The translations under genes and the position numbers were made by a program. The notes under the pieces are model-generated. The model saw only the letters and a list, made by a program, of their open reading frames with translations. It did no database searches and was not told the origin of the DNA. This document shows positions 1 through 64,000 of a stretch of 64,000 bases of DNA, piece by piece. The stretch covers positions 250,001 to 314,000 of IMG/VR virus record IMGVR_UViG_3300021964_000012; one strand, written 5' to 3'. The first letter of the stretch is position 1. Every line of letters begins with the position of its first letter. The DNA comes from a virus.

Positions 1-372
1 GTACTGCTCTGCACGGTGTAATTTTTCATTGACAATCTCAAAGTTGTGTGTTAGAAACAGAGTATCATCAGCATCGATCATCCAAAACAAATCTGCATCT
101 TTGCTCTGCTCAAATCCAGTTAAATTTGCAGTTGCCATGTTGCGTTTTGAACTTTTAAGTTGTTGCACATAAGTTACTAAACTTCTGTCGCTTTCAATTA
201 GCTCAGCAGCTGGATAATCATAAGCAAAACAATTGTGTAGTTTTTCTGAGAGTGCTTTGTTGTCGCATAAAACAAAAGTTTTGTAGTTTTTAAATGTTTC
301 CAACCAGAATCTTAAACACAAAAGTGTATGAGGAACATCTCTATCAATTTTTAAAAAAACATTTGTTTTCAT
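1..372 (-). CDS. glycosyltransferase-like protein (3' end outside window)
   Basis: Partial gene: the ATG is at 372 and the frame stays open to base 1, giving about 124 residues. The start overlaps the stop of the cupin gene as TAATG, so the two are translationally coupled. The visible part reads as an alpha/beta N-terminal domain followed by WMIDADDTLF, an acidic D-x-D-D motif like the metal/nucleotide-sugar site of GT-A glycosyltransferases. The position with cupin and methyltransferase genes fits a role in sugar or surface modification, but substrate and product cannot be read. The family call rests on the one motif and the context. Confidence 0.5.
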   Translation of the reverse strand, partial: MKTNVFLKIDRDVPHTLLCLRFWLETFKNYKTFVLCDNKALSEKLHNCFAYDYPAAELIESDRSLVTYVQQLKSSKRNMATANLTGFEQSKDADLFWMIDADDTLFLTHNFEIVNEKLHRAEQY

Positions 373-725
373 TAGGATTTAGATCCAATGGTCCTTCTTT
401 GTATATCATCATGATTAAACTCGGCCCAGTATAATTCAAATGCAACACCATCTTCTATACCTTCGAACTGATGTATCTTGCCTGGCTTAACTTGTGTAAA
501 ATCTCCAGGACCTAGTATTGTTTCATCAACCAACCCTTGTTGTTCACCATCTTGCCATACTCTTACAATCATTTTTCCAGACTCAACAAAAAAACCATTC
601 CATTTAAATCTGTGTTCATGCTCACTGCATTTAAAACCTGCTTTGTATTCAATGCGATGAAACTCTAATACTCCGTTTGCGTGTATCAATTCTGTAGAAC
701 CCCATATTTTGCCTGCTTTCATCAA
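372..725 (-). CDS. small cupin-domain protein
   Basis: 117 residues, a single cupin (double-stranded beta-helix) domain. Motif 1 is seen around residues 30-55 as SEHEHRFKWNGFFVESG, with two His for metal binding, and motif 2 as PGDFTQVKPGKIHQF, with the third His. Small stand-alone cupins are metal-dependent isomerases, epimerases, dioxygenases or ligand binders, often in sugar pathways; which applies here cannot be told. The gene overlaps the methyltransferase upstream (ATGA-type) and the glycosyltransferase-like gene downstream, so it belongs to one operon. A sugar-modifying role is inferred from context only. Confidence 0.75.
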   Translation of the reverse strand: MMKAGKIWGSTELIHANGVLEFHRIEYKAGFKCSEHEHRFKWNGFFVESGKMIVRVWQDGEQQGLVDETILGPGDFTQVKPGKIHQFEGIEDGVAFELYWAEFNHDDIQRRTIGSKS

Positions 726-1483
726 TGATTCTCCATTATTGTAAGATTTTTATCTATCCATGGTAGTACTAAATCTCTTTGTCGTAGATGACCAAATTTG
801 GTAATACTTTGAACTACACATTCAGGAAGTAATTGTGTATCTTCTGCAATGCTATATAAGTTTGTTTTGTCTGGATCCATTGGTTCAATATTGCTTCGAT
901 ACACGAGTATGTGTATCCAAGGATCGTTGATTTCCTTTCTGAAAAATCCAGATCTACAATCCCAACCGTTTACACTCAACATATAGATCAACATAGGCAA
1001 TGTAAAATTATATTTGTGATCCATTCTGGCATGGAACTCTTGCTTGTTGTATTCTATATTGGTTGTTTGCGGTACTGATAAAACCAACATCGAATCTGTA
1101 GTTGCAATGTGCCACCAATTTTTTAATGTCATGTATGGATTGGTTTGATACTGTAGTACATCATATGCCCATAAAATATCAAAATTTTTTTTTGGTCGTG
1201 TGATAGAGTTCACATTTTCTCTTTGAAAAGCAATATTATTGTGCTTGACGTTTAGTTTGTCGAGGTCATTTACAATTGTACACTTGATATTAAGTGGCAA
1301 CTTTTGCTTATCTCTAGTGACTGCGTTTGCCCACCATTGTATATCCAGTGCTTCTGGATCACTTCCAATGCCAACAACAGTTCCAACACTTTCCATGAAG
1401 TCGTCGTATTCATATAGATATTTGATAATATTTTCATAGCAGTGATTAAATTTTTCTTCGGAACTTGAAAAACTACTGTTCAT
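722..1483 (-). CDS. class I SAM-dependent methyltransferase
   Basis: 253 residues. A Rossmann methyltransferase core is visible: motif I as VVGIGSDPEALD near residues 36-47, a post-I acidic position in the strand IKCTIVNDLDKL, motif IV-like DILWAYDVLQY near residues 104-114 and the strand MLVLSVPQT. The mid-region HARMDHKYNFTLPMLIYML resembles the lid seen in small-molecule or lipid/sugar methyltransferases. The substrate is unknown. It overlaps the cupin gene by four bases and lies just after the UvsY-like gene, so it is part of the same minus-strand unit. Confidence 0.7.
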   Translation of the reverse strand: MNSSFSSSEEKFNHCYENIIKYLYEYDDFMESVGTVVGIGSDPEALDIQWWANAVTRDKQKLPLNIKCTIVNDLDKLNVKHNNIAFQRENVNSITRPKKNFDILWAYDVLQYQTNPYMTLKNWWHIATTDSMLVLSVPQTTNIEYNKQEFHARMDHKYNFTLPMLIYMLSVNGWDCRSGFFRKEINDPWIHILVYRSNIEPMDPDKTNLYSIAEDTQLLPECVVQSITKFGHLRQRDLVLPWIDKNLTIMENH

Positions 1484-1485
1484 TG

Positions 1486-1944
1486 TTATACCTGTACATC
1501 TTCCATTCCGGCAGTTCTAAGACGTACAATATGCCCTAGTTGCCATTGTTTAGTATCTAAGCCTTTCATTATGCCAAGATACTTATTACGCAGTAGAGCA
1601 ACCTCGTTAATTAATGTTTCGAAGTCAATTACTTCGTCTTCGCCATCAACGTATTTTTCTGCATCACGACTGGTAAGTGCTCTTGCATATCCTTCCAAAT
1701 ATTTTTGAAAGTGTTTGCGTCTTATCTGCCTAAGTTTAATGTTTAGAAAGTTTAGTACTGCTTCAATTTCTTGCAGTTGATTGAACCGATGTTCAGTGAG
1801 TCCTGGCAATGCTTTAATATTTTTTTCAACAAGTCCGCCTACTCTACATTCACTCTTGGCTATTTCCAACTCATGCTCATAATAAGTGAGAAACCCAGGA
1901 ATCTCTGAAAGGTTGTTTACAATTTTATTATAATATTGGCTCAC
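1486..1944 (-). CDS. uvsY: UvsY-like recombination mediator
   Basis: 152 residues, close to T4 UvsY (137). The protein is mostly helical and charged, with a Leu/Arg-rich middle (VLNFLNIKLRQIRRKHFQKYL), the sequence DAEKYVDGEDEVIDFETLI and a helical C-terminus ending RNKYLGIMKGLDTKQWQLG, the layout of T4 UvsY. UvsY loads UvsX onto gp32-coated single-stranded DNA, and both partners are encoded a few kb away on the same strand. It overlaps the next gene upstream by four bases. The call rests on pattern resemblance, not on a catalytic motif. Confidence 0.7.
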   Translation of the reverse strand: MSQYYNKIVNNLSEIPGFLTYYEHELEIAKSECRVGGLVEKNIKALPGLTEHRFNQLQEIEAVLNFLNIKLRQIRRKHFQKYLEGYARALTSRDAEKYVDGEDEVIDFETLINEVALLRNKYLGIMKGLDTKQWQLGHIVRLRTAGMEDVQV

Positions 1945-2480
1945 TTAGTGGCATCCATTAACCATTGATTATAAAGTATTGTAGCACAATCATCTAACTG
2001 TGTCAACTCCTTTAACTTTTCTAAAACATTTCCTTCAACTATATCAGCCAATTCAATAATTTTATACGCAGATGGTTTGATCATGTTACTAAAATCCATT
2101 ATTAGTTGAGCATATTCTTCAATGGTTTTTGCGCCACATGCTTTACTCATTCTCTCCCAAACTGTATCACTGTGTAGTTTGCGAAACCTTGTTGCTGCCC
2201 ACATTGAAGTTTTCAAATCACTGCACACAATACCTAAATAAGAATGCTTATTTTGTATGTGGTAATCAGCGTCATGACTAGGCAAACTAAGCCAATACCT
2301 GCTTGCATTAGCAATATAAGCATCTTTTTCTGCATCATTGTCAAATACAAAACTACGTTTTAGTTTTGCTCTTTCCTTAAGGATAACACATCTGTTTGAT
2401 TTTATACTAACACCTTTTGAATCAATCAGTCCGGTAACAATGTCTCCACAACATCCTCCCATGTACAGTACAATGTCCAT
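1941..2480 (-). CDS. unknown phage protein with N-terminal GGCCGD motif
   Basis: 179 residues, not recognised. The N-terminus DIVLYMGGCCGDIVTGLID is hydrophobic with a Gly-Gly-Cys-Cys turn resembling a nucleotide-binding or P-loop-like start, but there is no Lys for a true Walker A. The rest is mixed alpha/beta with a charged helical C-terminus. Start and stop both overlap neighbours, so it is translated as part of the operon. The sulfotransferase-like reading (5' loop) was considered but lacks the RDP motif. Confidence 0.55.
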   Translation of the reverse strand: MDIVLYMGGCCGDIVTGLIDSKGVSIKSNRCVILKERAKLKRSFVFDNDAEKDAYIANASRYWLSLPSHDADYHIQNKHSYLGIVCSDLKTSMWAATRFRKLHSDTVWERMSKACGAKTIEEYAQLIMDFSNMIKPSAYKIIELADIVEGNVLEKLKELTQLDDCATILYNQWLMDATK

Positions 2481-3187
2481 TAAAATTTCTTTTCGAACAT
2501 AAATTTTATGTTTCCATTGGTTGTGTCTGGATTTTCTAATATATCATATGAACCGTCGGGTTGTTTGTTTTTTTCTACAAATTGAATATCATGCCATAAT
2601 AAATCTAAACCAATTTTTTTACAAGCAAATCCAAAGTCATAAAAATAATCATAGTGATTAACACTTAGTCTATTCCAACAAGGTATTTGTGTATCTCTAA
2701 AGCTATAGAAAAATTTACAGCCTGGTTTCATTGCTCGTTTGTATTCAATAAAGTAAGACTGTAAACAAGGTATGTCTAAATCGTTTGGATACAAAGTTGC
2801 CCATAAGTCTGATCTATTGTTCATCACAACAAAATTGTTAAATTTGTCAGGATAAAGGTTACCAATATCACTTCTATCATTTACAATAACAGCATTAGGA
2901 TAAAATGTTTTTACCACTGGATGTGTTTCTATTACAGTTAGGTCTGATACAATGTCTTCAACATAATAGCCTGCACTTCCAAAATAACATGTAGGTCCAG
3001 GTTGCAGGTTTTCAATTATGTGTTTGTCATACTCGTCGATATAAACTTTTGTTGAACTTTTACGACTTTTAAGCCAAAATTCATGCTTCAATCGACCGAT
3101 TCGGTAACGTATATAATTGTGTTTGTTACTTAATGTGTTATCAGTATGGGCCATTTCATAATCAGAAAAATTTTCAATCAACTTCAT
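2480..3187 (-). CDS. Rossmann-fold protein, possible divergent methyltransferase
   Basis: 235 residues. A class I methyltransferase-like order is visible: GPTCYFGSAGYYVEDI (motif I-like) near residues 69-84, the acidic strand end LTVIETHP, a second strand NNFVVMNNRSDLW and a late KPGCKFFYSFRDTQ strand. The glycine motif is poor (GSAG instead of GxGxG), so it may be inactive or bind a different ligand. It has one-base overlap with the next gene (TAATG) and four-base overlap with the previous one. Function is unknown; the fold call is moderate. Confidence 0.5.
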   Translation of the reverse strand: MKLIENFSDYEMAHTDNTLSNKHNYIRYRIGRLKHEFWLKSRKSSTKVYIDEYDKHIIENLQPGPTCYFGSAGYYVEDIVSDLTVIETHPVVKTFYPNAVIVNDRSDIGNLYPDKFNNFVVMNNRSDLWATLYPNDLDIPCLQSYFIEYKRAMKPGCKFFYSFRDTQIPCWNRLSVNHYDYFYDFGFACKKIGLDLLWHDIQFVEKNKQPDGSYDILENPDTTNGNIKFMFEKKF

Positions 3188-3708
3188 TTAATCTTCCTAA
3201 TGTAAAAATGTCGGTCTGGACAACTCCAGGTAAAGTGTTTACCAAGATCTATATAATCTCGACTCATATCAACTATTACACAATTTTGTAACTCATGTTG
3301 TAACCAATATGTAATTGCTTGTTGAAAATCTTCAGGTACATTATAATGTAGTCTTTGATTGTTGATGTTTAAATAATGCCTGTTTAAACAAAAATATAGA
3401 TGGCTGCAATTATTCAGCCAATTTTGTATTTGTTCAATGATACCTGTTAAAGGGTATCTTCCATATCCTTGATGAGTAACTAATATCAAATCACTGTCAG
3501 TGATATTATCAACTGTTGGAATATCTAAATCAAGTAAAACTTCTTCTATATGATATACTCTACAAAAACCATTAAGTTTTACAAAATCTTCTATTTGTTG
3601 TAATCGACGCAATTTGTATTTGCCATCATAAAATCTATCTTGAATTCGTTTAAAATTTTTAGCCCATTTATAAAGATTATTAGAATTTACTATCTCAATA
3701 TTCTTCAT
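3184..3708 (-). CDS. unknown alpha/beta protein
   Basis: 174 residues, not recognised. Alternating hydrophobic strands (DLILVTHQGYGRYPL, HLYFCLNRHYLN, NCVIVDMSRDYIDL) suggest an alpha/beta fold. The C-terminus FTWSCPDRHFYIRKI looks like a closing strand, as often seen in methyltransferase-like proteins. It overlaps the next gene by four bases, so it is co-expressed with the possible methyltransferase and may act with it. No catalytic motif could be assigned. Confidence 0.5.
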   Translation of the reverse strand: MKNIEIVNSNNLYKWAKNFKRIQDRFYDGKYKLRRLQQIEDFVKLNGFCRVYHIEEVLLDLDIPTVDNITDSDLILVTHQGYGRYPLTGIIEQIQNWLNNCSHLYFCLNRHYLNINNQRLHYNVPEDFQQAITYWLQHELQNCVIVDMSRDYIDLGKHFTWSCPDRHFYIRKIK

Positions 3709-3717
3709 CTTACTGTC

Positions 3718-3996
3718 TTAATAATCATCATAGTTAAATTCGCCATCGTCGTTATACTGATTTAACAGTTCATCTTCTTCCTCTTCTTCAAAATCATCTT
3801 CTTCTGCTTCTCCAAGATAATTAGCAACAGCAAGTTTTATCGCACCATCAAATTTAAATGCTTCTCTTAATTCTTCAGCACTATGTTGTCCTATTAAAGC
3901 TTCAACAACATGATCAGCAGCTTCTCTAATGTCATCTGTATCGTGAATAAATTGGCGTGTTTGTTTCCATACCAAAGCGGCTATTTCTAATGACAA
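3718..3996 (-). CDS. small protein with strongly acidic C-terminal tail
   Basis: 92 residues. Residues 1-60 are helical (IREAADHVVEALIGQHSAEEL, read in parts), and the last 30 are nearly all Asp/Glu with Tyr (EEDDFEEEEEDELL). Such tails mimic nucleic acid or bind basic partners; near UvsX and gp32 a DNA-metabolism helper is possible but unproven. The Shine-Dalgarno AGGAG lies just before the ATG. It is separated from radical SAM protein 1 by 32 bases. Confidence 0.6.
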   Translation of the reverse strand: MSLEIAALVWKQTRQFIHDTDDIREAADHVVEALIGQHSAEELREAFKFDGAIKLAVANYLGEAEEDDFEEEEEDELLNQYNDDGEFNYDDY

Positions 3997-4028
3997 TTTT
4001 TGTCTCCTATTCTGTTTGTTCAGTCTAC

Positions 4029-5468
4029 TTATAATATACTAGTTAGCTCTTTATACGTCTGTTTGAAATCTTGTTGTCTTATTTTATCAGTGACAGTCAA
4101 AAAGTTAATCATATCTGTAGTATCTATTGGCATACTTGAACTATTCATTAATGCTATAATTGGTTCTATTATCTTTTGAAATTCATTATCCTGAATGTTC
4201 AATAATTTATCAGTTATATATTGCTTTTGCGTTTTGTTAAACAATAAAATGTTTAGACGTTTAGGATAATGCAACACGTTAAACAATACTGGTAGTCCTT
4301 GGTCTCTACAGAACTTAAATAATGTGTATGTGTCGAGTATATTAAGTGTTGTTATTGTACTCCATACATTCAAATTTAGAACTGTGTCTGTTGATTTTTT
4401 ATATTTTTCAATTGTATCTACTATTGTTTTCCAACTCACTCCATATCTTTCATACTCAAACTTTTTCCCTGTGTTATCTATGCTAAAACTTAACTCAACT
4501 TCTTTGAAATGACTCCATAACGGCATTAAATTTGATGCAAATGTTGTAGCATTGGTATTGTAATGTAGCGATATATAACTGCTTCTTTGTTTGTTTACAA
4601 AGTATTGTAGCAGGGTAGAGTGTGTCTTGTCAAGTAAAGGTTCGCCTCCTGAAAAATTTAGGTGCAATAAATCACTAGTAATGTGTTCAAGATCTTTCCA
4701 AATTTTTGAACCGTTGACATCAGTCCATTCATTCTTCAGCAGTTCTACCGATGAAAACTGCGGATAGGATTCTTTATGTTGAGAGACTTCATTTGCCCAT
4801 TTACTACTAAGGGCAGGTCCACACATTCGACATTTTAGATTGCATGTTTTGTTAATTTTAATATCTAAACCAATTAGGTTACGACTTTTTGTATTGTTGT
4901 AGTCTATATCAAAAATTTTATCTCTGTAAACAAATGCATCATTCTGTCTCTGACTTTTAGCACCGTGTTCTTCATTTTTCCAACAACTTGCACAAGCTGT
5001 TGGTTTCTTGCCTTCTAAGAACTGTTGTCTCAAATCAGTAAAATCTATATCCTTAACCGATACTGTTTTAACATTTGGATAGTTATCTTCTTTATACCTA
5101 CAACAAGGAGCTAAATTACCTTCATTTCTAATTTCTAGCATTATCCATGGATTTACACAGATGGTTTCTGGAATATCAAAATTTGTAGGATTTACAACAG
5201 TTTCATTGCCTTCATATTCAATATGCACAAAACATTCATCAATATCAAGATGATTTAAGATACGGTTAAGATAGTTATAAAACGGCTTTGTGTTGATGGC
5301 AGGGACCGAATCCACAAACACTATGCGTTGGTTAGGTTCGTAGTATTCTCTCTTGTATTTTACAAGTTCGCGGTACAGTTGATTTATGGGTTGTTCTAGA
5401 AAATATTTTACTTTTTCTATATATAAAACGTCAAACTGAGATAAATTGTCATTCTGTTGGTTGCTCAT
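4029..5468 (-). CDS. twitch/SPASM-type radical SAM protein 1
   Basis: 479 residues. The radical SAM cluster motif CNLKCRMC is at residues 209-216, followed by the SAM-binding FSGGEPLLD strand. An N-terminal cysteine region (PCCRYKE at 121-127, CASCW at 159-163) precedes it, as in marine-phage twitch-domain radical SAM proteins, where it could bind an auxiliary Fe-S cluster. These enzymes use the 5'-deoxyadenosyl radical; the substrate here is unknown. The start overlaps the 3' end of uvsX by 20 bases. It is a paralogue of the protein at 11580-12782 (shared Y-x-R-x-G-x-SWK segment). Confidence 0.85.
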   Translation of the reverse strand: MSNQQNDNLSQFDVLYIEKVKYFLEQPINQLYRELVKYKREYYEPNQRIVFVDSVPAINTKPFYNYLNRILNHLDIDECFVHIEYEGNETVVNPTNFDIPETICVNPWIMLEIRNEGNLAPCCRYKEDNYPNVKTVSVKDIDFTDLRQQFLEGKKPTACASCWKNEEHGAKSQRQNDAFVYRDKIFDIDYNNTKSRNLIGLDIKINKTCNLKCRMCGPALSSKWANEVSQHKESYPQFSSVELLKNEWTDVNGSKIWKDLEHITSDLLHLNFSGGEPLLDKTHSTLLQYFVNKQRSSYISLHYNTNATTFASNLMPLWSHFKEVELSFSIDNTGKKFEYERYGVSWKTIVDTIEKYKKSTDTVLNLNVWSTITTLNILDTYTLFKFCRDQGLPVLFNVLHYPKRLNILLFNKTQKQYITDKLLNIQDNEFQKIIEPIIALMNSSSMPIDTTDMINFLTVTDKIRQQDFKQTYKELTSIL

Positions 5469-6531
5469 CTAATTCTTCTACTACTACTTCTTCAGGAATA
5501 CTTAGCTCTTGTTCCATTTTGTTGAAGTCTAGCATAACCTTGTCTAAGCAACCATCTTCGTTGCGTTCCCAAGCCTTACGGAACTGTAGTATCTCTTGAT
5601 TGTCGCTAGTTAGGAAACGTAATCTGTTTCCTTGCTTGGTTAACAAGCCTGTTGCTTCTGCTAAATCTACAAGTCCGCTATATGGATTCATACCTGTTTC
5701 ATATGGAATCTTAACTTGTACTGATTCAAATGGTTTTGCATATCTAGTTTTCATAACCTTACATGCGGCACGTATACCTTTAACTTGTGATATCTTGTTG
5801 CCATCTTCGTCTTCTTTTAGTTTTAGTTTACGCATTGCAACAACAATACTTGATGCATAGATAAAGCCCTGCCCACCACTAATTTTATCATCAGGGTCAA
5901 ACATATCCTGTGATGCATAGGTATGATTGGTACATACCATACCAACGTTGTAACTACCAAACATGTTTACAGTATTTCTTACGAGTGCAGTTAGTGCTTT
6001 TGGTTTTCTACCCAAGTCACCTTTTAAATCTCCACTATCAAACTGGTTAATATCTGTTGGTGTTAGCAACATACCTAAACTGTCAATCACAAACAATACC
6101 TTAGGACGTTCTCCATCTGGCAATGCCTTATAGTCTTTCATAAATGTACTAACTGTTTTTGCTACATCGTCGATCATGCTCATGCTAAGTTTTAATAACT
6201 TGCTTTCATCTGTGTCTACACCAAGTGCATGTAACCACGATTCATCAAGTGCATTCTCACTATCAATTAAAACAACAAAAATACCTTGAGCTTGTGCGGC
6301 TTTGACAATATTTCCACTTGCAAAATAACTTTTACCTGCACCAGACTCTCCTGCAAATACTGTAACTTTTCCTAGTGGAACACCTTTGTGGAAATCGCCA
6401 CTTATCAAATAGTTAAGTGCATAGTTGCCTGTTGAAATCCAGTCTGTTGGGTCGTTAAAGCCAATAGACAATCCGTCAATGCTTTTTGTAATATCCTTAC
6501 GAAACTTGCTTACATCAAATGGTTTACCCAA
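5449..6531 (-). CDS. uvsX: UvsX, RecA-like recombinase
   Basis: 360 residues, slightly shorter than T4 UvsX (391). The Walker A motif GESGAGKS is at residues 61-68, and Walker B KVLFVIDSLG at 144-153. The segment KISGGQGFIYASSIVVAMRK is RecA-type loop 2/core. It catalyses strand exchange on gp32-coated DNA, driving recombination-dependent replication and repair, with UvsY as mediator. The gene follows gp32 with a terminator-like hairpin between, and its 3' end overlaps radical SAM protein 1. Confidence 0.95.
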   Translation of the reverse strand: MGKPFDVSKFRKDITKSIDGLSIGFNDPTDWISTGNYALNYLISGDFHKGVPLGKVTVFAGESGAGKSYFASGNIVKAAQAQGIFVVLIDSENALDESWLHALGVDTDESKLLKLSMSMIDDVAKTVSTFMKDYKALPDGERPKVLFVIDSLGMLLTPTDINQFDSGDLKGDLGRKPKALTALVRNTVNMFGSYNVGMVCTNHTYASQDMFDPDDKISGGQGFIYASSIVVAMRKLKLKEDEDGNKISQVKGIRAACKVMKTRYAKPFESVQVKIPYETGMNPYSGLVDLAEATGLLTKQGNRLRFLTSDNQEILQFRKAWERNEDGCLDKVMLDFNKMEQELSIPEEVVVEELDEQPTE

Positions 6532-6578
6532 TGTCTTCTCCTATCTAAAATTTTACTTATTGTAACATGAAAAAGAAT

Positions 6579-6611
6579 GAGGGCAAGGAGAAAGGAAAAA
6601 ACCTTGCCCTC
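6579..6611 (-). terminator. hairpin terminator after gp32
   Basis: A perfect 10-bp stem (6579-6588 with 6602-6611, GAGGGCAAGG/CCTTGCCCTC) with a 13-base pyrimidine-rich loop lies just after the gp32 stop. On the minus strand it is followed by ATTCTTTT, a weak U-tract. It would reduce read-through from gp32 into uvsX, giving more gp32 than UvsX, as needed for a stoichiometric DNA-binding protein. It could also serve as a 3' stabiliser. Confidence 0.7.
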
Positions 6612-6619
6612 CTTTGCCG

Positions 6620-7651
6620 TTAAGATGAAGACTGTCTGCTACGAATCATAGCAAGTATATCTTCGGCTTTCTGTCCACTACCAGAAGGGGAAGCTGGTGT
6701 TTGGACTGGTGCAGTTGGAGTTGCACCCATCTCTTCAGGTGTAGCAACCGGAGCAGGAGCCACTGTTTCTGCTACCGGGGTTGGTGCTGGTGCACTAACC
6801 TCTACAGGTTGTACTGTTGCTGATGCAGCCGCCGCCATTGCTGGAGCTGTTGCTGATCCTTCAGGCTTTTGCATACCTGCTGGACGAAAGTATGACCCCC
6901 AACGATCAATATCATATGCCTGGCCATCTACTGATGCTTCAAACATTTCTTTCATCACTTTTAGTTCTTCTTCACCTGGACGTTTAGGTAGGAAGTCACC
7001 TAAATTATATAAACCTTGTGAGTCAATAGCAGTGGCTTCTGCTTCAGTTAATGCAGTTTCTTTCCTTGCCCATTTACTTGTGCTATAGTCAGCATAACCA
7101 CCTTTAGAAGTTTTGCTTACTCTAAAGTCTAAACCTCTTGCATAATCTGTAGGTAGTTCCTCTAATTCAGGATCCATCAATGCACTTTTAATAATTTGGA
7201 ATATCTGTGGTCCAATTATGAAACGTCTGATAGACTTATCTGACTTGTCATCTGCTATAGGATTTTCTCTTACAAATCCTTGCATAATATAACTACGTTT
7301 CTTCCAGTACTTACGACCCATGTCTTCTAGTGATTTATCTTTAAACCAAGGACGTACTTCTGTTAGGATTGGACAAGTATCGCCCCACATTTCAACACAA
7401 GGAACCTGTACTTGAACACTCTTACTGTCCATCTGTCCTTTAATTCCATTGAATGGGAGTTTGATCATTGCACGTTCAATCCAAAAGAACGTGTTGGAAT
7501 TGTCTGCATCAGGAAGGAAACGTAGAGTTGCACTATCGCCTTCGTTCATATTCCAATGTGGGTAAATTGCGTTATCGCCGCCGCTTGTTTGGTTGCCTTG
7601 CTTGTTATCTGCCGCTGCAAGGCGAGCTCTTATTTCTGCTAATGAAGCCAT
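6620..7651 (-). CDS. gp32: gp32 single-stranded DNA-binding protein
   Basis: 343 residues (T4 gp32 is 301). The N-terminus MASLAEIRARLA fits the basic cooperativity (LAST-type) domain. The core OB region contains YPHWNMNEGDSATLRFLPD and VPCVEMWGDTCPI; only two Cys (85, 93) are seen where T4 has a His/Cys3 zinc site, so zinc binding may differ. Residues about 260-320 are an Ala/Pro/Thr linker, and the end (AEDILAMIRSRQ) matches marine T4-like gp32 tails. It coats single-stranded DNA and recruits UvsX/UvsY and replication proteins. The Shine-Dalgarno is AGGAGAA. Confidence 0.92.
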   Translation of the reverse strand: MASLAEIRARLAAADNKQGNQTSGGDNAIYPHWNMNEGDSATLRFLPDADNSNTFFWIERAMIKLPFNGIKGQMDSKSVQVQVPCVEMWGDTCPILTEVRPWFKDKSLEDMGRKYWKKRSYIMQGFVRENPIADDKSDKSIRRFIIGPQIFQIIKSALMDPELEELPTDYARGLDFRVSKTSKGGYADYSTSKWARKETALTEAEATAIDSQGLYNLGDFLPKRPGEEELKVMKEMFEASVDGQAYDIDRWGSYFRPAGMQKPEGSATAPAMAAAASATVQPVEVSAPAPTPVAETVAPAPVATPEEMGATPTAPVQTPASPSGSGQKAEDILAMIRSRQSSS

Positions 7652-7687
7652 TTTCTTCTCCTATTGCCTACGAGTAGCAACTACTAC

Positions 7688-7716
7688 TCTATCATTTGCC
7701 TGTTTATGTTTGTCAA
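7688..7716 (-). promoter_or_regulatory. possible sigma70-type promoter for gp32
   Basis: A perfect -35 box TTGACA lies at 7716-7711 on the minus strand, but the -10 (GATAGA or TGATAG at 16-17 bp) is poor. It would start transcription about 30 bases before the gp32 ATG. The rest of 7652-7852 shows no gene and no other clear signal. Confidence 0.3.
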
Positions 7717-7852
7717 CAAATAATGCAACTACATTACTTGCACTTTTATTTAGCACAGTAATATCTAAAGGTGAGTTTTTATCTGTGAAAAAGTTAAACA
7801 TGACTAATAATAGCACATGCACAGGAATAGTCAAAGATTTTGGTTGAGTTTG

Positions 7853-9982
7853 TTAACCTTTTGCGAGGTAAAGAATTCTTTCAAGCATTGGATCACGTTC
7901 TGCTTTGAGTGCTTCTTTGCCAGTGTCGATATCTTGTATTTCTGTCGTCACATGCTTCTTTTCAACAACCTGTCCACTAAGCCTACGCATATCTGACATT
8001 TGAGCATCTTCTATTATACCACCTAATGCTTTGATTCCTTTTTCGGCGAATTGTATAACCTCAGCTGGTTCTGCGTCGACTAAATCTCTGGCCATTTTAT
8101 ACACGTCTAATGTTACATCGTCGGCATTTGCATGCATGTCCTTAAAGTAGTCGCCCATTTCATCTAAGATATGATCATTGTCGGTAAAGTCATTTGTAGA
8201 CGCTTGGTCGTATAAGTGATTAAGGTCGCTAATCAATTCTCTTTTAAGTTCATCTGCACTCATGTAGTCGGTATCGTCTTCAGTCATGTCTTCGGAATCC
8301 AAATCGTCCTGGGCCATCATGTCAACTGGTTTTTCGTTGTCAGTTCCATCTTGGTCGTTTGGATTGACAAAACTGTCCATGCCCTCATATTGAGGTGCAA
8401 CTCTATCCATATAGTCAATCCGTACCCATTCAGCCAGATCATATTCTTCATGTAGTGCATCATAGTCTTCTTCAGCAACTGGTGTACCGTCGGTATACTT
8501 TATGCCATCTTCAAGAACAAAAATTAAATCATCAAAGTCCTGCATATCATATTCGATAGTGTCTTGGTCTATTTCTTTGCCTTTGAAAATAATTTTATCG
8601 CTGTAGCCTTCTTCAATGTCTGAACCACCAGCAGTTTTCACTACATCTTGTCCGCCCATGCCCATTTCTAAACTGCGTTGCTTGCCTGCGGCTGCATTGG
8701 CCTGTCCTTGTTCATATCCACTTGCTGGTTCTTCTTGTGTAGGTGATTCACTTACGTTAACATCTATGTCAACACCAAGTTCCTGAGCACGTGCCTTTAC
8801 TAATTCTCTACAATCTGCATCTGGATCTTTGTCTGCTAGTTCACCAATGTCATCAAACAAACTGTCATCGCCAATCAAGTCATAAAGTTGTTCTGAAGCA
8901 TACTCGCCATCAGGTCCACATGGTAGAGGCTTTGACATAAGCTCTTGTAGCCTTGCCATGTCTTCTGCAGTTTCTGGCAATGCCCATGTACCTTCCATTA
9001 TTTGGTCGGTCCAGTTTTCAAATTGGTTTGCTTCTTTCATTGTGCTTTCCTTTATTTTTGCTAGTATAGGCAATGCTTCTTCGATACGGCTATCAACTGC
9101 ACTGTTTACAAATACTTCTCTTACACTTTCGATTGTTTCGTCTAATTCTGTTGCTACTGCTGGATCATATGTGGCAAATATTTCTTTGTATCCACGTTTG
9201 CCAATCATCTTCTTGGCTTTGCGTTTTAGATCTGCATAATGCTTTACTGCATCTTCTACTATGCCCAATGCTTGTTCGTTTTGTGCAAATGCATTACTGC
9301 GACTTGCTCTTACAAACTTTCCTAGTGTTTTTATTTCATTTATGGTTTCGCTAATGTACTGTCCAAATGCATCATATGGTGTACCGCCTTCGCTTACGTG
9401 ACGTGCCATTGCTTTAGCACCAGCAATACTTTCAAAAGGCATGCGAAATCTTTCACCTTGTGCATTTTCAACAAATAGTGCCGCAATGTTTCTGAAGCGT
9501 TGCTCACCTTCACCAATAGCTCGTGAATGTTGTATCACTACTTTTGCTTTGCCTGGCTGGTTGCTATAGCTCTTGCTTTTACCTTGAGCTTTCCATGCTT
9601 CCATAATAAGGCTTTCGCTTATGTCTGCCATGCTGGCCATTTGATACTTCAGTTTGTTCATGTTGTTCAAACTGAATGTAAGCAGGTTGCGTTTTGCAGT
9701 TTGTCTAAGCATTGCAAGAAAATCATACCAGTCACCTTTATCGCCAGGATCCATACCTTTGCCTAAGTTGTCACCATAGTAGACTTCTAAGTCATTGTCT
9801 CCATTTATTAATACTACAACTGTTCCGTATTCATTTCCGTTAACAGAAAAATTGAAACTAAACAAATCCGCTTCTCTCGGATTTACTGTAGGTTTACCCA
9901 TTGAATCCAAGCTCTTAGGATCTAAGTCTCTAGTAACTAACAAATCATAAATTTGTTGTGATGCTGTGTTTTCTTGTGCCAT
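7853..9982 (-). CDS. large unknown phage protein (possible virion protein)
   Basis: 709 residues, not recognised. Residues 1-330 are mixed alpha/beta and basic/helical (RKRKAKKMIGKRGYKE). Residues about 380-640 are very acidic (EDMTEDDTDYMSADEL), and the C-terminus EALKAERDPMLERILYLAKG is helical. Length, low complexity and position beside the terminase suggest a virion or head-associated protein; this is inference. The ATG has no Shine-Dalgarno and sits four bases after a late-promoter motif (9987-9994), so it may be translated from a leaderless mRNA. Confidence 0.6.
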   Translation of the reverse strand: MAQENTASQQIYDLLVTRDLDPKSLDSMGKPTVNPREADLFSFNFSVNGNEYGTVVVLINGDNDLEVYYGDNLGKGMDPGDKGDWYDFLAMLRQTAKRNLLTFSLNNMNKLKYQMASMADISESLIMEAWKAQGKSKSYSNQPGKAKVVIQHSRAIGEGEQRFRNIAALFVENAQGERFRMPFESIAGAKAMARHVSEGGTPYDAFGQYISETINEIKTLGKFVRASRSNAFAQNEQALGIVEDAVKHYADLKRKAKKMIGKRGYKEIFATYDPAVATELDETIESVREVFVNSAVDSRIEEALPILAKIKESTMKEANQFENWTDQIMEGTWALPETAEDMARLQELMSKPLPCGPDGEYASEQLYDLIGDDSLFDDIGELADKDPDADCRELVKARAQELGVDIDVNVSESPTQEEPASGYEQGQANAAAGKQRSLEMGMGGQDVVKTAGGSDIEEGYSDKIIFKGKEIDQDTIEYDMQDFDDLIFVLEDGIKYTDGTPVAEEDYDALHEEYDLAEWVRIDYMDRVAPQYEGMDSFVNPNDQDGTDNEKPVDMMAQDDLDSEDMTEDDTDYMSADELKRELISDLNHLYDQASTNDFTDNDHILDEMGDYFKDMHANADDVTLDVYKMARDLVDAEPAEVIQFAEKGIKALGGIIEDAQMSDMRRLSGQVVEKKHVTTEIQDIDTGKEALKAERDPMLERILYLAKG

Positions 9983-9986
9983 GTAC

Positions 9987-9994
9987 GTATTTAT
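9987..9994 (-). promoter_or_regulatory. late promoter ATAAATAC, four bases before ATG
   Basis: ATAAATAC matches the T4/cyanophage late -10 motif. It overlaps the gp17 stop codon, and the next bases are GTAC then ATG. With the usual late-promoter spacing the RNA would begin at or next to the A of ATG. Confidence 0.6.
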
Positions 9995-11571
9995 TAAAAC
10001 ATTGCCACAAACGGCATAGGTTCTAATGTTTCCTCGCTAAAATCTGTAAGGTGTGAATCAAGTTCTTTGTGATAACTTGTAAGAACCTGGAGCATACGAA
10101 TCGCCAGAAGCGTACTCATCACTAAATCATCAGTCTCGCCAGGCTTGCCAGCATAACTTGTACCGTGAGCAACAAAGTTCTTCAATTCTCCAATCAAACT
10201 AGGAGAGCTTATTGTCATCTTGTTTGTTTCAACCAGTGTTTTTAACTTGGCACAGGCTGCAATTTTACTTTTGTTTGTGGTATTAAAACCTTTACGATAT
10301 CTTCTTCCGCTTGCACTTACTACACTGCTGTCGCTGAGAAAGTATCCTTCAATGTTTTGTTCTCCGTACTGTTCGATGCACAACAAAGCGGCCTCGCCTA
10401 TTGTATTGTTTTCAACACTATAATAAACGCTTTGTGGCTCTTGCACAGTAGAATTTATTTCTTTGACTATTTCAACCATAATTCTAATTTGTTCTGTGAT
10501 TGGCGTTCTGTTGTGTCTCCATTCTGCAACTTGTGTAGTTGAGTTTGCTTCGTAAACTTGTATAGCACTAGGGTCTCCGCCTGTACCAAGACTAGGATCT
10601 AGTGCAACTACATATATTTTACCTTTCTGCGGACGTTTATACCAACGTACCTGTCCAGTTTTGTATAATGGTTCAAGTAAACCTTCCAGATCAATTAATT
10701 TTGTCGGAGATATAAGTGTTTCGTCTGATATAATAAATTCACAGTCCATCTCTCGTCGAAAACGTTCAATCCCAAGTATGTTACGTTGTTCAGTTGCCCA
10801 ATCTTCGTCTCTGTCAGGATGCTCTCGCCAGTATGCTCTATATGCCTTAAAACCATTGATGCCAAGTTCTTTAGTATTTCCAAATTCGTCTTCAGTTTTA
10901 TTAGCACCTTTCCATATAAATGCAAATTGATCCTCATCACTGTTTGGAGTACTGGTAATAATCGCACCACCACCTGTTGACAATGTAGGCGATATACTAG
11001 TCCAAAATTCTCTGGCGATAGTTGGTCTTACAAATGCAAACTCATCGCAATATAACAAGGTTATACTCATACCTCGTCCTGTGTTTTCAGTTGTGGTTTG
11101 TGCTACTATTCTACTTCCATTATCAAATTCTATTGAGCCCTTGTTATAACTGGTTACACCTGCACGTATATGATCAGGACATGCTTCATAGCTGTATCTT
11201 ACACGTTGCATGATTTCTTGGGCACCTGCATATTTGTGTGCCGCAACCAATATTGTACTATCAGGTTTGAACATTGCATACCATAAGAGATATCCAGCCG
11301 CACTTGTGCTTTTACCAGTTTGTCTAGGCATCATTGATATGCTGAATCTATAGTTGTGATATGTGCTTATTAAACGTTCTTGAAACTCCCAGGGATCGTA
11401 CTGCAACTTTCCTTGTACAGGATGTTGAATAAAGAAAAAGTTACGCATAAAGTACTCTGGGCCAGTTTCTGGATCAGCACAACGCATAAACTCGTCTAGT
11501 TGTTGTTCAGTGAATTCTTGTTTTTTATAAGGAGTTTTTACTAATACCCCATCTTCTTGTCTTGCTACCAT
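9994..11571 (-). CDS. gp17: gp17 terminase large subunit
   Basis: 525 residues (T4 gp17 is 610). The ATPase has Walker A PRQTGKS at 82-88 and Walker B TLLYCDE with catalytic Glu at about 177, followed by the coupling motif TSTPN at 206-210. The nuclease domain begins VVALDPSLGTGGDPS with Asp325 and Asp333, and the later acidic site is in the DDLVMSTLLA segment. It cuts concatemers and pumps DNA into the prohead through gp20 with gp16. Its stop overlaps the late promoter of the next gene. Confidence 0.96.
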   Translation of the reverse strand: MVARQEDGVLVKTPYKKQEFTEQQLDEFMRCADPETGPEYFMRNFFFIQHPVQGKLQYDPWEFQERLISTYHNYRFSISMMPRQTGKSTSAAGYLLWYAMFKPDSTILVAAHKYAGAQEIMQRVRYSYEACPDHIRAGVTSYNKGSIEFDNGSRIVAQTTTENTGRGMSITLLYCDEFAFVRPTIAREFWTSISPTLSTGGGAIITSTPNSDEDQFAFIWKGANKTEDEFGNTKELGINGFKAYRAYWREHPDRDEDWATEQRNILGIERFRREMDCEFIISDETLISPTKLIDLEGLLEPLYKTGQVRWYKRPQKGKIYVVALDPSLGTGGDPSAIQVYEANSTTQVAEWRHNRTPITEQIRIMVEIVKEINSTVQEPQSVYYSVENNTIGEAALLCIEQYGEQNIEGYFLSDSSVVSASGRRYRKGFNTTNKSKIAACAKLKTLVETNKMTISSPSLIGELKNFVAHGTSYAGKPGETDDLVMSTLLAIRMLQVLTSYHKELDSHLTDFSEETLEPMPFVAMF

Positions 11572-11579
11572 ACTAGTAC

Positions 11580-12782
11580 TTATAGTGCTCGGGCAATCTC
11601 AGGCCACAGTTTTTCAAACTGTCCTTTTTGATCAGGATGCCATTCTGTTTCTAATTTTTCTGTAAATTCAATAAATTCTTTACTGCGTGTAAGATTATCT
11701 GGCGGCAAAAGTTCTTTTATACCATGAGAAGTAGCTTCACCTGTATTACCTTTTATAAGTTGTTGTTCGATTCCAGATAAAAAGTCCAATTCACGATTTG
11801 TAGAAGGTCTGTTTGATCCAACATGTAGTTTTCGGTATCTATGTATTTCGTCAATTGCCAATTGTCTTATTTGGTCGTTGTGTTGACTAGGGTCAAGGTG
11901 ATCGCCCCATACAACCTGCCAAGTAATAGATAAGTTATGTTTAAGTGCATATTCTTTTAGTTCGCAAACTTTTGTGCAGTTGTATATATTATAAACTGCA
12001 TGTATTCCTCCGCCATGTGAAGAGTTTTTTATTTTGTTTGCAACAGTGGTAATATTTTTGTCCATTTGTTTCCAAGAACTACCCCACCTGACGTATTCAA
12101 ATCTTTCTCCGATGTTATCGAAACTCATACTCCAACTGACATTATCTCTTGCAAGTAACTTTTTTGGTACTGGAAATCGATCAAAATCTACAGTGCAATT
12201 TGTTATTAGTGTCACTTGGACGTCTGAAGGCAAGATATCTAAAAGTCTATCATTTTCCTTCATCATTAACGGTTCACCGCCTACCATTGCGACTTCTCTT
12301 ACAAAATCTTTGTGTTTGCTGATATAATCAATTACTTGTTGCTCTTGCTTGTTGATTGTATGACTATTACCTTGTCCGATTATACTTGCCCATTTAGTAC
12401 TAAAAACTGAACTACAATAGGTACATGCTAAATTGCAAGTATTATTCCAGCGTACATCAATCAATGCGGGTTTGTGTTCATCAAGACTGGCATTTGCAAC
12501 ATCAAAATCTTCGCTTACATTGTTGTGCCAATGTCTTTCGCTTTCGCCTGTAATGTTTTCTCGGCGTATACAACCGTCGCAGTATTTTTCGTGCAATACT
12601 CCGTTACGTATTGACTTTTTTATTTCTTTAAGAGTATCGCTTTGTAAAATTGATTCAATTGATCCATCATCATGCTTTCCTAGCATGTTTGGATTAGCGG
12701 CACAACAGGTTTTTATTTGTCCTTCAAAATTTAAATGCAGACTACGCCATGGGGCTGCACAATACTTTTTCTCTTGTTCCAT
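11580..12782 (-). CDS. twitch/SPASM-type radical SAM protein 2
   Basis: 400 residues. The Fe-S motif CNLACTYC is at 116-123 and GGEPLM follows. Before the motif are extra Cys (C8, CC26-27, CDGC68-71), a cluster-binding region placed N-terminal as in the paralogue at 4029-5468. Only eight bases separate it from a 45-residue peptide gene upstream, and no strong Shine-Dalgarno is seen, so it is probably coupled to that gene. The substrate is unknown; peptide, sugar or RNA modification are all possible. It ends nine bases before gp17. Confidence 0.85.
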   Translation of the reverse strand: MEQEKKYCAAPWRSLHLNFEGQIKTCCAANPNMLGKHDDGSIESILQSDTLKEIKKSIRNGVLHEKYCDGCIRRENITGESERHWHNNVSEDFDVANASLDEHKPALIDVRWNNTCNLACTYCSSVFSTKWASIIGQGNSHTINKQEQQVIDYISKHKDFVREVAMVGGEPLMMKENDRLLDILPSDVQVTLITNCTVDFDRFPVPKKLLARDNVSWSMSFDNIGERFEYVRWGSSWKQMDKNITTVANKIKNSSHGGGIHAVYNIYNCTKVCELKEYALKHNLSITWQVVWGDHLDPSQHNDQIRQLAIDEIHRYRKLHVGSNRPSTNRELDFLSGIEQQLIKGNTGEATSHGIKELLPPDNLTRSKEFIEFTEKLETEWHPDQKGQFEKLWPEIARAL

Positions 12783-12790
12783 ACCATTAC

Positions 12791-12928
12791 TTATATGGAC
12801 TTTGGAGAACGGTTTTTTATTTTGTTATTTGATTTTGGTTGTAGATACTCAGCTGGTAAAGGAGCAACCTTGGGTGTTGGCTTTGGTTTTGGTTTTTCAA
12901 GTCCGCCAAAATTTATGCCTGTAATCAT
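12791..12928 (-). CDS. 45-residue Pro/Lys-rich peptide
   Basis: Small frame beginning MITGINFGGLEKPKPKPTPK; its ATG overlaps the thermonuclease stop as ATGA. The N-terminal ten residues look like a short recognition segment, and the rest is Pro/Lys-rich and disordered. It lies eight bases before radical SAM protein 2, the arrangement of a precursor peptide and its modifying enzyme, though nothing proves that. It could also be a small virion or linker protein. Confidence 0.6.
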   Translation of the reverse strand: MITGINFGGLEKPKPKPTPKVAPLPAEYLQPKSNNKIKNRSPKSI

Positions 12929-13365
12929 GTTACTACGCCATCTTCAAGCAACTTAACTCGATTGGCTAGGTGTGCTTTTTGTACGTCTTCTTTGTTCTGT
13001 CCATGATAAGGTACTGCGTGTCCTTCGCTTACAAGAATTTCAGTAAGCATACGCCATGTATCTGTAGCACCGTCGTACACACTAAAGTCGCCTAAGATAC
13101 GTCCAAACTTGCCTTTCATATCTTCGCCGTTTTTGTTTATTTGTGTTTTGAGAACGCAGGTTTTCCCTAGTAGTTGTTTTACTCTTGCTTTGGCGGCAAG
13201 CCCAAACTTTTTTTCTTCTTTGTCTCTTGTTCTTGATTCTGGTGTGTCTATGCCCATTATACGAACACGCTCATCTGATAGCACTATGCCAAATCCTAAG
13301 TCGATATCTACATCAACTGTGTCACCATCTACAACTTTTATTACTGTTGCTCTATACTCATACAT
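12925..13365 (-). CDS. thermonuclease (SNase-like) family nuclease
   Basis: 146 residues, one complete SNase (OB-fold) domain and no signal peptide. Visible motifs are VVDGDTVDV (residues 11-19), RIMGIDTPES (35-44) with the catalytic Arg and Asp/Glu, and GKFGRILGD (85-93) with the second Arg. It is a Ca-dependent endonuclease for DNA and RNA and is probably cytoplasmic, perhaps for host DNA degradation. A late promoter and a hairpin that can mask its AGGAG Shine-Dalgarno lie immediately upstream. Confidence 0.92.
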   Translation of the reverse strand: MYEYRATVIKVVDGDTVDVDIDLGFGIVLSDERVRIMGIDTPESRTRDKEEKKFGLAAKARVKQLLGKTCVLKTQINKNGEDMKGKFGRILGDFSVYDGATDTWRMLTEILVSEGHAVPYHGQNKEDVQKAHLANRVKLLEDGVVT

Positions 13366-13371
13366 ATTATG

Positions 13372-13393
13372 CTCCTGTTATAGGAGTATTTAT
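13372..13393 (-). promoter_or_regulatory. late promoter fused to a Shine-Dalgarno-masking hairpin
   Basis: ATAAATAC at 13393-13386 is followed without gap by CTCCT (13386-13382), ATAAC and AGGAG (13376-13372). CTCCT pairs with the AGGAG Shine-Dalgarno of the thermonuclease. Late RNA starting about six bases after the motif would lack CTCCT, so only read-through RNA would be masked. Confidence 0.65.
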
Positions 13394-13399
13394 TAAGTA

Positions 13400-14230
13400 T
13401 TATAAATCCCACTTGTTAGCAAAGTATGTTTCAAGACCAGATATTTCGCTTGCTGTCAGAGTTCTACTATAAAAAACCAGTTCAGCAACAAATCCTGTAA
13501 ACTGATTTCCAAGTTCTTCTTGATAATCACTGCCAACAATAAAACTGTTACAGATGCCGCCAAATGCAGAAGGTACTGGATCAGTATAGGTAAGTGGAAC
13601 ATCACTTTCATCTAGTCTAAATTTCAATCGGTCAGAATCAGTTGCGCCGGTGCCATCAAAAATGATTGATTGTATATGATAGCTGCTGTCTGTTCCAACA
13701 GGTGTAGTTGGTGTAGCACTCATTGCACCTACTTGGCCAGTCATCATGTACAATTCATATTCATTGGCTGCATTTTTACCGTAGCCCATATCACCACAGT
13801 CGGATTGTGCTTGTGTTTCAATAACTCCGCTACTACCGTTGCTAAATCTACTAACAATAAACATACTAGCACCAGTGAGATTTTGTAACCATGTTGCTGG
13901 ATTACTGCTACACGCATCCGAGCCATCAAATTCCAATGCACCAAGGCTGTTAAGTTGATTAGTTCTGTAGTTTGGTCTTCCTCCTGGGCCGCCAACAACA
14001 GGGTTCAAGTTGTGTGCATACGCCGAAAGGTCGTTCCATTGTGTTATACCGTCGCCATCACTGGGATTTGTAGGCTGAAAGTATTCATTGGTTGCAGCAT
14101 CATACCAAATTTCAAGCACCAATGGAGCGTCAGGAACAATATCTCCAGGATTTGGTTCAGCTGGTGCTCCAGGTGAGTATGAGTTGTTAAGCACTCCTAG
14201 GCCCCGGGACTTAAAGACCCGATTAACCAT
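13400..14230 (-). CDS. LamG/concanavalin-like adhesin 1
   Basis: 276 residues. After a proline-rich N-terminal arm (residues 15-40) comes a jelly-roll lectin-like domain: VLEIWYDAATNEYF, ALEFDGSDACSS, ASMFIVSRFSNG, FVAELVFYSRTLTASEISGLE and a final NKWDL, the typical end of phage LamG-type domains. A virion surface role in glycan or cell binding is likely. The 3' region of the gene upstream joins it by TAATG overlap, and a late promoter at 14544 drives both. A second LamG protein is at 15434-16324. Confidence 0.75.
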   Translation of the reverse strand: MVNRVFKSRGLGVLNNSYSPGAPAEPNPGDIVPDAPLVLEIWYDAATNEYFQPTNPSDGDGITQWNDLSAYAHNLNPVVGGPGGRPNYRTNQLNSLGALEFDGSDACSSNPATWLQNLTGASMFIVSRFSNGSSGVIETQAQSDCGDMGYGKNAANEYELYMMTGQVGAMSATPTTPVGTDSSYHIQSIIFDGTGATDSDRLKFRLDESDVPLTYTDPVPSAFGGICNSFIVGSDYQEELGNQFTGFVAELVFYSRTLTASEISGLETYFANKWDL

Positions 14231-14529
14231 TAGATTGCTCCAAGTTCTGTGATGCTTACTCTGCCTGCGGCTGTAACTTGTAAAAATGCTACAAGATATG
14301 TTGGTTCAACAACCAAAAATTCAACACTGCCTGCTGGCATCATTAGGCTGTTTGATGTAGCAGTTGGCGATGTGCCAATTTCAATATAGGTATCTTGATT
14401 GACTGCAATGCGTATAATGTTTGTTGTGGATTGTAATGCACCACTTTGTTGGCTGGCTCCACTGGATGTAAATCCTTGCGTGGTAGCTGGATAGTATGCG
14501 CCTTTTCTAAATGTAAGTGCTGATGCCAT
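14230..14529 (-). CDS. small virion protein candidate
   Basis: 99 residues of Ser/Thr/Ala-rich beta sequence without Cys or charged clusters (ASALTFRKGAYYP, YIEIGTSPTATSNSLMMPAG). This composition is typical of decoration or fibre-associated proteins. A strong Shine-Dalgarno GAGGGG and a late promoter lie directly upstream, and the stop overlaps the start of LamG protein 1. No family is recognised. Confidence 0.6.
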   Translation of the reverse strand: MASALTFRKGAYYPATTQGFTSSGASQQSGALQSTTNIIRIAVNQDTYIEIGTSPTATSNSLMMPAGSVEFLVVEPTYLVAFLQVTAAGRVSITELGAI

Positions 14530-14543
14530 TTTTTCCCCTCAAC

Positions 14544-14551
14544 GTATTTAT
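14544..14551 (-). promoter_or_regulatory. late promoter ATAAATAC
   Basis: ATAAATAC sits 15 bases before the ATG at 14529; predicted RNA starts just before the Shine-Dalgarno AGGGG, giving a very short leader. Confidence 0.65.
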
Positions 14552-14557
14552 GGTGAA

Positions 14558-15427
14558 TTATGGATTGATGTAGGTGTTATCTATAATGATAAGATTGAAC
14601 GTACTACTACAATCGTTTCCTGAACTACTTGTGAAAGCACGAACTTCTATGTCAGTTTTTTCTGTAAACTTCAACGGTACAATATAGTTTTTGCTGTATT
14701 GACTTCCTGCACTGGTAACAATGTCTTTGCTGTTAAAAGCACCCCCAAATGGTCTACACACAAGTAAAGCAGTAGTATCAGCATTTTGTCCACCAGCGCC
14801 AATGGTCCATTGTGTAATATAGGCTGTATATCCTGCCGGTACTGTGTATATTGCCATGAAAGTCTGTCCAAGACTGGCTCCGCCACCTGTGCCTACTTTT
14901 AGTATCTGAGCAAGGAGTGTGCCGCCACCTCCGCTTGCACTACGCACACTGATAGTACCTGCGGCTTGTCCACCACTGCCTACACTGGTAACAATTACAC
15001 GGAACACTCTGATAAATGTTGTGTTGCTTGCACCATCATCAATGTCGATGGTTTCTGTGGCTAGTGCATAGTTTTCATCAAGTCCTTGTACTTCAACTTG
15101 TCTGGCGCCTGTGCCTGCAGGTGTATCGTTGCCGTCACTGCTGGTTACATAAACACTACTTGAACTTGTAAGGTAGGTGTATACATTGCTCCCATCCCAG
15201 ATGGTTTCGATATTGCCACTTAGTGTGTCGTTTCGTCCAAACTTTTCAATGTAGCTAACACCGTCTACAGCACCATTGGATATGTTTATACCCCAACTGT
15301 AGAGGTCTCCTGATGTACGCACAATGGGTTGTCCCGAAGCATTGTAGTCCATTGCCTTGACCAGGTTCTCGGTGTTTGGTTCGTAGCTGTGAACGTAGTT
15401 TGTGCTGTTTGGATTATAATTTGCCAT
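14558..15427 (-). CDS. virion/adhesin protein candidate
   Basis: 289 residues, rich in Gly, Ser, Thr, Asn and beta-prone. It starts MANYNPNSTNYVHSYEPNTE and ends with a hydrophobic strand LIIIDNTYINP. The VEVQGLDENYALATETIDIDDG segment resembles structural proteins of T4-like cyanophages. There is no Shine-Dalgarno; the start is six bases after the stop of the LamG protein upstream, so coupling is likely. The exact role is unknown. Confidence 0.6.
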   Translation of the reverse strand: MANYNPNSTNYVHSYEPNTENLVKAMDYNASGQPIVRTSGDLYSWGINISNGAVDGVSYIEKFGRNDTLSGNIETIWDGSNVYTYLTSSSSVYVTSSDGNDTPAGTGARQVEVQGLDENYALATETIDIDDGASNTTFIRVFRVIVTSVGSGGQAAGTISVRSASGGGGTLLAQILKVGTGGGASLGQTFMAIYTVPAGYTAYITQWTIGAGGQNADTTALLVCRPFGGAFNSKDIVTSAGSQYSKNYIVPLKFTEKTDIEVRAFTSSSGNDCSSTFNLIIIDNTYINP

Positions 15428-15433
15428 TATCTA

Positions 15434-16324
15434 TCAAAGTCCGTAGGCCGATTTGGTGCTGTTAAAGTTATTTGCAACTTCTTGTGCAGTTAGTGCATCA
15501 CTATATACTCTAATTTCGCCCATGTTGCCATTATAGTAAGTACCGTCGCCCATGTTAGTTATTGTACCAGCACCGAATAATAGATACTGTGTTGTTTCAC
15601 CATCATCGTGTGGAGAATCATATGTTACATTTGCACTTGCAACCTCTGCGCCATTGATATAACCTTTTAGTGTAGTACCATTATAGGTAATAACCATGTG
15701 ATACCATGTGTTATAATTCAATGCTGATCCGGTATCTTTTGTGATGCCTGTGCCATTCCAAAGTCCAAAGTTGGGCACAGGATTTACCGCACCAACAAAT
15801 TCTAAAGCACTGAAATGATAAGACACACCTGGTGTAGCGGTACTTGAGACTTGCATTACTACTCCAGCAGCAGTAGGATATACCCATACACCTGCACTGA
15901 ACGTGTCTGGATTTCCTATATCACTGTATAAGTTTGCTGATCGTATGTAATCGTTGACTCCATCAAGTGTAAATATTCCATTATCTACATCGACGGTTGC
16001 TCCTACAAGAGTACCATTATTTCCTTCGCCACTTTGATCAACTATAGCACCACCGCTAAGTTCTCTGTTAGGTTTATAATAAGTAACTAGTCCGCTCTCA
16101 GTATACTGTGGCGTCAACCATGGTCGTCCAAGCTCACTCTGATTTTGTTTTATTCTATCTGCTTGATTATTATTATCTACTGCATAGACTGCTGGTAGTA
16201 ATTCTAAATTATATTGATCTGATCTAGTAGGTTGTGTTGCGGCTCTGTTTATCACTGCAAGATCCAATTTGGCAATCTGTCTATCTCTTTTCCACTCCAG
16301 TGTAGATATACCATTAGCTGCCAT
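15434..16324 (-). CDS. LamG-domain adhesin 2
   Basis: 296 residues. Residues 1-90 form an N-terminal attachment part; residues 100-290 are a clear LamG/concanavalin A-like domain (GLVTYYKPNR, DQSGEGNNGTLVGA, FTLDGVNDYIRSAN, WYHMVITYNGTTLKGYING, GEIRVYSDALTAQEVANNF). Such domains bind glycans on tail fibres and necks of marine phages. It has TAATG coupling with the gene upstream. Confidence in the domain is high, in virion location moderate. Confidence 0.82.
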   Translation of the reverse strand: MAANGISTLEWKRDRQIAKLDLAVINRAATQPTRSDQYNLELLPAVYAVDNNNQADRIKQNQSELGRPWLTPQYTESGLVTYYKPNRELSGGAIVDQSGEGNNGTLVGATVDVDNGIFTLDGVNDYIRSANLYSDIGNPDTFSAGVWVYPTAAGVVMQVSSTATPGVSYHFSALEFVGAVNPVPNFGLWNGTGITKDTGSALNYNTWYHMVITYNGTTLKGYINGAEVASANVTYDSPHDDGETTQYLLFGAGTITNMGDGTYYNGNMGEIRVYSDALTAQEVANNFNSTKSAYGL

Positions 16325-16695
16325 TACCTAGGATAACCTTTAAATGCAACCACTGGACTTTTTGTATTCACTGCTGGAAGTTCACTGCTGCCTTTTTGTG
16401 CAGTTCTTTTTTTAGCTGTCAATCCAATTGATTTGAAAGCGTTCTGTGCTAGTTTTTCTTCTTCGTCTGTGTAGGTTCCTACATACCCATCACCAGCCAA
16501 CCATGAAGCGTTGTCCATTTCATGTTCAGCATTTCCGTCTTTGTCCATTGAAGCCATTGCAAGACTGGCACGATACAGATCGTAGTATCCGTTGTTTTTT
16601 AAACTTCCTGGGGAGGCTTTTTCAACATGATGAGGTATTTTTCCTTGTTTTAGGCTAGTTCCTCTGCGTTCAGTGATAAATTCGTAGCTACGCAT
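16324..16695 (-). CDS. small unknown protein
   Basis: 123 residues: a basic N-terminus (MRSYEFITERRG), a middle region rich in Asp, Ala and Met, and a Lys/Ser-rich C-terminus. No domain is recognised. The MRSYEFITE start resembles N-terminal tags seen on head-associated proteins of T4-like phages (such as the MKSFAQYLVE protein at 19355-20008), so a virion role is possible. Confidence 0.5.
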   Translation of the reverse strand: MRSYEFITERRGTSLKQGKIPHHVEKASPGSLKNNGYYDLYRASLAMASMDKDGNAEHEMDNASWLAGDGYVGTYTDEEEKLAQNAFKSIGLTAKKRTAQKGSSELPAVNTKSPVVAFKGYPR

Positions 16696-16702
16696 AATTT
16701 CA

Positions 16703-17923
16703 TTACCATTTGCGACAGGACCAATAACGTGCTTTCGTCTTTGGTCCTGGATTATCGCAGTTGTGCCTAGCTCTAAAACTCTTACGTGCTTTAGGATTGT
16801 TTTTTCTTATACGCATTGATTTGCCCTTGACGCTGGTTCCGCCGTGACCAAAGTTCACTTTTTTCACATTACCTGTTTTTGGATCTTTCACATATACTTT
16901 AAACTTTTTGACATCACCTTGCATAGGCTTATTAAGTTCAACTTTACGTCCTTGATATTCTGCTTCTGCTATATCTGCTTCAACTACACGCTTCAAACTT
17001 CTAATAGTGTCGTTAACCATTGCACTGATATCGCTTGATCCTATCTCGTCATCGTCATCGCCATGGAATTCAGCAGTATCTCTAATTGCTTGTGTAATTT
17101 GCTCGATACCATACTGTCTAACCATGTCTGAGAACTCAGGATGATTCATAATCCTGCGTGTAATCATTGCTTCTACATCTTCAACATCTTCGATGAGTTT
17201 TTCAGTTTGTTCAACTGCTTCTGTAAGTTTGCGTGTGTAATATTCAGCACTTGATGGTATGCCCATACGTTTGTAAAGATCTGCTTGCTCTTCGAACATT
17301 TTTATATCGCTTGCAAGTTTTTGTATTTGTTTACAATTACAATGTGGACACTTCGCACCACAAGTACAGTCCATTACCTTAACACCACAACAAGCATCAG
17401 GACAGTATATTTTACCATCTTTAATACGTTCTAGTAGTGTGCCTTCATTTGTAATAGCACGATACTGGCTTTTACTGCTTTCCTTTACTCTAGCTTCTGC
17501 AATTCTAAAACCATCATGTGTAATGCCAGTTTTATTTGTTAGATAGTCTGCAATAAATTCTTCTGTATCTTCATCGTCTAGTCCAACTGGAACAGGAACT
17601 GTCATAGTTGTACTTAAATCACTTACATCATCTTCAGCGTCCCATTTGATATTAGTTACTTTAACTATGCCTTCGTCTAGTTCTTCTGAAGGTGGATCAA
17701 TAACTCCATCTGTGTCGTCACCCACATAGTTACAGTCTTCTAGTATACCATACGCATATTCATCTAAATGTAGTGTAATACTATCATCACTGTGTTCAAC
17801 TACAGGAAAGTCTATAGCAATTTCGTCATCAAAATCTTCTCTAACAACAACTTCAAGCACATCACCTGTAATAGGAAATGCAACTGCTCTTTCACTTTCT
17901 GGTATGTACTTTTTTAAACTCAT
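16703..17923 (-). CDS. probable head-associated protein with Cys cluster and RKNNPKARKSFRARH tail
   Basis: 406 residues. The N-terminal 130 residues are acidic and beta-like. A tight Cys cluster (CPDACCGVKVMDCTC and CPHCNC) is at about residues 174-198 and probably binds zinc. A helical region follows, then the C-terminal motif MRIRKNNPKARKSFRARH and CDNPGPKTKARYWSCRKW, a sequence found at the end of many phage head-maturation or structural proteins. Function is not established. It begins one base from the stop of the gene upstream. Confidence 0.6.
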   Translation of the reverse strand: MSLKKYIPESERAVAFPITGDVLEVVVREDFDDEIAIDFPVVEHSDDSITLHLDEYAYGILEDCNYVGDDTDGVIDPPSEELDEGIVKVTNIKWDAEDDVSDLSTTMTVPVPVGLDDEDTEEFIADYLTNKTGITHDGFRIAEARVKESSKSQYRAITNEGTLLERIKDGKIYCPDACCGVKVMDCTCGAKCPHCNCKQIQKLASDIKMFEEQADLYKRMGIPSSAEYYTRKLTEAVEQTEKLIEDVEDVEAMITRRIMNHPEFSDMVRQYGIEQITQAIRDTAEFHGDDDDEIGSSDISAMVNDTIRSLKRVVEADIAEAEYQGRKVELNKPMQGDVKKFKVYVKDPKTGNVKKVNFGHGGTSVKGKSMRIRKNNPKARKSFRARHNCDNPGPKTKARYWSCRKW

Positions 17924-19341
17924 TACTTTGCCTTGTATTCTTGATATAGTTTCATTAGATGATCTTCGCTGACTTCATTAAGCTCTGACTCACCAAGCAC
18001 TGACATTGGGTTGTCTCCACCAGCAACTTTTGGATATGCCATTTTCTTTGGTCCGTTAAGTCCACCAGCAATGTCCTGTGTCATATACTCAGTATCCATT
18101 GTGTTTTCATCATCTGCACCATTGGCAAATTCTTGATCTTCTGCTACGTCAACTTGCACTTCACCGTATCCTGGTTGTGCCATGCCCATTCCTGCTAATT
18201 TAAGCAATTGAGCTAGTTTGGCTGCTTCTTCGCCGCTTGCATTAATATTAATACTTGGCTCTGCGTTTGTTCCAGCATTTACGCTTATGCTCATGTCTTC
18301 ATTCAATTGTGTTGCACGTTTTACAATCTCGTTGCTTTCGTATACACTTGCGTTTTGATATAAAGGCTTACCTGCGCCTTCTGAAGTTGCAACTGAACCA
18401 GATGAAGTGGTTTCTTCTACTTTTTCTTCTGATTCTTTTTTGAGATCTGGATATCCAGTTCCGCCGCACTCAGAACATTCTTTACCGTCTTCGTCCTTGC
18501 CGTCTTCGCATTGATCACATACTTTACTTCCAGTGCCTTCATCCATTTTACTGCACTTTGAAGCCATAAGTTTAATTTTATCCTGATCGCAGTCACTGTA
18601 CTTTTCACAAATTTCAGCTTCTGTCATGCCTTTGTCAACACACGCTTTCATTTCTTTCATAGATGGCATACCATCATGTTCTGCTTCTTCGATGGCTTCG
18701 TTTTTCTTGTCACCTTTAACAGGATAGGTTTTGCCATCAACTTCAAAACTGTCTTTGCCAGCTTTTATTGCTTTGTCTCTTTCACCTGAAAATTCATTGC
18801 CTTCTTCTACGTCTGCTTCATCAAGTGGATTTTCTGCCATTATCTTTGCGGCTACGTCTTGTGGTGTGCCTAAGGCTTCTTCAATCTCTTGTACAGGAAG
18901 ACCAGCTAGTTCTGCTAAACGTGCCATTACACCTTGTCTGGCTGCATCTTTCAGTGTACCCGAGTTTTCGTGCATTCCATCTTTGTCATGCTTCTCATCA
19001 TACTCGATATCTTTGGTAACGTCTTTACCATCTTTACCAGCATGCTTCATACCATCGTACTTTGCATCATGTGCAACTTCACGTCCGGCTTTTTCGGCAC
19101 GATCATCTCTTTCAACATCAGACTCTTTTTCAAACATCTTGTTGTCTTTTTTCTTCTCTGGTAAACCATCAGGACTTTGTTTGTCGCTAAATGGAGTATA
19201 GTCTGCTTGTTTGTTAAGTTTTGTTTTCTTCATAAGGTCCTCTAGACCTTTTTTCATCATAGCCTGATTGTCTTCTTTATATATCTCAGGTGCATTTGCT
19301 ACCTTGTTTAGTTTGGCTAGTGTGTCGTAAATATTGTCCAT
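17923..19341 (-). CDS. large charged protein with DnaJ-like zinc motif
   Basis: About 472 residues from the ATG at 19341, chosen because AAGGA precedes it; a longer frame from 19413 would overlap the upstream gene. Very rich in Lys, Asp and Glu. It carries CxxC pairs CDQCEDG and CSECGGTG at about residues 274-292, like one DnaJ-type zinc repeat. The order acidic/basic linker, zinc pair, low-complexity tail suggests a head-core or scaffold-like protein. No enzyme motif is seen. Confidence 0.55.
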   Translation of the reverse strand: MDNIYDTLAKLNKVANAPEIYKEDNQAMMKKGLEDLMKKTKLNKQADYTPFSDKQSPDGLPEKKKDNKMFEKESDVERDDRAEKAGREVAHDAKYDGMKHAGKDGKDVTKDIEYDEKHDKDGMHENSGTLKDAARQGVMARLAELAGLPVQEIEEALGTPQDVAAKIMAENPLDEADVEEGNEFSGERDKAIKAGKDSFEVDGKTYPVKGDKKNEAIEEAEHDGMPSMKEMKACVDKGMTEAEICEKYSDCDQDKIKLMASKCSKMDEGTGSKVCDQCEDGKDEDGKECSECGGTGYPDLKKESEEKVEETTSSGSVATSEGAGKPLYQNASVYESNEIVKRATQLNEDMSISVNAGTNAEPSININASGEEAAKLAQLLKLAGMGMAQPGYGEVQVDVAEDQEFANGADDENTMDTEYMTQDIAGGLNGPKKMAYPKVAGGDNPMSVLGESELNEVSEDHLMKLYQEYKAK

Positions 19342-19354
19342 TATAGGTTCCTTT

Positions 19355-20008
19355 TTATTTTTTGTTTTTACCCGGAGGGCCGTCTTTGCGATTCTCCGGA
19401 GCCGAACTACCATTGGAGGCTTTTACGACCGGAATCTTGTTAGTACCCATAATAGGACTATCTACACTATTAGGAGTATCTGTGTTGAATTTTGCTGGAG
19501 GAGTTGTACCACCTGCTATTGTAAAATCACTTGAGTATTCGTTGCCAACTACTTCTCTTTTATACGGATCAGCGGCATAGTATTCACTTGCTTTTTTGCT
19601 CTCTGAACTTTCTGGTTGTTCACCTTCTTCAGTACCAAGCACTGGATCAGGTTGCTCTTCATAACCTTTACGCTCTTCTTCTACACTATCAGCATACGCT
19701 TGTGATTGTATGATGATATGATTTGGATTCATTCCGAGAAGTTCAGCCATCTGTGTTATCTGTGGCGGTGTTGCTGGATAGTTAAAAGTCACATCCATAA
19801 ATGTAATACTATCATTTTCAGCTTCTGGAAAGTCTGGTAAGGTTTTTTGTATTGGAGTACTCTTTGGTTCTGTCATACTTACAACATCAAACTGTTGGAG
19901 TTTTTCTTCCAAAGCATTAATTAGTTCTGCATCAACATCACCAAGTATTTTGATTCTATAATCAAATGTTTGACGTGTTTCTACAAGGTATTGTGCAAAT
20001 GATTTCAT
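19355..20008 (-). CDS. conserved unknown protein, probable head-associated
   Basis: 217 residues. The first 115 form an alpha/beta domain (FDYRIKILGDVDAELINALEE, FDVVSMTEP, DSITFMDVTFNYPATPP), and the rest is a disordered Ser/Glu/Lys linker ending DGPPGKNKK. The order ferredoxin-like domain plus tail is typical of a widely conserved T4-like marine phage protein of unknown function. A variant late promoter (20028-20035) and Shine-Dalgarno AAGGA precede the start. Confidence 0.6.
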   Translation of the reverse strand: MKSFAQYLVETRQTFDYRIKILGDVDAELINALEEKLQQFDVVSMTEPKSTPIQKTLPDFPEAENDSITFMDVTFNYPATPPQITQMAELLGMNPNHIIIQSQAYADSVEEERKGYEEQPDPVLGTEEGEQPESSESKKASEYYAADPYKREVVGNEYSSDFTIAGGTTPPAKFNTDTPNSVDSPIMGTNKIPVVKASNGSSAPENRKDGPPGKNKK

Positions 20009-20027
20009 CTTATTTTCCTTCTATGCA

Positions 20028-20035
20028 GTATTTAG
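20028..20035 (-). promoter_or_regulatory. variant late promoter CTAAATAC
   Basis: CTAAATAC differs from the usual motif by one base and lies 20 bases before the ATG at 20008, with the same spacing as other late promoters in the window. Confidence 0.45.
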
Positions 20036-20046
20036 CAGAATAGAGC

Positions 20047-20541
20047 TTATTTCTCTTCTTTGTCTTTGTTTAACAACCTATCTAGTAGTGCATTCCTATC
20101 TAATACAACACCAGTTCCTGTGGCAATCTCTTCATTGTTAGATATTGCTTTTTGGTCCAGGTTTGCTTTTTTAAGTTGTAAATCCACCATTTTTAGTTTT
20201 TTGTTTAATTTAGCAGTTTTAGCAGTTATAGCGTGTCCGAGCATGGTACTTGCTACTCCAAAAATATCACTTGCCCATCTGCTGTCGACGTTCATTCCAA
20301 GATCCATGAGATCATCAAAACCTTTGGTTGCTTTGTCTGCAAGTTCGTCCATTTCTGTATCGCTTGCTTCCAATCCACGCACTTGAGGAAGTGCCGCTTG
20401 CACTTTATCAAGCTCACTGAGTGTATTTTGCATGATTGGGTTATTTTCTGGAGTTGGTTCAGGCACGTTGTCTGGCACTACTTCTTCAGTAAGCCCTTCA
20501 TCAGTCGGCAAATCAAATAGTTCTTCTAGTTTCTTGGTCAT
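20047..20541 (-). CDS. gp16: gp16 terminase small subunit
   Basis: 164 residues, the same length as T4 gp16. The acidic N-terminus is followed by the helical core (DDLMDLGMNVDSRWASDIF, MLGHAITAKTAKLNKKLKMV) and the C-terminal segment VVLDRNALLDRLL, all matching the layout of cyanophage gp16. It forms the ring that recognises DNA and regulates gp17. It lies far from gp17 (about 8.5 kb) but on the same strand. Confidence 0.85.
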   Translation of the reverse strand: MTKKLEELFDLPTDEGLTEEVVPDNVPEPTPENNPIMQNTLSELDKVQAALPQVRGLEASDTEMDELADKATKGFDDLMDLGMNVDSRWASDIFGVASTMLGHAITAKTAKLNKKLKMVDLQLKKANLDQKAISNNEEIATGTGVVLDRNALLDRLLNKDKEEK

Positions 20542-20677
20542 GTGCTTCCTTCAAACATTCTGGACATACGCAATCATGTAACTCTGTGCTAATTGGTACC
20601 AACGGTTCGATCATACACCAACAGGTGTAGTTTGGATCGCAAGTAAATCTAGTGTTACACAGTTCGCAAGTCTTCAT
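20513..20677 (-). CDS. cysteine-rich CWC mini-protein
   Basis: 54 residues with eight Cys: CELC, F-x-C, CWC and CVCPEC, the order of the Cysteine-rich CWC family of bacteria, probably a zinc-binding fold. Its 3' end overlaps gp16 by 29 bases in another frame, and its ATG is five bases after the gp4 stop (20683). The very short size and full motif set argue for a real gene. Function of the family is unknown. Confidence 0.7.
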   Translation of the reverse strand: MKTCELCNTRFTCDPNYTCWCMIEPLVPISTELHDCVCPECLKEAHDQETRRTI

Positions 20678-20682
20678 TTTAC

Positions 20683-21123
20683 TTATTTTCGTTTTCCACC
20701 TTGACGGAAAATGTCATCCTCTGTAATCACTCTAAATATCAAACCGTTACGCTGACACCATTTCTGTGCGGCTGCCCACTTTGCATAATTTATGGCCACA
20801 ATTGCACGATCTCGATTGCTTGCTTTACTTTCTAGCACGCTTTGTTTTTTTGGTTTTATTTCGATTAGTTCAGTAACAACCTTATTATGTTTGTTTCTGT
20901 ATTGTATTAAAAAGTCAGGAATATATCTTGTTTTTTTTCCAGTCAATGGATTTATATAAGGAATTACTAGACTTTCACTAGACCATGATATAATATGATC
21001 GTTACTATCACAAAAACGCATAAACGCAAGTTCCCATCCACTTCTATACTTGGGCACACCTTTTCCTGCATATTTTTGAGGATTTAGAACTACGTAAGGT
21101 CCTTGTTGGAACTTGTTAGCCAT
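20683..21123 (-). CDS. gp4: gp4 head completion protein (nuclease fold)
   Basis: 146 residues, full length for the family. It shows KYRSGWELAFMRFCDSN, ISWSSESLVIPY, RYIPDFLIQY and ELIEIKPKK, which give the restriction-enzyme-like residues Glu31, Asp70 and Glu88-x-Lys90. T4 gp4 (also called 50) finishes filled heads and may trim DNA ends before tail joining. It sits in the gp16/gp19/gp18 cluster. Confidence 0.88.
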   Translation of the reverse strand: MANKFQQGPYVVLNPQKYAGKGVPKYRSGWELAFMRFCDSNDHIISWSSESLVIPYINPLTGKKTRYIPDFLIQYRNKHNKVVTELIEIKPKKQSVLESKASNRDRAIVAINYAKWAAAQKWCQRNGLIFRVITEDDIFRQGGKRK

Positions 21124-21130
21124 AGTTCAC

Positions 21131-21490
21131 CTATATTAAGATATTGCGTGCAGTATACTGATTTGGAGTAGAAATTGAAGTTATACCAAGTAAAGTAGTG
21201 TTACTGCGTTGGTTATTTAGATAATAGGCAAGAGTAGCAGTAATTTGTATAGTATTTTGGTTACGGAGCTGATTTAGGATATTTTCAACTGACTCACCAT
21301 TATCTTCACTGATTTGAAATACACTGAGTGTAAAATTTTCTGCTTGATCTTTACTTGCAAAAATACTTGCAAAAAAACTATACACAGTATCATATTGATT
21401 TTGATCAATTACAAGTTCACGCTGGTAAAAATCATCAAATGCTCTAACAGTTGGATCAGTTCCTGGATTTGGATAGTTGATTGTTGCCAT
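21131..21490 (-). CDS. conserved small protein beside tail-tube genes
   Basis: About 119 residues from ATG 21490, preceded by AGAGG; a longer start at 21520 would overlap the gene upstream. The start MATINYPNPGTDPT followed by a mostly helical body is typical of a conserved gene next to the tube genes in T4-like marine phages. A tail assembly or baseplate role is inferred from position only. Confidence 0.6.
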   Translation of the reverse strand: MATINYPNPGTDPTVRAFDDFYQRELVIDQNQYDTVYSFFASIFASKDQAENFTLSVFQISEDNGESVENILNQLRNQNTIQITATLAYYLNNQRSNTTLLGITSISTPNQYTARNILI

Positions 21491-21491
21491 A

Positions 21492-22730
21492 CTAGCCTCT
21501 TTGATTTGGATTTTTACCAACTTGATTAGGAACTGTTATTGGTCCGTTTAAGTTGGTAGGATTCTGATTTGTCCCAGTATTAGCAGGTTTAAGTGTTGCG
21601 GCTTGTTCATTAACGGGTGTGAACCTAGCCTGTTTTGGAAAGAACCCACTGCCTCTAGCTGCACCTGGTAAATCTTCTTTTATAACATTTCTAGCGATAT
21701 TTGTCGATTCAGTTTTGAACATTTCATTGAGATCTCTGCCTTTGAAGGTTTGATAAGCAGTGCCACCTTTTTGAATTGCTCCAACAACACCTGCAAGATT
21801 TCCGGCACTTAAATCTGTAATAATTCCTGCACCTGCATCAATTAGTCCACTTTGTCCAAATATTGTAGCAGTAGCACCAGGACGAGCCAATGGTGATTTT
21901 GTTGTATCATAGTTTGCATTATTGCCAAAACTTGGAATAGCATCATCTGGTGAACTACCATTGATTGCGCCATGATAGTATTTGACTGTTTCATATTCAA
22001 AAGTGAACGTATTTTGCATGATGCCGCCACCCTCGGTGTAGTTGTAGGTATCATGTTCAAATGCACTGATAATAGGATTTACAAGCACATAGGCTGCAAA
22101 CTGATGATCGTTAAATCCAAATATTGTTATATCTCGAAAGAATGCTGGCTTACCACCTCTAGTATCAGTAGGACCATCCATATAACTTTCGCCAATATAG
22201 CCCCAATCGTTTATTTCTCTATCCTGAGTATAAATGTCTCTGAATCCATATGGGTATGCGGCTCCTGGATCTACACCACTGGCATTTTGTCCTAAACTGC
22301 CATTTGTCACTGCCGCATCAAGGTATTTTTGACTTGCATCCTTGTAATAGTATGCGTAATAATTGTACCATAGCTCTCTTGCAAGATCGCTGGTATCGTC
22401 ATGCATGACACATGTAATTGGGTCGTACTCTATTTGTGTTTGGACTTTACGTTTTCTATTGTACTGATTCATAGTGTCAACAGAAAATTTATAAGCAGGA
22501 AGTTTTACTTCTTTTACCAGTAAACTGAGATTTGCAACATCTTGTGCTTGAAACACTGCCTGTAGTTGCGGAATTAAAAATGAATTTATGTTGAAGACTA
22601 CATGAAATAAAAACTTTCGACGTGGAGAAAGCGCCGAGTTATTACTGCGAAATGTTTTACTCGCATGTGTATAATCTCTTAAAAAGTCGTTTCCAAAAAA
22701 TCCTTTGAGTACATCGTCACCAAAAGCCAT
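21492..22730 (-). CDS. tail-tube-fold structural protein (gp54- or gp19-like)
   Basis: 412 residues. The first 230 have the look of the T4 gp19 tube family: FLFHVVFNIN, VKEVKLPAYKFSVDTMNQYN, IEYDPITCVMHDD and RELWYNYYAYYY. The C-terminus (about 270-412) is Gly/Ala/Asn-rich and probably disordered. Placed next to gp19, it could be the tube initiator (T4 gp54 role) or a second tube subunit. The fold is fairly clear, the role is inferred. Confidence 0.7.
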   Translation of the reverse strand: MAFGDDVLKGFFGNDFLRDYTHASKTFRSNNSALSPRRKFLFHVVFNINSFLIPQLQAVFQAQDVANLSLLVKEVKLPAYKFSVDTMNQYNRKRKVQTQIEYDPITCVMHDDTSDLARELWYNYYAYYYKDASQKYLDAAVTNGSLGQNASGVDPGAAYPYGFRDIYTQDREINDWGYIGESYMDGPTDTRGGKPAFFRDITIFGFNDHQFAAYVLVNPIISAFEHDTYNYTEGGGIMQNTFTFEYETVKYYHGAINGSSPDDAIPSFGNNANYDTTKSPLARPGATATIFGQSGLIDAGAGIITDLSAGNLAGVVGAIQKGGTAYQTFKGRDLNEMFKTESTNIARNVIKEDLPGAARGSGFFPKQARFTPVNEQAATLKPANTGTNQNPTNLNGPITVPNQVGKNPNQRG

Positions 22731-22750
22731 AAGTTACTCCTCTAACTTAA

Positions 22751-23368
22751 TTAGCCAGTTACAACGTCACCCAGTGTTCTTCCTACTGTAGATCCAATTC
22801 CTGTTCCAAGTGGTGTCTGTACTGCGTTGTCATAACGTAATGAGCATTCAATTGTTACAGGATCGTTTGATGCATAGTCTAAGTCACCATAGTTAGCACT
22901 TACTAAAAAGCAACCATATAGTTCCCATGTTTCAAGTACGTTAGGTGTGCTTGTTCCGTTACCACCATCTAGTACTTCACAACGTGTAACAAACTTATAG
23001 TCAATACCTGAACTTGCACTTGCTTGTTCTAGTGTATCCATTTGCTTTTGAATTTGCTCACCAACTAATCTACTAACATTTCCACCAGCATCATCTCTGA
23101 ATGTTGCTGATACAGCGTCCCATGTTTGACGTCCAGCAAGATAAATTCTACTGTTGTAAATTGGTACTTCAATTTCTTCAAAGTTTATAGTAGGTCTAGT
23201 AAAAGTCATTACCTGTTTGGTAAGTTCTGTTCTAGGTGTAGACACTCCCATGTTTTCAAATACCACCCGGTAGCGATATTTTAGTTTTGGCATTAACAGT
23301 CCTTGAGTTGGACTGGATTGGTCTGACGCCAATGGTACTGTCATTCTTGTTAGCGATGATACGGCCAT
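22751..23368 (-). CDS. gp19: gp19 tail tube protein
   Basis: 205 residues (T4 gp19 is 163). Typical tube features are KLKYRYRVVFENMG, TKQVMTFTRPTINFEEIEVPIYNSR and WDAVSATFRDD, and the C-terminal strand VTIECSLRYDNA. It forms the rigid inner tube under the gp18 sheath. Shine-Dalgarno AAGGAG and a late promoter lie directly upstream, after the gp18 terminator, so it is transcribed separately from gp18. Confidence 0.92.
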   Translation of the reverse strand: MAVSSLTRMTVPLASDQSSPTQGLLMPKLKYRYRVVFENMGVSTPRTELTKQVMTFTRPTINFEEIEVPIYNSRIYLAGRQTWDAVSATFRDDAGGNVSRLVGEQIQKQMDTLEQASASSGIDYKFVTRCEVLDGGNGTSTPNVLETWELYGCFLVSANYGDLDYASNDPVTIECSLRYDNAVQTPLGTGIGSTVGRTLGDVVTG

Positions 23369-23392
23369 TTTATAATTCTCCTTATTATAATT

Positions 23393-23400
23393 TTATTTAT
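23393..23400 (-). promoter_or_regulatory. late promoter ATAAATAA for gp19
   Basis: ATAAATAA sits 25 bases before the gp19 start and just after the gp18 terminator. The following bases can form a weak seven-bp AU stem with the Shine-Dalgarno AAGGAG in its loop. Confidence 0.6.
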
Positions 23401-23413
23401 CTATTTTTGACCA

Positions 23414-23440
23414 CAAAAAAATGGAGCCGAAGCTCCATTT
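23414..23440 (-). terminator. rho-independent terminator of gp18
   Basis: Stem ATGGAGC/GCTCCAT with a TTCG tetraloop followed by seven T on the minus strand, 20 bases after the gp18 stop. The stem is flanked by A/T runs on both sides and could work in both directions. Confidence 0.9.
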
Positions 23441-23457
23441 TGTATTTTTTCTTGTTC

Positions 23458-26400
23458 TTACGTTACCGCAGCCGAGCTTGCTACGTTACCAGCTGCAATT
23501 TCGCCTGTGTTCTTAATTCTTACAGGTATGAAGATAAATTCAACTGCTTTAACTGGCTCGATAGCAACATCAACATATAATTCGTTGGCGTCTATTCTAG
23601 CTGGTGTGTTGTTAGAAGTATCACAAACTACCAAATAGTCATATATACCACGTTTTGCTACTAAATCAATCATCAAGCTCTCAATTGCATTTTTGATTTC
23701 ATCTCTTGTGGTGGTATCGTTTGGCTCAAAAACAAAGTTCTTACCAATTGTTTCTAGTCTACCTCTGATAAATGCTACAAGTCTTGCAACGTTTATTCTA
23801 TCAAGTGAACTACCAGTAAATGTTGTTTTGTTACCATAGTTAAGTATACCTGATCCAGGAATAAAAGTAATTGGATTTATACTGTTTTCATATAGTGTAT
23901 CTCTCAAACCTTGTCTTACCGCAGTTTGAACAAACTCACCTGTTTGAGCATTTACATATCCAATTTGACTTGCATTATCAACAGTACCACGTCGTGTACC
24001 TGCAGGTGCTAACCAAGGAAATGCTACATCGTCTGAACGTATCACAGTTCTCAGTATCATGTGTGTTGCTGGTGCAACAACTGTTTGTCCAGATAAGTCT
24101 GTAGTTTGACAACTTGGATAAAACACACCAAAATATGGATCAGCAGTAGTCAGTCCATCACCATTGGCATTTGTTGCCCAATTAGTGATAGCAGTTCCTG
24201 TGTCTTCTAAACGCATAGGTGTATCACTTAGAACAAATCCAGTATTGTTACGCTCATTGTTTAGTGCTACAAGGTTGTTTGCTAATTCTTCATAGTTTGG
24301 AGCACATAATAGATTAAAGATCTTTTGCTCTTCACGTAATTCTTGTGCGCCATCAACACTTGCTTTTAATGCTTGTACAACAAGTGCTCTCACTGCTTTT
24401 CTACCTGCAAACATAGCACCATTTGATTGTAAGCCACTTGCTGTTACCCAAGCGTCTTTCACAGTTGGTAATGCACCATATGTAGAAAATGGAAAGTCCG
24501 AAGAATTAAAATAATCTACTTGAAAGCTCTTAACATTAAATCCACTACGTCTTGTGTTGTATAACAACATGCCAGTTGGATAAAGTGTAGGATTTGGTTT
24601 ATCAAGATCTACATAGTTACTGGTTAGTAGAGATTCAATTGTTGGAAGATCATCTGTTATAGGATCTGTAGTGCCATTTCCAGCCCAACGTGCATCTGCA
24701 AAAAGCACACCATTTTGTCCAGTTTGATCTGAGTTATCAATTAATACCCATTGATCAACTGAATCAACACTTTGCCATCTATAAATTAAAGGCCAGTTAT
24801 CGAGATCAGCCGTTGAAATCCATAAGTCACCATATACCAATGCAGTATCGTCACTTTGTTTTGTTGGAGCAGTTGAACTTATAATTGGACCAGCTGGTGA
24901 AGTTGTACTTAGGTCAAAACCTCTAGCATCGCTAGTAACATTTTGATAGCCTTTCCAAGTTCCACCATCCTGTATCATTATATCTACTGGATTAGTATCA
25001 CTGTAATACCAATATGTTCCATCTGCTGGATCAATGCTTGGTGCAGTTGAACTAGCAGTATATCTTGGTGTAAGTCCAAATCCTAATGGAATCCAGTTAC
25101 TTAGGATTACATTATTATCGCTACCTGTTCTAACTTGACCTGTGGTAACCGATGTGCTGATTCCTGCATCTGCAACTGGTGTACCACTTATGTCTTTAAG
25201 CACAATTACACCACCTTCGGTGTGTTCAATTTGAACTGCACCTGTGGACAACACTCTTGCAGTTGTGTTTGCTACATCAGCGGCAGTAAATGCAGTAACA
25301 AAGTCGGTTGCACTTGTTCCACCTAATGTTGCAGTAACCGCAGTAGTAAGAGTATCACTATTTTTAGCACTTGCTTGAATTGTAAATGTTTCAAGATTGG
25401 TAAATGTCGGAGTTGTTGTTGTTCCAGTAACAAGAGTTGCTCCTGTAGTGTAACGACTAAAAAACTTTGCCTCAAATATATCTTGTTCAGCTCTGTCATA
25501 CTGTGTATATAAAGAACCTGTTACAATATTTGTTCCACCGCCTGCTGGATCTAATGCTTTTAATGCACTCTGATCATTTGCATAAATTGGGTTGTTAATT
25601 GTTGTGAATGAGTCTGTTGCTGCTGCATACTCTTTAATAACATAGTTTGCACCAAGATTCACATTGTTTGTTTTAAACCAAATTGAACCTGTTGGATGAG
25701 GCTCTGTGTCAAAGCTCTGCCATTGCGGGTTGCTGTAGTTTGGTCCAAAATGCACAACTGGTGCATAATAAGGCTTATCACCTCTTGAAGTACTTGTTGC
25801 AATTCCAACTTCAGTCAACAATGTTGAGTTGTTTCCATCGTCTATCATTGCAATACCATTGCCATCGTCAGTAGAACCATCATTGGCTGCAGTACTGTCT
25901 GCATATATTTCTAATTTGTTATCAGAACTTACAATAGCAGATATACCTGTTATTGAAGCAGTGTTTATGTCACTTGCAAGTGATGTTAATGTTGTTCCTG
26001 ATGCAGTAATAGTTGTATCATTGATTACCATGCTATTACCAGCAGTTATTGTTGGATTAGTAGCAGTACCAATTACTGTTGGCCAGGAATTTTTCCAACT
26101 ATCACTTCCAACAAGCACCCATGAATTAGCAGTAACACTAGCGGCACTATTTCCTGGAGACTTAAAGTACAATGGATTGTTTGAATTTGTTGTGTTTATT
26201 GCATAATCACCGATACTACCAATTGAATCAAGTGGTACACCAGCTGATGTACCGCCGACTAAATCTGCTACATTTGTTATTACAGTTGGCACTTTGTTTG
26301 TAAAAACATTTGTAGTTGACGACCATTCAAAAGCACCATATGCACTTACACCTGTATCAAACCAATATGCACCATCTGCTGGATCGCCAGTAGGTCTTGT

Positions 26401-26769
26401 TGTAGTAGCAGTAAGTTGACTTAGATCAATGTCTGCTCTTTGTACATAAGCTCTGTTGCTGATACCAAGTGCTGAATAAGCAGCCAATAAACCGTATTCG
26501 TTTAGTTCGTAGCCATTTATACTTGTTCCTGCGGCTGTGCTATAAAAGAATGGAGTACCAAATGTTGCTGATAAATCTCTTTGTGATGTAATCAAGTATG
26601 GTTTATTTGCATTTGCTGCGGTTGTTCCTGCAGCTACTCCTACGCCTGCTCCACTTACTTTATTTTGAGCAGTTGCTATCAAAATAAAAGGGACTGAATT
26701 CGTTGCGGCTGGTAGATAGTTACTTTCATCTATTATAGTGACTTCTACGCCTGGTGATGTTAGTGCCAT
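23458..26769 (-). CDS. gp18: gp18 tail sheath protein
   Basis: 1103 residues, much longer than T4 gp18 (659). The N-terminus (ALTSPGVEVTIIDESNYLPA) and the C-terminal third (DAWVTASGLQSNGAMFAG, RINVARLVAFIRGRLETIG, ANELYVDVAIEPVKAVEFI) are sheath-family signatures. The enlarged middle (about 200-690) is Ser/Thr-rich and repeats a PADGTYWYYSD-type beta module, probably surface insertions. It contracts around gp19. A late promoter is upstream and a strong terminator downstream. Confidence 0.95.
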   Translation of the reverse strand: MALTSPGVEVTIIDESNYLPAATNSVPFILIATAQNKVSGAGVGVAAGTTAANANKPYLITSQRDLSATFGTPFFYSTAAGTSINGYELNEYGLLAAYSALGISNRAYVQRADIDLSQLTATTTRPTGDPADGAYWFDTGVSAYGAFEWSSTTNVFTNKVPTVITNVADLVGGTSAGVPLDSIGSIGDYAINTTNSNNPLYFKSPGNSAASVTANSWVLVGSDSWKNSWPTVIGTATNPTITAGNSMVINDTTITASGTTLTSLASDINTASITGISAIVSSDNKLEIYADSTAANDGSTDDGNGIAMIDDGNNSTLLTEVGIATSTSRGDKPYYAPVVHFGPNYSNPQWQSFDTEPHPTGSIWFKTNNVNLGANYVIKEYAAATDSFTTINNPIYANDQSALKALDPAGGGTNIVTGSLYTQYDRAEQDIFEAKFFSRYTTGATLVTGTTTTPTFTNLETFTIQASAKNSDTLTTAVTATLGGTSATDFVTAFTAADVANTTARVLSTGAVQIEHTEGGVIVLKDISGTPVADAGISTSVTTGQVRTGSDNNVILSNWIPLGFGLTPRYTASSTAPSIDPADGTYWYYSDTNPVDIMIQDGGTWKGYQNVTSDARGFDLSTTSPAGPIISSTAPTKQSDDTALVYGDLWISTADLDNWPLIYRWQSVDSVDQWVLIDNSDQTGQNGVLFADARWAGNGTTDPITDDLPTIESLLTSNYVDLDKPNPTLYPTGMLLYNTRRSGFNVKSFQVDYFNSSDFPFSTYGALPTVKDAWVTASGLQSNGAMFAGRKAVRALVVQALKASVDGAQELREEQKIFNLLCAPNYEELANNLVALNNERNNTGFVLSDTPMRLEDTGTAITNWATNANGDGLTTADPYFGVFYPSCQTTDLSGQTVVAPATHMILRTVIRSDDVAFPWLAPAGTRRGTVDNASQIGYVNAQTGEFVQTAVRQGLRDTLYENSINPITFIPGSGILNYGNKTTFTGSSLDRINVARLVAFIRGRLETIGKNFVFEPNDTTTRDEIKNAIESLMIDLVAKRGIYDYLVVCDTSNNTPARIDANELYVDVAIEPVKAVEFIFIPVRIKNTGEIAAGNVASSAAVT

Positions 26770-26804
26770 GTTTTCACTTCCTCTGTGTTAAAATCTTCTT
26801 ACTG

Positions 26805-26812
26805 ATATTTAT
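26805..26812 (-). promoter_or_regulatory. late promoter (T)TATAAATAT for gp18
   Basis: This is the only site found with the full T4 octamer TATAAATA; it lies 36 bases before the gp18 ATG, with Shine-Dalgarno AGAGGAAG between. Confidence 0.75.
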
Positions 26813-26865
26813 AAGAATATCAATTTTCTTGCCTGATATACTGCCCTTTGCAAAGGTTTACATTG

Positions 26866-26873
26866 CTAAATAC
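26866..26873 (+). promoter_or_regulatory. variant late promoter CTAAATAC, four bases before ATG
   Basis: CTAAATAC is followed by CCGT and then the ATG of the HNH-like gene; no Shine-Dalgarno is present. The spacing equals that at 9987 and 56342. Confidence 0.4.
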
Positions 26874-26877
26874 CCGT

Positions 26878-27222
26878 ATGAATAGACCTATTTGTAGTGC
26901 TTGTAACCGTCGATTAGTCGCAGTTAACTATATCAAAGAAAACAAAACGCACTATCGCACAAGATGTGACAGTTGTATTAGACGAAAAAGAAAGGCTCAG
27001 CCAATAACTCCTCGTTGGATGAGAAATGGTTTTAAGAAAAAAACAAATTGCGATAGATGTGGCTTCTATGCAAAAAGCGGAGCACAGATTTTGGTATTTC
27101 ATATGGATGGAGATTTGAATAACTGTGACTTAACAAATCTAAGGAATGTCTGTTTAAACTGTAGTGTTGAGATTACAAAACTAGAACTACCTTGGCGTAT
27201 TGGAGATTTGGTCGAGGACTAG
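26878..27222 (+). CDS. HNH-like zinc protein on opposite strand
   Basis: About 114 residues from ATG 26878 (a TTG at 26848 is less likely). It carries four CxxC-type pairs: CSAC, CDSC, CDRC and CLNC, and the segment FHMDGDLNNCDLTNLRNVC, which resembles the H-N-H core with its Asn and Leu-rich helix. Such proteins are small nicking or homing-type nucleases or nucleic-acid binders. It is alone on the plus strand between gp18 and the dNMP kinase and overlaps the kinase 3' end by 36 bases. Confidence 0.65.
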   Translation: MNRPICSACNRRLVAVNYIKENKTHYRTRCDSCIRRKRKAQPITPRWMRNGFKKKTNCDRCGFYAKSGAQILVFHMDGDLNNCDLTNLRNVCLNCSVEITKLELPWRIGDLVED

Positions 27223-27810
27223 ACTTTTTAAATCATCTACGGTACTATCATTGTGTAAGATAGTATCAAATCTAGTATTCACATCAATCCATTTGTACTC
27301 ACTTTCGTGTACATCAATACCACTCATTAGATTGCTTGTTTTAGGATTATTATTATCAAAAATAGCTCTGGCAAACCACTCAGGATCTTTGCCTCTTTTT
27401 ACTTGCCAAATTTTGCCGCCAAGTTTGCGTATCATATTTTGCTCGTTACGAAAACGCACATCAGGCACTATATAATCTCCTGGATGGTCTATCAAATATT
27501 TTTTTAAAAGACTTACCCATACGCCATTGTAAAACCCGTCTCGCATACATTCAGTACCAAATTCTTGTAGCACTATACGAGGTGTAATTGTTCTGCCTGT
27601 TTCAGCAGTCCAAAATTCGTCTGCTTGTTCACGCCACTGACGACTTTCTTCGGTATCGCCTTCCAGCATTGCTCTATCCCAGCCAAAGATAGTGGCTACA
27701 CCATCTTTTAGTTTATCAGCAAAACTAATTTTTTTGTATCCTTGCTCTACCAGTATATCAGCAACTGTTCCTTTGCCAGAACCAATTAATCCGCATATTC
27801 CTATTATCAT
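27187..27810 (-). CDS. gp1: deoxynucleoside monophosphate kinase
   Basis: 207 residues (T4 gp1 is 241). P-loop GLIGSGKGT is at residues 7-15, followed by ISFADKLKDGVATIFGWDR, ETGRTITPRIVLQEFGTE and YIVPDVRFRNE, the family pattern. It phosphorylates dNMPs to feed DNA synthesis. It overlaps the exonuclease upstream by four bases and converges with the HNH-like gene. Confidence 0.9.
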   Translation of the reverse strand: MIIGICGLIGSGKGTVADILVEQGYKKISFADKLKDGVATIFGWDRAMLEGDTEESRQWREQADEFWTAETGRTITPRIVLQEFGTECMRDGFYNGVWVSLLKKYLIDHPGDYIVPDVRFRNEQNMIRKLGGKIWQVKRGKDPEWFARAIFDNNNPKTSNLMSGIDVHESEYKWIDVNTRFDTILHNDSTVDDLKSLVLDQISNTPR

Positions 27811-28328
27811 TTAAGTCCAGTAACTTTTAGATGTTTTATTGTTTGTTGTAGCAAATCTATTTGTCTTCTACAATCTTCGAGTGCATGATGACTTGCACGT
27901 GGCTTCGGCAAATCTGGGTACAAACTATATACAGTTCGTGCATCTCTGACATTCCAAAATTGCCACGGTATAGGCAAGCCTAATTGTTTCATTGCGTTTT
28001 CTAGTATAACCATATCAAATGTTGTACCATTTGCCCATGTGAGATTGCAGTGAAAACATATCTTGCTTAGTTCTTCTAATGCCTGTTTTAGTGGTATTCT
28101 ACCTTCTTCTGAGAATGCTTCATTTTGTGCTTCTTGTGGCTGAGTTGCCCACCATTCTACTGTGGCATCATCAACTTCTCTGTCAGGTTGACTGTCAACA
28201 TCAACTCTTGCATAGTAATCTTGTTTATGGTAACCTATACTGAAAGGATCAAAGGTTTGTGCGGCTATTGTAAGAATACAAGCATCTGGACCTGTACCTA
28301 CAGTTTCTATATCAATCATAATATCCAT
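27807..28328 (-). CDS. DEDDh 3'-5' exonuclease (DexA / Rv2179c-like)
   Basis: 173 residues. Exo I motif is MIDIETVG with Asp6 and Glu8; a middle Asp is in NGTTFDMVI, and Exo III is HHALEDCRRQ with the catalytic His and Asp. This matches the 3'-5' exoribonuclease Rv2179c-like group, to which T4 DexA belongs. It may trim RNA or DNA ends to recycle nucleotides, which fits the coupled dNMP kinase. Confidence 0.85.
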   Translation of the reverse strand: MDIMIDIETVGTGPDACILTIAAQTFDPFSIGYHKQDYYARVDVDSQPDREVDDATVEWWATQPQEAQNEAFSEEGRIPLKQALEELSKICFHCNLTWANGTTFDMVILENAMKQLGLPIPWQFWNVRDARTVYSLYPDLPKPRASHHALEDCRRQIDLLQQTIKHLKVTGLK

Positions 28329-28363
28329 ACTATCATTATAACAGTGAATGAAACTATGTCAAC

Positions 28364-28759
28364 CTATTTTCTTGGTTTTACTGTTTTCTTTGTACCTACT
28401 GTGCCTTTAAGACTCGTTTTTGGCGGTTTGTATGCTTTTTGTACTTTTCCACCTGATGATACTGTTTGCTTACGTATTTTATTAAGCATACCTAACAGTT
28501 TACTTGCTGGATTTACACGTTTTGTTTTTTTGGCTTTGCGAGCAGCCTGTTTGCTTTTGGTTTTACGAGTCACTTTCATTTGTGCTCGGCGCTTTTGATC
28601 TATTGGTGCATCGCAATCTTTGGCATTGCCAACAACCCGTCCACGTCTTGCACCACTGGTACAACGCCATTTGGTTTTGAGCTTGTTGCCTTTTCGTGAG
28701 AACACCATTTCGTGCTCATTGACAATCTCAGGTTTGGAAACAAACTCCTCAACACGCAT
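28364..28759 (-). CDS. small basic protein
   Basis: About 131 residues from ATG 28759, which overlaps the gp13 stop as TAATG. An N-terminal part (VEEFVSKPEIVNEHEMVFSR) is followed by WRCTSGARRGRVVGNAKDCDAPI, then a Lys/Arg-rich tail (VTRKTKSKQAARKAKKTKRV). This basic pattern is common among T4-like phage proteins near neck genes and suggests DNA binding. Function is unknown. Confidence 0.6.
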   Translation of the reverse strand: MRVEEFVSKPEIVNEHEMVFSRKGNKLKTKWRCTSGARRGRVVGNAKDCDAPIDQKRRAQMKVTRKTKSKQAARKAKKTKRVNPASKLLGMLNKIRKQTVSSGGKVQKAYKPPKTSLKGTVGTKKTVKPRK

Positions 28760-29532
28760 TAGCCAATTACCCAAGTAAGTGGTTGCGATCCATCAACATA
28801 GTTTTTAAGTTCTTCAATCTTGGCATCCATAATAGCAGAACCTTCTGCTTTCATCTGTGCACCGTTCAAAGCAGTACCACCTTGCGGGCCTGCAATAGTA
28901 GCAAACTTTTCTCTAGCTTCTCCAATAATCAGTTTACAGTTTCCAATCATGTAGTCTTTTATCCACTGTGATGTAGAAAAGTCAGTTAATAGTTGTACCT
29001 CAGGACGTAGATTATAGCACCAAAGCAGAACTGTTTCTCCTGAACCTTTTATGTCACGCATTAGTGTAATTTGTTTTGTTGCACTATTGAAATTGTAATT
29101 TAAAAAACCACCAAACATTTTTGCAGTTAGTTCTACATACTGACTATAAAAATCATAGGTAGCAAGACCACCCATCTGATTGCCATTAAGTAAATAGGTG
29201 TTTAGTGCCGCCGAACTAAAAGGTTCAAATGCTGATCCTTCTCCGCCATTGCTAAATCCAATTGTACGTCGAAACACCTGCCTAACGGTCATGATTTCGC
29301 TTGGCAATGTGTATATGTTTGTGTCTTCTCTAAGAGTGAGAAAATTATAACTTTCTTCAAATGCATTTTCTGCCCTTTGTCGATAGACACCAATAGCTCT
29401 TTGATAAGCACTTTCATAATGACTTGCATCAAGTTCAGTATCAATTATGCCTTCGCCTAATTGTAACTTGATGTAATCAAATACTTCTTGCTTTTTTGTT
29501 TCTAATGTTTGATCAAGTGTTTCAGTTGCCAT
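28759..29532 (-). CDS. gp13: gp13 neck protein
   Basis: 257 residues. Recognised by the cyanophage gp13 pattern: DAKHYE-like ASHYESAYQRAIGVYRQRAENA, EESYNFLTLREDTN, YTLPSEIMTVRQVFRR, LATYDFYSQYVEL, WIKDYMIGNCKLIIGEAREKF and AGPQGGTALNGAQM. It closes the head-tail neck with gp14. Unlike T4, gp14 lies 2.4 kb away on the other strand. A late promoter precedes it. Confidence 0.9.
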   Translation of the reverse strand: MATETLDQTLETKKQEVFDYIKLQLGEGIIDTELDASHYESAYQRAIGVYRQRAENAFEESYNFLTLREDTNIYTLPSEIMTVRQVFRRTIGFSNGGEGSAFEPFSSAALNTYLLNGNQMGGLATYDFYSQYVELTAKMFGGFLNYNFNSATKQITLMRDIKGSGETVLLWCYNLRPEVQLLTDFSTSQWIKDYMIGNCKLIIGEAREKFATIAGPQGGTALNGAQMKAEGSAIMDAKIEELKNYVDGSQPLTWVIG

Positions 29533-29549
29533 AATACCATCCTATGACA

Positions 29550-29557
29550 GTATTTAT
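29550..29557 (-). promoter_or_regulatory. late promoter ATAAATAC for gp13
   Basis: ATAAATAC lies 18 bases before the gp13 ATG. Its AATAC can pair with GTATT directly before the ATG, enclosing the AGGA Shine-Dalgarno in the loop; RNA started at the promoter would lack AATAC. Confidence 0.65.
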
Positions 29558-29562
29558 GCGGA

Positions 29563-30825
29563 TCACCAGGCCTTTAGTATAACCACATGCTCGTTGCCTC
29601 TACCATTGTATTTTATTTCAGTGGCTTTTATATTGGCAAATTGTTTTCTGTTGTTAGGTTTTCCAGCATTCATAAGTTCTTTTAATTGTTCTGCTGGTTT
29701 ACGCAGTGTTTTTTGTACACTTTTGTTTGGATCAAAACCAATCACACTATTGCTTTTAATGCTGTAGGTCTTGATTGTTTCGTCAGCAATGACATATATT
29801 AGTTTACGTGTTTTAGTATTGTAAAGCCATGCTTCAGAACCGTGAACTAATTTTTCTGGCGAAACACTAGTCAGTTCAAGCTCATCAAAACGTCTAAGAT
29901 ACTTGAACTTACGTACTAATTGTGCAGGTGTTTTTTGTTTGGCAACTCTAGGAGCTCTATCTGCTTTTTTAACCTGTACATAACTTGCACAGTCAGCAAC
30001 TGCACGTTCTAAAAACTTTTGCATTGCACGTATCTGTAACTTGCCTAAATGGCTATATCCTTCTTCTAGTTGTGCTATCATATCAAGTTCTTGTTCTGAC
30101 ATTTTAGCCTGTTCTTTTTTACTAGGCGGGTTCATAAGTTCATTGATTTCACTAAGTTGTGCTTTGAGTGGATCAGCAATAATATCTATTGTTTGCGGCG
30201 GACATCCTTCATCACGTAACAATTTCATAAGACTGTACTTATCAGGATCCTTACAGTCGTTTGCCATAAACTGATCAACCAGTTCATGCACTGCACCTTC
30301 GATATCCATTGTTTTATCACGCATGTTTTCTTGTATGGTTTTGCGTTCGACTTTTGGTTTTGTATTATCTACAACAAGTTTTGGTACAGGTGGTGTACGT
30401 TCTAGGGCTTGTGCAATAGTTTTTTTAACATAATCGCTAGTAGGATGTACATCACCAATTGTGCCTGGCAGTGTTTGCCAGTATGAGTCGTGCTCAGGAT
30501 GTACGTCTGGCATACCTTGACGTAAACATCTTGCATAGATACTTGCATATACCATTCCATTGTGTCCATGACGTTTCATAGTAGCAATATCTTCTTTGCT
30601 GTAGTTGTTTTCTTTCATCCATGCTAACAGGTCTGGAAACAGTTCAACAGGCTTACGTTCTTGGTAATACCAATCAACTGAAACCATCTTGTGCTTATGG
30701 TAGGCTTGTCCGCTCATTTGCAATGCAGTTGACCAATCAGGGTCTAATGCTTTACTTCGTTGTTTTCTTACTACCGGCTTTTTCTTACGAGTGCCTGGCT
30801 TCATTAAACTTTTGCCTTTTGCCAT
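29563..30825 (-). CDS. unknown basic phage protein
   Basis: 420 residues, not recognised. The N-terminus is very basic (KPGTRKKKPVVRKQRSKAL), followed by a helical body (WYYQERKPVELFPDLLAWMKE, RHGHNGMVYASIYARC) and a beta-like C-terminal part (EAWLYNTKTRKLIYVIAD, GNEHVVILKAW). It is read from a consensus sigma70-type promoter, so it is probably early, unlike gp13 behind it. A nucleic-acid role is possible from charge only. Confidence 0.6.
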   Translation of the reverse strand: MAKGKSLMKPGTRKKKPVVRKQRSKALDPDWSTALQMSGQAYHKHKMVSVDWYYQERKPVELFPDLLAWMKENNYSKEDIATMKRHGHNGMVYASIYARCLRQGMPDVHPEHDSYWQTLPGTIGDVHPTSDYVKKTIAQALERTPPVPKLVVDNTKPKVERKTIQENMRDKTMDIEGAVHELVDQFMANDCKDPDKYSLMKLLRDEGCPPQTIDIIADPLKAQLSEINELMNPPSKKEQAKMSEQELDMIAQLEEGYSHLGKLQIRAMQKFLERAVADCASYVQVKKADRAPRVAKQKTPAQLVRKFKYLRRFDELELTSVSPEKLVHGSEAWLYNTKTRKLIYVIADETIKTYSIKSNSVIGFDPNKSVQKTLRKPAEQLKELMNAGKPNNRKQFANIKATEIKYNGRGNEHVVILKAW

Positions 30826-30856
30826 CGAATTCTCCTAAAGTTCTAACTGTTTACAG

Positions 30857-30884
30857 AGTATAACATGTATGTAGTTAGTGTCAA
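30857..30884 (-). promoter_or_regulatory. sigma70-type promoter for the 29563-30825 gene
   Basis: Perfect -35 TTGACA at 30884-30879 and -10 TATACT at 30862-30857 with a 16-bp spacer, about 30 bases before the ATG; Shine-Dalgarno AGGAGA follows. Host RNA polymerase could use it early. Confidence 0.7.
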
Positions 30885-30917
30885 CCACGATTATTTTATT
30901 CTTTTCAAATAAAAAGG

Positions 30918-30945
30918 TTGACTTATACTGTGACTGTGTTATTAT
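30918..30945 (+). promoter_or_regulatory. sigma70-type promoter for the plus-strand small genes
   Basis: TTGACT at 30918-30923 and TATTAT at 30940-30945, 16-bp spacer, 30 bases before the ATG at 30976. It is divergent to the promoter at 30857-30884. Confidence 0.65.
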
Positions 30946-30975
30946 GTATGTACAGTTAGAAAAAAGGAACAGTAT

Positions 30976-31203
30976 ATGAAGAAGAAAATACAAATTATTG
31001 GAATAGTAAAAGAAGATAGTGTTAATGTAGAATACGAAACTGGCAAGCACGATAGTATTAGTAGTGCAGAAGCTGAATTGCTTACTATGATGGACTACAC
31101 AAAATCAGGTCCGTTTCCGGTTAATAATATCAAACTGGTAAAAACTATATACAACTTTGTAGAATGCTATGAAGATGAATTTAAGGATTGGAAGTATGCT
31201 TAA
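30976..31203 (+). CDS. small unknown protein (early operon)
   Basis: 75 residues. A beta-rich N-terminus (KKKIQIIGIVKEDSVNVEYETG) and acidic helical C-terminus (VECYEDEFKDWKYA) are seen. It is the first gene after a sigma70-type promoter, with Shine-Dalgarno AAAGGAA. No family is recognised. Early small phage proteins often act on host functions, but nothing here shows that. Confidence 0.6.
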   Translation: MKKKIQIIGIVKEDSVNVEYETGKHDSISSAEAELLTMMDYTKSGPFPVNNIKLVKTIYNFVECYEDEFKDWKYA

Positions 31204-31357
31204 TGAAACATTACAACTATACGAACGTCGTATAGACAACTGCTGGCAAGCCGCAGAATTTTGTGCTGATGGCACATGGGGTAGAGAATATTGGACTCAG
31301 AATGCAATGTATCTTCTTCGACAACTAAACCGTGAACTTAATGGAGAAAACAAATGA
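31196..31357 (+). CDS. small helical protein
   Basis: About 53 residues from ATG 31196, chosen because AAGGA lies before it; it overlaps the previous stop by eight bases. Mostly helical (TLQLYERRIDNCWQAAEFC, NAMYLLRQLNREL), with conserved-looking Trp and Cys. It overlaps the next start by four bases. Unknown function. Confidence 0.55.
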   Translation: MLNETLQLYERRIDNCWQAAEFCADGTWGREYWTQNAMYLLRQLNRELNGENK

Positions 31358-31575
31358 AATTTATGTTGATTTCAATGATGTTAGCAAACCCAATGGTATA
31401 TGCTAACGAAAAAACCTGTAATGTTGCCGCTGATGCACTAAAAAATGTCGATATAGAAGCAGTGTGTATTCCAGCAGGAGAACAAGCAAAAAATCCAGGC
31501 GATGCAATGCTAGAAGGTTTTATGAAGCTTATTGATCAAATGGAAAAAATGCATAATCAAAGTATGTCAAAATGA
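31354..31575 (+). CDS. small predicted secreted protein
   Basis: 73 residues. The first 17 residues (MKFMLISMMLANPMVYA) have a Lys, a hydrophobic core and an A-x-A-like VYA end, a plausible Sec signal peptide cut before NEKTC. The mature part has two Cys (TCNVAADALK and AVCIP) that could form a disulfide, then a charged helical tail. A phage-encoded periplasmic or envelope protein is likely; envelope change or superinfection exclusion is speculation. Confidence 0.6.
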   Translation: MKFMLISMMLANPMVYANEKTCNVAADALKNVDIEAVCIPAGEQAKNPGDAMLEGFMKLIDQMEKMHNQSMSK

Positions 31576-31868
31576 ATGCTACTTTACTAGGATTACAATT
31601 TGATACCAGCAAGTATCATAAAGGCATACAACTTGTATTAGACTTTAAGGATTATGAGTTGAGTGTTGTACAACATGACGGAAGTTATGGTGGCACTCAA
31701 GGTTTGTTTGAAATTATGGTAAGTGATGAAAATGGAGGAGTTGAACTTCCTGGTATCACAGAGCCAGGCGATACTGTTAAAGGCTGGTTGACTTTAGAAG
31801 ATGTTAGTTCTATATGCAAGAAGATGACTTCAATCACTGGCAACGATCCAGTGAAGGTTGCTATCTAG
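31572..31868 (+). CDS. small unknown protein
   Basis: 98 residues, alpha/beta with strands QLVLDFKDYELSVVQHD and GGTQGLFEIMVSDENGG. No motif is recognised. It starts inside the end of the secreted-protein gene (ATGA overlap) and ends five bases before the gp14 late promoter, so read-through from this early operon would run into gp14. Confidence 0.55.
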   Translation: MNATLLGLQFDTSKYHKGIQLVLDFKDYELSVVQHDGSYGGTQGLFEIMVSDENGGVELPGITEPGDTVKGWLTLEDVSSICKKMTSITGNDPVKVAI

Positions 31869-31872
31869 GACC

Positions 31873-31901
31873 ATAAATACAGTAATAAGGATTACTGTAT
31901 G
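31873..31901 (+). promoter_or_regulatory. late promoter and Shine-Dalgarno-masking hairpin at gp14
   Basis: ATAAATAC at 31873-31880. Bases 31877-31886 pair perfectly (10 bp) with 31891-31900, with AAGG of the Shine-Dalgarno in the loop and the first two bases of ATG in the stem. Late RNA starting near 31885 would lack most of the 5' arm, while read-through RNA from the early operon would be masked. Confidence 0.75.
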
Positions 31902-33257
31902 CCCAGATTAAGTTTATATCGCCCAAATCGACAAAACGATTACAAGTTTATTGACCGCACTGTTATGGAAATGTATCAAGTTGGCGGTGTTGACATGTTT
32001 GTACACAAGTATCTCGGTCCTCAAGTTACTGGTGATGACAGTTCAAGTGTCAGCGGTGGCACACAGGATGCAACACAACCAGCCTATAGTACCGAATCAC
32101 CTTTGTTCATTGAAGATTTATTTTTGCTGGAAAACAGAGATCGCAAGTACGATGACGATGTTTATCAAATGCGAGGTGTTTACAATTCACAGGACATAGA
32201 TTTTGATCTAAGTCAATTTGGATTGTTTTTAAACAACGATACACTGTTTATTACTTTCCATTATAACTTTATGATAGATACAATTGGTCGTAAACTTATG
32301 AGTGGAGATGTACTTGAATTACCAAATCTTAAAGACTATAACCCTCTTGATAGTAGTATTGCTCGAGCTATACCTAAATACTATGTAATACAAGACGCGG
32401 CGTTTGCAAGTGAAGGATTTTCGCAAACATGGTTGCCGCATTTATGGCGTGTCAAAGCTACACCACTGGTAAGTGCTCAAGAATACAACGACATACTTAA
32501 AAAACCATTTGCAGAAAAAAATATTTGGGATAATGGAAATTATTATCCAAAAGGCAGTACTGTTTTAAGTGGTGATACCTATTACAAAGCAATCAAAGAC
32601 GTAGACCCTGGTGTTGAAATCACCGATACTACGCATTGGGAAGAATTTGAACCCACAAGCGAACGTGACACATTTGGCACAGTACAAAAAGACCTAGAGC
32701 TTAATGATGCTATTTTACAACAGGCAGAATATGAGGTTCCACTCAGTGGTTACGACTCTGTAAAATTTTACATTGTTCCAACAAACGAAGACGGTTCACC
32801 AGCAGATCCAAACAGTTACACTGTTGATAATAATGGTATTACAGTTGATACAACAAATGTAGATGTTGATGGACAACCACAATCTCCAAGAGCAAACGGT
32901 TACACACTGGGTTATCTAACCGGCGATGGCTTAGCACCAAATGGATTACCAGTTACACCAGGTATTAGTTTTCCAAGCAACCCACAAGAAGGCGACTTTG
33001 CACTACGATTAGACTATTATCCAAACAGACTTTTTCGCTATAGTGGTACACGATGGATTAAGTACGAGGACGATGTGAGAACCAACTTGACACCAGGCGA
33101 TATTACAAAGACAGTTACAGGATACGGAAACGTAACTTCACAAACACAAAGAAGTAGTTTTGTAAACAACACAAACCAAACTGCTACTGAAGATCGTGGT
33201 AATATTCCAGAGCGTCAACCATTGAGTAAGTTGCTTAAACCACAGGCTGATAACTAA
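31899..33257 (+). CDS. gp14: gp14 neck protein
   Basis: 452 residues, longer than T4 gp14 (256). The marine gp14 pattern is clear: PRLSLYRPNRQNDYKFIDRT, VDMFVHKYLGP, FLLENRDRKYDDDVYQMRG, DIDFDLSQFGLFLNNDTLF, GRKLMSGDVLELPNL and EGFSQTWLPHLWRVK. A Ser/Asp/Pro-rich insertion and tail account for the extra length. It forms the neck with gp13. Its stop overlaps the gp15 start (TAATG). Confidence 0.9.
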   Translation: MPRLSLYRPNRQNDYKFIDRTVMEMYQVGGVDMFVHKYLGPQVTGDDSSSVSGGTQDATQPAYSTESPLFIEDLFLLENRDRKYDDDVYQMRGVYNSQDIDFDLSQFGLFLNNDTLFITFHYNFMIDTIGRKLMSGDVLELPNLKDYNPLDSSIARAIPKYYVIQDAAFASEGFSQTWLPHLWRVKATPLVSAQEYNDILKKPFAEKNIWDNGNYYPKGSTVLSGDTYYKAIKDVDPGVEITDTTHWEEFEPTSERDTFGTVQKDLELNDAILQQAEYEVPLSGYDSVKFYIVPTNEDGSPADPNSYTVDNNGITVDTTNVDVDGQPQSPRANGYTLGYLTGDGLAPNGLPVTPGISFPSNPQEGDFALRLDYYPNRLFRYSGTRWIKYEDDVRTNLTPGDITKTVTGYGNVTSQTQRSSFVNNTNQTATEDRGNIPERQPLSKLLKPQADN

Positions 33258-34663
33258 TGCAACAATTTTTTTATGACGAACAGATACGTCGATTTCTACT
33301 GCAAGTTACCAGGGTATTTTCAAACTTTCAAGTAGAATACGGTTATGAAACCGACAATCCTCAAAAGAAAGCTCTGTATAGAGTTCCGGTTCGTTACGGT
33401 GATGCAACAAGACAAGCTCAAACAATCATACAACAGAACAGTGCCAACAGTTTACCCAGCACACCTCTTATGACATTCCATGTAACAAACCTAAATTATG
33501 CAAGAGATAGAATACAGGAACCATATTTTGTTGAAAAACAAAATGTAAGACAACGTTATTGGGATACAGAAAGTGAATCCTATGAAACAACACAAGGAAC
33601 AGCTTTTACAATAGAAAAGCTGATGCCGGTTCCTTATGATTTGGAAATCAATGTTGATATATGGACATCAAATACCAATCAAAAATTACAAATACTTGAA
33701 CAAATATTAACACTTTTTAATCCAGGGTTAGAAATTCAAAGCACAGATAACTTTATAGACTGGACAAGTTTAAGTGTTATGTATCTCGAACAGGTTACAT
33801 GGAGTTCAAGAAATATACCTCAAGGAACTGACGATCCAATTGATATTGCAACATTGCGTTTTGTGATGCCTATATGGATAAGTCCGCCGGCAAAAGTTAA
33901 AAAACTTGGAGTTGTTGAAAAGATTATTGCTAGTGTATACGACGGTTCTGGTGATATGAATGAAGCAATATATGATAGTGATTTATTGCTAGGCACAAGA
34001 CAAAAATTTACACCTTTTAATTATCAAACTCTTTTGCTTGGAAACAAACTACAGGTACTTGAACCCCAAGCAGTTGTGACTAACAATAGCGGAGTGCAAG
34101 TGCCAAGTGCTCCTCCAAGCAATCTACTTTGGCATACTGTAATTGATCTATATGGAAGCCTAAGAGCTGGTATAAGTCAAATTAGATTAGACAATCCATA
34201 TGATGATACACAGATTATTGGTACAGTAGCATATGATCCTAGTGATGATAGATTTTTATTGTTTACTGTGGATACAGACACTATTCCACAAAACACACTT
34301 GATCCTATAAATGCCATAGTAAACCCACAGGCAAAAGGCCCTGATACAACAAACGGTCTACCAGCGGCATCAGAAGGACAAAGGTATTTGTTTATAAATG
34401 ATACTGGAAGCGATAGTGCAGAAGATCCTGGTTTTGCCGAAGCATGGCGTGGTACTGATGGATCAACTTTGATTGCAAATACAAACGATATTGTAGAATA
34501 TGATGGCGTACGTTGGAATATTGCATTTGACTCAAGCAACGAAAGCAATTTACAATATGTAACAAACCTTACAACCAGTGTGCAATACAGATGGGCAGAC
34601 AATCAGTGGCTAAAAAGCTATGAAGGACTTTATCCTGAAGGCGAATGGAGCATTGTGCTTTGA
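33257..34663 (+). CDS. gp15: gp15 tail sheath stabilizer
   Basis: 468 residues (T4 gp15 is 272). Marine gp15 signatures are FFYDEQIRRFLLQVTRVFSNF, RVPVRYGDATRQAQTI, EKLMPVPYDLEINVDIWTSN, QILEQILTLFNP, WTSLSVMYLEQVTWSSR and FVMPIWISPPAKVKKLG. The C-terminal 200 residues are an extra beta domain. It caps the sheath and tube at the head-proximal end. It is co-transcribed with gp14. Confidence 0.88.
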   Translation: MQQFFYDEQIRRFLLQVTRVFSNFQVEYGYETDNPQKKALYRVPVRYGDATRQAQTIIQQNSANSLPSTPLMTFHVTNLNYARDRIQEPYFVEKQNVRQRYWDTESESYETTQGTAFTIEKLMPVPYDLEINVDIWTSNTNQKLQILEQILTLFNPGLEIQSTDNFIDWTSLSVMYLEQVTWSSRNIPQGTDDPIDIATLRFVMPIWISPPAKVKKLGVVEKIIASVYDGSGDMNEAIYDSDLLLGTRQKFTPFNYQTLLLGNKLQVLEPQAVVTNNSGVQVPSAPPSNLLWHTVIDLYGSLRAGISQIRLDNPYDDTQIIGTVAYDPSDDRFLLFTVDTDTIPQNTLDPINAIVNPQAKGPDTTNGLPAASEGQRYLFINDTGSDSAEDPGFAEAWRGTDGSTLIANTNDIVEYDGVRWNIAFDSSNESNLQYVTNLTTSVQYRWADNQWLKSYEGLYPEGEWSIVL

Positions 34664-35103
34664 TAAACGCAGTCGGAGTTTGGTTTTACAGTATTAAAAC
34701 AAATCGATATCTTTATCTACTAAGAAATGACAGTAAGAATCCTGGTTGCTGGGGCCTTCCAGGTGGTAAGGTCGATAACGGAGAGAATTTGCAAGAAGCA
34801 ATGACACGTGAATGCACAGAAGAAATTGGACTATGGCCTGATACAATTAAACTGGTTCCAATTGAAAAATTTACCAGCATTGACAATAAATTTTCTTACC
34901 ATACATTTCTTTGTTTAATAAAAGAAGAATTTACCCCAATATTAAACAGTGAACATCATGGATATTCCTGGATTAAATCAGGAGTTTATCCTAAACCGTT
35001 ACATCCTGGTCTATGGACTACAATTAACTTTCAAGAAATACTTGATAAAATTGAGAGCATTAAACAGTTTCAAATATCACAAAATGAAACAAATTCTCCG
35101 TAG
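34645..35103 (+). CDS. Nudix hydrolase
   Basis: 152 residues (147 if it starts at the TTG at 34660, which has the better Shine-Dalgarno GGAG eight bases before it). The complete Nudix box is at residues 41-63: GKVDNGENLQEAMTRECTEE then IGL, with RExxEE catalytic Glu. Substrates of phage Nudix enzymes include (d)NTPs, ADP-ribose and capped RNA; the substrate here is unknown. It overlaps gp15 at the start and converges with the next gene by 34 bases. Confidence 0.88.
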   Translation: MEHCALINAVGVWFYSIKTNRYLYLLRNDSKNPGCWGLPGGKVDNGENLQEAMTRECTEEIGLWPDTIKLVPIEKFTSIDNKFSYHTFLCLIKEEFTPILNSEHHGYSWIKSGVYPKPLHPGLWTTINFQEILDKIESIKQFQISQNETNSP

Positions 35104-35759
35104 GTCCAGGTATCAAAATTAATATTTTGTTTCCACACATTGCTCGGTGGAATGTTGTCTGAAACAAATACAAATTTTACATCACGGTACTGACTCATAA
35201 CTTGATTCATCTGGTTAACCAATTGTTCATCAAATTCACCAACACTATTACGTGCATCAGCACCTAATAGAAAAACTTCTTTGTGTCCGTCAAAACACGC
35301 TAGCCACGTAGCAACTGTGAGACTACGTCCTCTTGTTCCATATGGAACTAGATAGAACTCACCAGCGTTAGAAATACAATTTCTTGCATTGCTATACACA
35401 CTTACTTTTTTTTGATAACCTGTTTCTAATAACTCATTGAGTTTTTCTTGATCAAATTCTACATAAAAATCGCATTGCATTTCTTGCCAACAACCTTGAG
35501 AACCATAACTTTGTAATCTCTTACGACCAAGGTGCCATCCGGCATGTCGTTCAATGTTGTTTTTTAAATTAAACTTCCCGTGAAGTTTTGTTGTATATCG
35601 GCTGTCTCCGTTGCCGATTACTGCGGCTCTTCCAGAAATATGTTGATTTTCAATTGGATTATCAATCCATTCACGTTCTTGATGTTTTTTACCATTTTTA
35701 ATAGTGTTACTAACAATAACAAATTCGCCATCATAGTCAGTACGATATCTTTGTAACAT
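35070..35759 (-). CDS. DUF115-like Rossmann protein 1
   Basis: 229 residues. Two motifs, AVIGNGDSR at about residue 45 and LACFDGHKEVFLLGADARNS at about 160, also occur in the protein at 50664-51251 (IIGNGKSR and LACLDGHTEIFLVGFD). The pattern resembles the DUF115 / MptE-like sugar- or pterin-linked Rossmann proteins. Encoded at the end of the fibre operon, it may help modify or assemble fibres; this is inference. Its start overlaps the fibre stop by one base. Confidence 0.5.
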   Translation of the reverse strand: MLQRYRTDYDGEFVIVSNTIKNGKKHQEREWIDNPIENQHISGRAAVIGNGDSRYTTKLHGKFNLKNNIERHAGWHLGRKRLQSYGSQGCWQEMQCDFYVEFDQEKLNELLETGYQKKVSVYSNARNCISNAGEFYLVPYGTRGRSLTVATWLACFDGHKEVFLLGADARNSVGEFDEQLVNQMNQVMSQYRDVKFVFVSDNIPPSNVWKQNINFDTWTYGEFVSFCDI

Positions 35760-38497
35760 TATAATCTTCCTACTAGAACTTCTATCACACCTGGACCATC
35801 ATTGTCTTTGTTTTCAATTGCTTTACCGATTACACTACCAGTTGGTGGATTATGAATATCTTTGTATGCTTGTGCATGTCCAGGTTCGTCACTGCTGATC
35901 AACATATCGCCTTTGCGTACGGTTCCAACAACCTTGCATGGTACTCGTCCAATAAGTGCTACACTGATACCATCTAAATCATTGTTCATCAAGTAGGCAG
36001 GATCAGTTGAAACTACACCTGCAATTGCAGTGCTTCTAGACCTACGAGTTTGTGTTACTTCGTATTCGCCTCCAAGTTCAACAACAGTTCCAGGCTCATA
36101 ATCTTGATCACTGGTATATTTTTCTGCCAGGTCAGCATACCTTGCTTGTGTGGCGGTTGCAGTTATCACGCCAGCACTAAAATTGCCCGAACTATCTCTA
36201 GCAACAATGGTGCTAGCTGTATTAGCACTAGTGGCATTACTGGTAATGGTAACACTACCACTAGCACCACCACCTGAAAGTCCTGTTCCACTTACCGCAA
36301 CGTTGGTAATATCACCTACATTAGTGGTATAACCAGCACCATTAGTTAGCTGATTGTTGTTTGTTGGTATATCACTGGTAAGTGCAATAGTACCAGTAGA
36401 GGTTGGTAGTGTTAGTGTTCCGGTATTACTGATTGTGCTAATAACTGGACTGGTAAGTGTTTTATTTGTAAGTGTTTGTGAACCAGTTAGCGTTGCAACT
36501 GTACTGTCAATTGACAAGGTATGTGCAACACCTTCACCTGTGGTTGCTCCACTTGATGATATACCAGTACCGCCAGTAATTGTTCCAACATAGTTGCCTG
36601 TTGTATCTGTACCTAGTGCAACTGAGTTTGCAGCAATAGTAGTTGTAATGCTCGCAGTATCACCTGCACTAGTAAAGGTAGCACTACCAGTAACATCACC
36701 GCTTAGTTGTACGGTCACTGCACTGCTTAATCCACCAGCAGTGCCTGTGGTGTTTTGATTGAGTGTTGCTACACGTGCCGCCGCTACAGTGCCTGTTGAA
36801 ATATTTGATCCATTTAAGGCTGTTAAACTTGCACCACTACCACTAAATGCCGCTGATGTTAACAAACCAGTGCTTGGATTGTACGTTAATCCACTGTCTT
36901 GTTTTACCGCAGTTAAATCACCAGTTGTGGTACTTGCAAAATATAATAAGAAATTGGTATTTGTACTGGTATCTGAACTTACTGTTGCACCGCCTCCGCT
37001 TGCATCAGCAAAACTAAGAGTTCCTGCACCATCAGTAACAAGAACTTGATCAGCAGTACCGTCTGAGGTTGGAAACTTATAGGCATTGTTAAATGTGATA
37101 GCACCACTGTCGTTGCCGTCAATCTTAAACTGTCCGTTATTGCCTGCAGGATCTGCACCTGTGCCATCAGTATCAACAGCAACCGAAAACTGTGTTCTAG
37201 CAGCATTATTTGTATTATCAAAAGCAAACGATCCACCTGTAACCAGTGATGTACCATTGTAATATTCGTGGTTACTTCTAAATAGATAATCACCCGAGTT
37301 GACTGCAAGTGGTGATGCTACTGTGCCTCTGTATCTTCTTGTTCTTATATCTGGAGCGTCAGCACTGTTGTTGTACTGTTCCATACGAATCTGTGCTGTT
37401 TGAGCATCCTCACCTGTCATGTGTAGTGTTACTTCAGGAGATGTTTGATTGATACCAACATAATTACTTGCTGTATCAATGGTTAAAATATCGGTTCCTT
37501 CGATACTTGTATTGTCTGATCCTACAATGAGAATTTCGTTGGCAGTACCAAGTGTAAGCCCAGTAACACCATCCAGCAGGTTAAGTTCAGTGGCTGTTGC
37601 TGTAACTGCCGTACCGCCGATGTAAAGATTCCCAGCATCAACACGCAAATCGTTTGTGACTGTAACATCTTGATTGGTTGCGTCAACAGTAATAGCGGTA
37701 CCATTTTGACCATTAGCAGCAATTTTCAAATCATTTGTAGAAAAAATACGGAAGTTGTCACTGCCATCATTATCAAATGCACCTACATTTGTCATACGCA
37801 AACCAGTGCCACTTTGATCAATTCTTAGTTCGTCAACGCCAGATATGTTACCGCTGGTAAATGATACTGTACCGTCTGTCATAGTACCAAATGTACCAAT
37901 CCCAGCAGTGGTTATGTTGCCGCCTGTGACGTTCCCTGTAGCAGTTACACTCGTAAGTGATGGAGTTAAACTTGGTGTAATTGTAAGTGTGTCTGTTGAT
38001 GCGTTGGTTGTTAGGGCAAGATTTGTACCAGCTACAATAGTAATTGTATCGCCTATAGCATCAGCAACAATACTATCTTCACCGCTTACTGCAACTGTGC
38101 CATAGGCTGCATTACCATTGCGAACAAAAGTCAGTGCAGTTGTGCCAATTGTGATTGGATCATCTGTGGTTAGTTTCCATTGAGTATCAGCATAGGTAGT
38201 ACCTTCGGTGATCATAATGATCATCCCTGCACTAACTTCTCCAGTGGTATCAGCATCCAATGATCGTGCCCAAGTTCCGTTTGATCCTGCACCAACTGTG
38301 GTTACATAGTATATTCCGTTTTCGCTTCCTGTGGATTGACCTGTGACTAGTATTCTATCACGCAGTGCAAGACTTACACCATCTACTGTAGCAGGTGCAC
38401 CTCCACTCAATGTAATGTTTGAAGTGGTTACTGCTCTAGCGGTTTGCTTGTAGTCTATGTCTTGAAGCTGGTGAGCTCTAGGCCGAGTTAATCCCAT
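35759..38497 (-). CDS. tail fibre protein, 912 residues
   Basis: The N-terminal 130 residues form a phage fibre module (DRILVTGQSTGSENGIYYVT, DADTTGEVSAGMIIMITEGT). Then come beta-rich repeats, then a C-terminal region of about 330 residues closely shared with the giant fibre at 38587-44469: FLLYFASTTTGDLTAVKQDS, AARVATLNQNTTGTAGGLSS and a final YADLAEKY/AGVVSTDPAYLMN/RVPCKV domain. That end domain resembles fibre chaperone or autoproteolytic (Peptidase G2-like) domains. It has its own late promoter. Confidence 0.85.
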   Translation of the reverse strand: MGLTRPRAHQLQDIDYKQTARAVTTSNITLSGGAPATVDGVSLALRDRILVTGQSTGSENGIYYVTTVGAGSNGTWARSLDADTTGEVSAGMIIMITEGTTYADTQWKLTTDDPITIGTTALTFVRNGNAAYGTVAVSGEDSIVADAIGDTITIVAGTNLALTTNASTDTLTITPSLTPSLTSVTATGNVTGGNITTAGIGTFGTMTDGTVSFTSGNISGVDELRIDQSGTGLRMTNVGAFDNDGSDNFRIFSTNDLKIAANGQNGTAITVDATNQDVTVTNDLRVDAGNLYIGGTAVTATATELNLLDGVTGLTLGTANEILIVGSDNTSIEGTDILTIDTASNYVGINQTSPEVTLHMTGEDAQTAQIRMEQYNNSADAPDIRTRRYRGTVASPLAVNSGDYLFRSNHEYYNGTSLVTGGSFAFDNTNNAARTQFSVAVDTDGTGADPAGNNGQFKIDGNDSGAITFNNAYKFPTSDGTADQVLVTDGAGTLSFADASGGGATVSSDTSTNTNFLLYFASTTTGDLTAVKQDSGLTYNPSTGLLTSAAFSGSGASLTALNGSNISTGTVAAARVATLNQNTTGTAGGLSSAVTVQLSGDVTGSATFTSAGDTASITTTIAANSVALGTDTTGNYVGTITGGTGISSSGATTGEGVAHTLSIDSTVATLTGSQTLTNKTLTSPVISTISNTGTLTLPTSTGTIALTSDIPTNNNQLTNGAGYTTNVGDITNVAVSGTGLSGGGASGSVTITSNATSANTASTIVARDSSGNFSAGVITATATQARYADLAEKYTSDQDYEPGTVVELGGEYEVTQTRRSRSTAIAGVVSTDPAYLMNNDLDGISVALIGRVPCKVVGTVRKGDMLISSDEPGHAQAYKDIHNPPTGSVIGKAIENKDNDGPGVIEVLVGRL

Positions 38498-38517
38498 GGT
38501 CTGTCCTTATCTTTGCA

Positions 38518-38525
38518 GTATTTAT
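38518..38525 (-). promoter_or_regulatory. late promoter ATAAATAC for the 912-residue fibre
   Basis: ATAAATAC 21 bases before the ATG at 38497, directly after the giant-fibre terminator; Shine-Dalgarno AAGGA follows. Confidence 0.7.
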
Positions 38526-38539
38526 CTGGATTTTTGATC

Positions 38540-38567
38540 AAAAAAATAGCACCCAAAGGTGCTATTT
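38540..38567 (-). terminator. rho-independent terminator of the giant fibre gene
   Basis: Stem AAATAGCACC/GGTGCTATTT (10 bp, loop TTTG on the minus strand) followed by a T-run on the minus strand. The same stem and loop occur at 52091-52117 after gp23. Confidence 0.9.
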
Positions 38568-38586
38568 CTAATTTGTTGTTTATGAA

Positions 38587-41500
38587 TTACATCATCATTG
38601 CTAGTACTTCAATAACTGCTTCTCCGCCTGCGTTGGATTCGATTGCTTTACCAATTACTGTACCAATTGCTGGACTGTTGTTAGCCATTGCTCGACCGTT
38701 ACCTGCACTTACCATTAAGTCACCTGCGTTAACAACACCTGTTACTTTACATGGTACTCTACCAGATATTGCTAGTGCAACACCTTCTTGATCCTTATTC
38801 ATCAAGTAGGCTGGATCTGTAGAAACAATACCTGCTACTGCATGATGGTTTGCTTGATTGCATGCGGCAAGTTTACCTTCACCTGCAAAGTGTACAACTG
38901 TGCCTGCTTCAATGTCGCCGTCTGCGGCATACATCTCAGCCAAGTCAGCGTATCGTGCTTGTGTAGCTGTTGCAGTTATTACACCAGCACTGAAATTTCC
39001 ACTACCATCTCTAAACACAATAGTTGAACCAGTGTTTGCGTTTGTAGCATTTGATGTTACAGTAAATGTTCCACCTTCACTGTTTACGCTACCACTTATA
39101 CCACTACCACTTGTAGCACCTTGTTGTACATAGTTTCCAGTTGTATCAGTGCTTAGAGCAACTGAGTTGGCTGCAATAGTTGCTGTTAATGTGGCATCGC
39201 CTAAGTTAGTAAGTGTTGCACTACCTGTCAAGTCTCCAGCTAATGTGATTGTTGGATCTGATGTTGCAGTAGTAGTAATACTTGCTGTATCACCTGCACT
39301 TGTAAATGTTGCACTTCCTGTAACTGCACCAGTCAACGATACTGTTACTGCACTTGATAAACCACCAGCAGTACCTGTTGTGTTTTGGTTAAGTGTTGCC
39401 ACTCTAGCCGCTGCAATTGTTCCTGAGCTTATGTTTGATCCATTAAGTGAGGTTAAACTTGCACCACTACCACTAAACGTTGTGGCTGCTAATACACCTG
39501 TACTACTATTAAAGGTTAAGTTGGAACCTGACTTAGCTCCAAGATCTCCAGTGGCTGCAGTTGCAAATAATGGAAAACAAGTTGTATCACTGCTTTCATC
39601 TGCTACTGTTATTGTTGTTGCAATTGTGGCTGTACCAGTTGTGTCTTGGTTCAGTGTTGCAACTCTAGCTGCTGCAATTGTTCCTGTTGTGACTTGCGAT
39701 CCATTAAGTGCTGTTAATGCAGATCCATCTCCACTAAAGGCTGCACTTGTAAGCGTTCCACTACTTGGATTGTATATCAATCCACTGTCTTGTTTAACAG
39801 CAGTCAATGCACCAGTTGTGGTACTTGCAAAGTATAACAAGAAGTCAGTATCTGTGCTTGTATCTGCACTTACAGTTGCTCCTGCAGCCGCAAAGCTCAA
39901 TGTTCCTGCACCGTCACTTACTAGAGCGTATCCACTTACACCAGCATCTGCTGACGGAAGTGTCCAAACTAGATCACTTGAGACTGTTGTTGGAGCCTGG
40001 AAACCTACATAGTTACTTGCGTCGCCGTCTAGGAATCTTACATCGCCTGTTGTGGCAAAATCACCTGCTACGTTAGCACCAGTTGATATTACAGTTAATG
40101 ACTGTGTACCACCCGAAGTAAGTCTTACATCACCATTGGTTCCTGAAAAGTCTACCGAACTGGTTCCGTTAACAATACTGTCACCAGCAATTTCAACGTT
40201 GGCGTCGATCACACCTGGTGTAGTACCGTCTGGACCAAAAAATCCAACTGCATTTCCGCCTGTGTTTTTAATAACAACGTTACCAAGTGTAATTGTGCTA
40301 CCTGTAAGGTAGAGATCGTTCCAACGCTCTGTTGAACTTCCCAAGTCATAGGTTGCGTTAGCAGTTGGTATAATGTTACCTTTTATTGCAACATCACCGC
40401 CATCTTGAGTGGTCACACTTGAAGTAGTATCATCTGATTCAAGTGCTAAGATTGTTGAAGTGGTTGTGATTTCTCTTACTTCAATTGTATCACCTGCAAG
40501 AGGTGCTTCAGTAAATGTTAGTGTTGTTCCACTTACAGCATATGCAGTTGTTGGTTCTTGTACCACACCGTTTATGCTTACAATACAACTTGCAGTTGTT
40601 TGAGTACTACCTAGTGTAAATGCTGTTGTGCTGTTATCACCTGAGAATGTTTCACTTGCAATAACTGTAAAGTCACTACCAGCAGTTGTCCAACTATCTG
40701 AATCATAGAATTCAAATTGATCAAGTGTGGAATTGAAACGTATCATACCAGTAACACCTGTTGGACGTTGTGCAGTTGTACCAACTGGAATCATCTGTGA
40801 ATCAGTTGAGTCAACTTTAAATGTTACACCTGTCGTAGTAGTTGCACTACCAACAACAATTGTGTCTGTACCAGCATCAATTGTTAGTAGGTTTGCATTT
40901 GAACTACCTTCAACAATAAAGTCTACATCTTGTGCATCTTGGTTAACAGTTATTGCAGTACCTGCTGATGTAATATCATCTGTTGCAATTGTTATGTTAC
41001 CAGTTTTAAGATTTGCACCAGTTACATCGCCTGTGGCATCTACTGCACCAGCTGTAGTAATGTTACCGCCTGCAACATTACCTGTAGCAGTAATAGTTGT
41101 ACCAGCTGTAATCCCATTTGTTATATCAGCATTGTCTGCAGCTACTTGACCAGCAGTGGTTAGATTGCCACCTGCAACATTACCTGTTGCAGTTATTGTT
41201 GAGCCTGAACTAATAAGTCCAGTAGCTTCCATTGCACCACCTGTTGTGATGTTTCCACCACTTACGTTACCAGTTGCAGTTATTGTTGTACTTGCCGTAA
41301 TAGCACCTGTAACAGCCGCAGTTGATCCGTCAAATGTAAAGTTTCCACTATCTTCAATTGCACCAGCAGTACCTGCTAATACAACACGACCACTTGTCAG
41401 ATCACTTACAACAGCACTTGCTAATGTAGCTTCGCCTGTGGTATTAATAGTGGCACTGTCCATAGCGTTTGCAGTTGTTAAGTTACCACCACTTACATTA

Positions 41501-44469
41501 CCTGTTGCAGTAATAGTTGTACCAGCTGTAATGCCATTTGTTATATCAGCATTGTCTGCGGCTACTTGTCCAGCAGTTGTTAAGTTACCACCTACAACAT
41601 TACCTGTTGCAGTAATAGTTGTACCAGCTGTAATGCCATTTGTTATATCAGCATTGTCTGCAGCCACTTGTCCAGCAGTGGTTAAGTTACCACCAGCTAC
41701 GTTTCCTGTTGCAGTAATAGTTGTACTTGCAGTTATTGCACCTGTGACCGCGGCAGTTGAACCGTCAAATGTAAAGTTTCCACTGTCTTCGATAGCACCA
41801 CTTGTCCCTGCTAGTACAACACGACCTGCGGTCAAGTCACTTACTATTGCACTTGCTAGAGTTGCTTCACCAGTGGTGTTGATAGTAGCACTGTCCATAG
41901 CATTAGCAGTGGTTAGGTTGCCACCAGTTACGTTACCAGTTGCAGTGATAGTTGATCCTGAACTAATTAATCCAGTTGCAACTACTGCACCACCTGTGTT
42001 TAGGTTACCGCCGGTTACATTACCAGTTACAACTGCAACACCCGAAAAGTTTGAACTTACACCGTCTACGTTTCCTGTGACTGTTAAGCTATCACCGTTG
42101 GCAACACCAATATTTGGTGTGGTTAGGTTAGCACTTGTCTTCACAACAACTGCATCACCAACTATAGCAGTGGTTACATCATCAACGTTAACACTTAATG
42201 TGTCACCAGTTTTGGTTAAACCATCACCAGCAGTAATACCTCCAGCACCTGAGAACTGTGTAAAGTTAATTTCAGTTGTGCCCATAGTTACCGGAGCATT
42301 TGTTGTACAAACAAAACCTGCATCAGCGTTAGTAGAACCTTCTTCAATAAATGTGAAACCTCCTGGAATTTCTCCACTTGGTGAACCTTGATCAAAATCA
42401 GTTGCTCTTGTTAATACGAAAGGATTTGAACCATCACCTACTGTGGTTACAACATAGATACCATTTTGTAAAGCAGCAGCTTGGTTTTGAACAAGCACTC
42501 TTTCGTCAGCAACAAGTGTTACGCCATCTATTGCGGCCAATGCTCCATTTGCGTCAGCAGTTAATGTAGCACCAACACCTGATGTACCATTATCGTATGT
42601 CACTGCCGGTAATGCACCTGTTGTTGCAGCCACACATGATCCTTTAATATCAAGACCTTCAGCAACTGAATCAACATATGATTTATTGGCAGCATCGCCA
42701 TCAGCAGTTGGAGTAGCAAGTTGAATAATTTTTGCGTTACTTGCATCAATAGAACCAGTTCCGTTTGGATCAAGTATAATATTTTGATTTGTACCTGTTG
42801 ATTGTATTGTTGGGTTAGCACCTTGGAATGTTGCTGAAGTAATGGTTAAACCTGAGATGTCACCGCTTGCATCAATGTCGCCACCAGTGGTTAAGTTGCC
42901 ACCTGATACATTTCCAGTTGCAGTTACAATACCACCTGTGTTTATGTTTCCACCAGTTACGTTACCAGTTGCAGTTAGTGTTGTACTAAATGAACCTGAT
43001 GTAGCACCTGTAATTGCACCTGAGTTGATACTTGCAGTACCATCTGTTAGAGTTCCACCTGTAACAGTTCCACTAAACGTTCCTGATGTAGCACCAGTAA
43101 TAGCACCTGAGTTAATACTTGCAGTACCATCAGTTAATGTACCGCCTGTAATTGTGCCTGACCCTGTGATATTGGTTGCACCTGTGATTGCTCCACTGCT
43201 TATACTTGCAGTGCCATCAGTAAGTGTGCCACCAGTAACTGTTCCACTGAATGTTCCTGATGTAGCACCAGTAATAGCACCAGAACTGATTGTAGCAGTT
43301 CCGTCTGTTAACGATCCACCTTCTACTGCACCACTGAATGTAGCGGCAACACCACTTGTTATTGAACCATCATCAATTGTTAATACGCCATCAGTGATTG
43401 CACCAGCAGTAACTATGTTTCCACCTGTAATATTTCCTGTAGCAGTAATACTTGCGGCTTGAAATGTACCTGCGGTGATTAAGTTACCACCTGTAATATT
43501 TCCTGTTGCCACAACCTGGCCAGCTGTAGTTAAGTTGCCACCACTTACGTTACCTGTTGCAACAATAGTAGTTCCGGCTGTTATGCCATTTGTAGCGTCT
43601 AGGTTATCTGCCTGTACTTGACCGCTAGTTGTTACATTACCACCACTTACGTTTCCAGTAGCAGTTATAGTTGTTCCGGCAGTAATGCCATTTGTAGCAT
43701 CTACGTTATCAGCTTGTACCTGTCCAGCAGTTGTAACATTGCCTCCTGAAACATTACCTGTTGCAACAATAGTGGTTCCGGCTGTAATTCCGTTAGTAGC
43801 ATCAACATTGTCTGCTTGTACCTGGCCAGCAGTGGTTACATTTCCACCAGCTACGTTTCCAGTTGCAGTGATTGTAGTTCCGGCTGTTATGCCATTTGTT
43901 ATATCAGCATTGTCACCAGCAACTTGACCTGCAGTAGTCAAGTTCCCACCACTTACGTTACCAGTTGCAGTTACAGTTGTACCAGCAGTGATTGATGTGC
44001 CAGCTTCAATTGTGCTTGAAGCATTCAATGCTGTTGTTACGTTACCTGATGGTGCTAAGTCGACCATTGTGATATCAGCAACTCTTGCATCTGCATAACT
44101 TGATAGTGTGATAGTGTTGGCACTGCCATCTGCTGATGTAAATCCAGCAGCAAATTGGTCGTTTGCCTCATCCCATATCCATGCTATGTTTGTATCATCT
44201 CCACGTTCTCCTACAAATCCTATGTCAACTGCTGCAGAGCCAGTTTGATCTTTTGCTAGTAGAAGTATTGGATCTTCAATGATTGTGTTGACTGTATCAA
44301 GTGTTGTACTTGTACCGTTAACTGTTAAGTTTCCTGTGATAGTAAGGTTACTACCATAGTTTAAGTTATTTGCTAACTTGCCAGCTGAAATACTATTATC
44401 TTGTAATTTCGAACTAGCTACAATGGTAGCGTCTGTAATTTGGTTGTTTGCAATTCTGGTTAATGCCAT
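38587..44469 (-). CDS. giant repeat-containing tail fibre, 1960 residues
   Basis: Residues 1-140 are an attachment region (IANNQITDATIVASSKLQDN). Residues about 140-1250 are tandem units of ITAGTTITATGNVSGGNLTT type and of LTDGTASISSGAITGAT type, predicted to form a long beta-helical shaft. A fibre module similar to one in the 423-residue protein follows (AQRPTG/FSGDNSTTAFTL/TYSVSGT-like). The last 330 residues match the 912-residue fibre. Probably a long receptor-binding or whisker-like fibre. It has a late promoter upstream and a strong terminator downstream. Confidence 0.85.
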   Translation of the reverse strand: MALTRIANNQITDATIVASSKLQDNSISAGKLANNLNYGSNLTITGNLTVNGTSTTLDTVNTIIEDPILLLAKDQTGSAAVDIGFVGERGDDTNIAWIWDEANDQFAAGFTSADGSANTITLSSYADARVADITMVDLAPSGNVTTALNASSTIEAGTSITAGTTVTATGNVSGGNLTTAGQVAGDNADITNGITAGTTITATGNVAGGNVTTAGQVQADNVDATNGITAGTTIVATGNVSGGNVTTAGQVQADNVDATNGITAGTTITATGNVSGGNVTTSGQVQADNLDATNGITAGTTIVATGNVSGGNLTTAGQVVATGNITGGNLITAGTFQAASITATGNITGGNIVTAGAITDGVLTIDDGSITSGVAATFSGAVEGGSLTDGTATISSGAITGATSGTFSGTVTGGTLTDGTASISSGAITGATNITGSGTITGGTLTDGTASINSGAITGATSGTFSGTVTGGTLTDGTASINSGAITGATSGSFSTTLTATGNVTGGNINTGGIVTATGNVSGGNLTTGGDIDASGDISGLTITSATFQGANPTIQSTGTNQNIILDPNGTGSIDASNAKIIQLATPTADGDAANKSYVDSVAEGLDIKGSCVAATTGALPAVTYDNGTSGVGATLTADANGALAAIDGVTLVADERVLVQNQAAALQNGIYVVTTVGDGSNPFVLTRATDFDQGSPSGEIPGGFTFIEEGSTNADAGFVCTTNAPVTMGTTEINFTQFSGAGGITAGDGLTKTGDTLSVNVDDVTTAIVGDAVVVKTSANLTTPNIGVANGDSLTVTGNVDGVSSNFSGVAVVTGNVTGGNLNTGGAVVATGLISSGSTITATGNVTGGNLTTANAMDSATINTTGEATLASAIVSDLTAGRVVLAGTSGAIEDSGNFTFDGSTAAVTGAITASTTITATGNVAGGNLTTAGQVAADNADITNGITAGTTITATGNVVGGNLTTAGQVAADNADITNGITAGTTITATGNVSGGNLTTANAMDSATINTTGEATLASAVVSDLTSGRVVLAGTAGAIEDSGNFTFDGSTAAVTGAITASTTITATGNVSGGNITTGGAMEATGLISSGSTITATGNVAGGNLTTAGQVAADNADITNGITAGTTITATGNVAGGNITTAGAVDATGDVTGANLKTGNITIATDDITSAGTAITVNQDAQDVDFIVEGSSNANLLTIDAGTDTIVVGSATTTTGVTFKVDSTDSQMIPVGTTAQRPTGVTGMIRFNSTLDQFEFYDSDSWTTAGSDFTVIASETFSGDNSTTAFTLGSTQTTASCIVSINGVVQEPTTAYAVSGTTLTFTEAPLAGDTIEVREITTTSTILALESDDTTSSVTTQDGGDVAIKGNIIPTANATYDLGSSTERWNDLYLTGSTITLGNVVIKNTGGNAVGFFGPDGTTPGVIDANVEIAGDSIVNGTSSVDFSGTNGDVRLTSGGTQSLTVISTGANVAGDFATTGDVRFLDGDASNYVGFQAPTTVSSDLVWTLPSADAGVSGYALVSDGAGTLSFAAAGATVSADTSTDTDFLLYFASTTTGALTAVKQDSGLIYNPSSGTLTSAAFSGDGSALTALNGSQVTTGTIAAARVATLNQDTTGTATIATTITVADESSDTTCFPLFATAATGDLGAKSGSNLTFNSSTGVLAATTFSGSGASLTSLNGSNISSGTIAAARVATLNQNTTGTAGGLSSAVTVSLTGAVTGSATFTSAGDTASITTTATSDPTITLAGDLTGSATLTNLGDATLTATIAANSVALSTDTTGNYVQQGATSGSGISGSVNSEGGTFTVTSNATNANTGSTIVFRDGSGNFSAGVITATATQARYADLAEMYAADGDIEAGTVVHFAGEGKLAACNQANHHAVAGIVSTDPAYLMNKDQEGVALAISGRVPCKVTGVVNAGDLMVSAGNGRAMANNSPAIGTVIGKAIESNAGGEAVIEVLAMMM
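40980..41925 (-). repeat. about 435-bp direct duplication inside the giant fibre gene
   Basis: Two copies, roughly 41045-41480 and 41480-41915, encode nearly the same 110-residue block (INTTGEATLASAIVSDLTAG, GAIEDSGNFTFDGSTAAVTG, ITASTTITATGNV). Differences are few and mostly silent, so the duplication is recent or kept alike by recombination. Confidence 0.75.
42960..43330 (-). repeat. tandem LTDGTAS repeat units in the giant fibre
   Basis: Four to five units of about 29 residues (GTLTDGTASISSGAITGAT plus GTFSGTVTG). At DNA level they repeat about every 87 bases. Confidence 0.8.
43480..44000 (-). repeat. tandem NGITAGTT repeat units in the giant fibre
   Basis: Five consecutive units of about 34 residues (NGITAGTTITATGNVSGGN plus VTTAGQVQADNVDAT), about 102 bases each. 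Related units recur at 41090-41720. Confidence 0.85.
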
Positions 44470-44529
44470 TTTGTACTGTATCCTTTACTTCAGAAACCCG
44501 TTAGAAGTTTTAATCAATCTCTTATGATA

Positions 44530-44537
44530 ATATTTAT
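44530..44537 (-). promoter_or_regulatory. late promoter ATAAATAT for the giant fibre
   Basis: ATAAATAT 61 bases before the ATG at 44469; Shine-Dalgarno AAGGA lies before the start. The rest of 44470-44589 shows no gene. Confidence 0.6.
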
Positions 44538-44589
44538 CTAGGGGTGCGATTTTCAACAACCGTGGTTTACAGTGCTTTTATAATAGATT

Positions 44590-45861
44590 TTAGGTGGCAG
44601 AAATTGTACCATCAAAGCGTACTTGTTGCCAGTTTGAACCGTTGTATACGGCCAAACAAGGTGCCCCTCCATTACCATTACTAACATAAATTATCTGTCC
44701 AGCAGACGTATTTGTAAGTGCATTTGCTTCAGTTACAGTGTACGTTGGTAGTTGTAGACTATGAATAGTTGAGAACTGTGCAATTCCGTTGGTGTCTACT
44801 GTAATAGAATTACCCGTTCCGTTTGTAATAGAAGTCACAGTTGTGGTTGCAGTAATCTGCCTTACTTCAATAGCATCTCCACTTGCCGGTGCTTCAGTAA
44901 AAGTAAGTGTTGTACCACTTACAGAATAAGCAGTTGTAGGTGCTTGAACTGTACCATTTATGCTTACAATAACACTTGCAGTGGTTGCACTGGTGCTTAA
45001 TGTAAATGCAACAGTGCTATTGTCTCCTGAGAAGGTCTGACTAGTAATTGTTGTTGTATCTTGGCCAACAGTTTCCCATCCTGTGCCATTGTAGACTTCA
45101 ACAGCAGTTTCTGAGGTGTTAAAACGTAAATCACCAGTAGATGGAGATACAGGACGTTGTGCAGTATTACCAACTGCAATCTGCAGTGCAGTTGTTGTGT
45201 CAATGTTAACAGTTCCGTTTCCGGTGACTTCTAATACTATATCGCTTCCTGCATTACTAGTACCAACTGTTGTATCTGTAACAGTCAAATTTCCAATTGT
45301 TGATCCACCACCTACACCAAAAGGCCCAATGTATCTTGCTCCAACAATGTAAATTGACTTGCCTGTAACACCTGTTCCTATTTGACTAGGAATATTATCG
45401 CCATTAAAGTTTAGTACACCTGCTTGATAATCAAAAAACCATCCATCTTCATTTCCACTACCTGCTTGGAATAACTGTGTACCTGTGCTCTGTGGGCTGG
45501 CTGCACCAGCATCATCTACATAAACTTTAACCAAATAGGTTGATCCAAATTCAGTCGGAATCCAATCTGTTAAATTGGTTTTCCAGGTTTGGTTATCCGG
45601 AGCAGTTAGATCCTCGGTGGTTTCCACTGTAGCACTACCTCCAGCGGCATCTTGGTATATTTCAACAATACTGCTAGAAGAACTTGGTTTAACACCTGGT
45701 ATTGATGCTGAGCTCTGCCATACTTTGTCTGCCCGCATTAATAATGGAGATGCAATACTCTCGTTGAATGCTTCCTTGTTGGCAGGAGGTGCAGTTTTTG
45801 CAACTCCAAAACCAAGTTTTTTCCATAAAAAGTCTACTTTAGTGCTATCTGCTAGTGCCAT
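44590..45861 (-). CDS. fibre/baseplate-associated virion protein, 423 residues
   Basis: The N-terminal 190 residues (KVDFLWKKLGFGVAKTAPP, STYLVKVYVDDAGAASP, SIYIVGARYIGPFGVGGGS) resemble a conserved T4-like marine virion protein. The middle carries the shared fibre module (TAQRPVSPSTGDLRFNTSE, FSGDNSTVAFTLSTSATTAS, SGTTLTFTEAPASGD). The C-terminus is a short beta domain ending CLAVYNGSNWQQV. It has TAATG coupling with the PKD protein upstream. Confidence 0.75.
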   Translation of the reverse strand: MALADSTKVDFLWKKLGFGVAKTAPPANKEAFNESIASPLLMRADKVWQSSASIPGVKPSSSSSIVEIYQDAAGGSATVETTEDLTAPDNQTWKTNLTDWIPTEFGSTYLVKVYVDDAGAASPQSTGTQLFQAGSGNEDGWFFDYQAGVLNFNGDNIPSQIGTGVTGKSIYIVGARYIGPFGVGGGSTIGNLTVTDTTVGTSNAGSDIVLEVTGNGTVNIDTTTALQIAVGNTAQRPVSPSTGDLRFNTSETAVEVYNGTGWETVGQDTTTITSQTFSGDNSTVAFTLSTSATTASVIVSINGTVQAPTTAYSVSGTTLTFTEAPASGDAIEVRQITATTTVTSITNGTGNSITVDTNGIAQFSTIHSLQLPTYTVTEANALTNTSAGQIIYVSNGNGGAPCLAVYNGSNWQQVRFDGTISAT

Positions 45862-48800
45862 TAGCTTGCTACTCCTACACTAACACTGGTTAGTGTTTCG
45901 CCACTTGCTAGTGCTATACGCACAAGTATGTTGTTTCCTGTAGCGTTTGAACTGTTTGCACTTCCTAGTGTCATGGTATAGGCTGCATTTATACTTGTGC
46001 CTGTTGGAATTACATCAGCACCAGTTAAGGCACATCCGTTACTGCCATTACCACCGTTGCCTGTATCAGCACCAGGCACACCAGAACCAGCATATTGAAT
46101 TGTTCCATCAACCCATCCATTTATTGTACTAGCACTATCAATTGCAGTGCCTGGAGAGGCAATCCACAATCCAGTTATTCCAGTACTACTGTTCAAACTG
46201 ATGTCAAAGTTAGCAACAGTTGCCCTTCTAAAGGCAAAAGTAAAATATTGTGTTCCAGATCTACCTGTGTTCAAATCAGGACCTGCTGGCAGATAACCAC
46301 TGCTTAAATCAGTAGTAAAATGACTAAGAGTACCCCAACGCACAACTGCTTCACTTGTACCAGCAATGGTTTCCGCTCCAGTCCACACATTTCCTGTATA
46401 CCAATCTTGATCTGCAAAGGTTGGATTGTCGGCAGCACTTCCTAATCCTTCAATTCTCAAACCATCGTCATCGTACACACTTCCAAGAGAATCACTGACT
46501 GGTATGTTTCCTTCGTCAAATCCTGACAAACTAGCACTATAAATCTGTATGTACTTGTCTGTCACATTAACAATTGAACTAGATCCATTAACATTAAACA
46601 TCTGACTGTCTAGATAGCCGACTGCTCTTGCACTGCCATTTATACTAAGTGTGATGTTTCCTAATTGTTGCGGAGATGCTACTCCAACATCAGCATCAAC
46701 TATGCCAGCAGTAACAAAACTTGGAGTACCGTCGATATCACCATAGGTTTTGGTTTGAGTTCCAATAATACTACCAGTGGTGCTTTCTGCTAAGGTACCA
46801 GTTGTAAATTGTATTGGTTGAGTTGTGTTTCTATATGTTTGTCCTGTGAGATTCGATACTTCTAAACCTGTAATAGTAACTGCCGGAGAGCCTGTATTGT
46901 AATATGGAACTCCTGAAATATATCTATAGGTTCCTGCAGTTTGTTCTGCAATAGTTGCGTTTCCTTGCACAACTGTCGGAACGTCTGTCATGTCATCTTT
47001 AACAAAGTCTACTAGATTAGTATCACCAGCAGTTGTATGACTAAGTTTTGCATCGTTATAACCTACACTTATACCGCTTAGAGCACGTTGCCAACGTGCA
47101 TCAAAAACTTTTGCAAATCCTGTTGGATAGGTACTTGCACTTATTTCATCGTGTGCATCACCATCGTTTACAACTATAAGATCTGTATAGGTACCTGCAG
47201 CATCTCCGTCTGGAGTAAAAGTTACATTACCAGCTTCACTGCCGTTGAACACTGCTGATAAATTTCCTGAAATAGCAGTATTAGCATCAGTAATATTGTT
47301 TGTGTTGATTGTTGTAGTTGTGGTATATCTAGTGACACTACTACCTGCGGAAACTATGTTTCCGCCACTGTTATCAGTTGCATTAGCTGCCAATAATGGA
47401 CTTGTGCCTTGGCTTGCGTCTTGCAAACTAAGAGTCTTTCCGCTTAGTGCAGTTGGTGCAGTCGGGTTTGCATTAATTGTAATATAATTTGTTTTTGTTT
47501 CTGTATCTGTTTGTGCAATACTTACAGGAGTTCCTGATGATGTAAGAACAACTGTAAAACTACTAACAGTTCCATAACTGTTTGTAATATTTGCGGCTCC
47601 TGGTGTTCCTGCACCACTTGTGATGTTTCCTGTGGTATTACCATCACCAAATGTAAAATTTGTTGTTGTAACGTTCTGACTTGTATTTTGAAATGTAACT
47701 AGACCTCTGTCAGTTGTGGACAAGCCTGTTCTATAATCTGTGAACAAATATCCATCTTGTGCAGTATCACCTGTTTTATCACTGGTAATCACTGTTGTTC
47801 CAGTAAAAATACTGCGTATATCTGGTTCAACTGTAATTGTTATATTTCCAGCATTAAAAGGACTGTTGGTGCTTCCGTTTTCTGTGGCTAGTTGTACTTC
47901 AAAAGTTTGTGCAGTTCCGCTTGATTGGTTTCCGCTGTCTAATGCAAAAGTATGATTGATTGGTGTACCAGGGTTACCCGCAACACCAGTTTGAATATTT
48001 ACAGCATTAACGTTTCCGTCACCCCAGGTCCAACGATATTTTTGTTGTGAGCCAAATACTGCGGTTGTTCCCGGATCTGTTGCAGTACTGTTTGTAAATT
48101 GTACTACACCACCTGATGTAGCTTCTTCATTAACCACTGTTGTTACGTTAGCACTTGACAATGAAGTATGATCACTGAAAACGTCTACAACACCTGGCGA
48201 GCTATACACAGTAACTGGACTAGGCCCAGCAGTATTTGATGTTCCTGCTAACACAATTGAATACTGTGCATCTCCACCTGCGTTGGTATAGGTATTGGTA
48301 AGTGTTGTCCACCCAAGACTTGGATTAACATTTGCGGCACCGTCACCCCAATCCAGTTCGTAACTAGAAGTAACATTGGTAGATGTGTTGGTAATTTCAG
48401 CGGCAGTTCCGCTATCTATAGTGCTATCAGTTATTGTAAAACTTGGTGCAGGCGTAGGTGTGTAAAGTGTTATATAATTTGTACGAGTCTTTGAATCAAC
48501 AGATCCTTTTGCACCTAAACTTACATTGCCTTCGTAGGTTCCATCTGGATTGAAAGCAGTAAAAGTTACAGTAAATTGTCCACCATCTGTGTTAGCATAG
48601 GTATTTGTTGGATTTTGTGATGTACTGGTGTTGCCGTCTCCAAAATCCCAAAGATATGAGGTCGCATTTCCAATAAATGTTCCAGTGAAATCAACGTCCA
48701 TTGGACTAGGACCAGCCAATGGTGTTCCTGTGAAATCTGCTTGTCCAACAAAGGTGCCGTTAGCAATATTTAAACTAACTTGATTTAGATCATCTAATCC

Positions 48801-49247
48801 ATCAGTGACAACTGTGTTTGCTGTCCAGCCATCGTAGGCAACATTTGATGTTAGGTCACCATCTGTTGGCGTACCAATTTGTATAGTATTACCAAGCAGA
48901 GCATCTACGTTTGCACTATCAACCCAACTTAATGATCCTGAACCATCTGTTGATAGTATTTGTCCTGATGTGCCTCCAGTTAATATAACTGCACTGTTTG
49001 CACCAAGATTAACATTACTTCCACTGAGATCTAGATTACCTTCAGCACTGATAGCATTTCCTGCAATCGAAATATTTGCAATATTACTGCTTCCAGCTAC
49101 GTCTAGTGTAACTGTTGGTGTATTACTACCTATACCAACTCGATTGTTAGTAACATCCACAAAGAAAGTGTTTGTGTCAATGGCTAGGTTAGCAGTTCTT
49201 TCTAAATTATCTGCGAGTGCTTTACCAGAGACTCTTGCAATTGCCAT
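45861..49247 (-). CDS. PKD-repeat fibre/adhesin, 1128 residues
   Basis: The N-terminus (VDVTNNRVGIGSNTPTVTLD) is typical of marine phage fibres. At least four PKD-type motifs follow: YLWDFGDGN (about residue 200), YELDWGDG (300), YRWTWGDGN (405) and TNFTFGDGN (532), each in a beta-sandwich of about 100 residues. The C-terminal 500 residues are Gly/Ser/Thr-rich beta sequence. PKD domains act as extended spacers or bind polysaccharide and protein. It is driven by its own late promoter. Confidence 0.85.
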   Translation of the reverse strand: MAIARVSGKALADNLERTANLAIDTNTFFVDVTNNRVGIGSNTPTVTLDVAGSSNIANISIAGNAISAEGNLDLSGSNVNLGANSAVILTGGTSGQILSTDGSGSLSWVDSANVDALLGNTIQIGTPTDGDLTSNVAYDGWTANTVVTDGLDDLNQVSLNIANGTFVGQADFTGTPLAGPSPMDVDFTGTFIGNATSYLWDFGDGNTSTSQNPTNTYANTDGGQFTVTFTAFNPDGTYEGNVSLGAKGSVDSKTRTNYITLYTPTPAPSFTITDSTIDSGTAAEITNTSTNVTSSYELDWGDGAANVNPSLGWTTLTNTYTNAGGDAQYSIVLAGTSNTAGPSPVTVYSSPGVVDVFSDHTSLSSANVTTVVNEEATSGGVVQFTNSTATDPGTTAVFGSQQKYRWTWGDGNVNAVNIQTGVAGNPGTPINHTFALDSGNQSSGTAQTFEVQLATENGSTNSPFNAGNITITVEPDIRSIFTGTTVITSDKTGDTAQDGYLFTDYRTGLSTTDRGLVTFQNTSQNVTTTNFTFGDGNTTGNITSGAGTPGAANITNSYGTVSSFTVVLTSSGTPVSIAQTDTETKTNYITINANPTAPTALSGKTLSLQDASQGTSPLLAANATDNSGGNIVSAGSSVTRYTTTTTINTNNITDANTAISGNLSAVFNGSEAGNVTFTPDGDAAGTYTDLIVVNDGDAHDEISASTYPTGFAKVFDARWQRALSGISVGYNDAKLSHTTAGDTNLVDFVKDDMTDVPTVVQGNATIAEQTAGTYRYISGVPYYNTGSPAVTITGLEVSNLTGQTYRNTTQPIQFTTGTLAESTTGSIIGTQTKTYGDIDGTPSFVTAGIVDADVGVASPQQLGNITLSINGSARAVGYLDSQMFNVNGSSSIVNVTDKYIQIYSASLSGFDEGNIPVSDSLGSVYDDDGLRIEGLGSAADNPTFADQDWYTGNVWTGAETIAGTSEAVVRWGTLSHFTTDLSSGYLPAGPDLNTGRSGTQYFTFAFRRATVANFDISLNSSTGITGLWIASPGTAIDSASTINGWVDGTIQYAGSGVPGADTGNGGNGSNGCALTGADVIPTGTSINAAYTMTLGSANSSNATGNNILVRIALASGETLTSVSVGVAS

Positions 49248-49271
49248 CTATTAATTTCCTTAAACTTTGCA

Positions 49272-49279
49272 GTATTTAT
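49272..49279 (-). promoter_or_regulatory. late promoter ATAAATAC for the PKD protein
   Basis: ATAAATAC 25 bases before ATG 49247. The next bases TGCAAAG are the same as those after the 38518 promoter. Shine-Dalgarno AAGGAA follows. Confidence 0.7.
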
Positions 49280-49286
49280 CGCACTG

Positions 49287-49700
49287 TTAAGGTGTGTTGC
49301 CGAGTCCGTGAATTACGTTGATTGGTTCATTAAGTAAAGGAGCTTCTGTAAAAGTAATGTCATTTCCGCCACCGGTAATGCTGTAGGTAGATGGTTGTTG
49401 ATATATATTTGAAATGAACACAATAGCTTGATCAGCGGCACTTACACTTGTGCTGAGAGTAAATGAAAGTGTACTATTATCACCTGTAAAGTTATCAACA
49501 GTAATATCAGCTTCACCACTTTTTGCAACTTGTTGAAACACAGTGCCGTCAAAATATTCCATACTTCCTGTACTGGTATTATATCTAAATACTCCAAATA
49601 CAGGATCATTTGGTCGCTCGGCAGTAGCACCAAAAGGAATTCTGATGCTAGAGGAACCTGAAGGGATTTCTCTATTTTTTAGAAAAACTCCGGTTGCCAT
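49287..49700 (-). CDS. small fibre-module protein
   Basis: 137 residues. It is almost entirely the module seen inside the giant fibre and the 423-residue protein: ATAERPNDPVFGVFRYNTST, NFTGDNSTLSFTLSTSVSAA, TYSITGGGNDITFTEAP. A stand-alone copy suggests a connector or adaptor of the fibre system. Function is inferred from the shared module. Confidence 0.7.
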   Translation of the reverse strand: MATGVFLKNREIPSGSSSIRIPFGATAERPNDPVFGVFRYNTSTGSMEYFDGTVFQQVAKSGEADITVDNFTGDNSTLSFTLSTSVSAADQAIVFISNIYQQPSTYSITGGGNDITFTEAPLLNEPINVIHGLGNTP

Positions 49701-49701
49701 A

Positions 49702-50016
49702 TTAGATACTCGTAAATGAAGTTACAGAATTTACTCCACTTGCAACGTTTGCAGTAACTTGTACAGTATCTCCGTTTTCGAGTAAAAGTTTTTCTCCACC
49801 CGAGTACAATTGATAAGAATCAGTTGCTGCAATGTCTAGAGTCTTTGCTACTAAGTTTATGTTACCAACACTGTCGCCACTTGGAACGATGTGTATATCG
49901 ACGTTTACTGCGGCTGCGGTTGCATTTGTTAATGCAAGATAGGTAATTGCAGTATTATTGGTACTTGTATATACTGTTGTTGCACTGTTACTAACGTTTG
50001 CGGTTTGTATTGCCAT
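49702..50016 (-). CDS. small beta-rich virion protein candidate
   Basis: 104 residues: MAIQTANVSNSATTVYTSTN, a beta-rich middle (YLALTNATAAAVNVDIHIVP) and LYSGGEKLLLENGDTVQVTA. Low Lys/Arg, no Cys. It looks like a small decoration or fibre-tip protein, as for the 99-residue protein at 14230-14529, though the two are not clearly homologous. It lies in the fibre operon. Confidence 0.65.
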   Translation of the reverse strand: MAIQTANVSNSATTVYTSTNNTAITYLALTNATAAAVNVDIHIVPSGDSVGNINLVAKTLDIAATDSYQLYSGGEKLLLENGDTVQVTANVASGVNSVTSFTSI

Positions 50017-50025
50017 TTTAGTTCC

Positions 50026-50667
50026 TTAAAATATAATTCCAAAAACAATTGCTTTGCTTTTGCTTACTAGTTCATCTGCAGTTGATCCATCTACAAAATA
50101 AACACCTGTTCCGCCACTGCCTGCTACGTTTCCGTAAAGTACGGTAGTATTTGCAACTGAACCAGGAGTTGCAGTGTCTGCTAATTGTAAACCTGCAGTA
50201 AGATTAACGTTTCCTGCAATATTTAATTGATTGGTATCAGTAAATGTTAAATTTGCACTTGCACCAAAGTTTCCTTCATTGTTGAATTGTACTTGTGTGT
50301 TTGCTCCTGCAACACTTCCTGCTGCAGCAGTTCCAATTTCATCCCACGTACCTGTTTCACCAGTTTCGCTAGTGCTGGTACTTAATTCCCATTTGTTATC
50401 TGTTGTATTATATCTAATACCTGCAAAAGTTGATGCAGTTTTATGAGTAAGTAAACCTGCATTACTAGCATATGTTGCGGTATTACTACTATTAGTTACA
50501 ATAAACGGATCTTTAACATCAAGTACTTCAGTGTTAATATAGGTTATATTTCCACTTACAACTAGGTTTCCATCAACTTCCATCGTATTGGTATTGATGT
50601 ACACCCTATCTGCAGTGTTTATGGTTTCAATGTAGTAATCGCCGTCGATTCTTTTTTTAGTATTCAT
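50026..50667 (-). CDS. fibre-related virion protein, 213 residues
   Basis: The start (MNTKKRIDGDYYIETINTAD) and MEVDGNLVVSGNITYINTE resemble the N-terminal NLTVNGTSTTLDTVNTIIED region of the giant fibre. VKDPFIVTNSSNTATYASNA and FNNEGNFGASANLTFTDTN are beta-helical fibre type. A short fibre or fibre base is likely. The start overlaps the DUF115-like gene upstream by four bases. Confidence 0.7.
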   Translation of the reverse strand: MNTKKRIDGDYYIETINTADRVYINTNTMEVDGNLVVSGNITYINTEVLDVKDPFIVTNSSNTATYASNAGLLTHKTASTFAGIRYNTTDNKWELSTSTSETGETGTWDEIGTAAAGSVAGANTQVQFNNEGNFGASANLTFTDTNQLNIAGNVNLTAGLQLADTATPGSVANTTVLYGNVAGSGGTGVYFVDGSTADELVSKSKAIVFGIIF

Positions 50668-51251
50668 AATGGACCTCTACGTGTATTTACCATTTCAAGA
50701 AACTTGTCCATTGACTGAATATTCATATTAGGCAAACTGTTAAATTGTTTTACAAAAGCACTTTCGGGTCCTTCAATTCTTGTAAAATTTACATTATCAA
50801 ATTCTTTTGCAAGTTCTAGCAGTTGCCTTACCCAGTTTCCCGAAAATGTAGGAGGCTCTAGTTGTTTTTTGTAAAATTCTGTGTCTACATACACATTGTT
50901 AAACATACCATTGGTTGTTCCAAGATCAAATCCTACTAGAAATATTTCAGTATGACCATCAAGACATGCAAGTGCAGTTGCATTTGGACCGCTACTATAT
51001 CCTTTGTATTTGTTTTGTAAAGGTTGAGCACCTAAACCTGGAATTGGTTTTCGTGTATGAAATCGATACTGTTTTGAATAACCACTGTTTTGTATTGCTT
51101 CAGCAATTGGTCTATCAGTGGCAACTAAACAATCAGGAACAAATGTACGGTACAATGCATTGCAACCATAGATTTTTCCTTGAGACTTCAAAACGTTAAG
51201 ATCAACAACAAGTCGACTTTTACCATTTCCAATTATAAATGCAGTACTCAT
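50664..51251 (-). CDS. DUF115-like Rossmann protein 2
   Basis: 195 residues. Motifs: AFIIGNGKSRLVVDL at residues 4-18, IYGCNALYRTFVPDCLVATD at about 30-50 and LACLDGHTEIFLVGFDLGTT at about 95-115. Paralogue of the protein at 35070-35759; both lie in fibre operons. The fold is like DUF115/MptE-type Rossmann proteins, some linked to glycan synthesis. Its Shine-Dalgarno (AGGG) is in the 3' arm of the terminator hairpin directly upstream. Confidence 0.55.
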   Translation of the reverse strand: MSTAFIIGNGKSRLVVDLNVLKSQGKIYGCNALYRTFVPDCLVATDRPIAEAIQNSGYSKQYRFHTRKPIPGLGAQPLQNKYKGYSSGPNATALACLDGHTEIFLVGFDLGTTNGMFNNVYVDTEFYKKQLEPPTFSGNWVRQLLELAKEFDNVNFTRIEGPESAFVKQFNSLPNMNIQSMDKFLEMVNTRRGPL

Positions 51252-51288
51252 AAAAAACCCTCACTGTACTTAATACAGTAAGGGTTTT
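51252..51288 (-). terminator. terminator/attenuator hairpin with embedded Shine-Dalgarno
   Basis: Stem AAAACCCT/AGGGTTTT extended by a U-G pair and ACTGTA/TACAGT with a five-base loop (TTAAG on the minus strand), 20 bases after the stop at 51308. The closing TTTTTT is followed at once by ATG of the next gene, and AGGG is its likely Shine-Dalgarno. Confidence 0.8.
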
Positions 51289-51307
51289 GGTAGTTAAAAA
51301 GTATCTA

Positions 51308-52000
51308 TTAACCTAATGAGGCGTTCTCAACTTGTACTAGATCCATGGTTGCAGGAGAAGCAGAACTACCTGATCCACCAACAGCAACTGTGTCATCTAG
51401 AATGTTAAAAAAGTTAATCAATCTTACATTACCACTGAAGTCCACTGAACGTCTACCGCCCATTAGTCTTTCAATACGTACTGCACTTGAACCTTCGTCT
51501 GTGTATGTTATAGTCATACTACCTGTTGATAAAGCAGCATCAGCTTCGTTTGCAAGTGTACAAATTCCACACTCAGCAGCCGTACCTGAAGTACCGGCAC
51601 CAGCGGCTGCAGTTACAGTAAAAATATGTCCTGCGGCAATTGTTCCTTTACCTGCACCCATTGCTTCCCAGTCGGTATCACCAACTGAAACCACTCTTAG
51701 TACACTGCCAACCACTGCATTTGCAGGGTCAATAGCGGCAGCATCTAATCTTGATACTTGGTACTTTCTTGCACCTTTTTGCTTGATTATAAAACCATCA
51801 CCTTCGGTTGTTACACTTCCACCAGTTGGTCGAATACGACATGTCATTACTGGAAATGTGTAGTCACTGGTGTTAGGATTTCCACCTACTGCACCATAGA
51901 ATAATTCACCAGAAGGTGTTCTTGCGGCACTGTCGTCTCCTGGATTGTTAAAACCAGCATCCTGTGTATCAGATATTTTTATTTTAAGAGGTCTACCCAT
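51308..52000 (-). CDS. capsid-associated structural protein candidate
   Basis: 230 residues. It begins GRPLKIKISDTQDAGFNNPGDDSAARTP (read in parts) and contains VLRVVSVGDTDWEAMGAGKG and FTVTAAAGAGTSGTAA, a small phage module. It lies immediately after gp23, with its own late promoter and a folded leader, as expected of an abundant decoration or fibre-base protein. It ends with a strong terminator. The exact role is unknown. Confidence 0.65.
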   Translation of the reverse strand: MGRPLKIKISDTQDAGFNNPGDDSAARTPSGELFYGAVGGNPNTSDYTFPVMTCRIRPTGGSVTTEGDGFIIKQKGARKYQVSRLDAAAIDPANAVVGSVLRVVSVGDTDWEAMGAGKGTIAAGHIFTVTAAAGAGTSGTAAECGICTLANEADAALSTGSMTITYTDEGSSAVRIERLMGGRRSVDFSGNVRLINFFNILDDTVAVGGSGSSASPATMDLVQVENASLG

Positions 52001-52024
52001 TTGTTTTCTCCTTTCAAAAAGTTG

Positions 52025-52073
52025 GCGTTCTAGGCCTACGCGGTTTTGTCCGCATAAAACACTTAATTGTGTT
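52025..52073 (-). other. structured 5' leader of the 230-residue protein
   Basis: On the minus strand AACAC/GTGTT (52073-52069 with 52062-52058), GCGG/CCGC (52053-52050 with 52043-52040) and GCGT/ACGC (52041-52038 with 52028-52025) form consecutive stems. The third overlaps the second by two bases and contains the palindrome TAGGCCTA. The leader of about 75 bases ends with Shine-Dalgarno AAAGGAG. Confidence 0.6.
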
Positions 52074-52077
52074 AATA

Positions 52078-52085
52078 GTATTTAT
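52078..52085 (-). promoter_or_regulatory. late promoter ATAAATAC after gp23
   Basis: ATAAATAC placed six bases after the gp23 terminator and 78 bases before the ATG at 52000. Confidence 0.7.
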
Positions 52086-52090
52086 GGTCA

Positions 52091-52117
52091 AAAAAATAGC
52101 ACCCAAAGGTGCTATTT
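52091..52117 (-). terminator. rho-independent terminator of gp23
   Basis: Stem AAATAGCACC/GGTGCTATTT plus a T-run on the minus strand, identical in stem and loop to the terminator at 38540-38567. It lies 23 bases after the gp23 stop. Confidence 0.92.
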
Positions 52118-52139
52118 TTAATAAAGTTTTCAGTGTATA

Positions 52140-53342
52140 TTATGAGAATGATAAGTTCTGAACTGCAATCTCACCTACATAGTCACCGGCATTTCCAAAT
52201 GAACTTGCAGTGTTTGATAACTCGATATATCCATATCTAGTCATAAAACTTACTACTGGCTCAAATGATGTCGGATCTAGTACAACACCTGAACTCATTA
52301 GCGGTACGTATGGGCAGTAGAAAGCTGGAGCGTCTGTTTCAGATGCACCTTTGTATCCTACTAATACTGCTTGAGTGTCAGCTGCATATGAATCACAGAA
52401 TACTCTCATTGTACCGTTTAATGTACCTACAAACTTTGTGTTTGTTGGTGCTTCAAAAGTACCTTCTGTAGTTCTAGCAAATGCTGAAGTTGTAGCTGAT
52501 TGTAACACTGTTAATGAAGCTGGAGAAACAACTGCATAGTTACCTGCACCACGTCTTGTACGTTGTGCAATTAAGTTAGCTGTTCTGTTGATCAATACTG
52601 CTAAAGCGGCATGCTCATCACCAACGAAAGTAGCAGTACCTGATACTGCAGCCTGGTTGTATGTGAACTCAGTTGCGGCTAATGTACGTAGAGATAATAG
52701 AATCTCTTGATCGATTTCTGCAGTAATCTCTTGAGCTAATGCTGCCATGATTTCTGCTTCTACGTCGATACCGTGCATTGCTTGTGCATCTTGAGCTGCT
52801 TCAAAAGTCCAACGTGCTTGTAACTTACGTGTCTTTGCTTCTACAGCTTGCTTTAAGATTTGAACAGAAATATTTCTTCCGCCTAATCCTTCCATAGCTG
52901 CTGTTGCACTTCCACCGTAACCAGTTGCGGCTGATGCTGCACCAGTTCCGTTAGCACCTGAATATGCAGTTGCAATTTTGAATGGTGATAATGCTTCATC
53001 GCCAGCTGCTGTTGGAGTAGCGGCTGCTGAAGTATCTGCCATTGCTGTTGCATAACGTACTCTTAGTGTATGGATTTGACCAACTGGTCCAGTCATAGGC
53101 TGAACACCAACTAATTCGTTGGCTATAACAGTTGGCATAACACGTCTGATAACAGGCAAAATAACTCTGTTAAGAGTTGCAATGTTACCTGATGCAGTTG
53201 AACCCGCAGTTGCGTTTTCATTTAAGTGTTTGCGAGTGTTTTCTAATATAACACCCATTGTTGAGCGACGAGCACCTTGTAATCCTTCTAGGAGGGCTTC
53301 TTTGGTCTCACCCCAACGGCTTTCTAGTAGTTCTTGTGACAT
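52140..53342 (-). CDS. gp23: gp23 major capsid protein
   Basis: 400 residues, shorter than T4 gp23 (521), as usual in marine T4-like phages. Typical: an N-terminal helical part (MGVILENTRKHLNENA) removed by gp21, then LPVIRRVMPTVIANELVGVQ, TVLQSATTSAF, RVFCDSYAADTQAVLVGYKG and FYCPYVPLMSSGVVLDPTSF. It forms the hexamers of the head. Shine-Dalgarno AAGGAG is strong, and the start codon lies in a small GACAT/ATGTC hairpin. Confidence 0.96.
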   Translation of the reverse strand: MSQELLESRWGETKEALLEGLQGARRSTMGVILENTRKHLNENATAGSTASGNIATLNRVILPVIRRVMPTVIANELVGVQPMTGPVGQIHTLRVRYATAMADTSAAATPTAAGDEALSPFKIATAYSGANGTGAASAATGYGGSATAAMEGLGGRNISVQILKQAVEAKTRKLQARWTFEAAQDAQAMHGIDVEAEIMAALAQEITAEIDQEILLSLRTLAATEFTYNQAAVSGTATFVGDEHAALAVLINRTANLIAQRTRRGAGNYAVVSPASLTVLQSATTSAFARTTEGTFEAPTNTKFVGTLNGTMRVFCDSYAADTQAVLVGYKGASETDAPAFYCPYVPLMSSGVVLDPTSFEPVVSFMTRYGYIELSNTASSFGNAGDYVGEIAVQNLSFS

Positions 53343-53361
53343 TAAATGTCTCCTTTTTTAG

Positions 53362-54444
53362 TTAAAGCCCTGCTAGGCGTTTCAAGGCAATGACGTTTGA
53401 ATCGTCATCTGCTTTATCGACAACCTTTGCAGTTTTATTACCAGTTTGTTCAGTTAAACTTGCAGCCTTTTTAGTTGCTTTGGTTTCGCTCAACACTGCT
53501 GGCAAATATTTTTCAAAAGCGTTCTTCAATCGAGATGTCTGAACGTTTTCAAGTAAGTTAGTCATAATTTCTCTCTTCTCATCATTGAGAGGAGATAGAA
53601 GCTCGTCCAATGTAGCATCACGCTCATTGGCTTCTTTTATAACTTTGATTTCGTTATTTTTGCTTTCAACAAGTGCTTTCGCCTTGTCTTTAACAGCAAT
53701 GGCTTCTGCCAACTGTTTATCTTTTTCTACAATAGTTGCATTAAGTTTACGTACTTCTTCATTTTCATTTAAATGTGTAGCACCAAACTCAGTTGCATAT
53801 GCTTCGAAGATTCGACGACCAAAATTGTTCTCACGAGCAATTTTAATGTCTTCTTTAAGTTGACCCATTTCAGCCTTAAGATGCGTAGATACAGTTGAAG
53901 CCATCTTCTTAGCAGATTCTTTTATGAACTTGCTCTTTAGATTATCAAGTTTATTGCGTGCTTGTGAAACAAGTCTTACTTTAGTTTCCACTAAGTCTTT
54001 CTTGTCAGCAGCAAATTCTTTGATTTCTTCAGCTAAAGCACCAACAACAAATTTTTCTAATTTTTCAAAACCTGTTTTTGATACCTTACGATCTGTGCGT
54101 AGTTCTTTTAACTCTTCTGAAAGTTGTTTAACTAAAAAGCCGTTAAACTTATCAGCATTTTCTTTCATCTTGTTATGAAACTTAACACGATCTTCAGCTA
54201 ATGCTTTCTTCTCTTCGTTAAGAGCTGATATTTCATTAGCTAAGCCTTCTGTAACCATTTTATCTAGGGCTTCTACCATCACAGTTTTGTCATGCTCATA
54301 GCGTTGTGCAAACTCCTCACGAAGTTCAGCACGCACTGTCTCTTTGGCCTCGACCATTTTTGCTTCCCATTGTTCAGCAATAGCAGTACGAGTGTCCTCA
54401 TTGACGAGATCGCTATCTAATAGTGGTTTAATAGCATCTAACAT
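53362..54444 (-). CDS. gp22: gp22 prohead core scaffold
   Basis: 360 residues, almost entirely charged coiled-coil helix (EQWEAKMVEAKETVRAELRE, KTGFEKLEKFVVGALAEEI, EKDKQLAEAIAVKDKAKA). It ends with a helix/disordered tail VIALKRLAGL. It is the main scaffold, cut by gp21 after head assembly. Its Shine-Dalgarno (TAGGAG) is in a hairpin with the gp21 stop codon. Confidence 0.9.
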   Translation of the reverse strand: MLDAIKPLLDSDLVNEDTRTAIAEQWEAKMVEAKETVRAELREEFAQRYEHDKTVMVEALDKMVTEGLANEISALNEEKKALAEDRVKFHNKMKENADKFNGFLVKQLSEELKELRTDRKVSKTGFEKLEKFVVGALAEEIKEFAADKKDLVETKVRLVSQARNKLDNLKSKFIKESAKKMASTVSTHLKAEMGQLKEDIKIARENNFGRRIFEAYATEFGATHLNENEEVRKLNATIVEKDKQLAEAIAVKDKAKALVESKNNEIKVIKEANERDATLDELLSPLNDEKREIMTNLLENVQTSRLKNAFEKYLPAVLSETKATKKAASLTEQTGNKTAKVVDKADDDSNVIALKRLAGL

Positions 54445-54452
54445 GCGATTCT

Positions 54453-54466
54453 CCTAAATTTTTAGG
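54453..54466 (-). promoter_or_regulatory. hairpin coupling gp21 stop and gp22 Shine-Dalgarno
   Basis: CCTAAA pairs with TTTAGG across the gp21 stop (TAG); TTTAGG begins the TAGGAG Shine-Dalgarno of gp22. Ribosomes finishing gp21 would open it. Confidence 0.5.
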
Positions 54467-55080
54467 TCTCTGATAAGACGAGAAACTTCGTCTTTCAGGT
54501 ACTTTTGTATTTTGCCGTCTTTCCCAGACTCACGAGCCATTTCTAAAATGTGATGCCCATGTTTCATGTTCATCAGTCCTTCATAAATTGCTTTTGGATA
54601 AGCATTTGGAGCACTGGGTTGTGCGACCACGTCTACAGTGACTATTTCAAAGTCACTGACACGTCCGTTATGTGGATCAACGTTACCTGATCCACGACTC
54701 GAGACGCCCAATCTCACACCGGATTGCAACATTGTTTTAACTAGTTGCCCCATTGGAGTTGGGAGAATTTTTAGTTTTCCATAACCATTAGGTCCGTCCA
54801 TCCACATGCGTTCAATCATGTGACATACACGGTCTAAATTAATCTTAAGGTCATCTGGATGATCTACTTCGCCAAGAACGCTTGTTGTTTTAATTTGTTC
54901 ATTCAGTGTATCAACTGCTTCTGCAATTTGACTCACTGGATAGATACGTTCATTGGCATTTTTCACGTCACCTTGTATGCAGATGCCTTCCATATAGAGG
55001 TCCTTACCATCTTTGCCTTCAACAATGTTGATTTTTGCGGCTTCAAAAGTAAGTTCCTCTTTAAGGTATAGCTGTCCCAT
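54454..55080 (-). CDS. gp21: gp21 prohead protease
   Basis: 208 residues (T4 gp21 is 212). Serine protease motifs are LGEVDHPDDLKINLDRVCHM with the catalytic His74 and GVSSRGSG with Ser127/128. C-terminal helices close the fold. It processes gp22, gp23 and core proteins during head maturation. Shine-Dalgarno AGGAA is nearby; gene order 20-core-core-21-22-23 equals T4. Confidence 0.93.
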   Translation of the reverse strand: MGQLYLKEELTFEAAKINIVEGKDGKDLYMEGICIQGDVKNANERIYPVSQIAEAVDTLNEQIKTTSVLGEVDHPDDLKINLDRVCHMIERMWMDGPNGYGKLKILPTPMGQLVKTMLQSGVRLGVSSRGSGNVDPHNGRVSDFEIVTVDVVAQPSAPNAYPKAIYEGLMNMKHGHHILEMARESGKDGKIQKYLKDEVSRLIRDLKI

Positions 55081-55101
55081 GTACGTGATTCCTAGTCTAG
55101 A

Positions 55102-56010
55102 TTAGTCTATAACACTTTTGGTGTTAACACCAGAAGCTTGTGATAATTCAGGCTTTGGAGCTGGTTTTACATCTGGCTTTGTAGTTCCATCCATGTCACC
55201 ATATTTTGGTGTTGAACGACCTGATGTGTTTCCATCTTTGATGTCGACTGGCTTTGCATCCATTCCTTTTTGACCTGAGTTAGCAGCTACTGGACTTTTA
55301 CTAGCTGGTGATGTTGTAACTGGCTTAGGAGCTGCAACTAATTCTACACCTTCTTCTAAACCTTCTACTTCAACATTAACATCGATTGGCTCGTCCATTT
55401 TGTCTTCCATGCCATCAATCTCGTCCTGCTCCATGTCAGTATCGCTATCAATGTCTGAAATCTCGTCTTGCTCGCCTTCAATGTCGTCTGTGTTATCGTC
55501 AACCTGTGCCATTAGCTCTTCGAATTCACCCATTAGTTCGTCTAATTTGTCTTCGATGTCTACTACACGGTCTTCTAATTCTTCTTCGCCGTCATCGTCA
55601 TCAACGTCTACGTCGATCATTTCGATTTCTTCTTCCTCATCTTCCATTCTGACGCCTTCTTCTTCGGCCTCAACTTCGTCAATGAGATCGTCAACCTGTG
55701 ATCCACCTAAATCTGTTTCATCAATCTTTTGATCGTTGTCATGTTCTGCGTCACGCTTGCCACGCTTTCCCATTTCGTCGTCTCTACGATCTTTCATTGA
55801 TTGTTTTTTGCCTGATTCAGCACCGTCTTTAGCACCTAAATGCTCATCTTCGCGGTCCTTGTAACCTTGCTTTTCTGTAATTTCTTCTTCTGACATAATG
55901 TCTTCGTATATGTCTTTTGACTTTTCCACAACAATCTCATGGAAAAGAGCTTTTGCATTTTTTTCATCATCGTTGATGACGAATTCAATAAGTTGCTCAA
56001 ATTTGTTCAT
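55102..56010 (-). CDS. acidic prohead core protein (gp67/68 position)
   Basis: 302 residues. The N-terminus (ALFHEIVVEKSKDIYEDIM) is typical of marine T4-like prohead core proteins. Residues 60-220 are very rich in Asp/Glu (EDEEEEIEMIDVDVDDDDG), and the C-terminus is Pro/Lys/Ser-rich. It sits where T4 has genes 67 and 68 and is probably cut into internal peptides by gp21. Much longer than T4 gp67 (80) or gp68 (141). Confidence 0.7.
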   Translation of the reverse strand: MNKFEQLIEFVINDDEKNAKALFHEIVVEKSKDIYEDIMSEEEITEKQGYKDREDEHLGAKDGAESGKKQSMKDRRDDEMGKRGKRDAEHDNDQKIDETDLGGSQVDDLIDEVEAEEEGVRMEDEEEEIEMIDVDVDDDDGEEELEDRVVDIEDKLDELMGEFEELMAQVDDNTDDIEGEQDEISDIDSDTDMEQDEIDGMEDKMDEPIDVNVEVEGLEEGVELVAAPKPVTTSPASKSPVAANSGQKGMDAKPVDIKDGNTSGRSTPKYGDMDGTTKPDVKPAPKPELSQASGVNTKSVID

Positions 56011-56121
56011 TAAAATAATCCTTCTAAGTATTGGGCTCAGTATAGTACTTACAAGAAAATTAAAAAACTAGTAGTTTATAGGGGTAAAAGTGGTAGAAAA
56101 TGAATTATTTTCTGTGCTAAC

Positions 56122-56337
56122 CTACATCTGTGGTGGAGGTGGAGCAAATTGTGCTTGAATACGTTTGAGATCTTGCTTCTTCTCATAGTTTCTAAGATCG
56201 TACATTCTACGCAGTTTAGATATCTGCTTTAGTGTTAGTTTTGTTTTACGCAACTCGCCAAGTTCCGGAACAGAGTTATCGTCTTTCTGTTCTTGATATC
56301 CGTCTGCTGGTGCATCATAAAATTCAAATAGTTTCAT
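56122..56337 (-). CDS. small prohead core protein candidate
   Basis: 71 residues: MKLFEFYDAPADGYQEQ, then basic helical LTLKQISKLRRMYDLRNYEK and a Pro-rich end QFAPPPPQM. It lies between gp20 and the acidic core gene (T4 gene 67/68 position). Its ATG has no Shine-Dalgarno and follows a late-promoter motif by four bases. The gap 56011-56121 holds AGAAAAT/ATTTTCT, a possible weak terminator, and no gene. Confidence 0.65.
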   Translation of the reverse strand: MKLFEFYDAPADGYQEQKDDNSVPELGELRKTKLTLKQISKLRRMYDLRNYEKKQDLKRIQAQFAPPPPQM

Positions 56338-56341
56338 AATA

Positions 56342-56349
56342 GTATTTAT
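56342..56349 (-). promoter_or_regulatory. late promoter ATAAATAC, four bases before ATG
   Basis: ATAAATAC overlaps the gp20 stop codon and is followed by TATT and ATG. With normal late-promoter spacing RNA would start at the ATG. Confidence 0.55.
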
Positions 56350-58094
56350 GCAGGAGGTTCTTCAGGAGCGGCTGGTGCAGCCATGTCAACATTTACATCA
56401 ACTTCTTCGCCACCTGCAGCTTCTTCACCAGCAACTGCATCTCCCATCTGTACATCACCTTCAAAGTCGCCAGGGCTTACACCTACTGTACGTAAATCAC
56501 TACCAGTTGGTTCAGTTTCAATTGGTTGTCCCGTTTCTTCTTCCCAATACTCAGTATTTTCTTGAAGTTCATCGTCGGTTAATCCAAGGTAGCGTTTCAG
56601 AAGAAAACGCTTGCTCATGTAGGGCAGTTGTTCCAATGCACTGAATGCTTGTATTCTAGTTGTGTCTAGTTCGGCCTGTCTATAGCTCGCAAAATTCTGT
56701 GGAGGTGCAAATGTAATGTTAAAAAGTCCACTGTCAATGTTGAACCCTCTCCAACGCATGAACATTTTGAATTCATCATCAAGTTTTTCAATTACCTGCT
56801 TTTGCAATCTTTCGCAGTATTGATTGAATCTGTATTCTTGTATGAGTGCAGTACCAACTCTACCGTCGTTCATTGGTCGATCTGAGTCATCTGGACCGGT
56901 TGGTAGATAACTGCTAGGAACACGCAAGCCTCTGCACATTTTGTTGTTAAAGTATTTTAAATCGTCAATCTGTCCAAGGTTTTCACCACCCGGCAGTGTT
57001 TCAACTTTTGATCCACGTCCTTCGGCAGTTTGAGGAAAGAAATAGTCTTCGTTTATGCTCAATGGATTGTAAGTTGTATCCATGGTTGTTGCTTGTTGAC
57101 CACCCTGTGGATTTGGGATACGTCTTTGATGTACTTCATTTTTCACACGTTCGACAAACTGCATGGCTAGATGTGATGGCATGTTTCCAACATCAATGTA
57201 AAATACACGTCTTTCAGGAGCACGTTGTACTCTGTATATAAGAATAGCATCTTCAAGCAATTCTTTTTGTTTGAACACTTTGAATATCATTTCCAGCACA
57301 CTCTGCGAGAAAGGCCAGAAAAAATCTAATCCTTCACTGAGTCCAAGATGCACTACATTTTTAGCATCAATTACGGTTTCATTTACTGTGTGTTCGAATC
57401 TGCTTTGTCCAGCAGGAGCATTTGGAATGGTATAGTTTGAACCACCCATGGCACTGCCACCAGTTCCAATTATTTCGCCTGAGTTTAATCCAGTGCCATA
57501 GTCGGTGGTTTTCTTTGGTGCAATACTGAGATTTTGAAAGTTTGGATTTATATCTCTAATCACATACTGCTCAGGACGTTTGCCTTCATTTTCATTAACA
57601 ATCACACGCACAACCTTGGTCATGTCAACCCAGTATAGTTCAAATGTTTCTGGATCACGCACAAACACTTGATCGCCGTACTTTATAGTGTTCCTAAAAA
57701 TACGAAACATACGCTGATCAAGTTTATTAAGTTTTGTCCACTGTTGTAGTTGTGTACGTATTATTTCAATTTCATTATTTGTTGGTTTATCAGTGTATTG
57801 CACTTCAAATGGAGTATTATTGCTTTCATTCTTTTGTGTTGCAAACTCTGCTATAATGTCCAAACAAGCATTGATTTCACTGTCAGTATCCATGTTTTCA
57901 TACTGATTGTAGCGTTCTATCCTGTTAGGATGACCAGAGTATACTTCTGGTAGATGACTTTGATAGTTTTTAAAACCAAACTGTCCGCCAGAACCACCAC
58001 TACCATAAGCAGGACCCCTTGCGTTTTGTCCACTTATAGGACTCAGTTGACCACCGGTGCTACCAACTGCTTTGAAGTATTTTTTCCAGGACAT
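56346..58094 (-). CDS. gp20: gp20 portal protein
   Basis: 582 residues (T4 gp20 is 524). Typical: RIERYNQYENMDTDSEINAC, FRIFRNTIKYGDQVFVRDPE, LLEDAILIYRVQRAPERRVF, YIDVGNMPSHLAMQFVERVK, LGQIDDLKYFNNKMCRGLRV and VPSSYLPTGPDDSDRPMNDG. The C-terminus is Ala/Pro/Glu-rich. It forms the dodecameric portal and DNA channel. Late promoter plus masking hairpin precede it. Confidence 0.96.
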   Translation of the reverse strand: MSWKKYFKAVGSTGGQLSPISGQNARGPAYGSGGSGGQFGFKNYQSHLPEVYSGHPNRIERYNQYENMDTDSEINACLDIIAEFATQKNESNNTPFEVQYTDKPTNNEIEIIRTQLQQWTKLNKLDQRMFRIFRNTIKYGDQVFVRDPETFELYWVDMTKVVRVIVNENEGKRPEQYVIRDINPNFQNLSIAPKKTTDYGTGLNSGEIIGTGGSAMGGSNYTIPNAPAGQSRFEHTVNETVIDAKNVVHLGLSEGLDFFWPFSQSVLEMIFKVFKQKELLEDAILIYRVQRAPERRVFYIDVGNMPSHLAMQFVERVKNEVHQRRIPNPQGGQQATTMDTTYNPLSINEDYFFPQTAEGRGSKVETLPGGENLGQIDDLKYFNNKMCRGLRVPSSYLPTGPDDSDRPMNDGRVGTALIQEYRFNQYCERLQKQVIEKLDDEFKMFMRWRGFNIDSGLFNITFAPPQNFASYRQAELDTTRIQAFSALEQLPYMSKRFLLKRYLGLTDDELQENTEYWEEETGQPIETEPTGSDLRTVGVSPGDFEGDVQMGDAVAGEEAAGGEEVDVNVDMAAPAAPEEPPA

Positions 58095-58100
58095 ATAATT

Positions 58101-58131
58101 TCCATGTAAATCTTTGTTATGGAGTATTTAT
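58101..58131 (-). promoter_or_regulatory. late promoter and possible masking hairpin at gp20
   Basis: ATAAATAC at 58131-58124 is followed by TCCAT, which pairs with ATGGA (58105-58101) carrying the GGA Shine-Dalgarno. Predicted late RNA starts at or after the last base of TCCAT, so it would not be masked. Confidence 0.55.
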
Positions 58132-60653
58132 CAGTTGTTGCGAGCGGCCTGTAATTGTTCGCCTTGTAATCTTGTGCCTTTGGTTGTTTGATCCAGCATG
58201 GCCTGTAGTACACCAAGAATTTTCTCGTTACTGCCGCCATCACCTTGCATCGTTTGCGTTTCTCCTGCAGCTGGACCACCTTCCATGTCTGTGAGTCCTT
58301 GGTTGCTAATAGATAATCCACCTGCGTCGCCGAGTTTTGGGCCAGCAACTGATCTAAGTTGACTTAGTGCATCAAATTGACCACCTGTAGCAGCACCTTG
58401 AGCACCAACTGTTACACCATCTCCCATGCCATAACTCATTGAAGAAACTCCGCCTTTGCTAGTGTAACTGCTTACATTTCCTTTGTCTATTCTTTGGCCA
58501 GCCATTTGACCATTTACATAATCTCTTTCGTAGTTTACACCGCCAACAGTTCCTTGCATGCTCATCGAAGTTGATGCATCTGCTGAACTGCTCATTTGCA
58601 CGCCGCCTATTCTTGGTCCTTTTCTATAGAGTTCGTTTCCTCTACTGTCCACTGTTACAACAGAACCATCGCCGAGTTTGACATCAAAGGTTCCTGGTAT
58701 TCTTCCTGGCACACCTGGACCAACCTGTCCTGGTATTACCACTCCACTGGTTTTTCCCATTTTCAGTAATTCTGGTCCTTGTTCACCAACCAAATAGGTT
58801 TTACCTGCTTCGGCTGCTCCACCTTCTGCAAAACTACCAGCAACTTTAGCTTTACTTTTATCACCGCCTGAAGAAAAGTATCCAGTTAACGCACCAATTA
58901 AAGCACCAATTCCTCCGCCAATTGCTGTTCCTATTCCAGGAGCTATCGCTGTACCTATAGCAGCACCGGCTAATCCCAGTGTGCCAGCGCCTTTTAATGC
59001 ATTTCCTGTACGATCAATAGTTTCGTCTTTTATTCCTGCGTCTTCTTGCATCTTTTTCATCAGACCAGGTATACCATCTTTAATCAGTGTATCCATGTAG
59101 CCAACCAGCGATGACATGGTTTTTAATTGTATTTCAGCAAACTTTTTCACTGCCTCACTGGCCAATGGTAAAGTTTTATCTAAGGCAAATTGATCAAGTG
59201 CAGTAGCGGTTTTAATCATGGCTTCTTGAGCACTTACAACGTTCTTGGTTAACGAGTCTTGTGTGTTTGCAAGTTTGTTTGTTTCGTCTGTTGCTTTTTT
59301 AGAAGCTGCACCAAGATCTTTTGTAAAGGTCAAGGCTTGAAGTGCTGGAATAAGATTTTCAAGTGAAGTTCCCATTTTACTAACTTGAGATGCAAATGCA
59401 TCGCCACCTAGTCCTTGGTAGAATGTTTTACCTTGTTCTTGTAGCATGCTCAGTGCAGTTGACGAATCAATGGCACCAGATTTTAACTGCGATATTACCT
59501 GTTGACCAACTGGTCCCATGACTTTTAAGAATTCTTGAGCAGCTGGTGTTCCGGCATTGCTTAGTGCATCAGCTAAACCATCACCAATTGCTTTTAAACC
59601 AGGTATACTGTTCAGTGTGGTAATTGTTTTAAGTGTAGCTTGAGCGGCATCTTTACCATTTTTACGCTCAATTTCACGTATTGATGCACCTTGTCTAGCA
59701 TCACGTTGGACTGCATCAATTTCTTTCTGAGATTCTTCAATGCTTTTTCCAGTAATCTTGGATAGCTCTTGTAGATTCTTCATGTACTCTCGAGAACCTT
59801 GAGCCAGTGCTTGTGTGTTCTGAACTTCGTTACGACCTTGTCTTTGTTGGAACTGAATATATTTTGCGGTTAGTTCGTTTTGTTGTTCAACACCTATACC
59901 GAGTGTGAGCAATTCTGACCTAAATGGTCTCATGGCTTTGGTTGTATCGCTTAATCCTTTAGCAGCTTCAGCACTTGTGCCAAATGCAAACGATAATGTT
60001 TCACCTTCTTTGGTTACTGTTTTTGCAAAACTATCAAAACTCAATCCAGCATTCACAGCCTGTTGACCAAGTCCACGCATTCCGTCAGCACCAAGAGCAC
60101 CAGTCTGTGCCGCAGTTCTAAAAGCACCAGTGATTCTATCTAGTTCAGCAGTAAATGTTTTACCAACTGCACTTACTATTTCACCAGCAGCTTCGCTTAG
60201 AGCCGCTATCATAGTACCTGCAGCCTTTCCTAGTCCTCCAATTAAAGGTATAGCTCCAATAGTTGCTGATACCAATCCGCCTGTGACTTTACCAGCCATT
60301 TTGATTGCACTACCAGCCATTTCAATAGACGGATTTAGACTGCGAAACGACTCTCTGTTGTCTCGCATAGCAGTTGAAGCAGCTTCTAGTGCTTGTGCAA
60401 CGCTTAAGGTTCCACCAATTGCTTTTGTTGTGGTACGCATCGCCTTAGTTGTTAGACTTTGGCGTTGTCCTTCTTGTTTCATGCCTTTGGCAGTTAAGCC
60501 TTGCTCTTCTTTGTCAAGTTTGTTGCCTGACTTTAAAAGTTTAGTATAGTCTTCGAGGCTTTTTTTAGCATCCTCCATGTCAGGGCCAGAGCGACCGCCA
60601 GCTCGTTGTAGCTGTTCTAATATTTGTTGCAGTAGCCGCTCTTGTTCGTCCAT
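58131..60653 (-). CDS. tail tape-measure protein
   Basis: 840 residues, longer than T4 gp29 (590). N-terminal coiled coil (RLLQQILEQLQRAGGR), long helical regions, a hydrophobic Gly/Ala segment at about 555-590 (GLAGAAIGTAIAPGIGTAIG) and the typical tape-measure motif AEGGAAEAGKTYLVGEQGPE at about 610-630. It sets tail length and may enter the host envelope. Late promoter 46 bases upstream; divergent to gp26. Confidence 0.82.
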   Translation of the reverse strand: MDEQERLLQQILEQLQRAGGRSGPDMEDAKKSLEDYTKLLKSGNKLDKEEQGLTAKGMKQEGQRQSLTTKAMRTTTKAIGGTLSVAQALEAASTAMRDNRESFRSLNPSIEMAGSAIKMAGKVTGGLVSATIGAIPLIGGLGKAAGTMIAALSEAAGEIVSAVGKTFTAELDRITGAFRTAAQTGALGADGMRGLGQQAVNAGLSFDSFAKTVTKEGETLSFAFGTSAEAAKGLSDTTKAMRPFRSELLTLGIGVEQQNELTAKYIQFQQRQGRNEVQNTQALAQGSREYMKNLQELSKITGKSIEESQKEIDAVQRDARQGASIREIERKNGKDAAQATLKTITTLNSIPGLKAIGDGLADALSNAGTPAAQEFLKVMGPVGQQVISQLKSGAIDSSTALSMLQEQGKTFYQGLGGDAFASQVSKMGTSLENLIPALQALTFTKDLGAASKKATDETNKLANTQDSLTKNVVSAQEAMIKTATALDQFALDKTLPLASEAVKKFAEIQLKTMSSLVGYMDTLIKDGIPGLMKKMQEDAGIKDETIDRTGNALKGAGTLGLAGAAIGTAIAPGIGTAIGGGIGALIGALTGYFSSGGDKSKAKVAGSFAEGGAAEAGKTYLVGEQGPELLKMGKTSGVVIPGQVGPGVPGRIPGTFDVKLGDGSVVTVDSRGNELYRKGPRIGGVQMSSSADASTSMSMQGTVGGVNYERDYVNGQMAGQRIDKGNVSSYTSKGGVSSMSYGMGDGVTVGAQGAATGGQFDALSQLRSVAGPKLGDAGGLSISNQGLTDMEGGPAAGETQTMQGDGGSNEKILGVLQAMLDQTTKGTRLQGEQLQAARNN

Positions 60654-60698
60654 TTAATTTTTTACCTGTTTTAAAGCCGTATAAGTACACTTACAACT

Positions 60699-60706
60699 AT
60701 ATTTAT
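60699..60706 (-). promoter_or_regulatory. late promoter ATAAATAT for the tape measure
   Basis: ATAAATAT 46 bases before the ATG at 60653. No clear promoter for the divergent plus-strand gp26 gene was found in 60654-60719. Confidence 0.55.
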
Positions 60707-60719
60707 GGTAGGAAAAAAC

Positions 60720-61622
60720 ATGGCAATACAACCAGGCGCCCCAATTCAACCAGTACAACCAGTGATACCAAAAACTGCACACGCACCATCAGGCAATCCA
60801 TTGGCTAAACACTTTAGACAACCATCGATCTATATAAAATTGCCCAGTGAAGGTGTATGGTATGATGAATCTATTATTACTATCCCCGAATCAGGCGAAG
60901 TACCTGTTTATCCAATGACTGCACTTGACGAAATCACTTATAGAACTGCTGATGCATTGTTCAATGGACAAGCAGTTACAGATGTTATCAAAAGTTGCAT
61001 ACCTGCATTTAAAGATCCCGCACGAATCAGCACGTTGGATCTTGATACTGTGCTTATAGCAATTAGATTGGCAACTTTTGGTCATGAAATGGAATTTACC
61101 AGCAAGTGTCCAGAATGCGAAGAATCAAATGATCTTGCACTTGATCTTAGACAAATTATGGAAAAGGTTAAAAAACCTGACTTTGGATCACCGCTGTCAT
61201 TTGGTGATATTGAAATACATTTCAAACCGTTGACCTACAAAGAACAAAACGACAACAACATGGCACAGTTTGAAGATCAAAAAACCATGGAAAGCCTTCC
61301 AAATATGGAAATGTCTGAAGAAGAAAAACTCAAGATACTGCAAAAAGCATTTGGAAACATCAGCAAACTTACACTTGTTGCACTTGCAGACAGTATCAGC
61401 ATGATACAATCAGGCGATGATGTTGTTGTTGATCGAACACACATAGCAGAATATTTGGAAAATTGTCCATCACAACAGTTTGAAAAGATTAGAGAGAAGA
61501 TTGCTTCAATCAGAGAAAGTGGAGAAATGGATCCACTGCACATAGTGTGCAACGATTGCAAACACGAATATACCACACCATTTACAATGAATGTTGCAAA
61601 TTTTTTCGCATCAGGCTCTTAA
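60720..61622 (+). CDS. gp26: gp26-like T4 baseplate protein
   Basis: 300 residues from ATG 60720, which has AGGA nine bases before it (T4 gp26 is 208). A Pro-rich arm is followed by the T4_baseplate family core: IYIKLPSEGVWYDESIITIP, VYPMTALDEITYRTADALFN and GQAVTDVIKSCI. Zinc-like pairs CPECEE and CNDCKHE are present. T4 gp26 acts in baseplate hub assembly. Just before the stop is a slippery stretch (61598-61607) that could shift ribosomes into the next frame. Confidence 0.8.
   Translation: MAIQPGAPIQPVQPVIPKTAHAPSGNPLAKHFRQPSIYIKLPSEGVWYDESIITIPESGEVPVYPMTALDEITYRTADALFNGQAVTDVIKSCIPAFKDPARISTLDLDTVLIAIRLATFGHEMEFTSKCPECEESNDLALDLRQIMEKVKKPDFGSPLSFGDIEIHFKPLTYKEQNDNNMAQFEDQKTMESLPNMEMSEEEKLKILQKAFGNISKLTLVALADSISMIQSGDDVVVDRTHIAEYLENCPSQQFEKIREKIASIRESGEMDPLHIVCNDCKHEYTTPFTMNVANFFASGS
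61598..61607 (+). other. candidate -1 ribosomal frameshift site
   Basis: AAATTTTTTC holds two X-XXY-YYZ heptamers in the gp26 frame, A-AAT-TTT and T-TTT-TTC, 13 bases before the gp26 stop. A -1 shift enters an open frame of about 78 codons. Confidence 0.5.
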
Positions 61623-61837
61623 CGTCCACGTCTGAAGAGATTGAAAAAATCATTGACGACATGGACAAAGAAGTTAAGAGCCTTAAAGAAAGCATGCTTA
61701 GAAGCGTTTGGTACATGCGAGGTGGTGTTACATACACCGAAATCGTAAACATGAGCTACGATGAACGAGTATCAATCAACAAAATCATCGAAGACAACTT
61801 AGAAACTGCAAAGAAAACTGGAAGAGATTTTTGGTAA
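61601..61837 (+). CDS. gp26 frameshift extension or small downstream ORF
   Basis: Open -1 frame encoding FRIRLLTSTSEEIEKIIDDM, LKESMLRSVWYMRGGVTYTE and NMSYDERVSINKIIEDNLET. The last part is a conserved small tail-assembly-like protein of marine T4-like phages. The first ATG after the gp26 stop (61661) has no Shine-Dalgarno, so either frameshift fusion to gp26 or start at ATG 61661/61694 is possible. Its TGG TAA end overlaps the next gene start. Confidence 0.6.
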   Translation, partial: FFRIRLLTSTSEEIEKIIDDMDKEVKSLKESMLRSVWYMRGGVTYTEIVNMSYDERVSINKIIEDNLETAKKTGRDFW

Positions 61838-62340
61838 TCGATCAAGTGAAGGCTGATATTGAAGATTGGTTGATCAACTTTGTAGAAGTTCCTCATCCAG
61901 CACTAGGAAACTGGCCACCATGTCCGTTTGCTAGGCAGTCAAGACTGAGAAACAAGTACGATGTAAGACCAGGCGCAGATGTTGAACGTGATTTATTTTT
62001 GTTTGCTAAGAAACAGTACCTGGGTAAAAACGATGTTGTGATATTTGCCTACGCTCCTGACCAGTATGATGATGCCTACTTCAACTGGGCAGTAGACACT
62101 ATGAACATGAGCAAAGGTTTTAAAAAACGCAACCTACTAGCACTAGCAGATCATCCTGACACAGTCGAAACACACAACGGTGTCTGTTTCAACATGGGTA
62201 AATATGCACTAGTATTACTACAAGACAAAACTAAACTAAACGAACATGCACGTATGTTAGCACACAGAGGCTACTATGATGGATGGGACGAAGAATACCT
62301 GCAAGAGGTATTTGCACATAGACGAGATCCAAGAAAATGA
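61831..62340 (+). CDS. unknown protein with PHPALGNWPPCPFARQ motif
   Basis: 169 residues from a TTG start that overlaps the previous stop; GGAAGAG lies four bases before it. The segment VEVPHPALGNWPPCPFARQS with one Cys, then DVVIFAYAPDQYDDAYFNWA and MLAHRGYYDGWDEEYLQEVF at the end, is an alpha/beta layout. The conserved PHP and CPF turn suggests a small enzyme or binding site, but no family is recognised. The stop overlaps the next gene by four bases. Confidence 0.6.
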   Translation: MVIDQVKADIEDWLINFVEVPHPALGNWPPCPFARQSRLRNKYDVRPGADVERDLFLFAKKQYLGKNDVVIFAYAPDQYDDAYFNWAVDTMNMSKGFKKRNLLALADHPDTVETHNGVCFNMGKYALVLLQDKTKLNEHARMLAHRGYYDGWDEEYLQEVFAHRRDPRK

Positions 62341-62768
62341 TATACGCAAGAATTGACCTCAGTCAAACCAATTACACAATTATGGATAACTGCAAAAAAC
62401 TTTCATGCCCATTTCCAAAACCACTTGAAGCAATTTACGATGCTTACTGCAAGCACAAAAAATTTAAAAGTGTTATGCCTATATTTCCAGAAGAATATTA
62501 TGACGACAAAAACGAAGTCTATGGTTACTACAACAAAGATGAAAAACTGGTTGCATTCAGTCTACTTAGATGTTATAATAACAAGAACGTTGAAGCTGTA
62601 CAGTTTGCTTGGGACTATAAGAACCCAGGATTGCGTTTAGGCATACGCAGTTTAAAAAACGAGTGTGCAATATATAAAAAACGTGGTTTTGAATATTTGT
62701 ATCTCGGCCAAGCAGATGATTATAAAGCAAAAATTGACGGCTTTGAAATACTTGGAGGCAGAATATAA
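62337..62768 (+). CDS. GNAT-like acyltransferase candidate
   Basis: 143 residues. The C-terminal half has a GNAT look: VYGYYNKDEKLVAFSLLRCY (strands 4), VEAVQFAWDYKNPGLRLGIR then KNECAIYKKRGFEYLYLGQA, like the end of arginyl/leucyl-tRNA transferases. The N-terminal cap is short. Substrate unknown. Overlaps both neighbours by 1-4 bases. Confidence 0.5.
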   Translation: MIYARIDLSQTNYTIMDNCKKLSCPFPKPLEAIYDAYCKHKKFKSVMPIFPEEYYDDKNEVYGYYNKDEKLVAFSLLRCYNNKNVEAVQFAWDYKNPGLRLGIRSLKNECAIYKKRGFEYLYLGQADDYKAKIDGFEILGGRI

Positions 62769-63085
62769 TGAACGTTTACACCATTTACGCCGATGTAAAA
62801 GAAGGTATAGATGCACGAACATTTGTAGCAAACATGAAGCTTTTTCTCGATAAATTGCCCACCATGCATGCCTACAGAATCACAAGAATGAAACTAGGAT
62901 TCCGTTCAATGGATTTGCCAGAGTTTAGAATTGACATGGAATTTGAAAGCATGCAGGCACTTGACGATGCTATGAGTCACGTGGTAGCAAACGTTGATGA
63001 TATTGAAACAGAACATGTAGGTTTCAATCAATGGGTTGATGTAGAAACCATACAACATTTTCTCTATAGAGACTATCCAGACTAA
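62768..63085 (+). CDS. DUF6614-like ferredoxin-fold protein
   Basis: 105 residues: MNVYTIYADVKEGIDARTF, AYRITRMKLGFRSMDLPEF and RIDMEFESMQALDDAMSHVV, which recall the small DUF6614 family (dimeric ferredoxin-like). No catalytic residues are assigned. It starts at the stop of the GNAT-like gene (TAATG) and converges with the sulfotransferase by four bases. Confidence 0.55.
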   Translation: MNVYTIYADVKEGIDARTFVANMKLFLDKLPTMHAYRITRMKLGFRSMDLPEFRIDMEFESMQALDDAMSHVVANVDDIETEHVGFNQWVDVETIQHFLYRDYPD

Positions 63086-63681
63086 CACCATCCATTTATG
63101 TAATCTTCCAGCATGATTTGCTTGATACGCAGTTGTTGTAAATTGGTTGGGGCCGCACGCATACGGTTATCTTTGCGATGATGTGTAGTACCTGCTGGTA
63201 CGCCTAGCTGTTCTGCTATTTTGTGAACTTCTTTATAGTTATAGATATGTGTATACACAGATTGATCAGGACCTAGTCGAGCAGTGTTAGTTTCGCAATG
63301 ATCAGCAACGTTTGGATTTTGTTTATAAACATCAAAATCCTTAATAAAGTTGTTTAGACTAGGTGATTTAATCCATAGATTTTGATTAGCACTATTGGTC
63401 ATGGTATGATAGAAACCACTTACAAACTTTTCTATTGGATCACGCCACAGTGCAATGCGTATGTCAGCTGACATCAGCTCATGTTCAAACTCTTCAAAAT
63501 ACCTAGACTTATTGTATACACCAGGACACTCGTTTTCAAAACTTCTAAAATGTTGAATTTCGTTTGGATCAGCATTCCATATTGCTTGTGCAACATAACT
63601 CAACATGGTCGTAGTGCTACATTTATGATTACGCACTATTGCTATCGTTTTGGTATAATGATCAAATTTAATTAAGCCCAT
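63082..63681 (-). CDS. sulfotransferase-family protein
   Basis: 199 residues. The N-terminal PAPS loop-like AIVRNHKCSTTTM (residues 14-26) and 3'-phosphate motif IALWRDPIEKFVSGFYH (76-91) match family 2 membrane/Golgi-type sulfotransferases found in marine phages. A short helical C-terminus with His/Arg follows. It would transfer sulfate to a glycan or other acceptor; the acceptor is unknown. The ATG has no clear Shine-Dalgarno and follows TTAAATAA by four bases. Confidence 0.8.
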   Translation of the reverse strand: MGLIKFDHYTKTIAIVRNHKCSTTTMLSYVAQAIWNADPNEIQHFRSFENECPGVYNKSRYFEEFEHELMSADIRIALWRDPIEKFVSGFYHTMTNSANQNLWIKSPSLNNFIKDFDVYKQNPNVADHCETNTARLGPDQSVYTHIYNYKEVHKIAEQLGVPAGTTHHRKDNRMRAAPTNLQQLRIKQIMLEDYINGWC

Positions 63682-64000
63682 GTGCTTATTTAATTAGATG
63701 TCTAAAGACATCTGTTGCTTCGTTAACACTCAGCAACACTTTTTAGAAGTCCTCATCTAGATAGTTTGGTCATACTTGCCCTACTAAGGGCAAGTCTAAA
63801 AAACCGGTTCTCATCTGAGTTATCCAGTCACTTGAATAAAGAGATTTGCGTATGCAACAGGGGCGGTTGTGCTGTACCCCTTACTCTAGCCTTGTCTCAC
63901 AACGGACCGTTCTGTATACCCCTTCAAGCAAAGTATACCAACGTATGGGTTGTATCTGTTTCACAGAGCCCATGTCATTCTAGCCTTAAGTTAGCTATAT
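63682..64000. other. hairpin-rich region without a convincing gene
   Basis: No open frame fits. On the minus strand three stems precede the sulfotransferase: ACTTGCCC/GGGCAAGT, GTTGCT/AGCAAC and AGATGTC/GACATCT (loop TTTA). Further up are GTATACCCC and GTACCCC repeats and AACGGACCGTT. It may be a structured leader or a small RNA; no tRNA, tmRNA or RNase P pattern was found. Confidence 0.4.

Follow-up and report, generated by a model that had tools for sequence, protein, structure and literature searches.

The leader of gp14 in this virus contains a hairpin built partly from the gene's own late promoter, and we consider it highly probable (roughly 0.86) that this hairpin would act as an early-block/late-release translational lock removed by promoter choice. 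The window, that is, the whole stretch of DNA analyzed here, comprises 64,000 nucleotides of a 328,292-base record. The lock we propose would act in cis on gp14 and be lifted by the choice of promoter. RNA started at a sigma70-like promoter (30918) would cross four small genes before reaching gp14 and would include the whole hairpin; its Shine-Dalgarno and start codon would be shut and gp14 would not be made early. A late polymerase with a gp55-like sigma factor would start at about 31884-31885, within the 5' arm, yielding an RNA in which the hairpin could not form and from which gp14 would be translated. The promoter bases ATAC would then have a second role as an anti-initiation sequence, and gp13, which lies across a pair of divergent early promoters, would be guarded by the same device.

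Analysis of the leader revealed that ATACAGTAAT-AAGG-ATTACTGTAT folds into a perfect 10-bp stem (31877-31886 with 31891-31900), and that the gp14 ATG (31899) has its first two bases inside the 3' arm. This agrees in sequence and coordinates with a preliminary description of the hairpin, which had reported the same stem, the AAGG loop and the ATG in the 3' arm. That description had also placed the late motif in the 5' arm; this holds for ATAC, the last four bases of ATAAATAC, to which pairing within the motif is limited, and not for ATAA, which is unpaired. The local fold has an energy of -9.8 kcal/mol, equalled by none of 500 leader shuffles in which the motif, Shine-Dalgarno and ATG were held fixed. 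The cost of opening the initiation region is 10.8 kcal/mol in the read-through RNA versus 2.0 kcal/mol in the predicted late RNA, a larger gap than for any other of the 25 late-promoter genes in the 328-kb record. The exact 24-mer of the hairpin occurs once in the 328,292-base record, and Rfam covariance models gave no match at E <= 1 across positions 29300-32100. The features of the locus are listed in Table 1.

Table 1. Features of the gp13-gp14 region (window coordinates)
Feature	Position	Strand	Remarks
gp13-like head-tail adaptor	28759..29532	-	phrog_211, E 5e-29
Promoter-embedded hairpin of gp13, AATACTGTC-ATAG-GATGGTATT	29533..29554	-	Second such hairpin; masks gp13 Shine-Dalgarno AGGA
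Late promoter motif of gp13, ATAAATAC	29550..29557	-	
420-aa divergent gene	29563..30825	-	phrog_11903 (unknown function); between the - strand promoter and gp13
Divergent sigma70-like promoter, TTGACA-16-TATACT	30857..30884	-	Back to back with the 30918 promoter
Sigma70-like early-type promoter, TTGACT-16-TATTAT	30918..30945	+	Extended TG; directed toward gp14; same place in relatives
Four small ORFs	30976-31203, 31169-31357, 31354-31575, 31572-31868	+	Probable early operon
Late promoter motif of gp14, ATAAATAC	31873..31880	+	T4-type; RTAAATA kept in nearly all relatives
Hairpin 5' arm, ATACAGTAAT	31877..31886	+	Starts with the last four motif bases
Predicted late transcription start	31884..31885	+	Would strip 7-8 of 10 5'-arm bases; inferred from T4 spacing and relatives
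Shine-Dalgarno, TAAGGA	31886..31891	+	Spans the loop and the closing pair
Hairpin loop, AAGG	31887..31890	+	
Hairpin 3' arm, ATTACTGTAT	31891..31900	+	Includes start-codon A and T
gp14-like neck/head structural protein, 452 aa	31899..33257	+	phrog_11591 'virion structural protein', E 2e-81

Early and late classes were assigned from promoter motifs in the sequence. The window has more copies of the motif ATAAATAC than expected (10 versus 3.9), ATAAATA[CT] lies upstream of about 25 genes in the 328,292-base record, and a gp55-like late sigma factor is encoded at record positions 319749-320588 (phrog_12791, E 1.5e-72; phrog_234, E 1.6e-23); a T4-type late program is therefore likely in this virus. 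Downstream of gp14 are gp15, a tail sheath stabiliser (PF16724), and a NUDIX gene. None of the four small ORFs upstream had a PHROG or Pfam match, and the stop of the last (31868) is 30 nt ahead of the gp14 ATG. Read-through from the early-type promoter into gp14 is predicted, and no + strand terminator was found between the 30918 promoter and gp14. DNA similarity to named phages was limited to about 118 bp at 71% with Erwinia jumbo phages, and the nearest named relatives by protein are the Atu_ph07, PA5oct and PBECO4 groups. Elsewhere in the window, a small cysteine-rich ORF that looks like an HNH-type endonuclease (26848-27222, +) has the tail sheath gene on one side and a kinase-like gene on the other, in a convergent arrangement.

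Late transcription in T4 starts about six bases past the last A of the motif. With this spacing, late RNA would begin at about 31885 and all but two of the 5'-arm bases would be lost. The relatives constrain this position further, since in several of them the gp14 ATG is only 4 nt after ATAAATA, so that the start would lie no later than the fifth base past the last A of the motif, inside the arm, if the RNA is to hold the ATG. This bears on a reading in which the late start lies upstream of the hairpin and the hairpin acts in the late RNA, as a 5' stabiliser or a protein-binding element. The late start is a position that we infer, and mRNA can be stabilised by 5' hairpins; however, the stem starts within the promoter motif itself and the closely spaced relatives put the start inside the arm, and we regard a role in the late RNA as extremely improbable.

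To compare the hairpin across relatives we collected 104 close relatives of gp14 in viral contigs, and further ones by profiles. Three clades carry a mask built from different arms. Clade 1 (L002-L056) has a ATACAGTAA...TTACTGTAT stem of 8-10 bp. In clade 2 (L057-L078) the stem is 7 bp long and re-registered, CATRCAG-AGGAATA-CTGTATG, and its two variable positions stay paired via G.U or U.G. Clade 3 (L111 and others) has CAGCTAA-AGGA-TTAGCTG, in which one stem pair occurs as C-G, as U-A (L127) and as a U.G intermediate (L285). Few sequences vary in clades 2 and 3 and pair counts there are not significant by themselves; the case for conservation is carried by the independent stems and the shuffle nulls. 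Eleven of the 13 hairpin leaders tested were equalled or exceeded by no more than 8 of 200 shuffles; L161 (15/200) and L070 (10/200) have hairpins that are not strong by this measure. Most control leaders, from loci without the operon, had z near 0. Three further relatives (L079, L080 and L134) are without the short hairpin; in these the promoter stretch GGCGATAAA pairs with the gp14 codons TTTATCGCC, a long-range form of the gp14 lock, and the predicted late RNA of L079 and L080 is fully open.

The dyad is also a perfect DNA palindrome overlapping the promoter, and could be an operator at which a dimeric repressor occludes the late promoter, much as T4 I-TevI binds a site overlapping a late promoter, its own (PMC2988022). 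This possibility was dismissed as very unlikely: arm sequence, spacing and register vary between the clades and a conserved half-site was not seen, the G.U and U.G pairs of clade 2 would be mismatches in DNA, the arms of the gp13 hairpin are unrelated and freely diverging, and the window contains no second copy of the gp14 palindrome within 3 mismatches. Chance complementarity is a further possibility, as an occasional 10-bp dyad is expected in 328 kb and this one was picked from many features. Against a functionless dyad stand the shuffles (0/500), the retention of structure despite sequence change, the association with an upstream operon and a gp13 device with strong covariation; judged by the sequence comparison, the chance reading is already contradicted and its probability is close to negligible.

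The relatives also provide a natural experiment on the presence of an upstream early operon. Among loci with a locatable divergent neighbour, a co-directional sigma70-like promoter was found in the gap at 20 of 20 hairpin loci versus 0 of 70 non-hairpin loci (nominal Fisher P = 2e-20, which overstates the association because the loci are related). At hairpin loci the space between gp14 and its divergent neighbour holds a co-directional sigma70-like promoter and small ORFs; in the remaining relatives gp14 directly adjoins the divergent early promoter, or the intervening genes are mostly on the minus strand. Some non-hairpin gaps span 580-1390 nt, some (L198, L155, L181) are about as long as those of hairpin loci, and 10 of the 70 non-hairpin loci have a Shine-Dalgarno leader. 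On the gp14 tree the hairpin state occurs in one 26-row clade and separately in L161 and L168 (starred support), with stems of different sequence, and there were therefore at least two hairpin origins; the tree is a quick one, and the independent association events are few (about two).

This comparison strongly supports the early-block/late-release logic that the preliminary description had put forward, in that the mask has persisted while its arms were replaced or changed in a compensatory way, and is confined to loci with a co-directional sigma70-like promoter and operon upstream. The same description had held that absence of the hairpin from homologous phages that keep the promoter and Shine-Dalgarno would speak against the idea. 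Such cases do occur (L126, L176, L191, L206, L154), and in each gp14 is without an upstream early operon. PBECO4 and Munch (L148, L149), which show a similar opening-energy difference with a divergent upstream gene and no operon, are counted as exceptions to the association; the opening-energy metric is imperfect alone, flagging these two phages and ranking gp13 of the window only twelfth. The CCAA beside the late motif of Munch can pair with TTGG at the Shine-Dalgarno. Leaders of gp14 in the Atu_ph07, PA5oct and PBECO4 groups had no short promoter-embedded hairpin save a weak one in Pseudomonas phage PA5oct (L146), where ATAAAT pairs with GTTTAT. This weak hairpin is preceded by a terminator-like hairpin with a T run just ahead of gp14, possibly another way of excluding upstream transcription from the gene.

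The gene gp13 is part of a divergent minus-strand unit that runs from an early-type promoter (30884) through the 420-aa gene to gp13, and its leader contains a 9-bp hairpin with two G.U pairs and the late promoter in the 5' arm. Family-wide, a hairpin was detected in 32 of 57 distinct gp13 leaders at P <= 0.01 and in 38 at P <= 0.05; about a third had no clear hairpin. The stems have been remade with different bases (e.g. GGGACaggaGTCCC, ATCTGGGCaaggaGCCCAGAT and CAAGAGCGgaaaggaCGCTCTTG). When arms were swapped between leaders, own arms formed 5.8 bp on average compared with 3.9 bp for swapped arms (0 of 2000 permutations as high). In a ten-sequence alignment the covariation score was 0.417 versus 0.170 for shuffled alignments (0 of 500 as high), with double changes at five of eight pairs; these ten sequences were chosen for similar loop geometry and so lean toward pairing, which does not apply to the swap test.

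Blocking of early RNA with release by late promoters is known for T4 e, soc, 49 and I-TevI (PMC3014915, PMC2988022). We refolded T4 e, soc, I-TevI and I-TevII, and compared gene 49 and Aeh1 mobE from the literature. In T4 I-TevI, the 5' arm contains ATAAATAC, the hairpin masks the Shine-Dalgarno, the 3' arm extends into the ATG and the late RNA begins beyond the arm (PMC2988022), as proposed for gp14. I-TevI, the td intron endonuclease, differs from gp14 in being a homing endonuclease gene within an intron, in its unrelated helix and sequences, and in pairing the whole of ATAAATAC rather than half. In T4 e the promoter bases AATACC pair with GGTATT just ahead of the ATG, the 5' part is missing from late RNAs and the early RNA is blocked about 100-fold (PMC3014915); this lysozyme gene is a lysis gene with two late promoters, whereas gp14 encodes a neck protein and has one. 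The sharing of bases between promoter and anti-Shine-Dalgarno, which had been put forward as special to gp14, is thus already established from I-TevI and e (PMC3014915, PMC2988022). T4 soc, gene 49 and Aeh1 mobE are late genes within early or middle units and likewise have a ribosome-binding site sequestered in the long RNA (PMC3014915, PMC2988022); they are different genes from gp14, and in soc the stem is made from bases past an upstream TATAAATA with the nearer TAAATA in the loop.

As in these T4-type early-blocked genes, the Shine-Dalgarno and start codon of gp14 are closed in the long RNA, the late promoter is placed such that the predicted late RNA loses the 5' arm, gp14 belongs by its sequence context to a unit led by an early-type promoter, and a late sigma factor of gp55 type is encoded by the virus. 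The gp13 and gp14 hairpins appear to be genuine, conserved and unusually well-resolved members of the T4 early-block/late-release type in uncultured jumbo phages, where they sit on core neck genes. The T4 system also bears on translational coupling, in which ribosomes finishing at 31868 would open the hairpin and give a low coupled level of gp14 instead of a block. The upstream ORF ends about 28-42 nt ahead of the ATG in most hairpin clades and a terminating ribosome could touch the first stem bases, but T4 e, whose hairpin lies at a similar distance from nudE, is still blocked about 100-fold in early RNA (PMC3014915), and gp13 and gp14 are structural genes that each have their own late promoter; we consider coupling unlikely.

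Where no co-directional early operon is present, gp14 is either leaderless or preceded by a plain leader. In about 60 distinct relatives gp14 has no Shine-Dalgarno and its ATG comes 4-8 nt past the late motif (short-spaced loci include L141, L163, L169, L178, L200 and L225); these late genes, spread over a large group of jumbo phages, are probably leaderless. Those of L141, L163 and L178 match the window in the gene itself, its late promoter and its divergent early neighbour; they differ in having the ATG 4-8 nt past the motif and in lacking a Shine-Dalgarno, a hairpin and a co-directional early operon. Two interchangeable designs, a leaderless start or a promoter-overlapping hairpin leader, may silence late neck genes next to early units, with insertion of an early operon repeatedly accompanying the hairpin design and the stem newly evolved each time; we regard this scheme as evenly balanced between right and wrong. 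Late motifs 4 nt from an ATG are also found in the window at 9987-9994 (-, ATG 9982, ATAAATACGTACATG) and 56342-56349 (-, ATG 56337, ATAAATACTATTATG). Both genes are predicted to have leaderless late mRNAs, and similar cases lie at record positions 203260 and 122742.

The comparative evidence points to the T4 early-block/late-release trick operating, in a large group of uncultured phages, on core genes for virion assembly. New here are the genes targeted, the natural experiment and what looks like an exchange of leaderless start and hairpin leader, the family-wide leaderless/hairpin switch being the more novel part. The lock is seen with an upstream early operon and is absent without one, a natural experiment that T4 alone could not offer, and this association suggests a sequence-only rule for locating such locks. 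Abundant leaderless late genes in tailed phages are also indicated.

A genome-wide rule, by which every late gene behind an early promoter would have a hairpin, fails. Of the 25 late genes, only gp14, gp13 and the 13365(-) gene show a clear local hairpin that lies at or over the Shine-Dalgarno, and several others, among them those at record positions 127736 and 141686, are preceded by an early-type promoter but have no masking hairpin. The 13365(-) hairpin (window 13372-13386, -), CTCCT-ATAAC-AGGAG, directly follows a late motif and is an exact complement to the Shine-Dalgarno of a 146-aa gene (12925-13365; 5 of 500 shuffles). No early-type promoter was seen upstream of this gene, and its hairpin is a candidate third lock.
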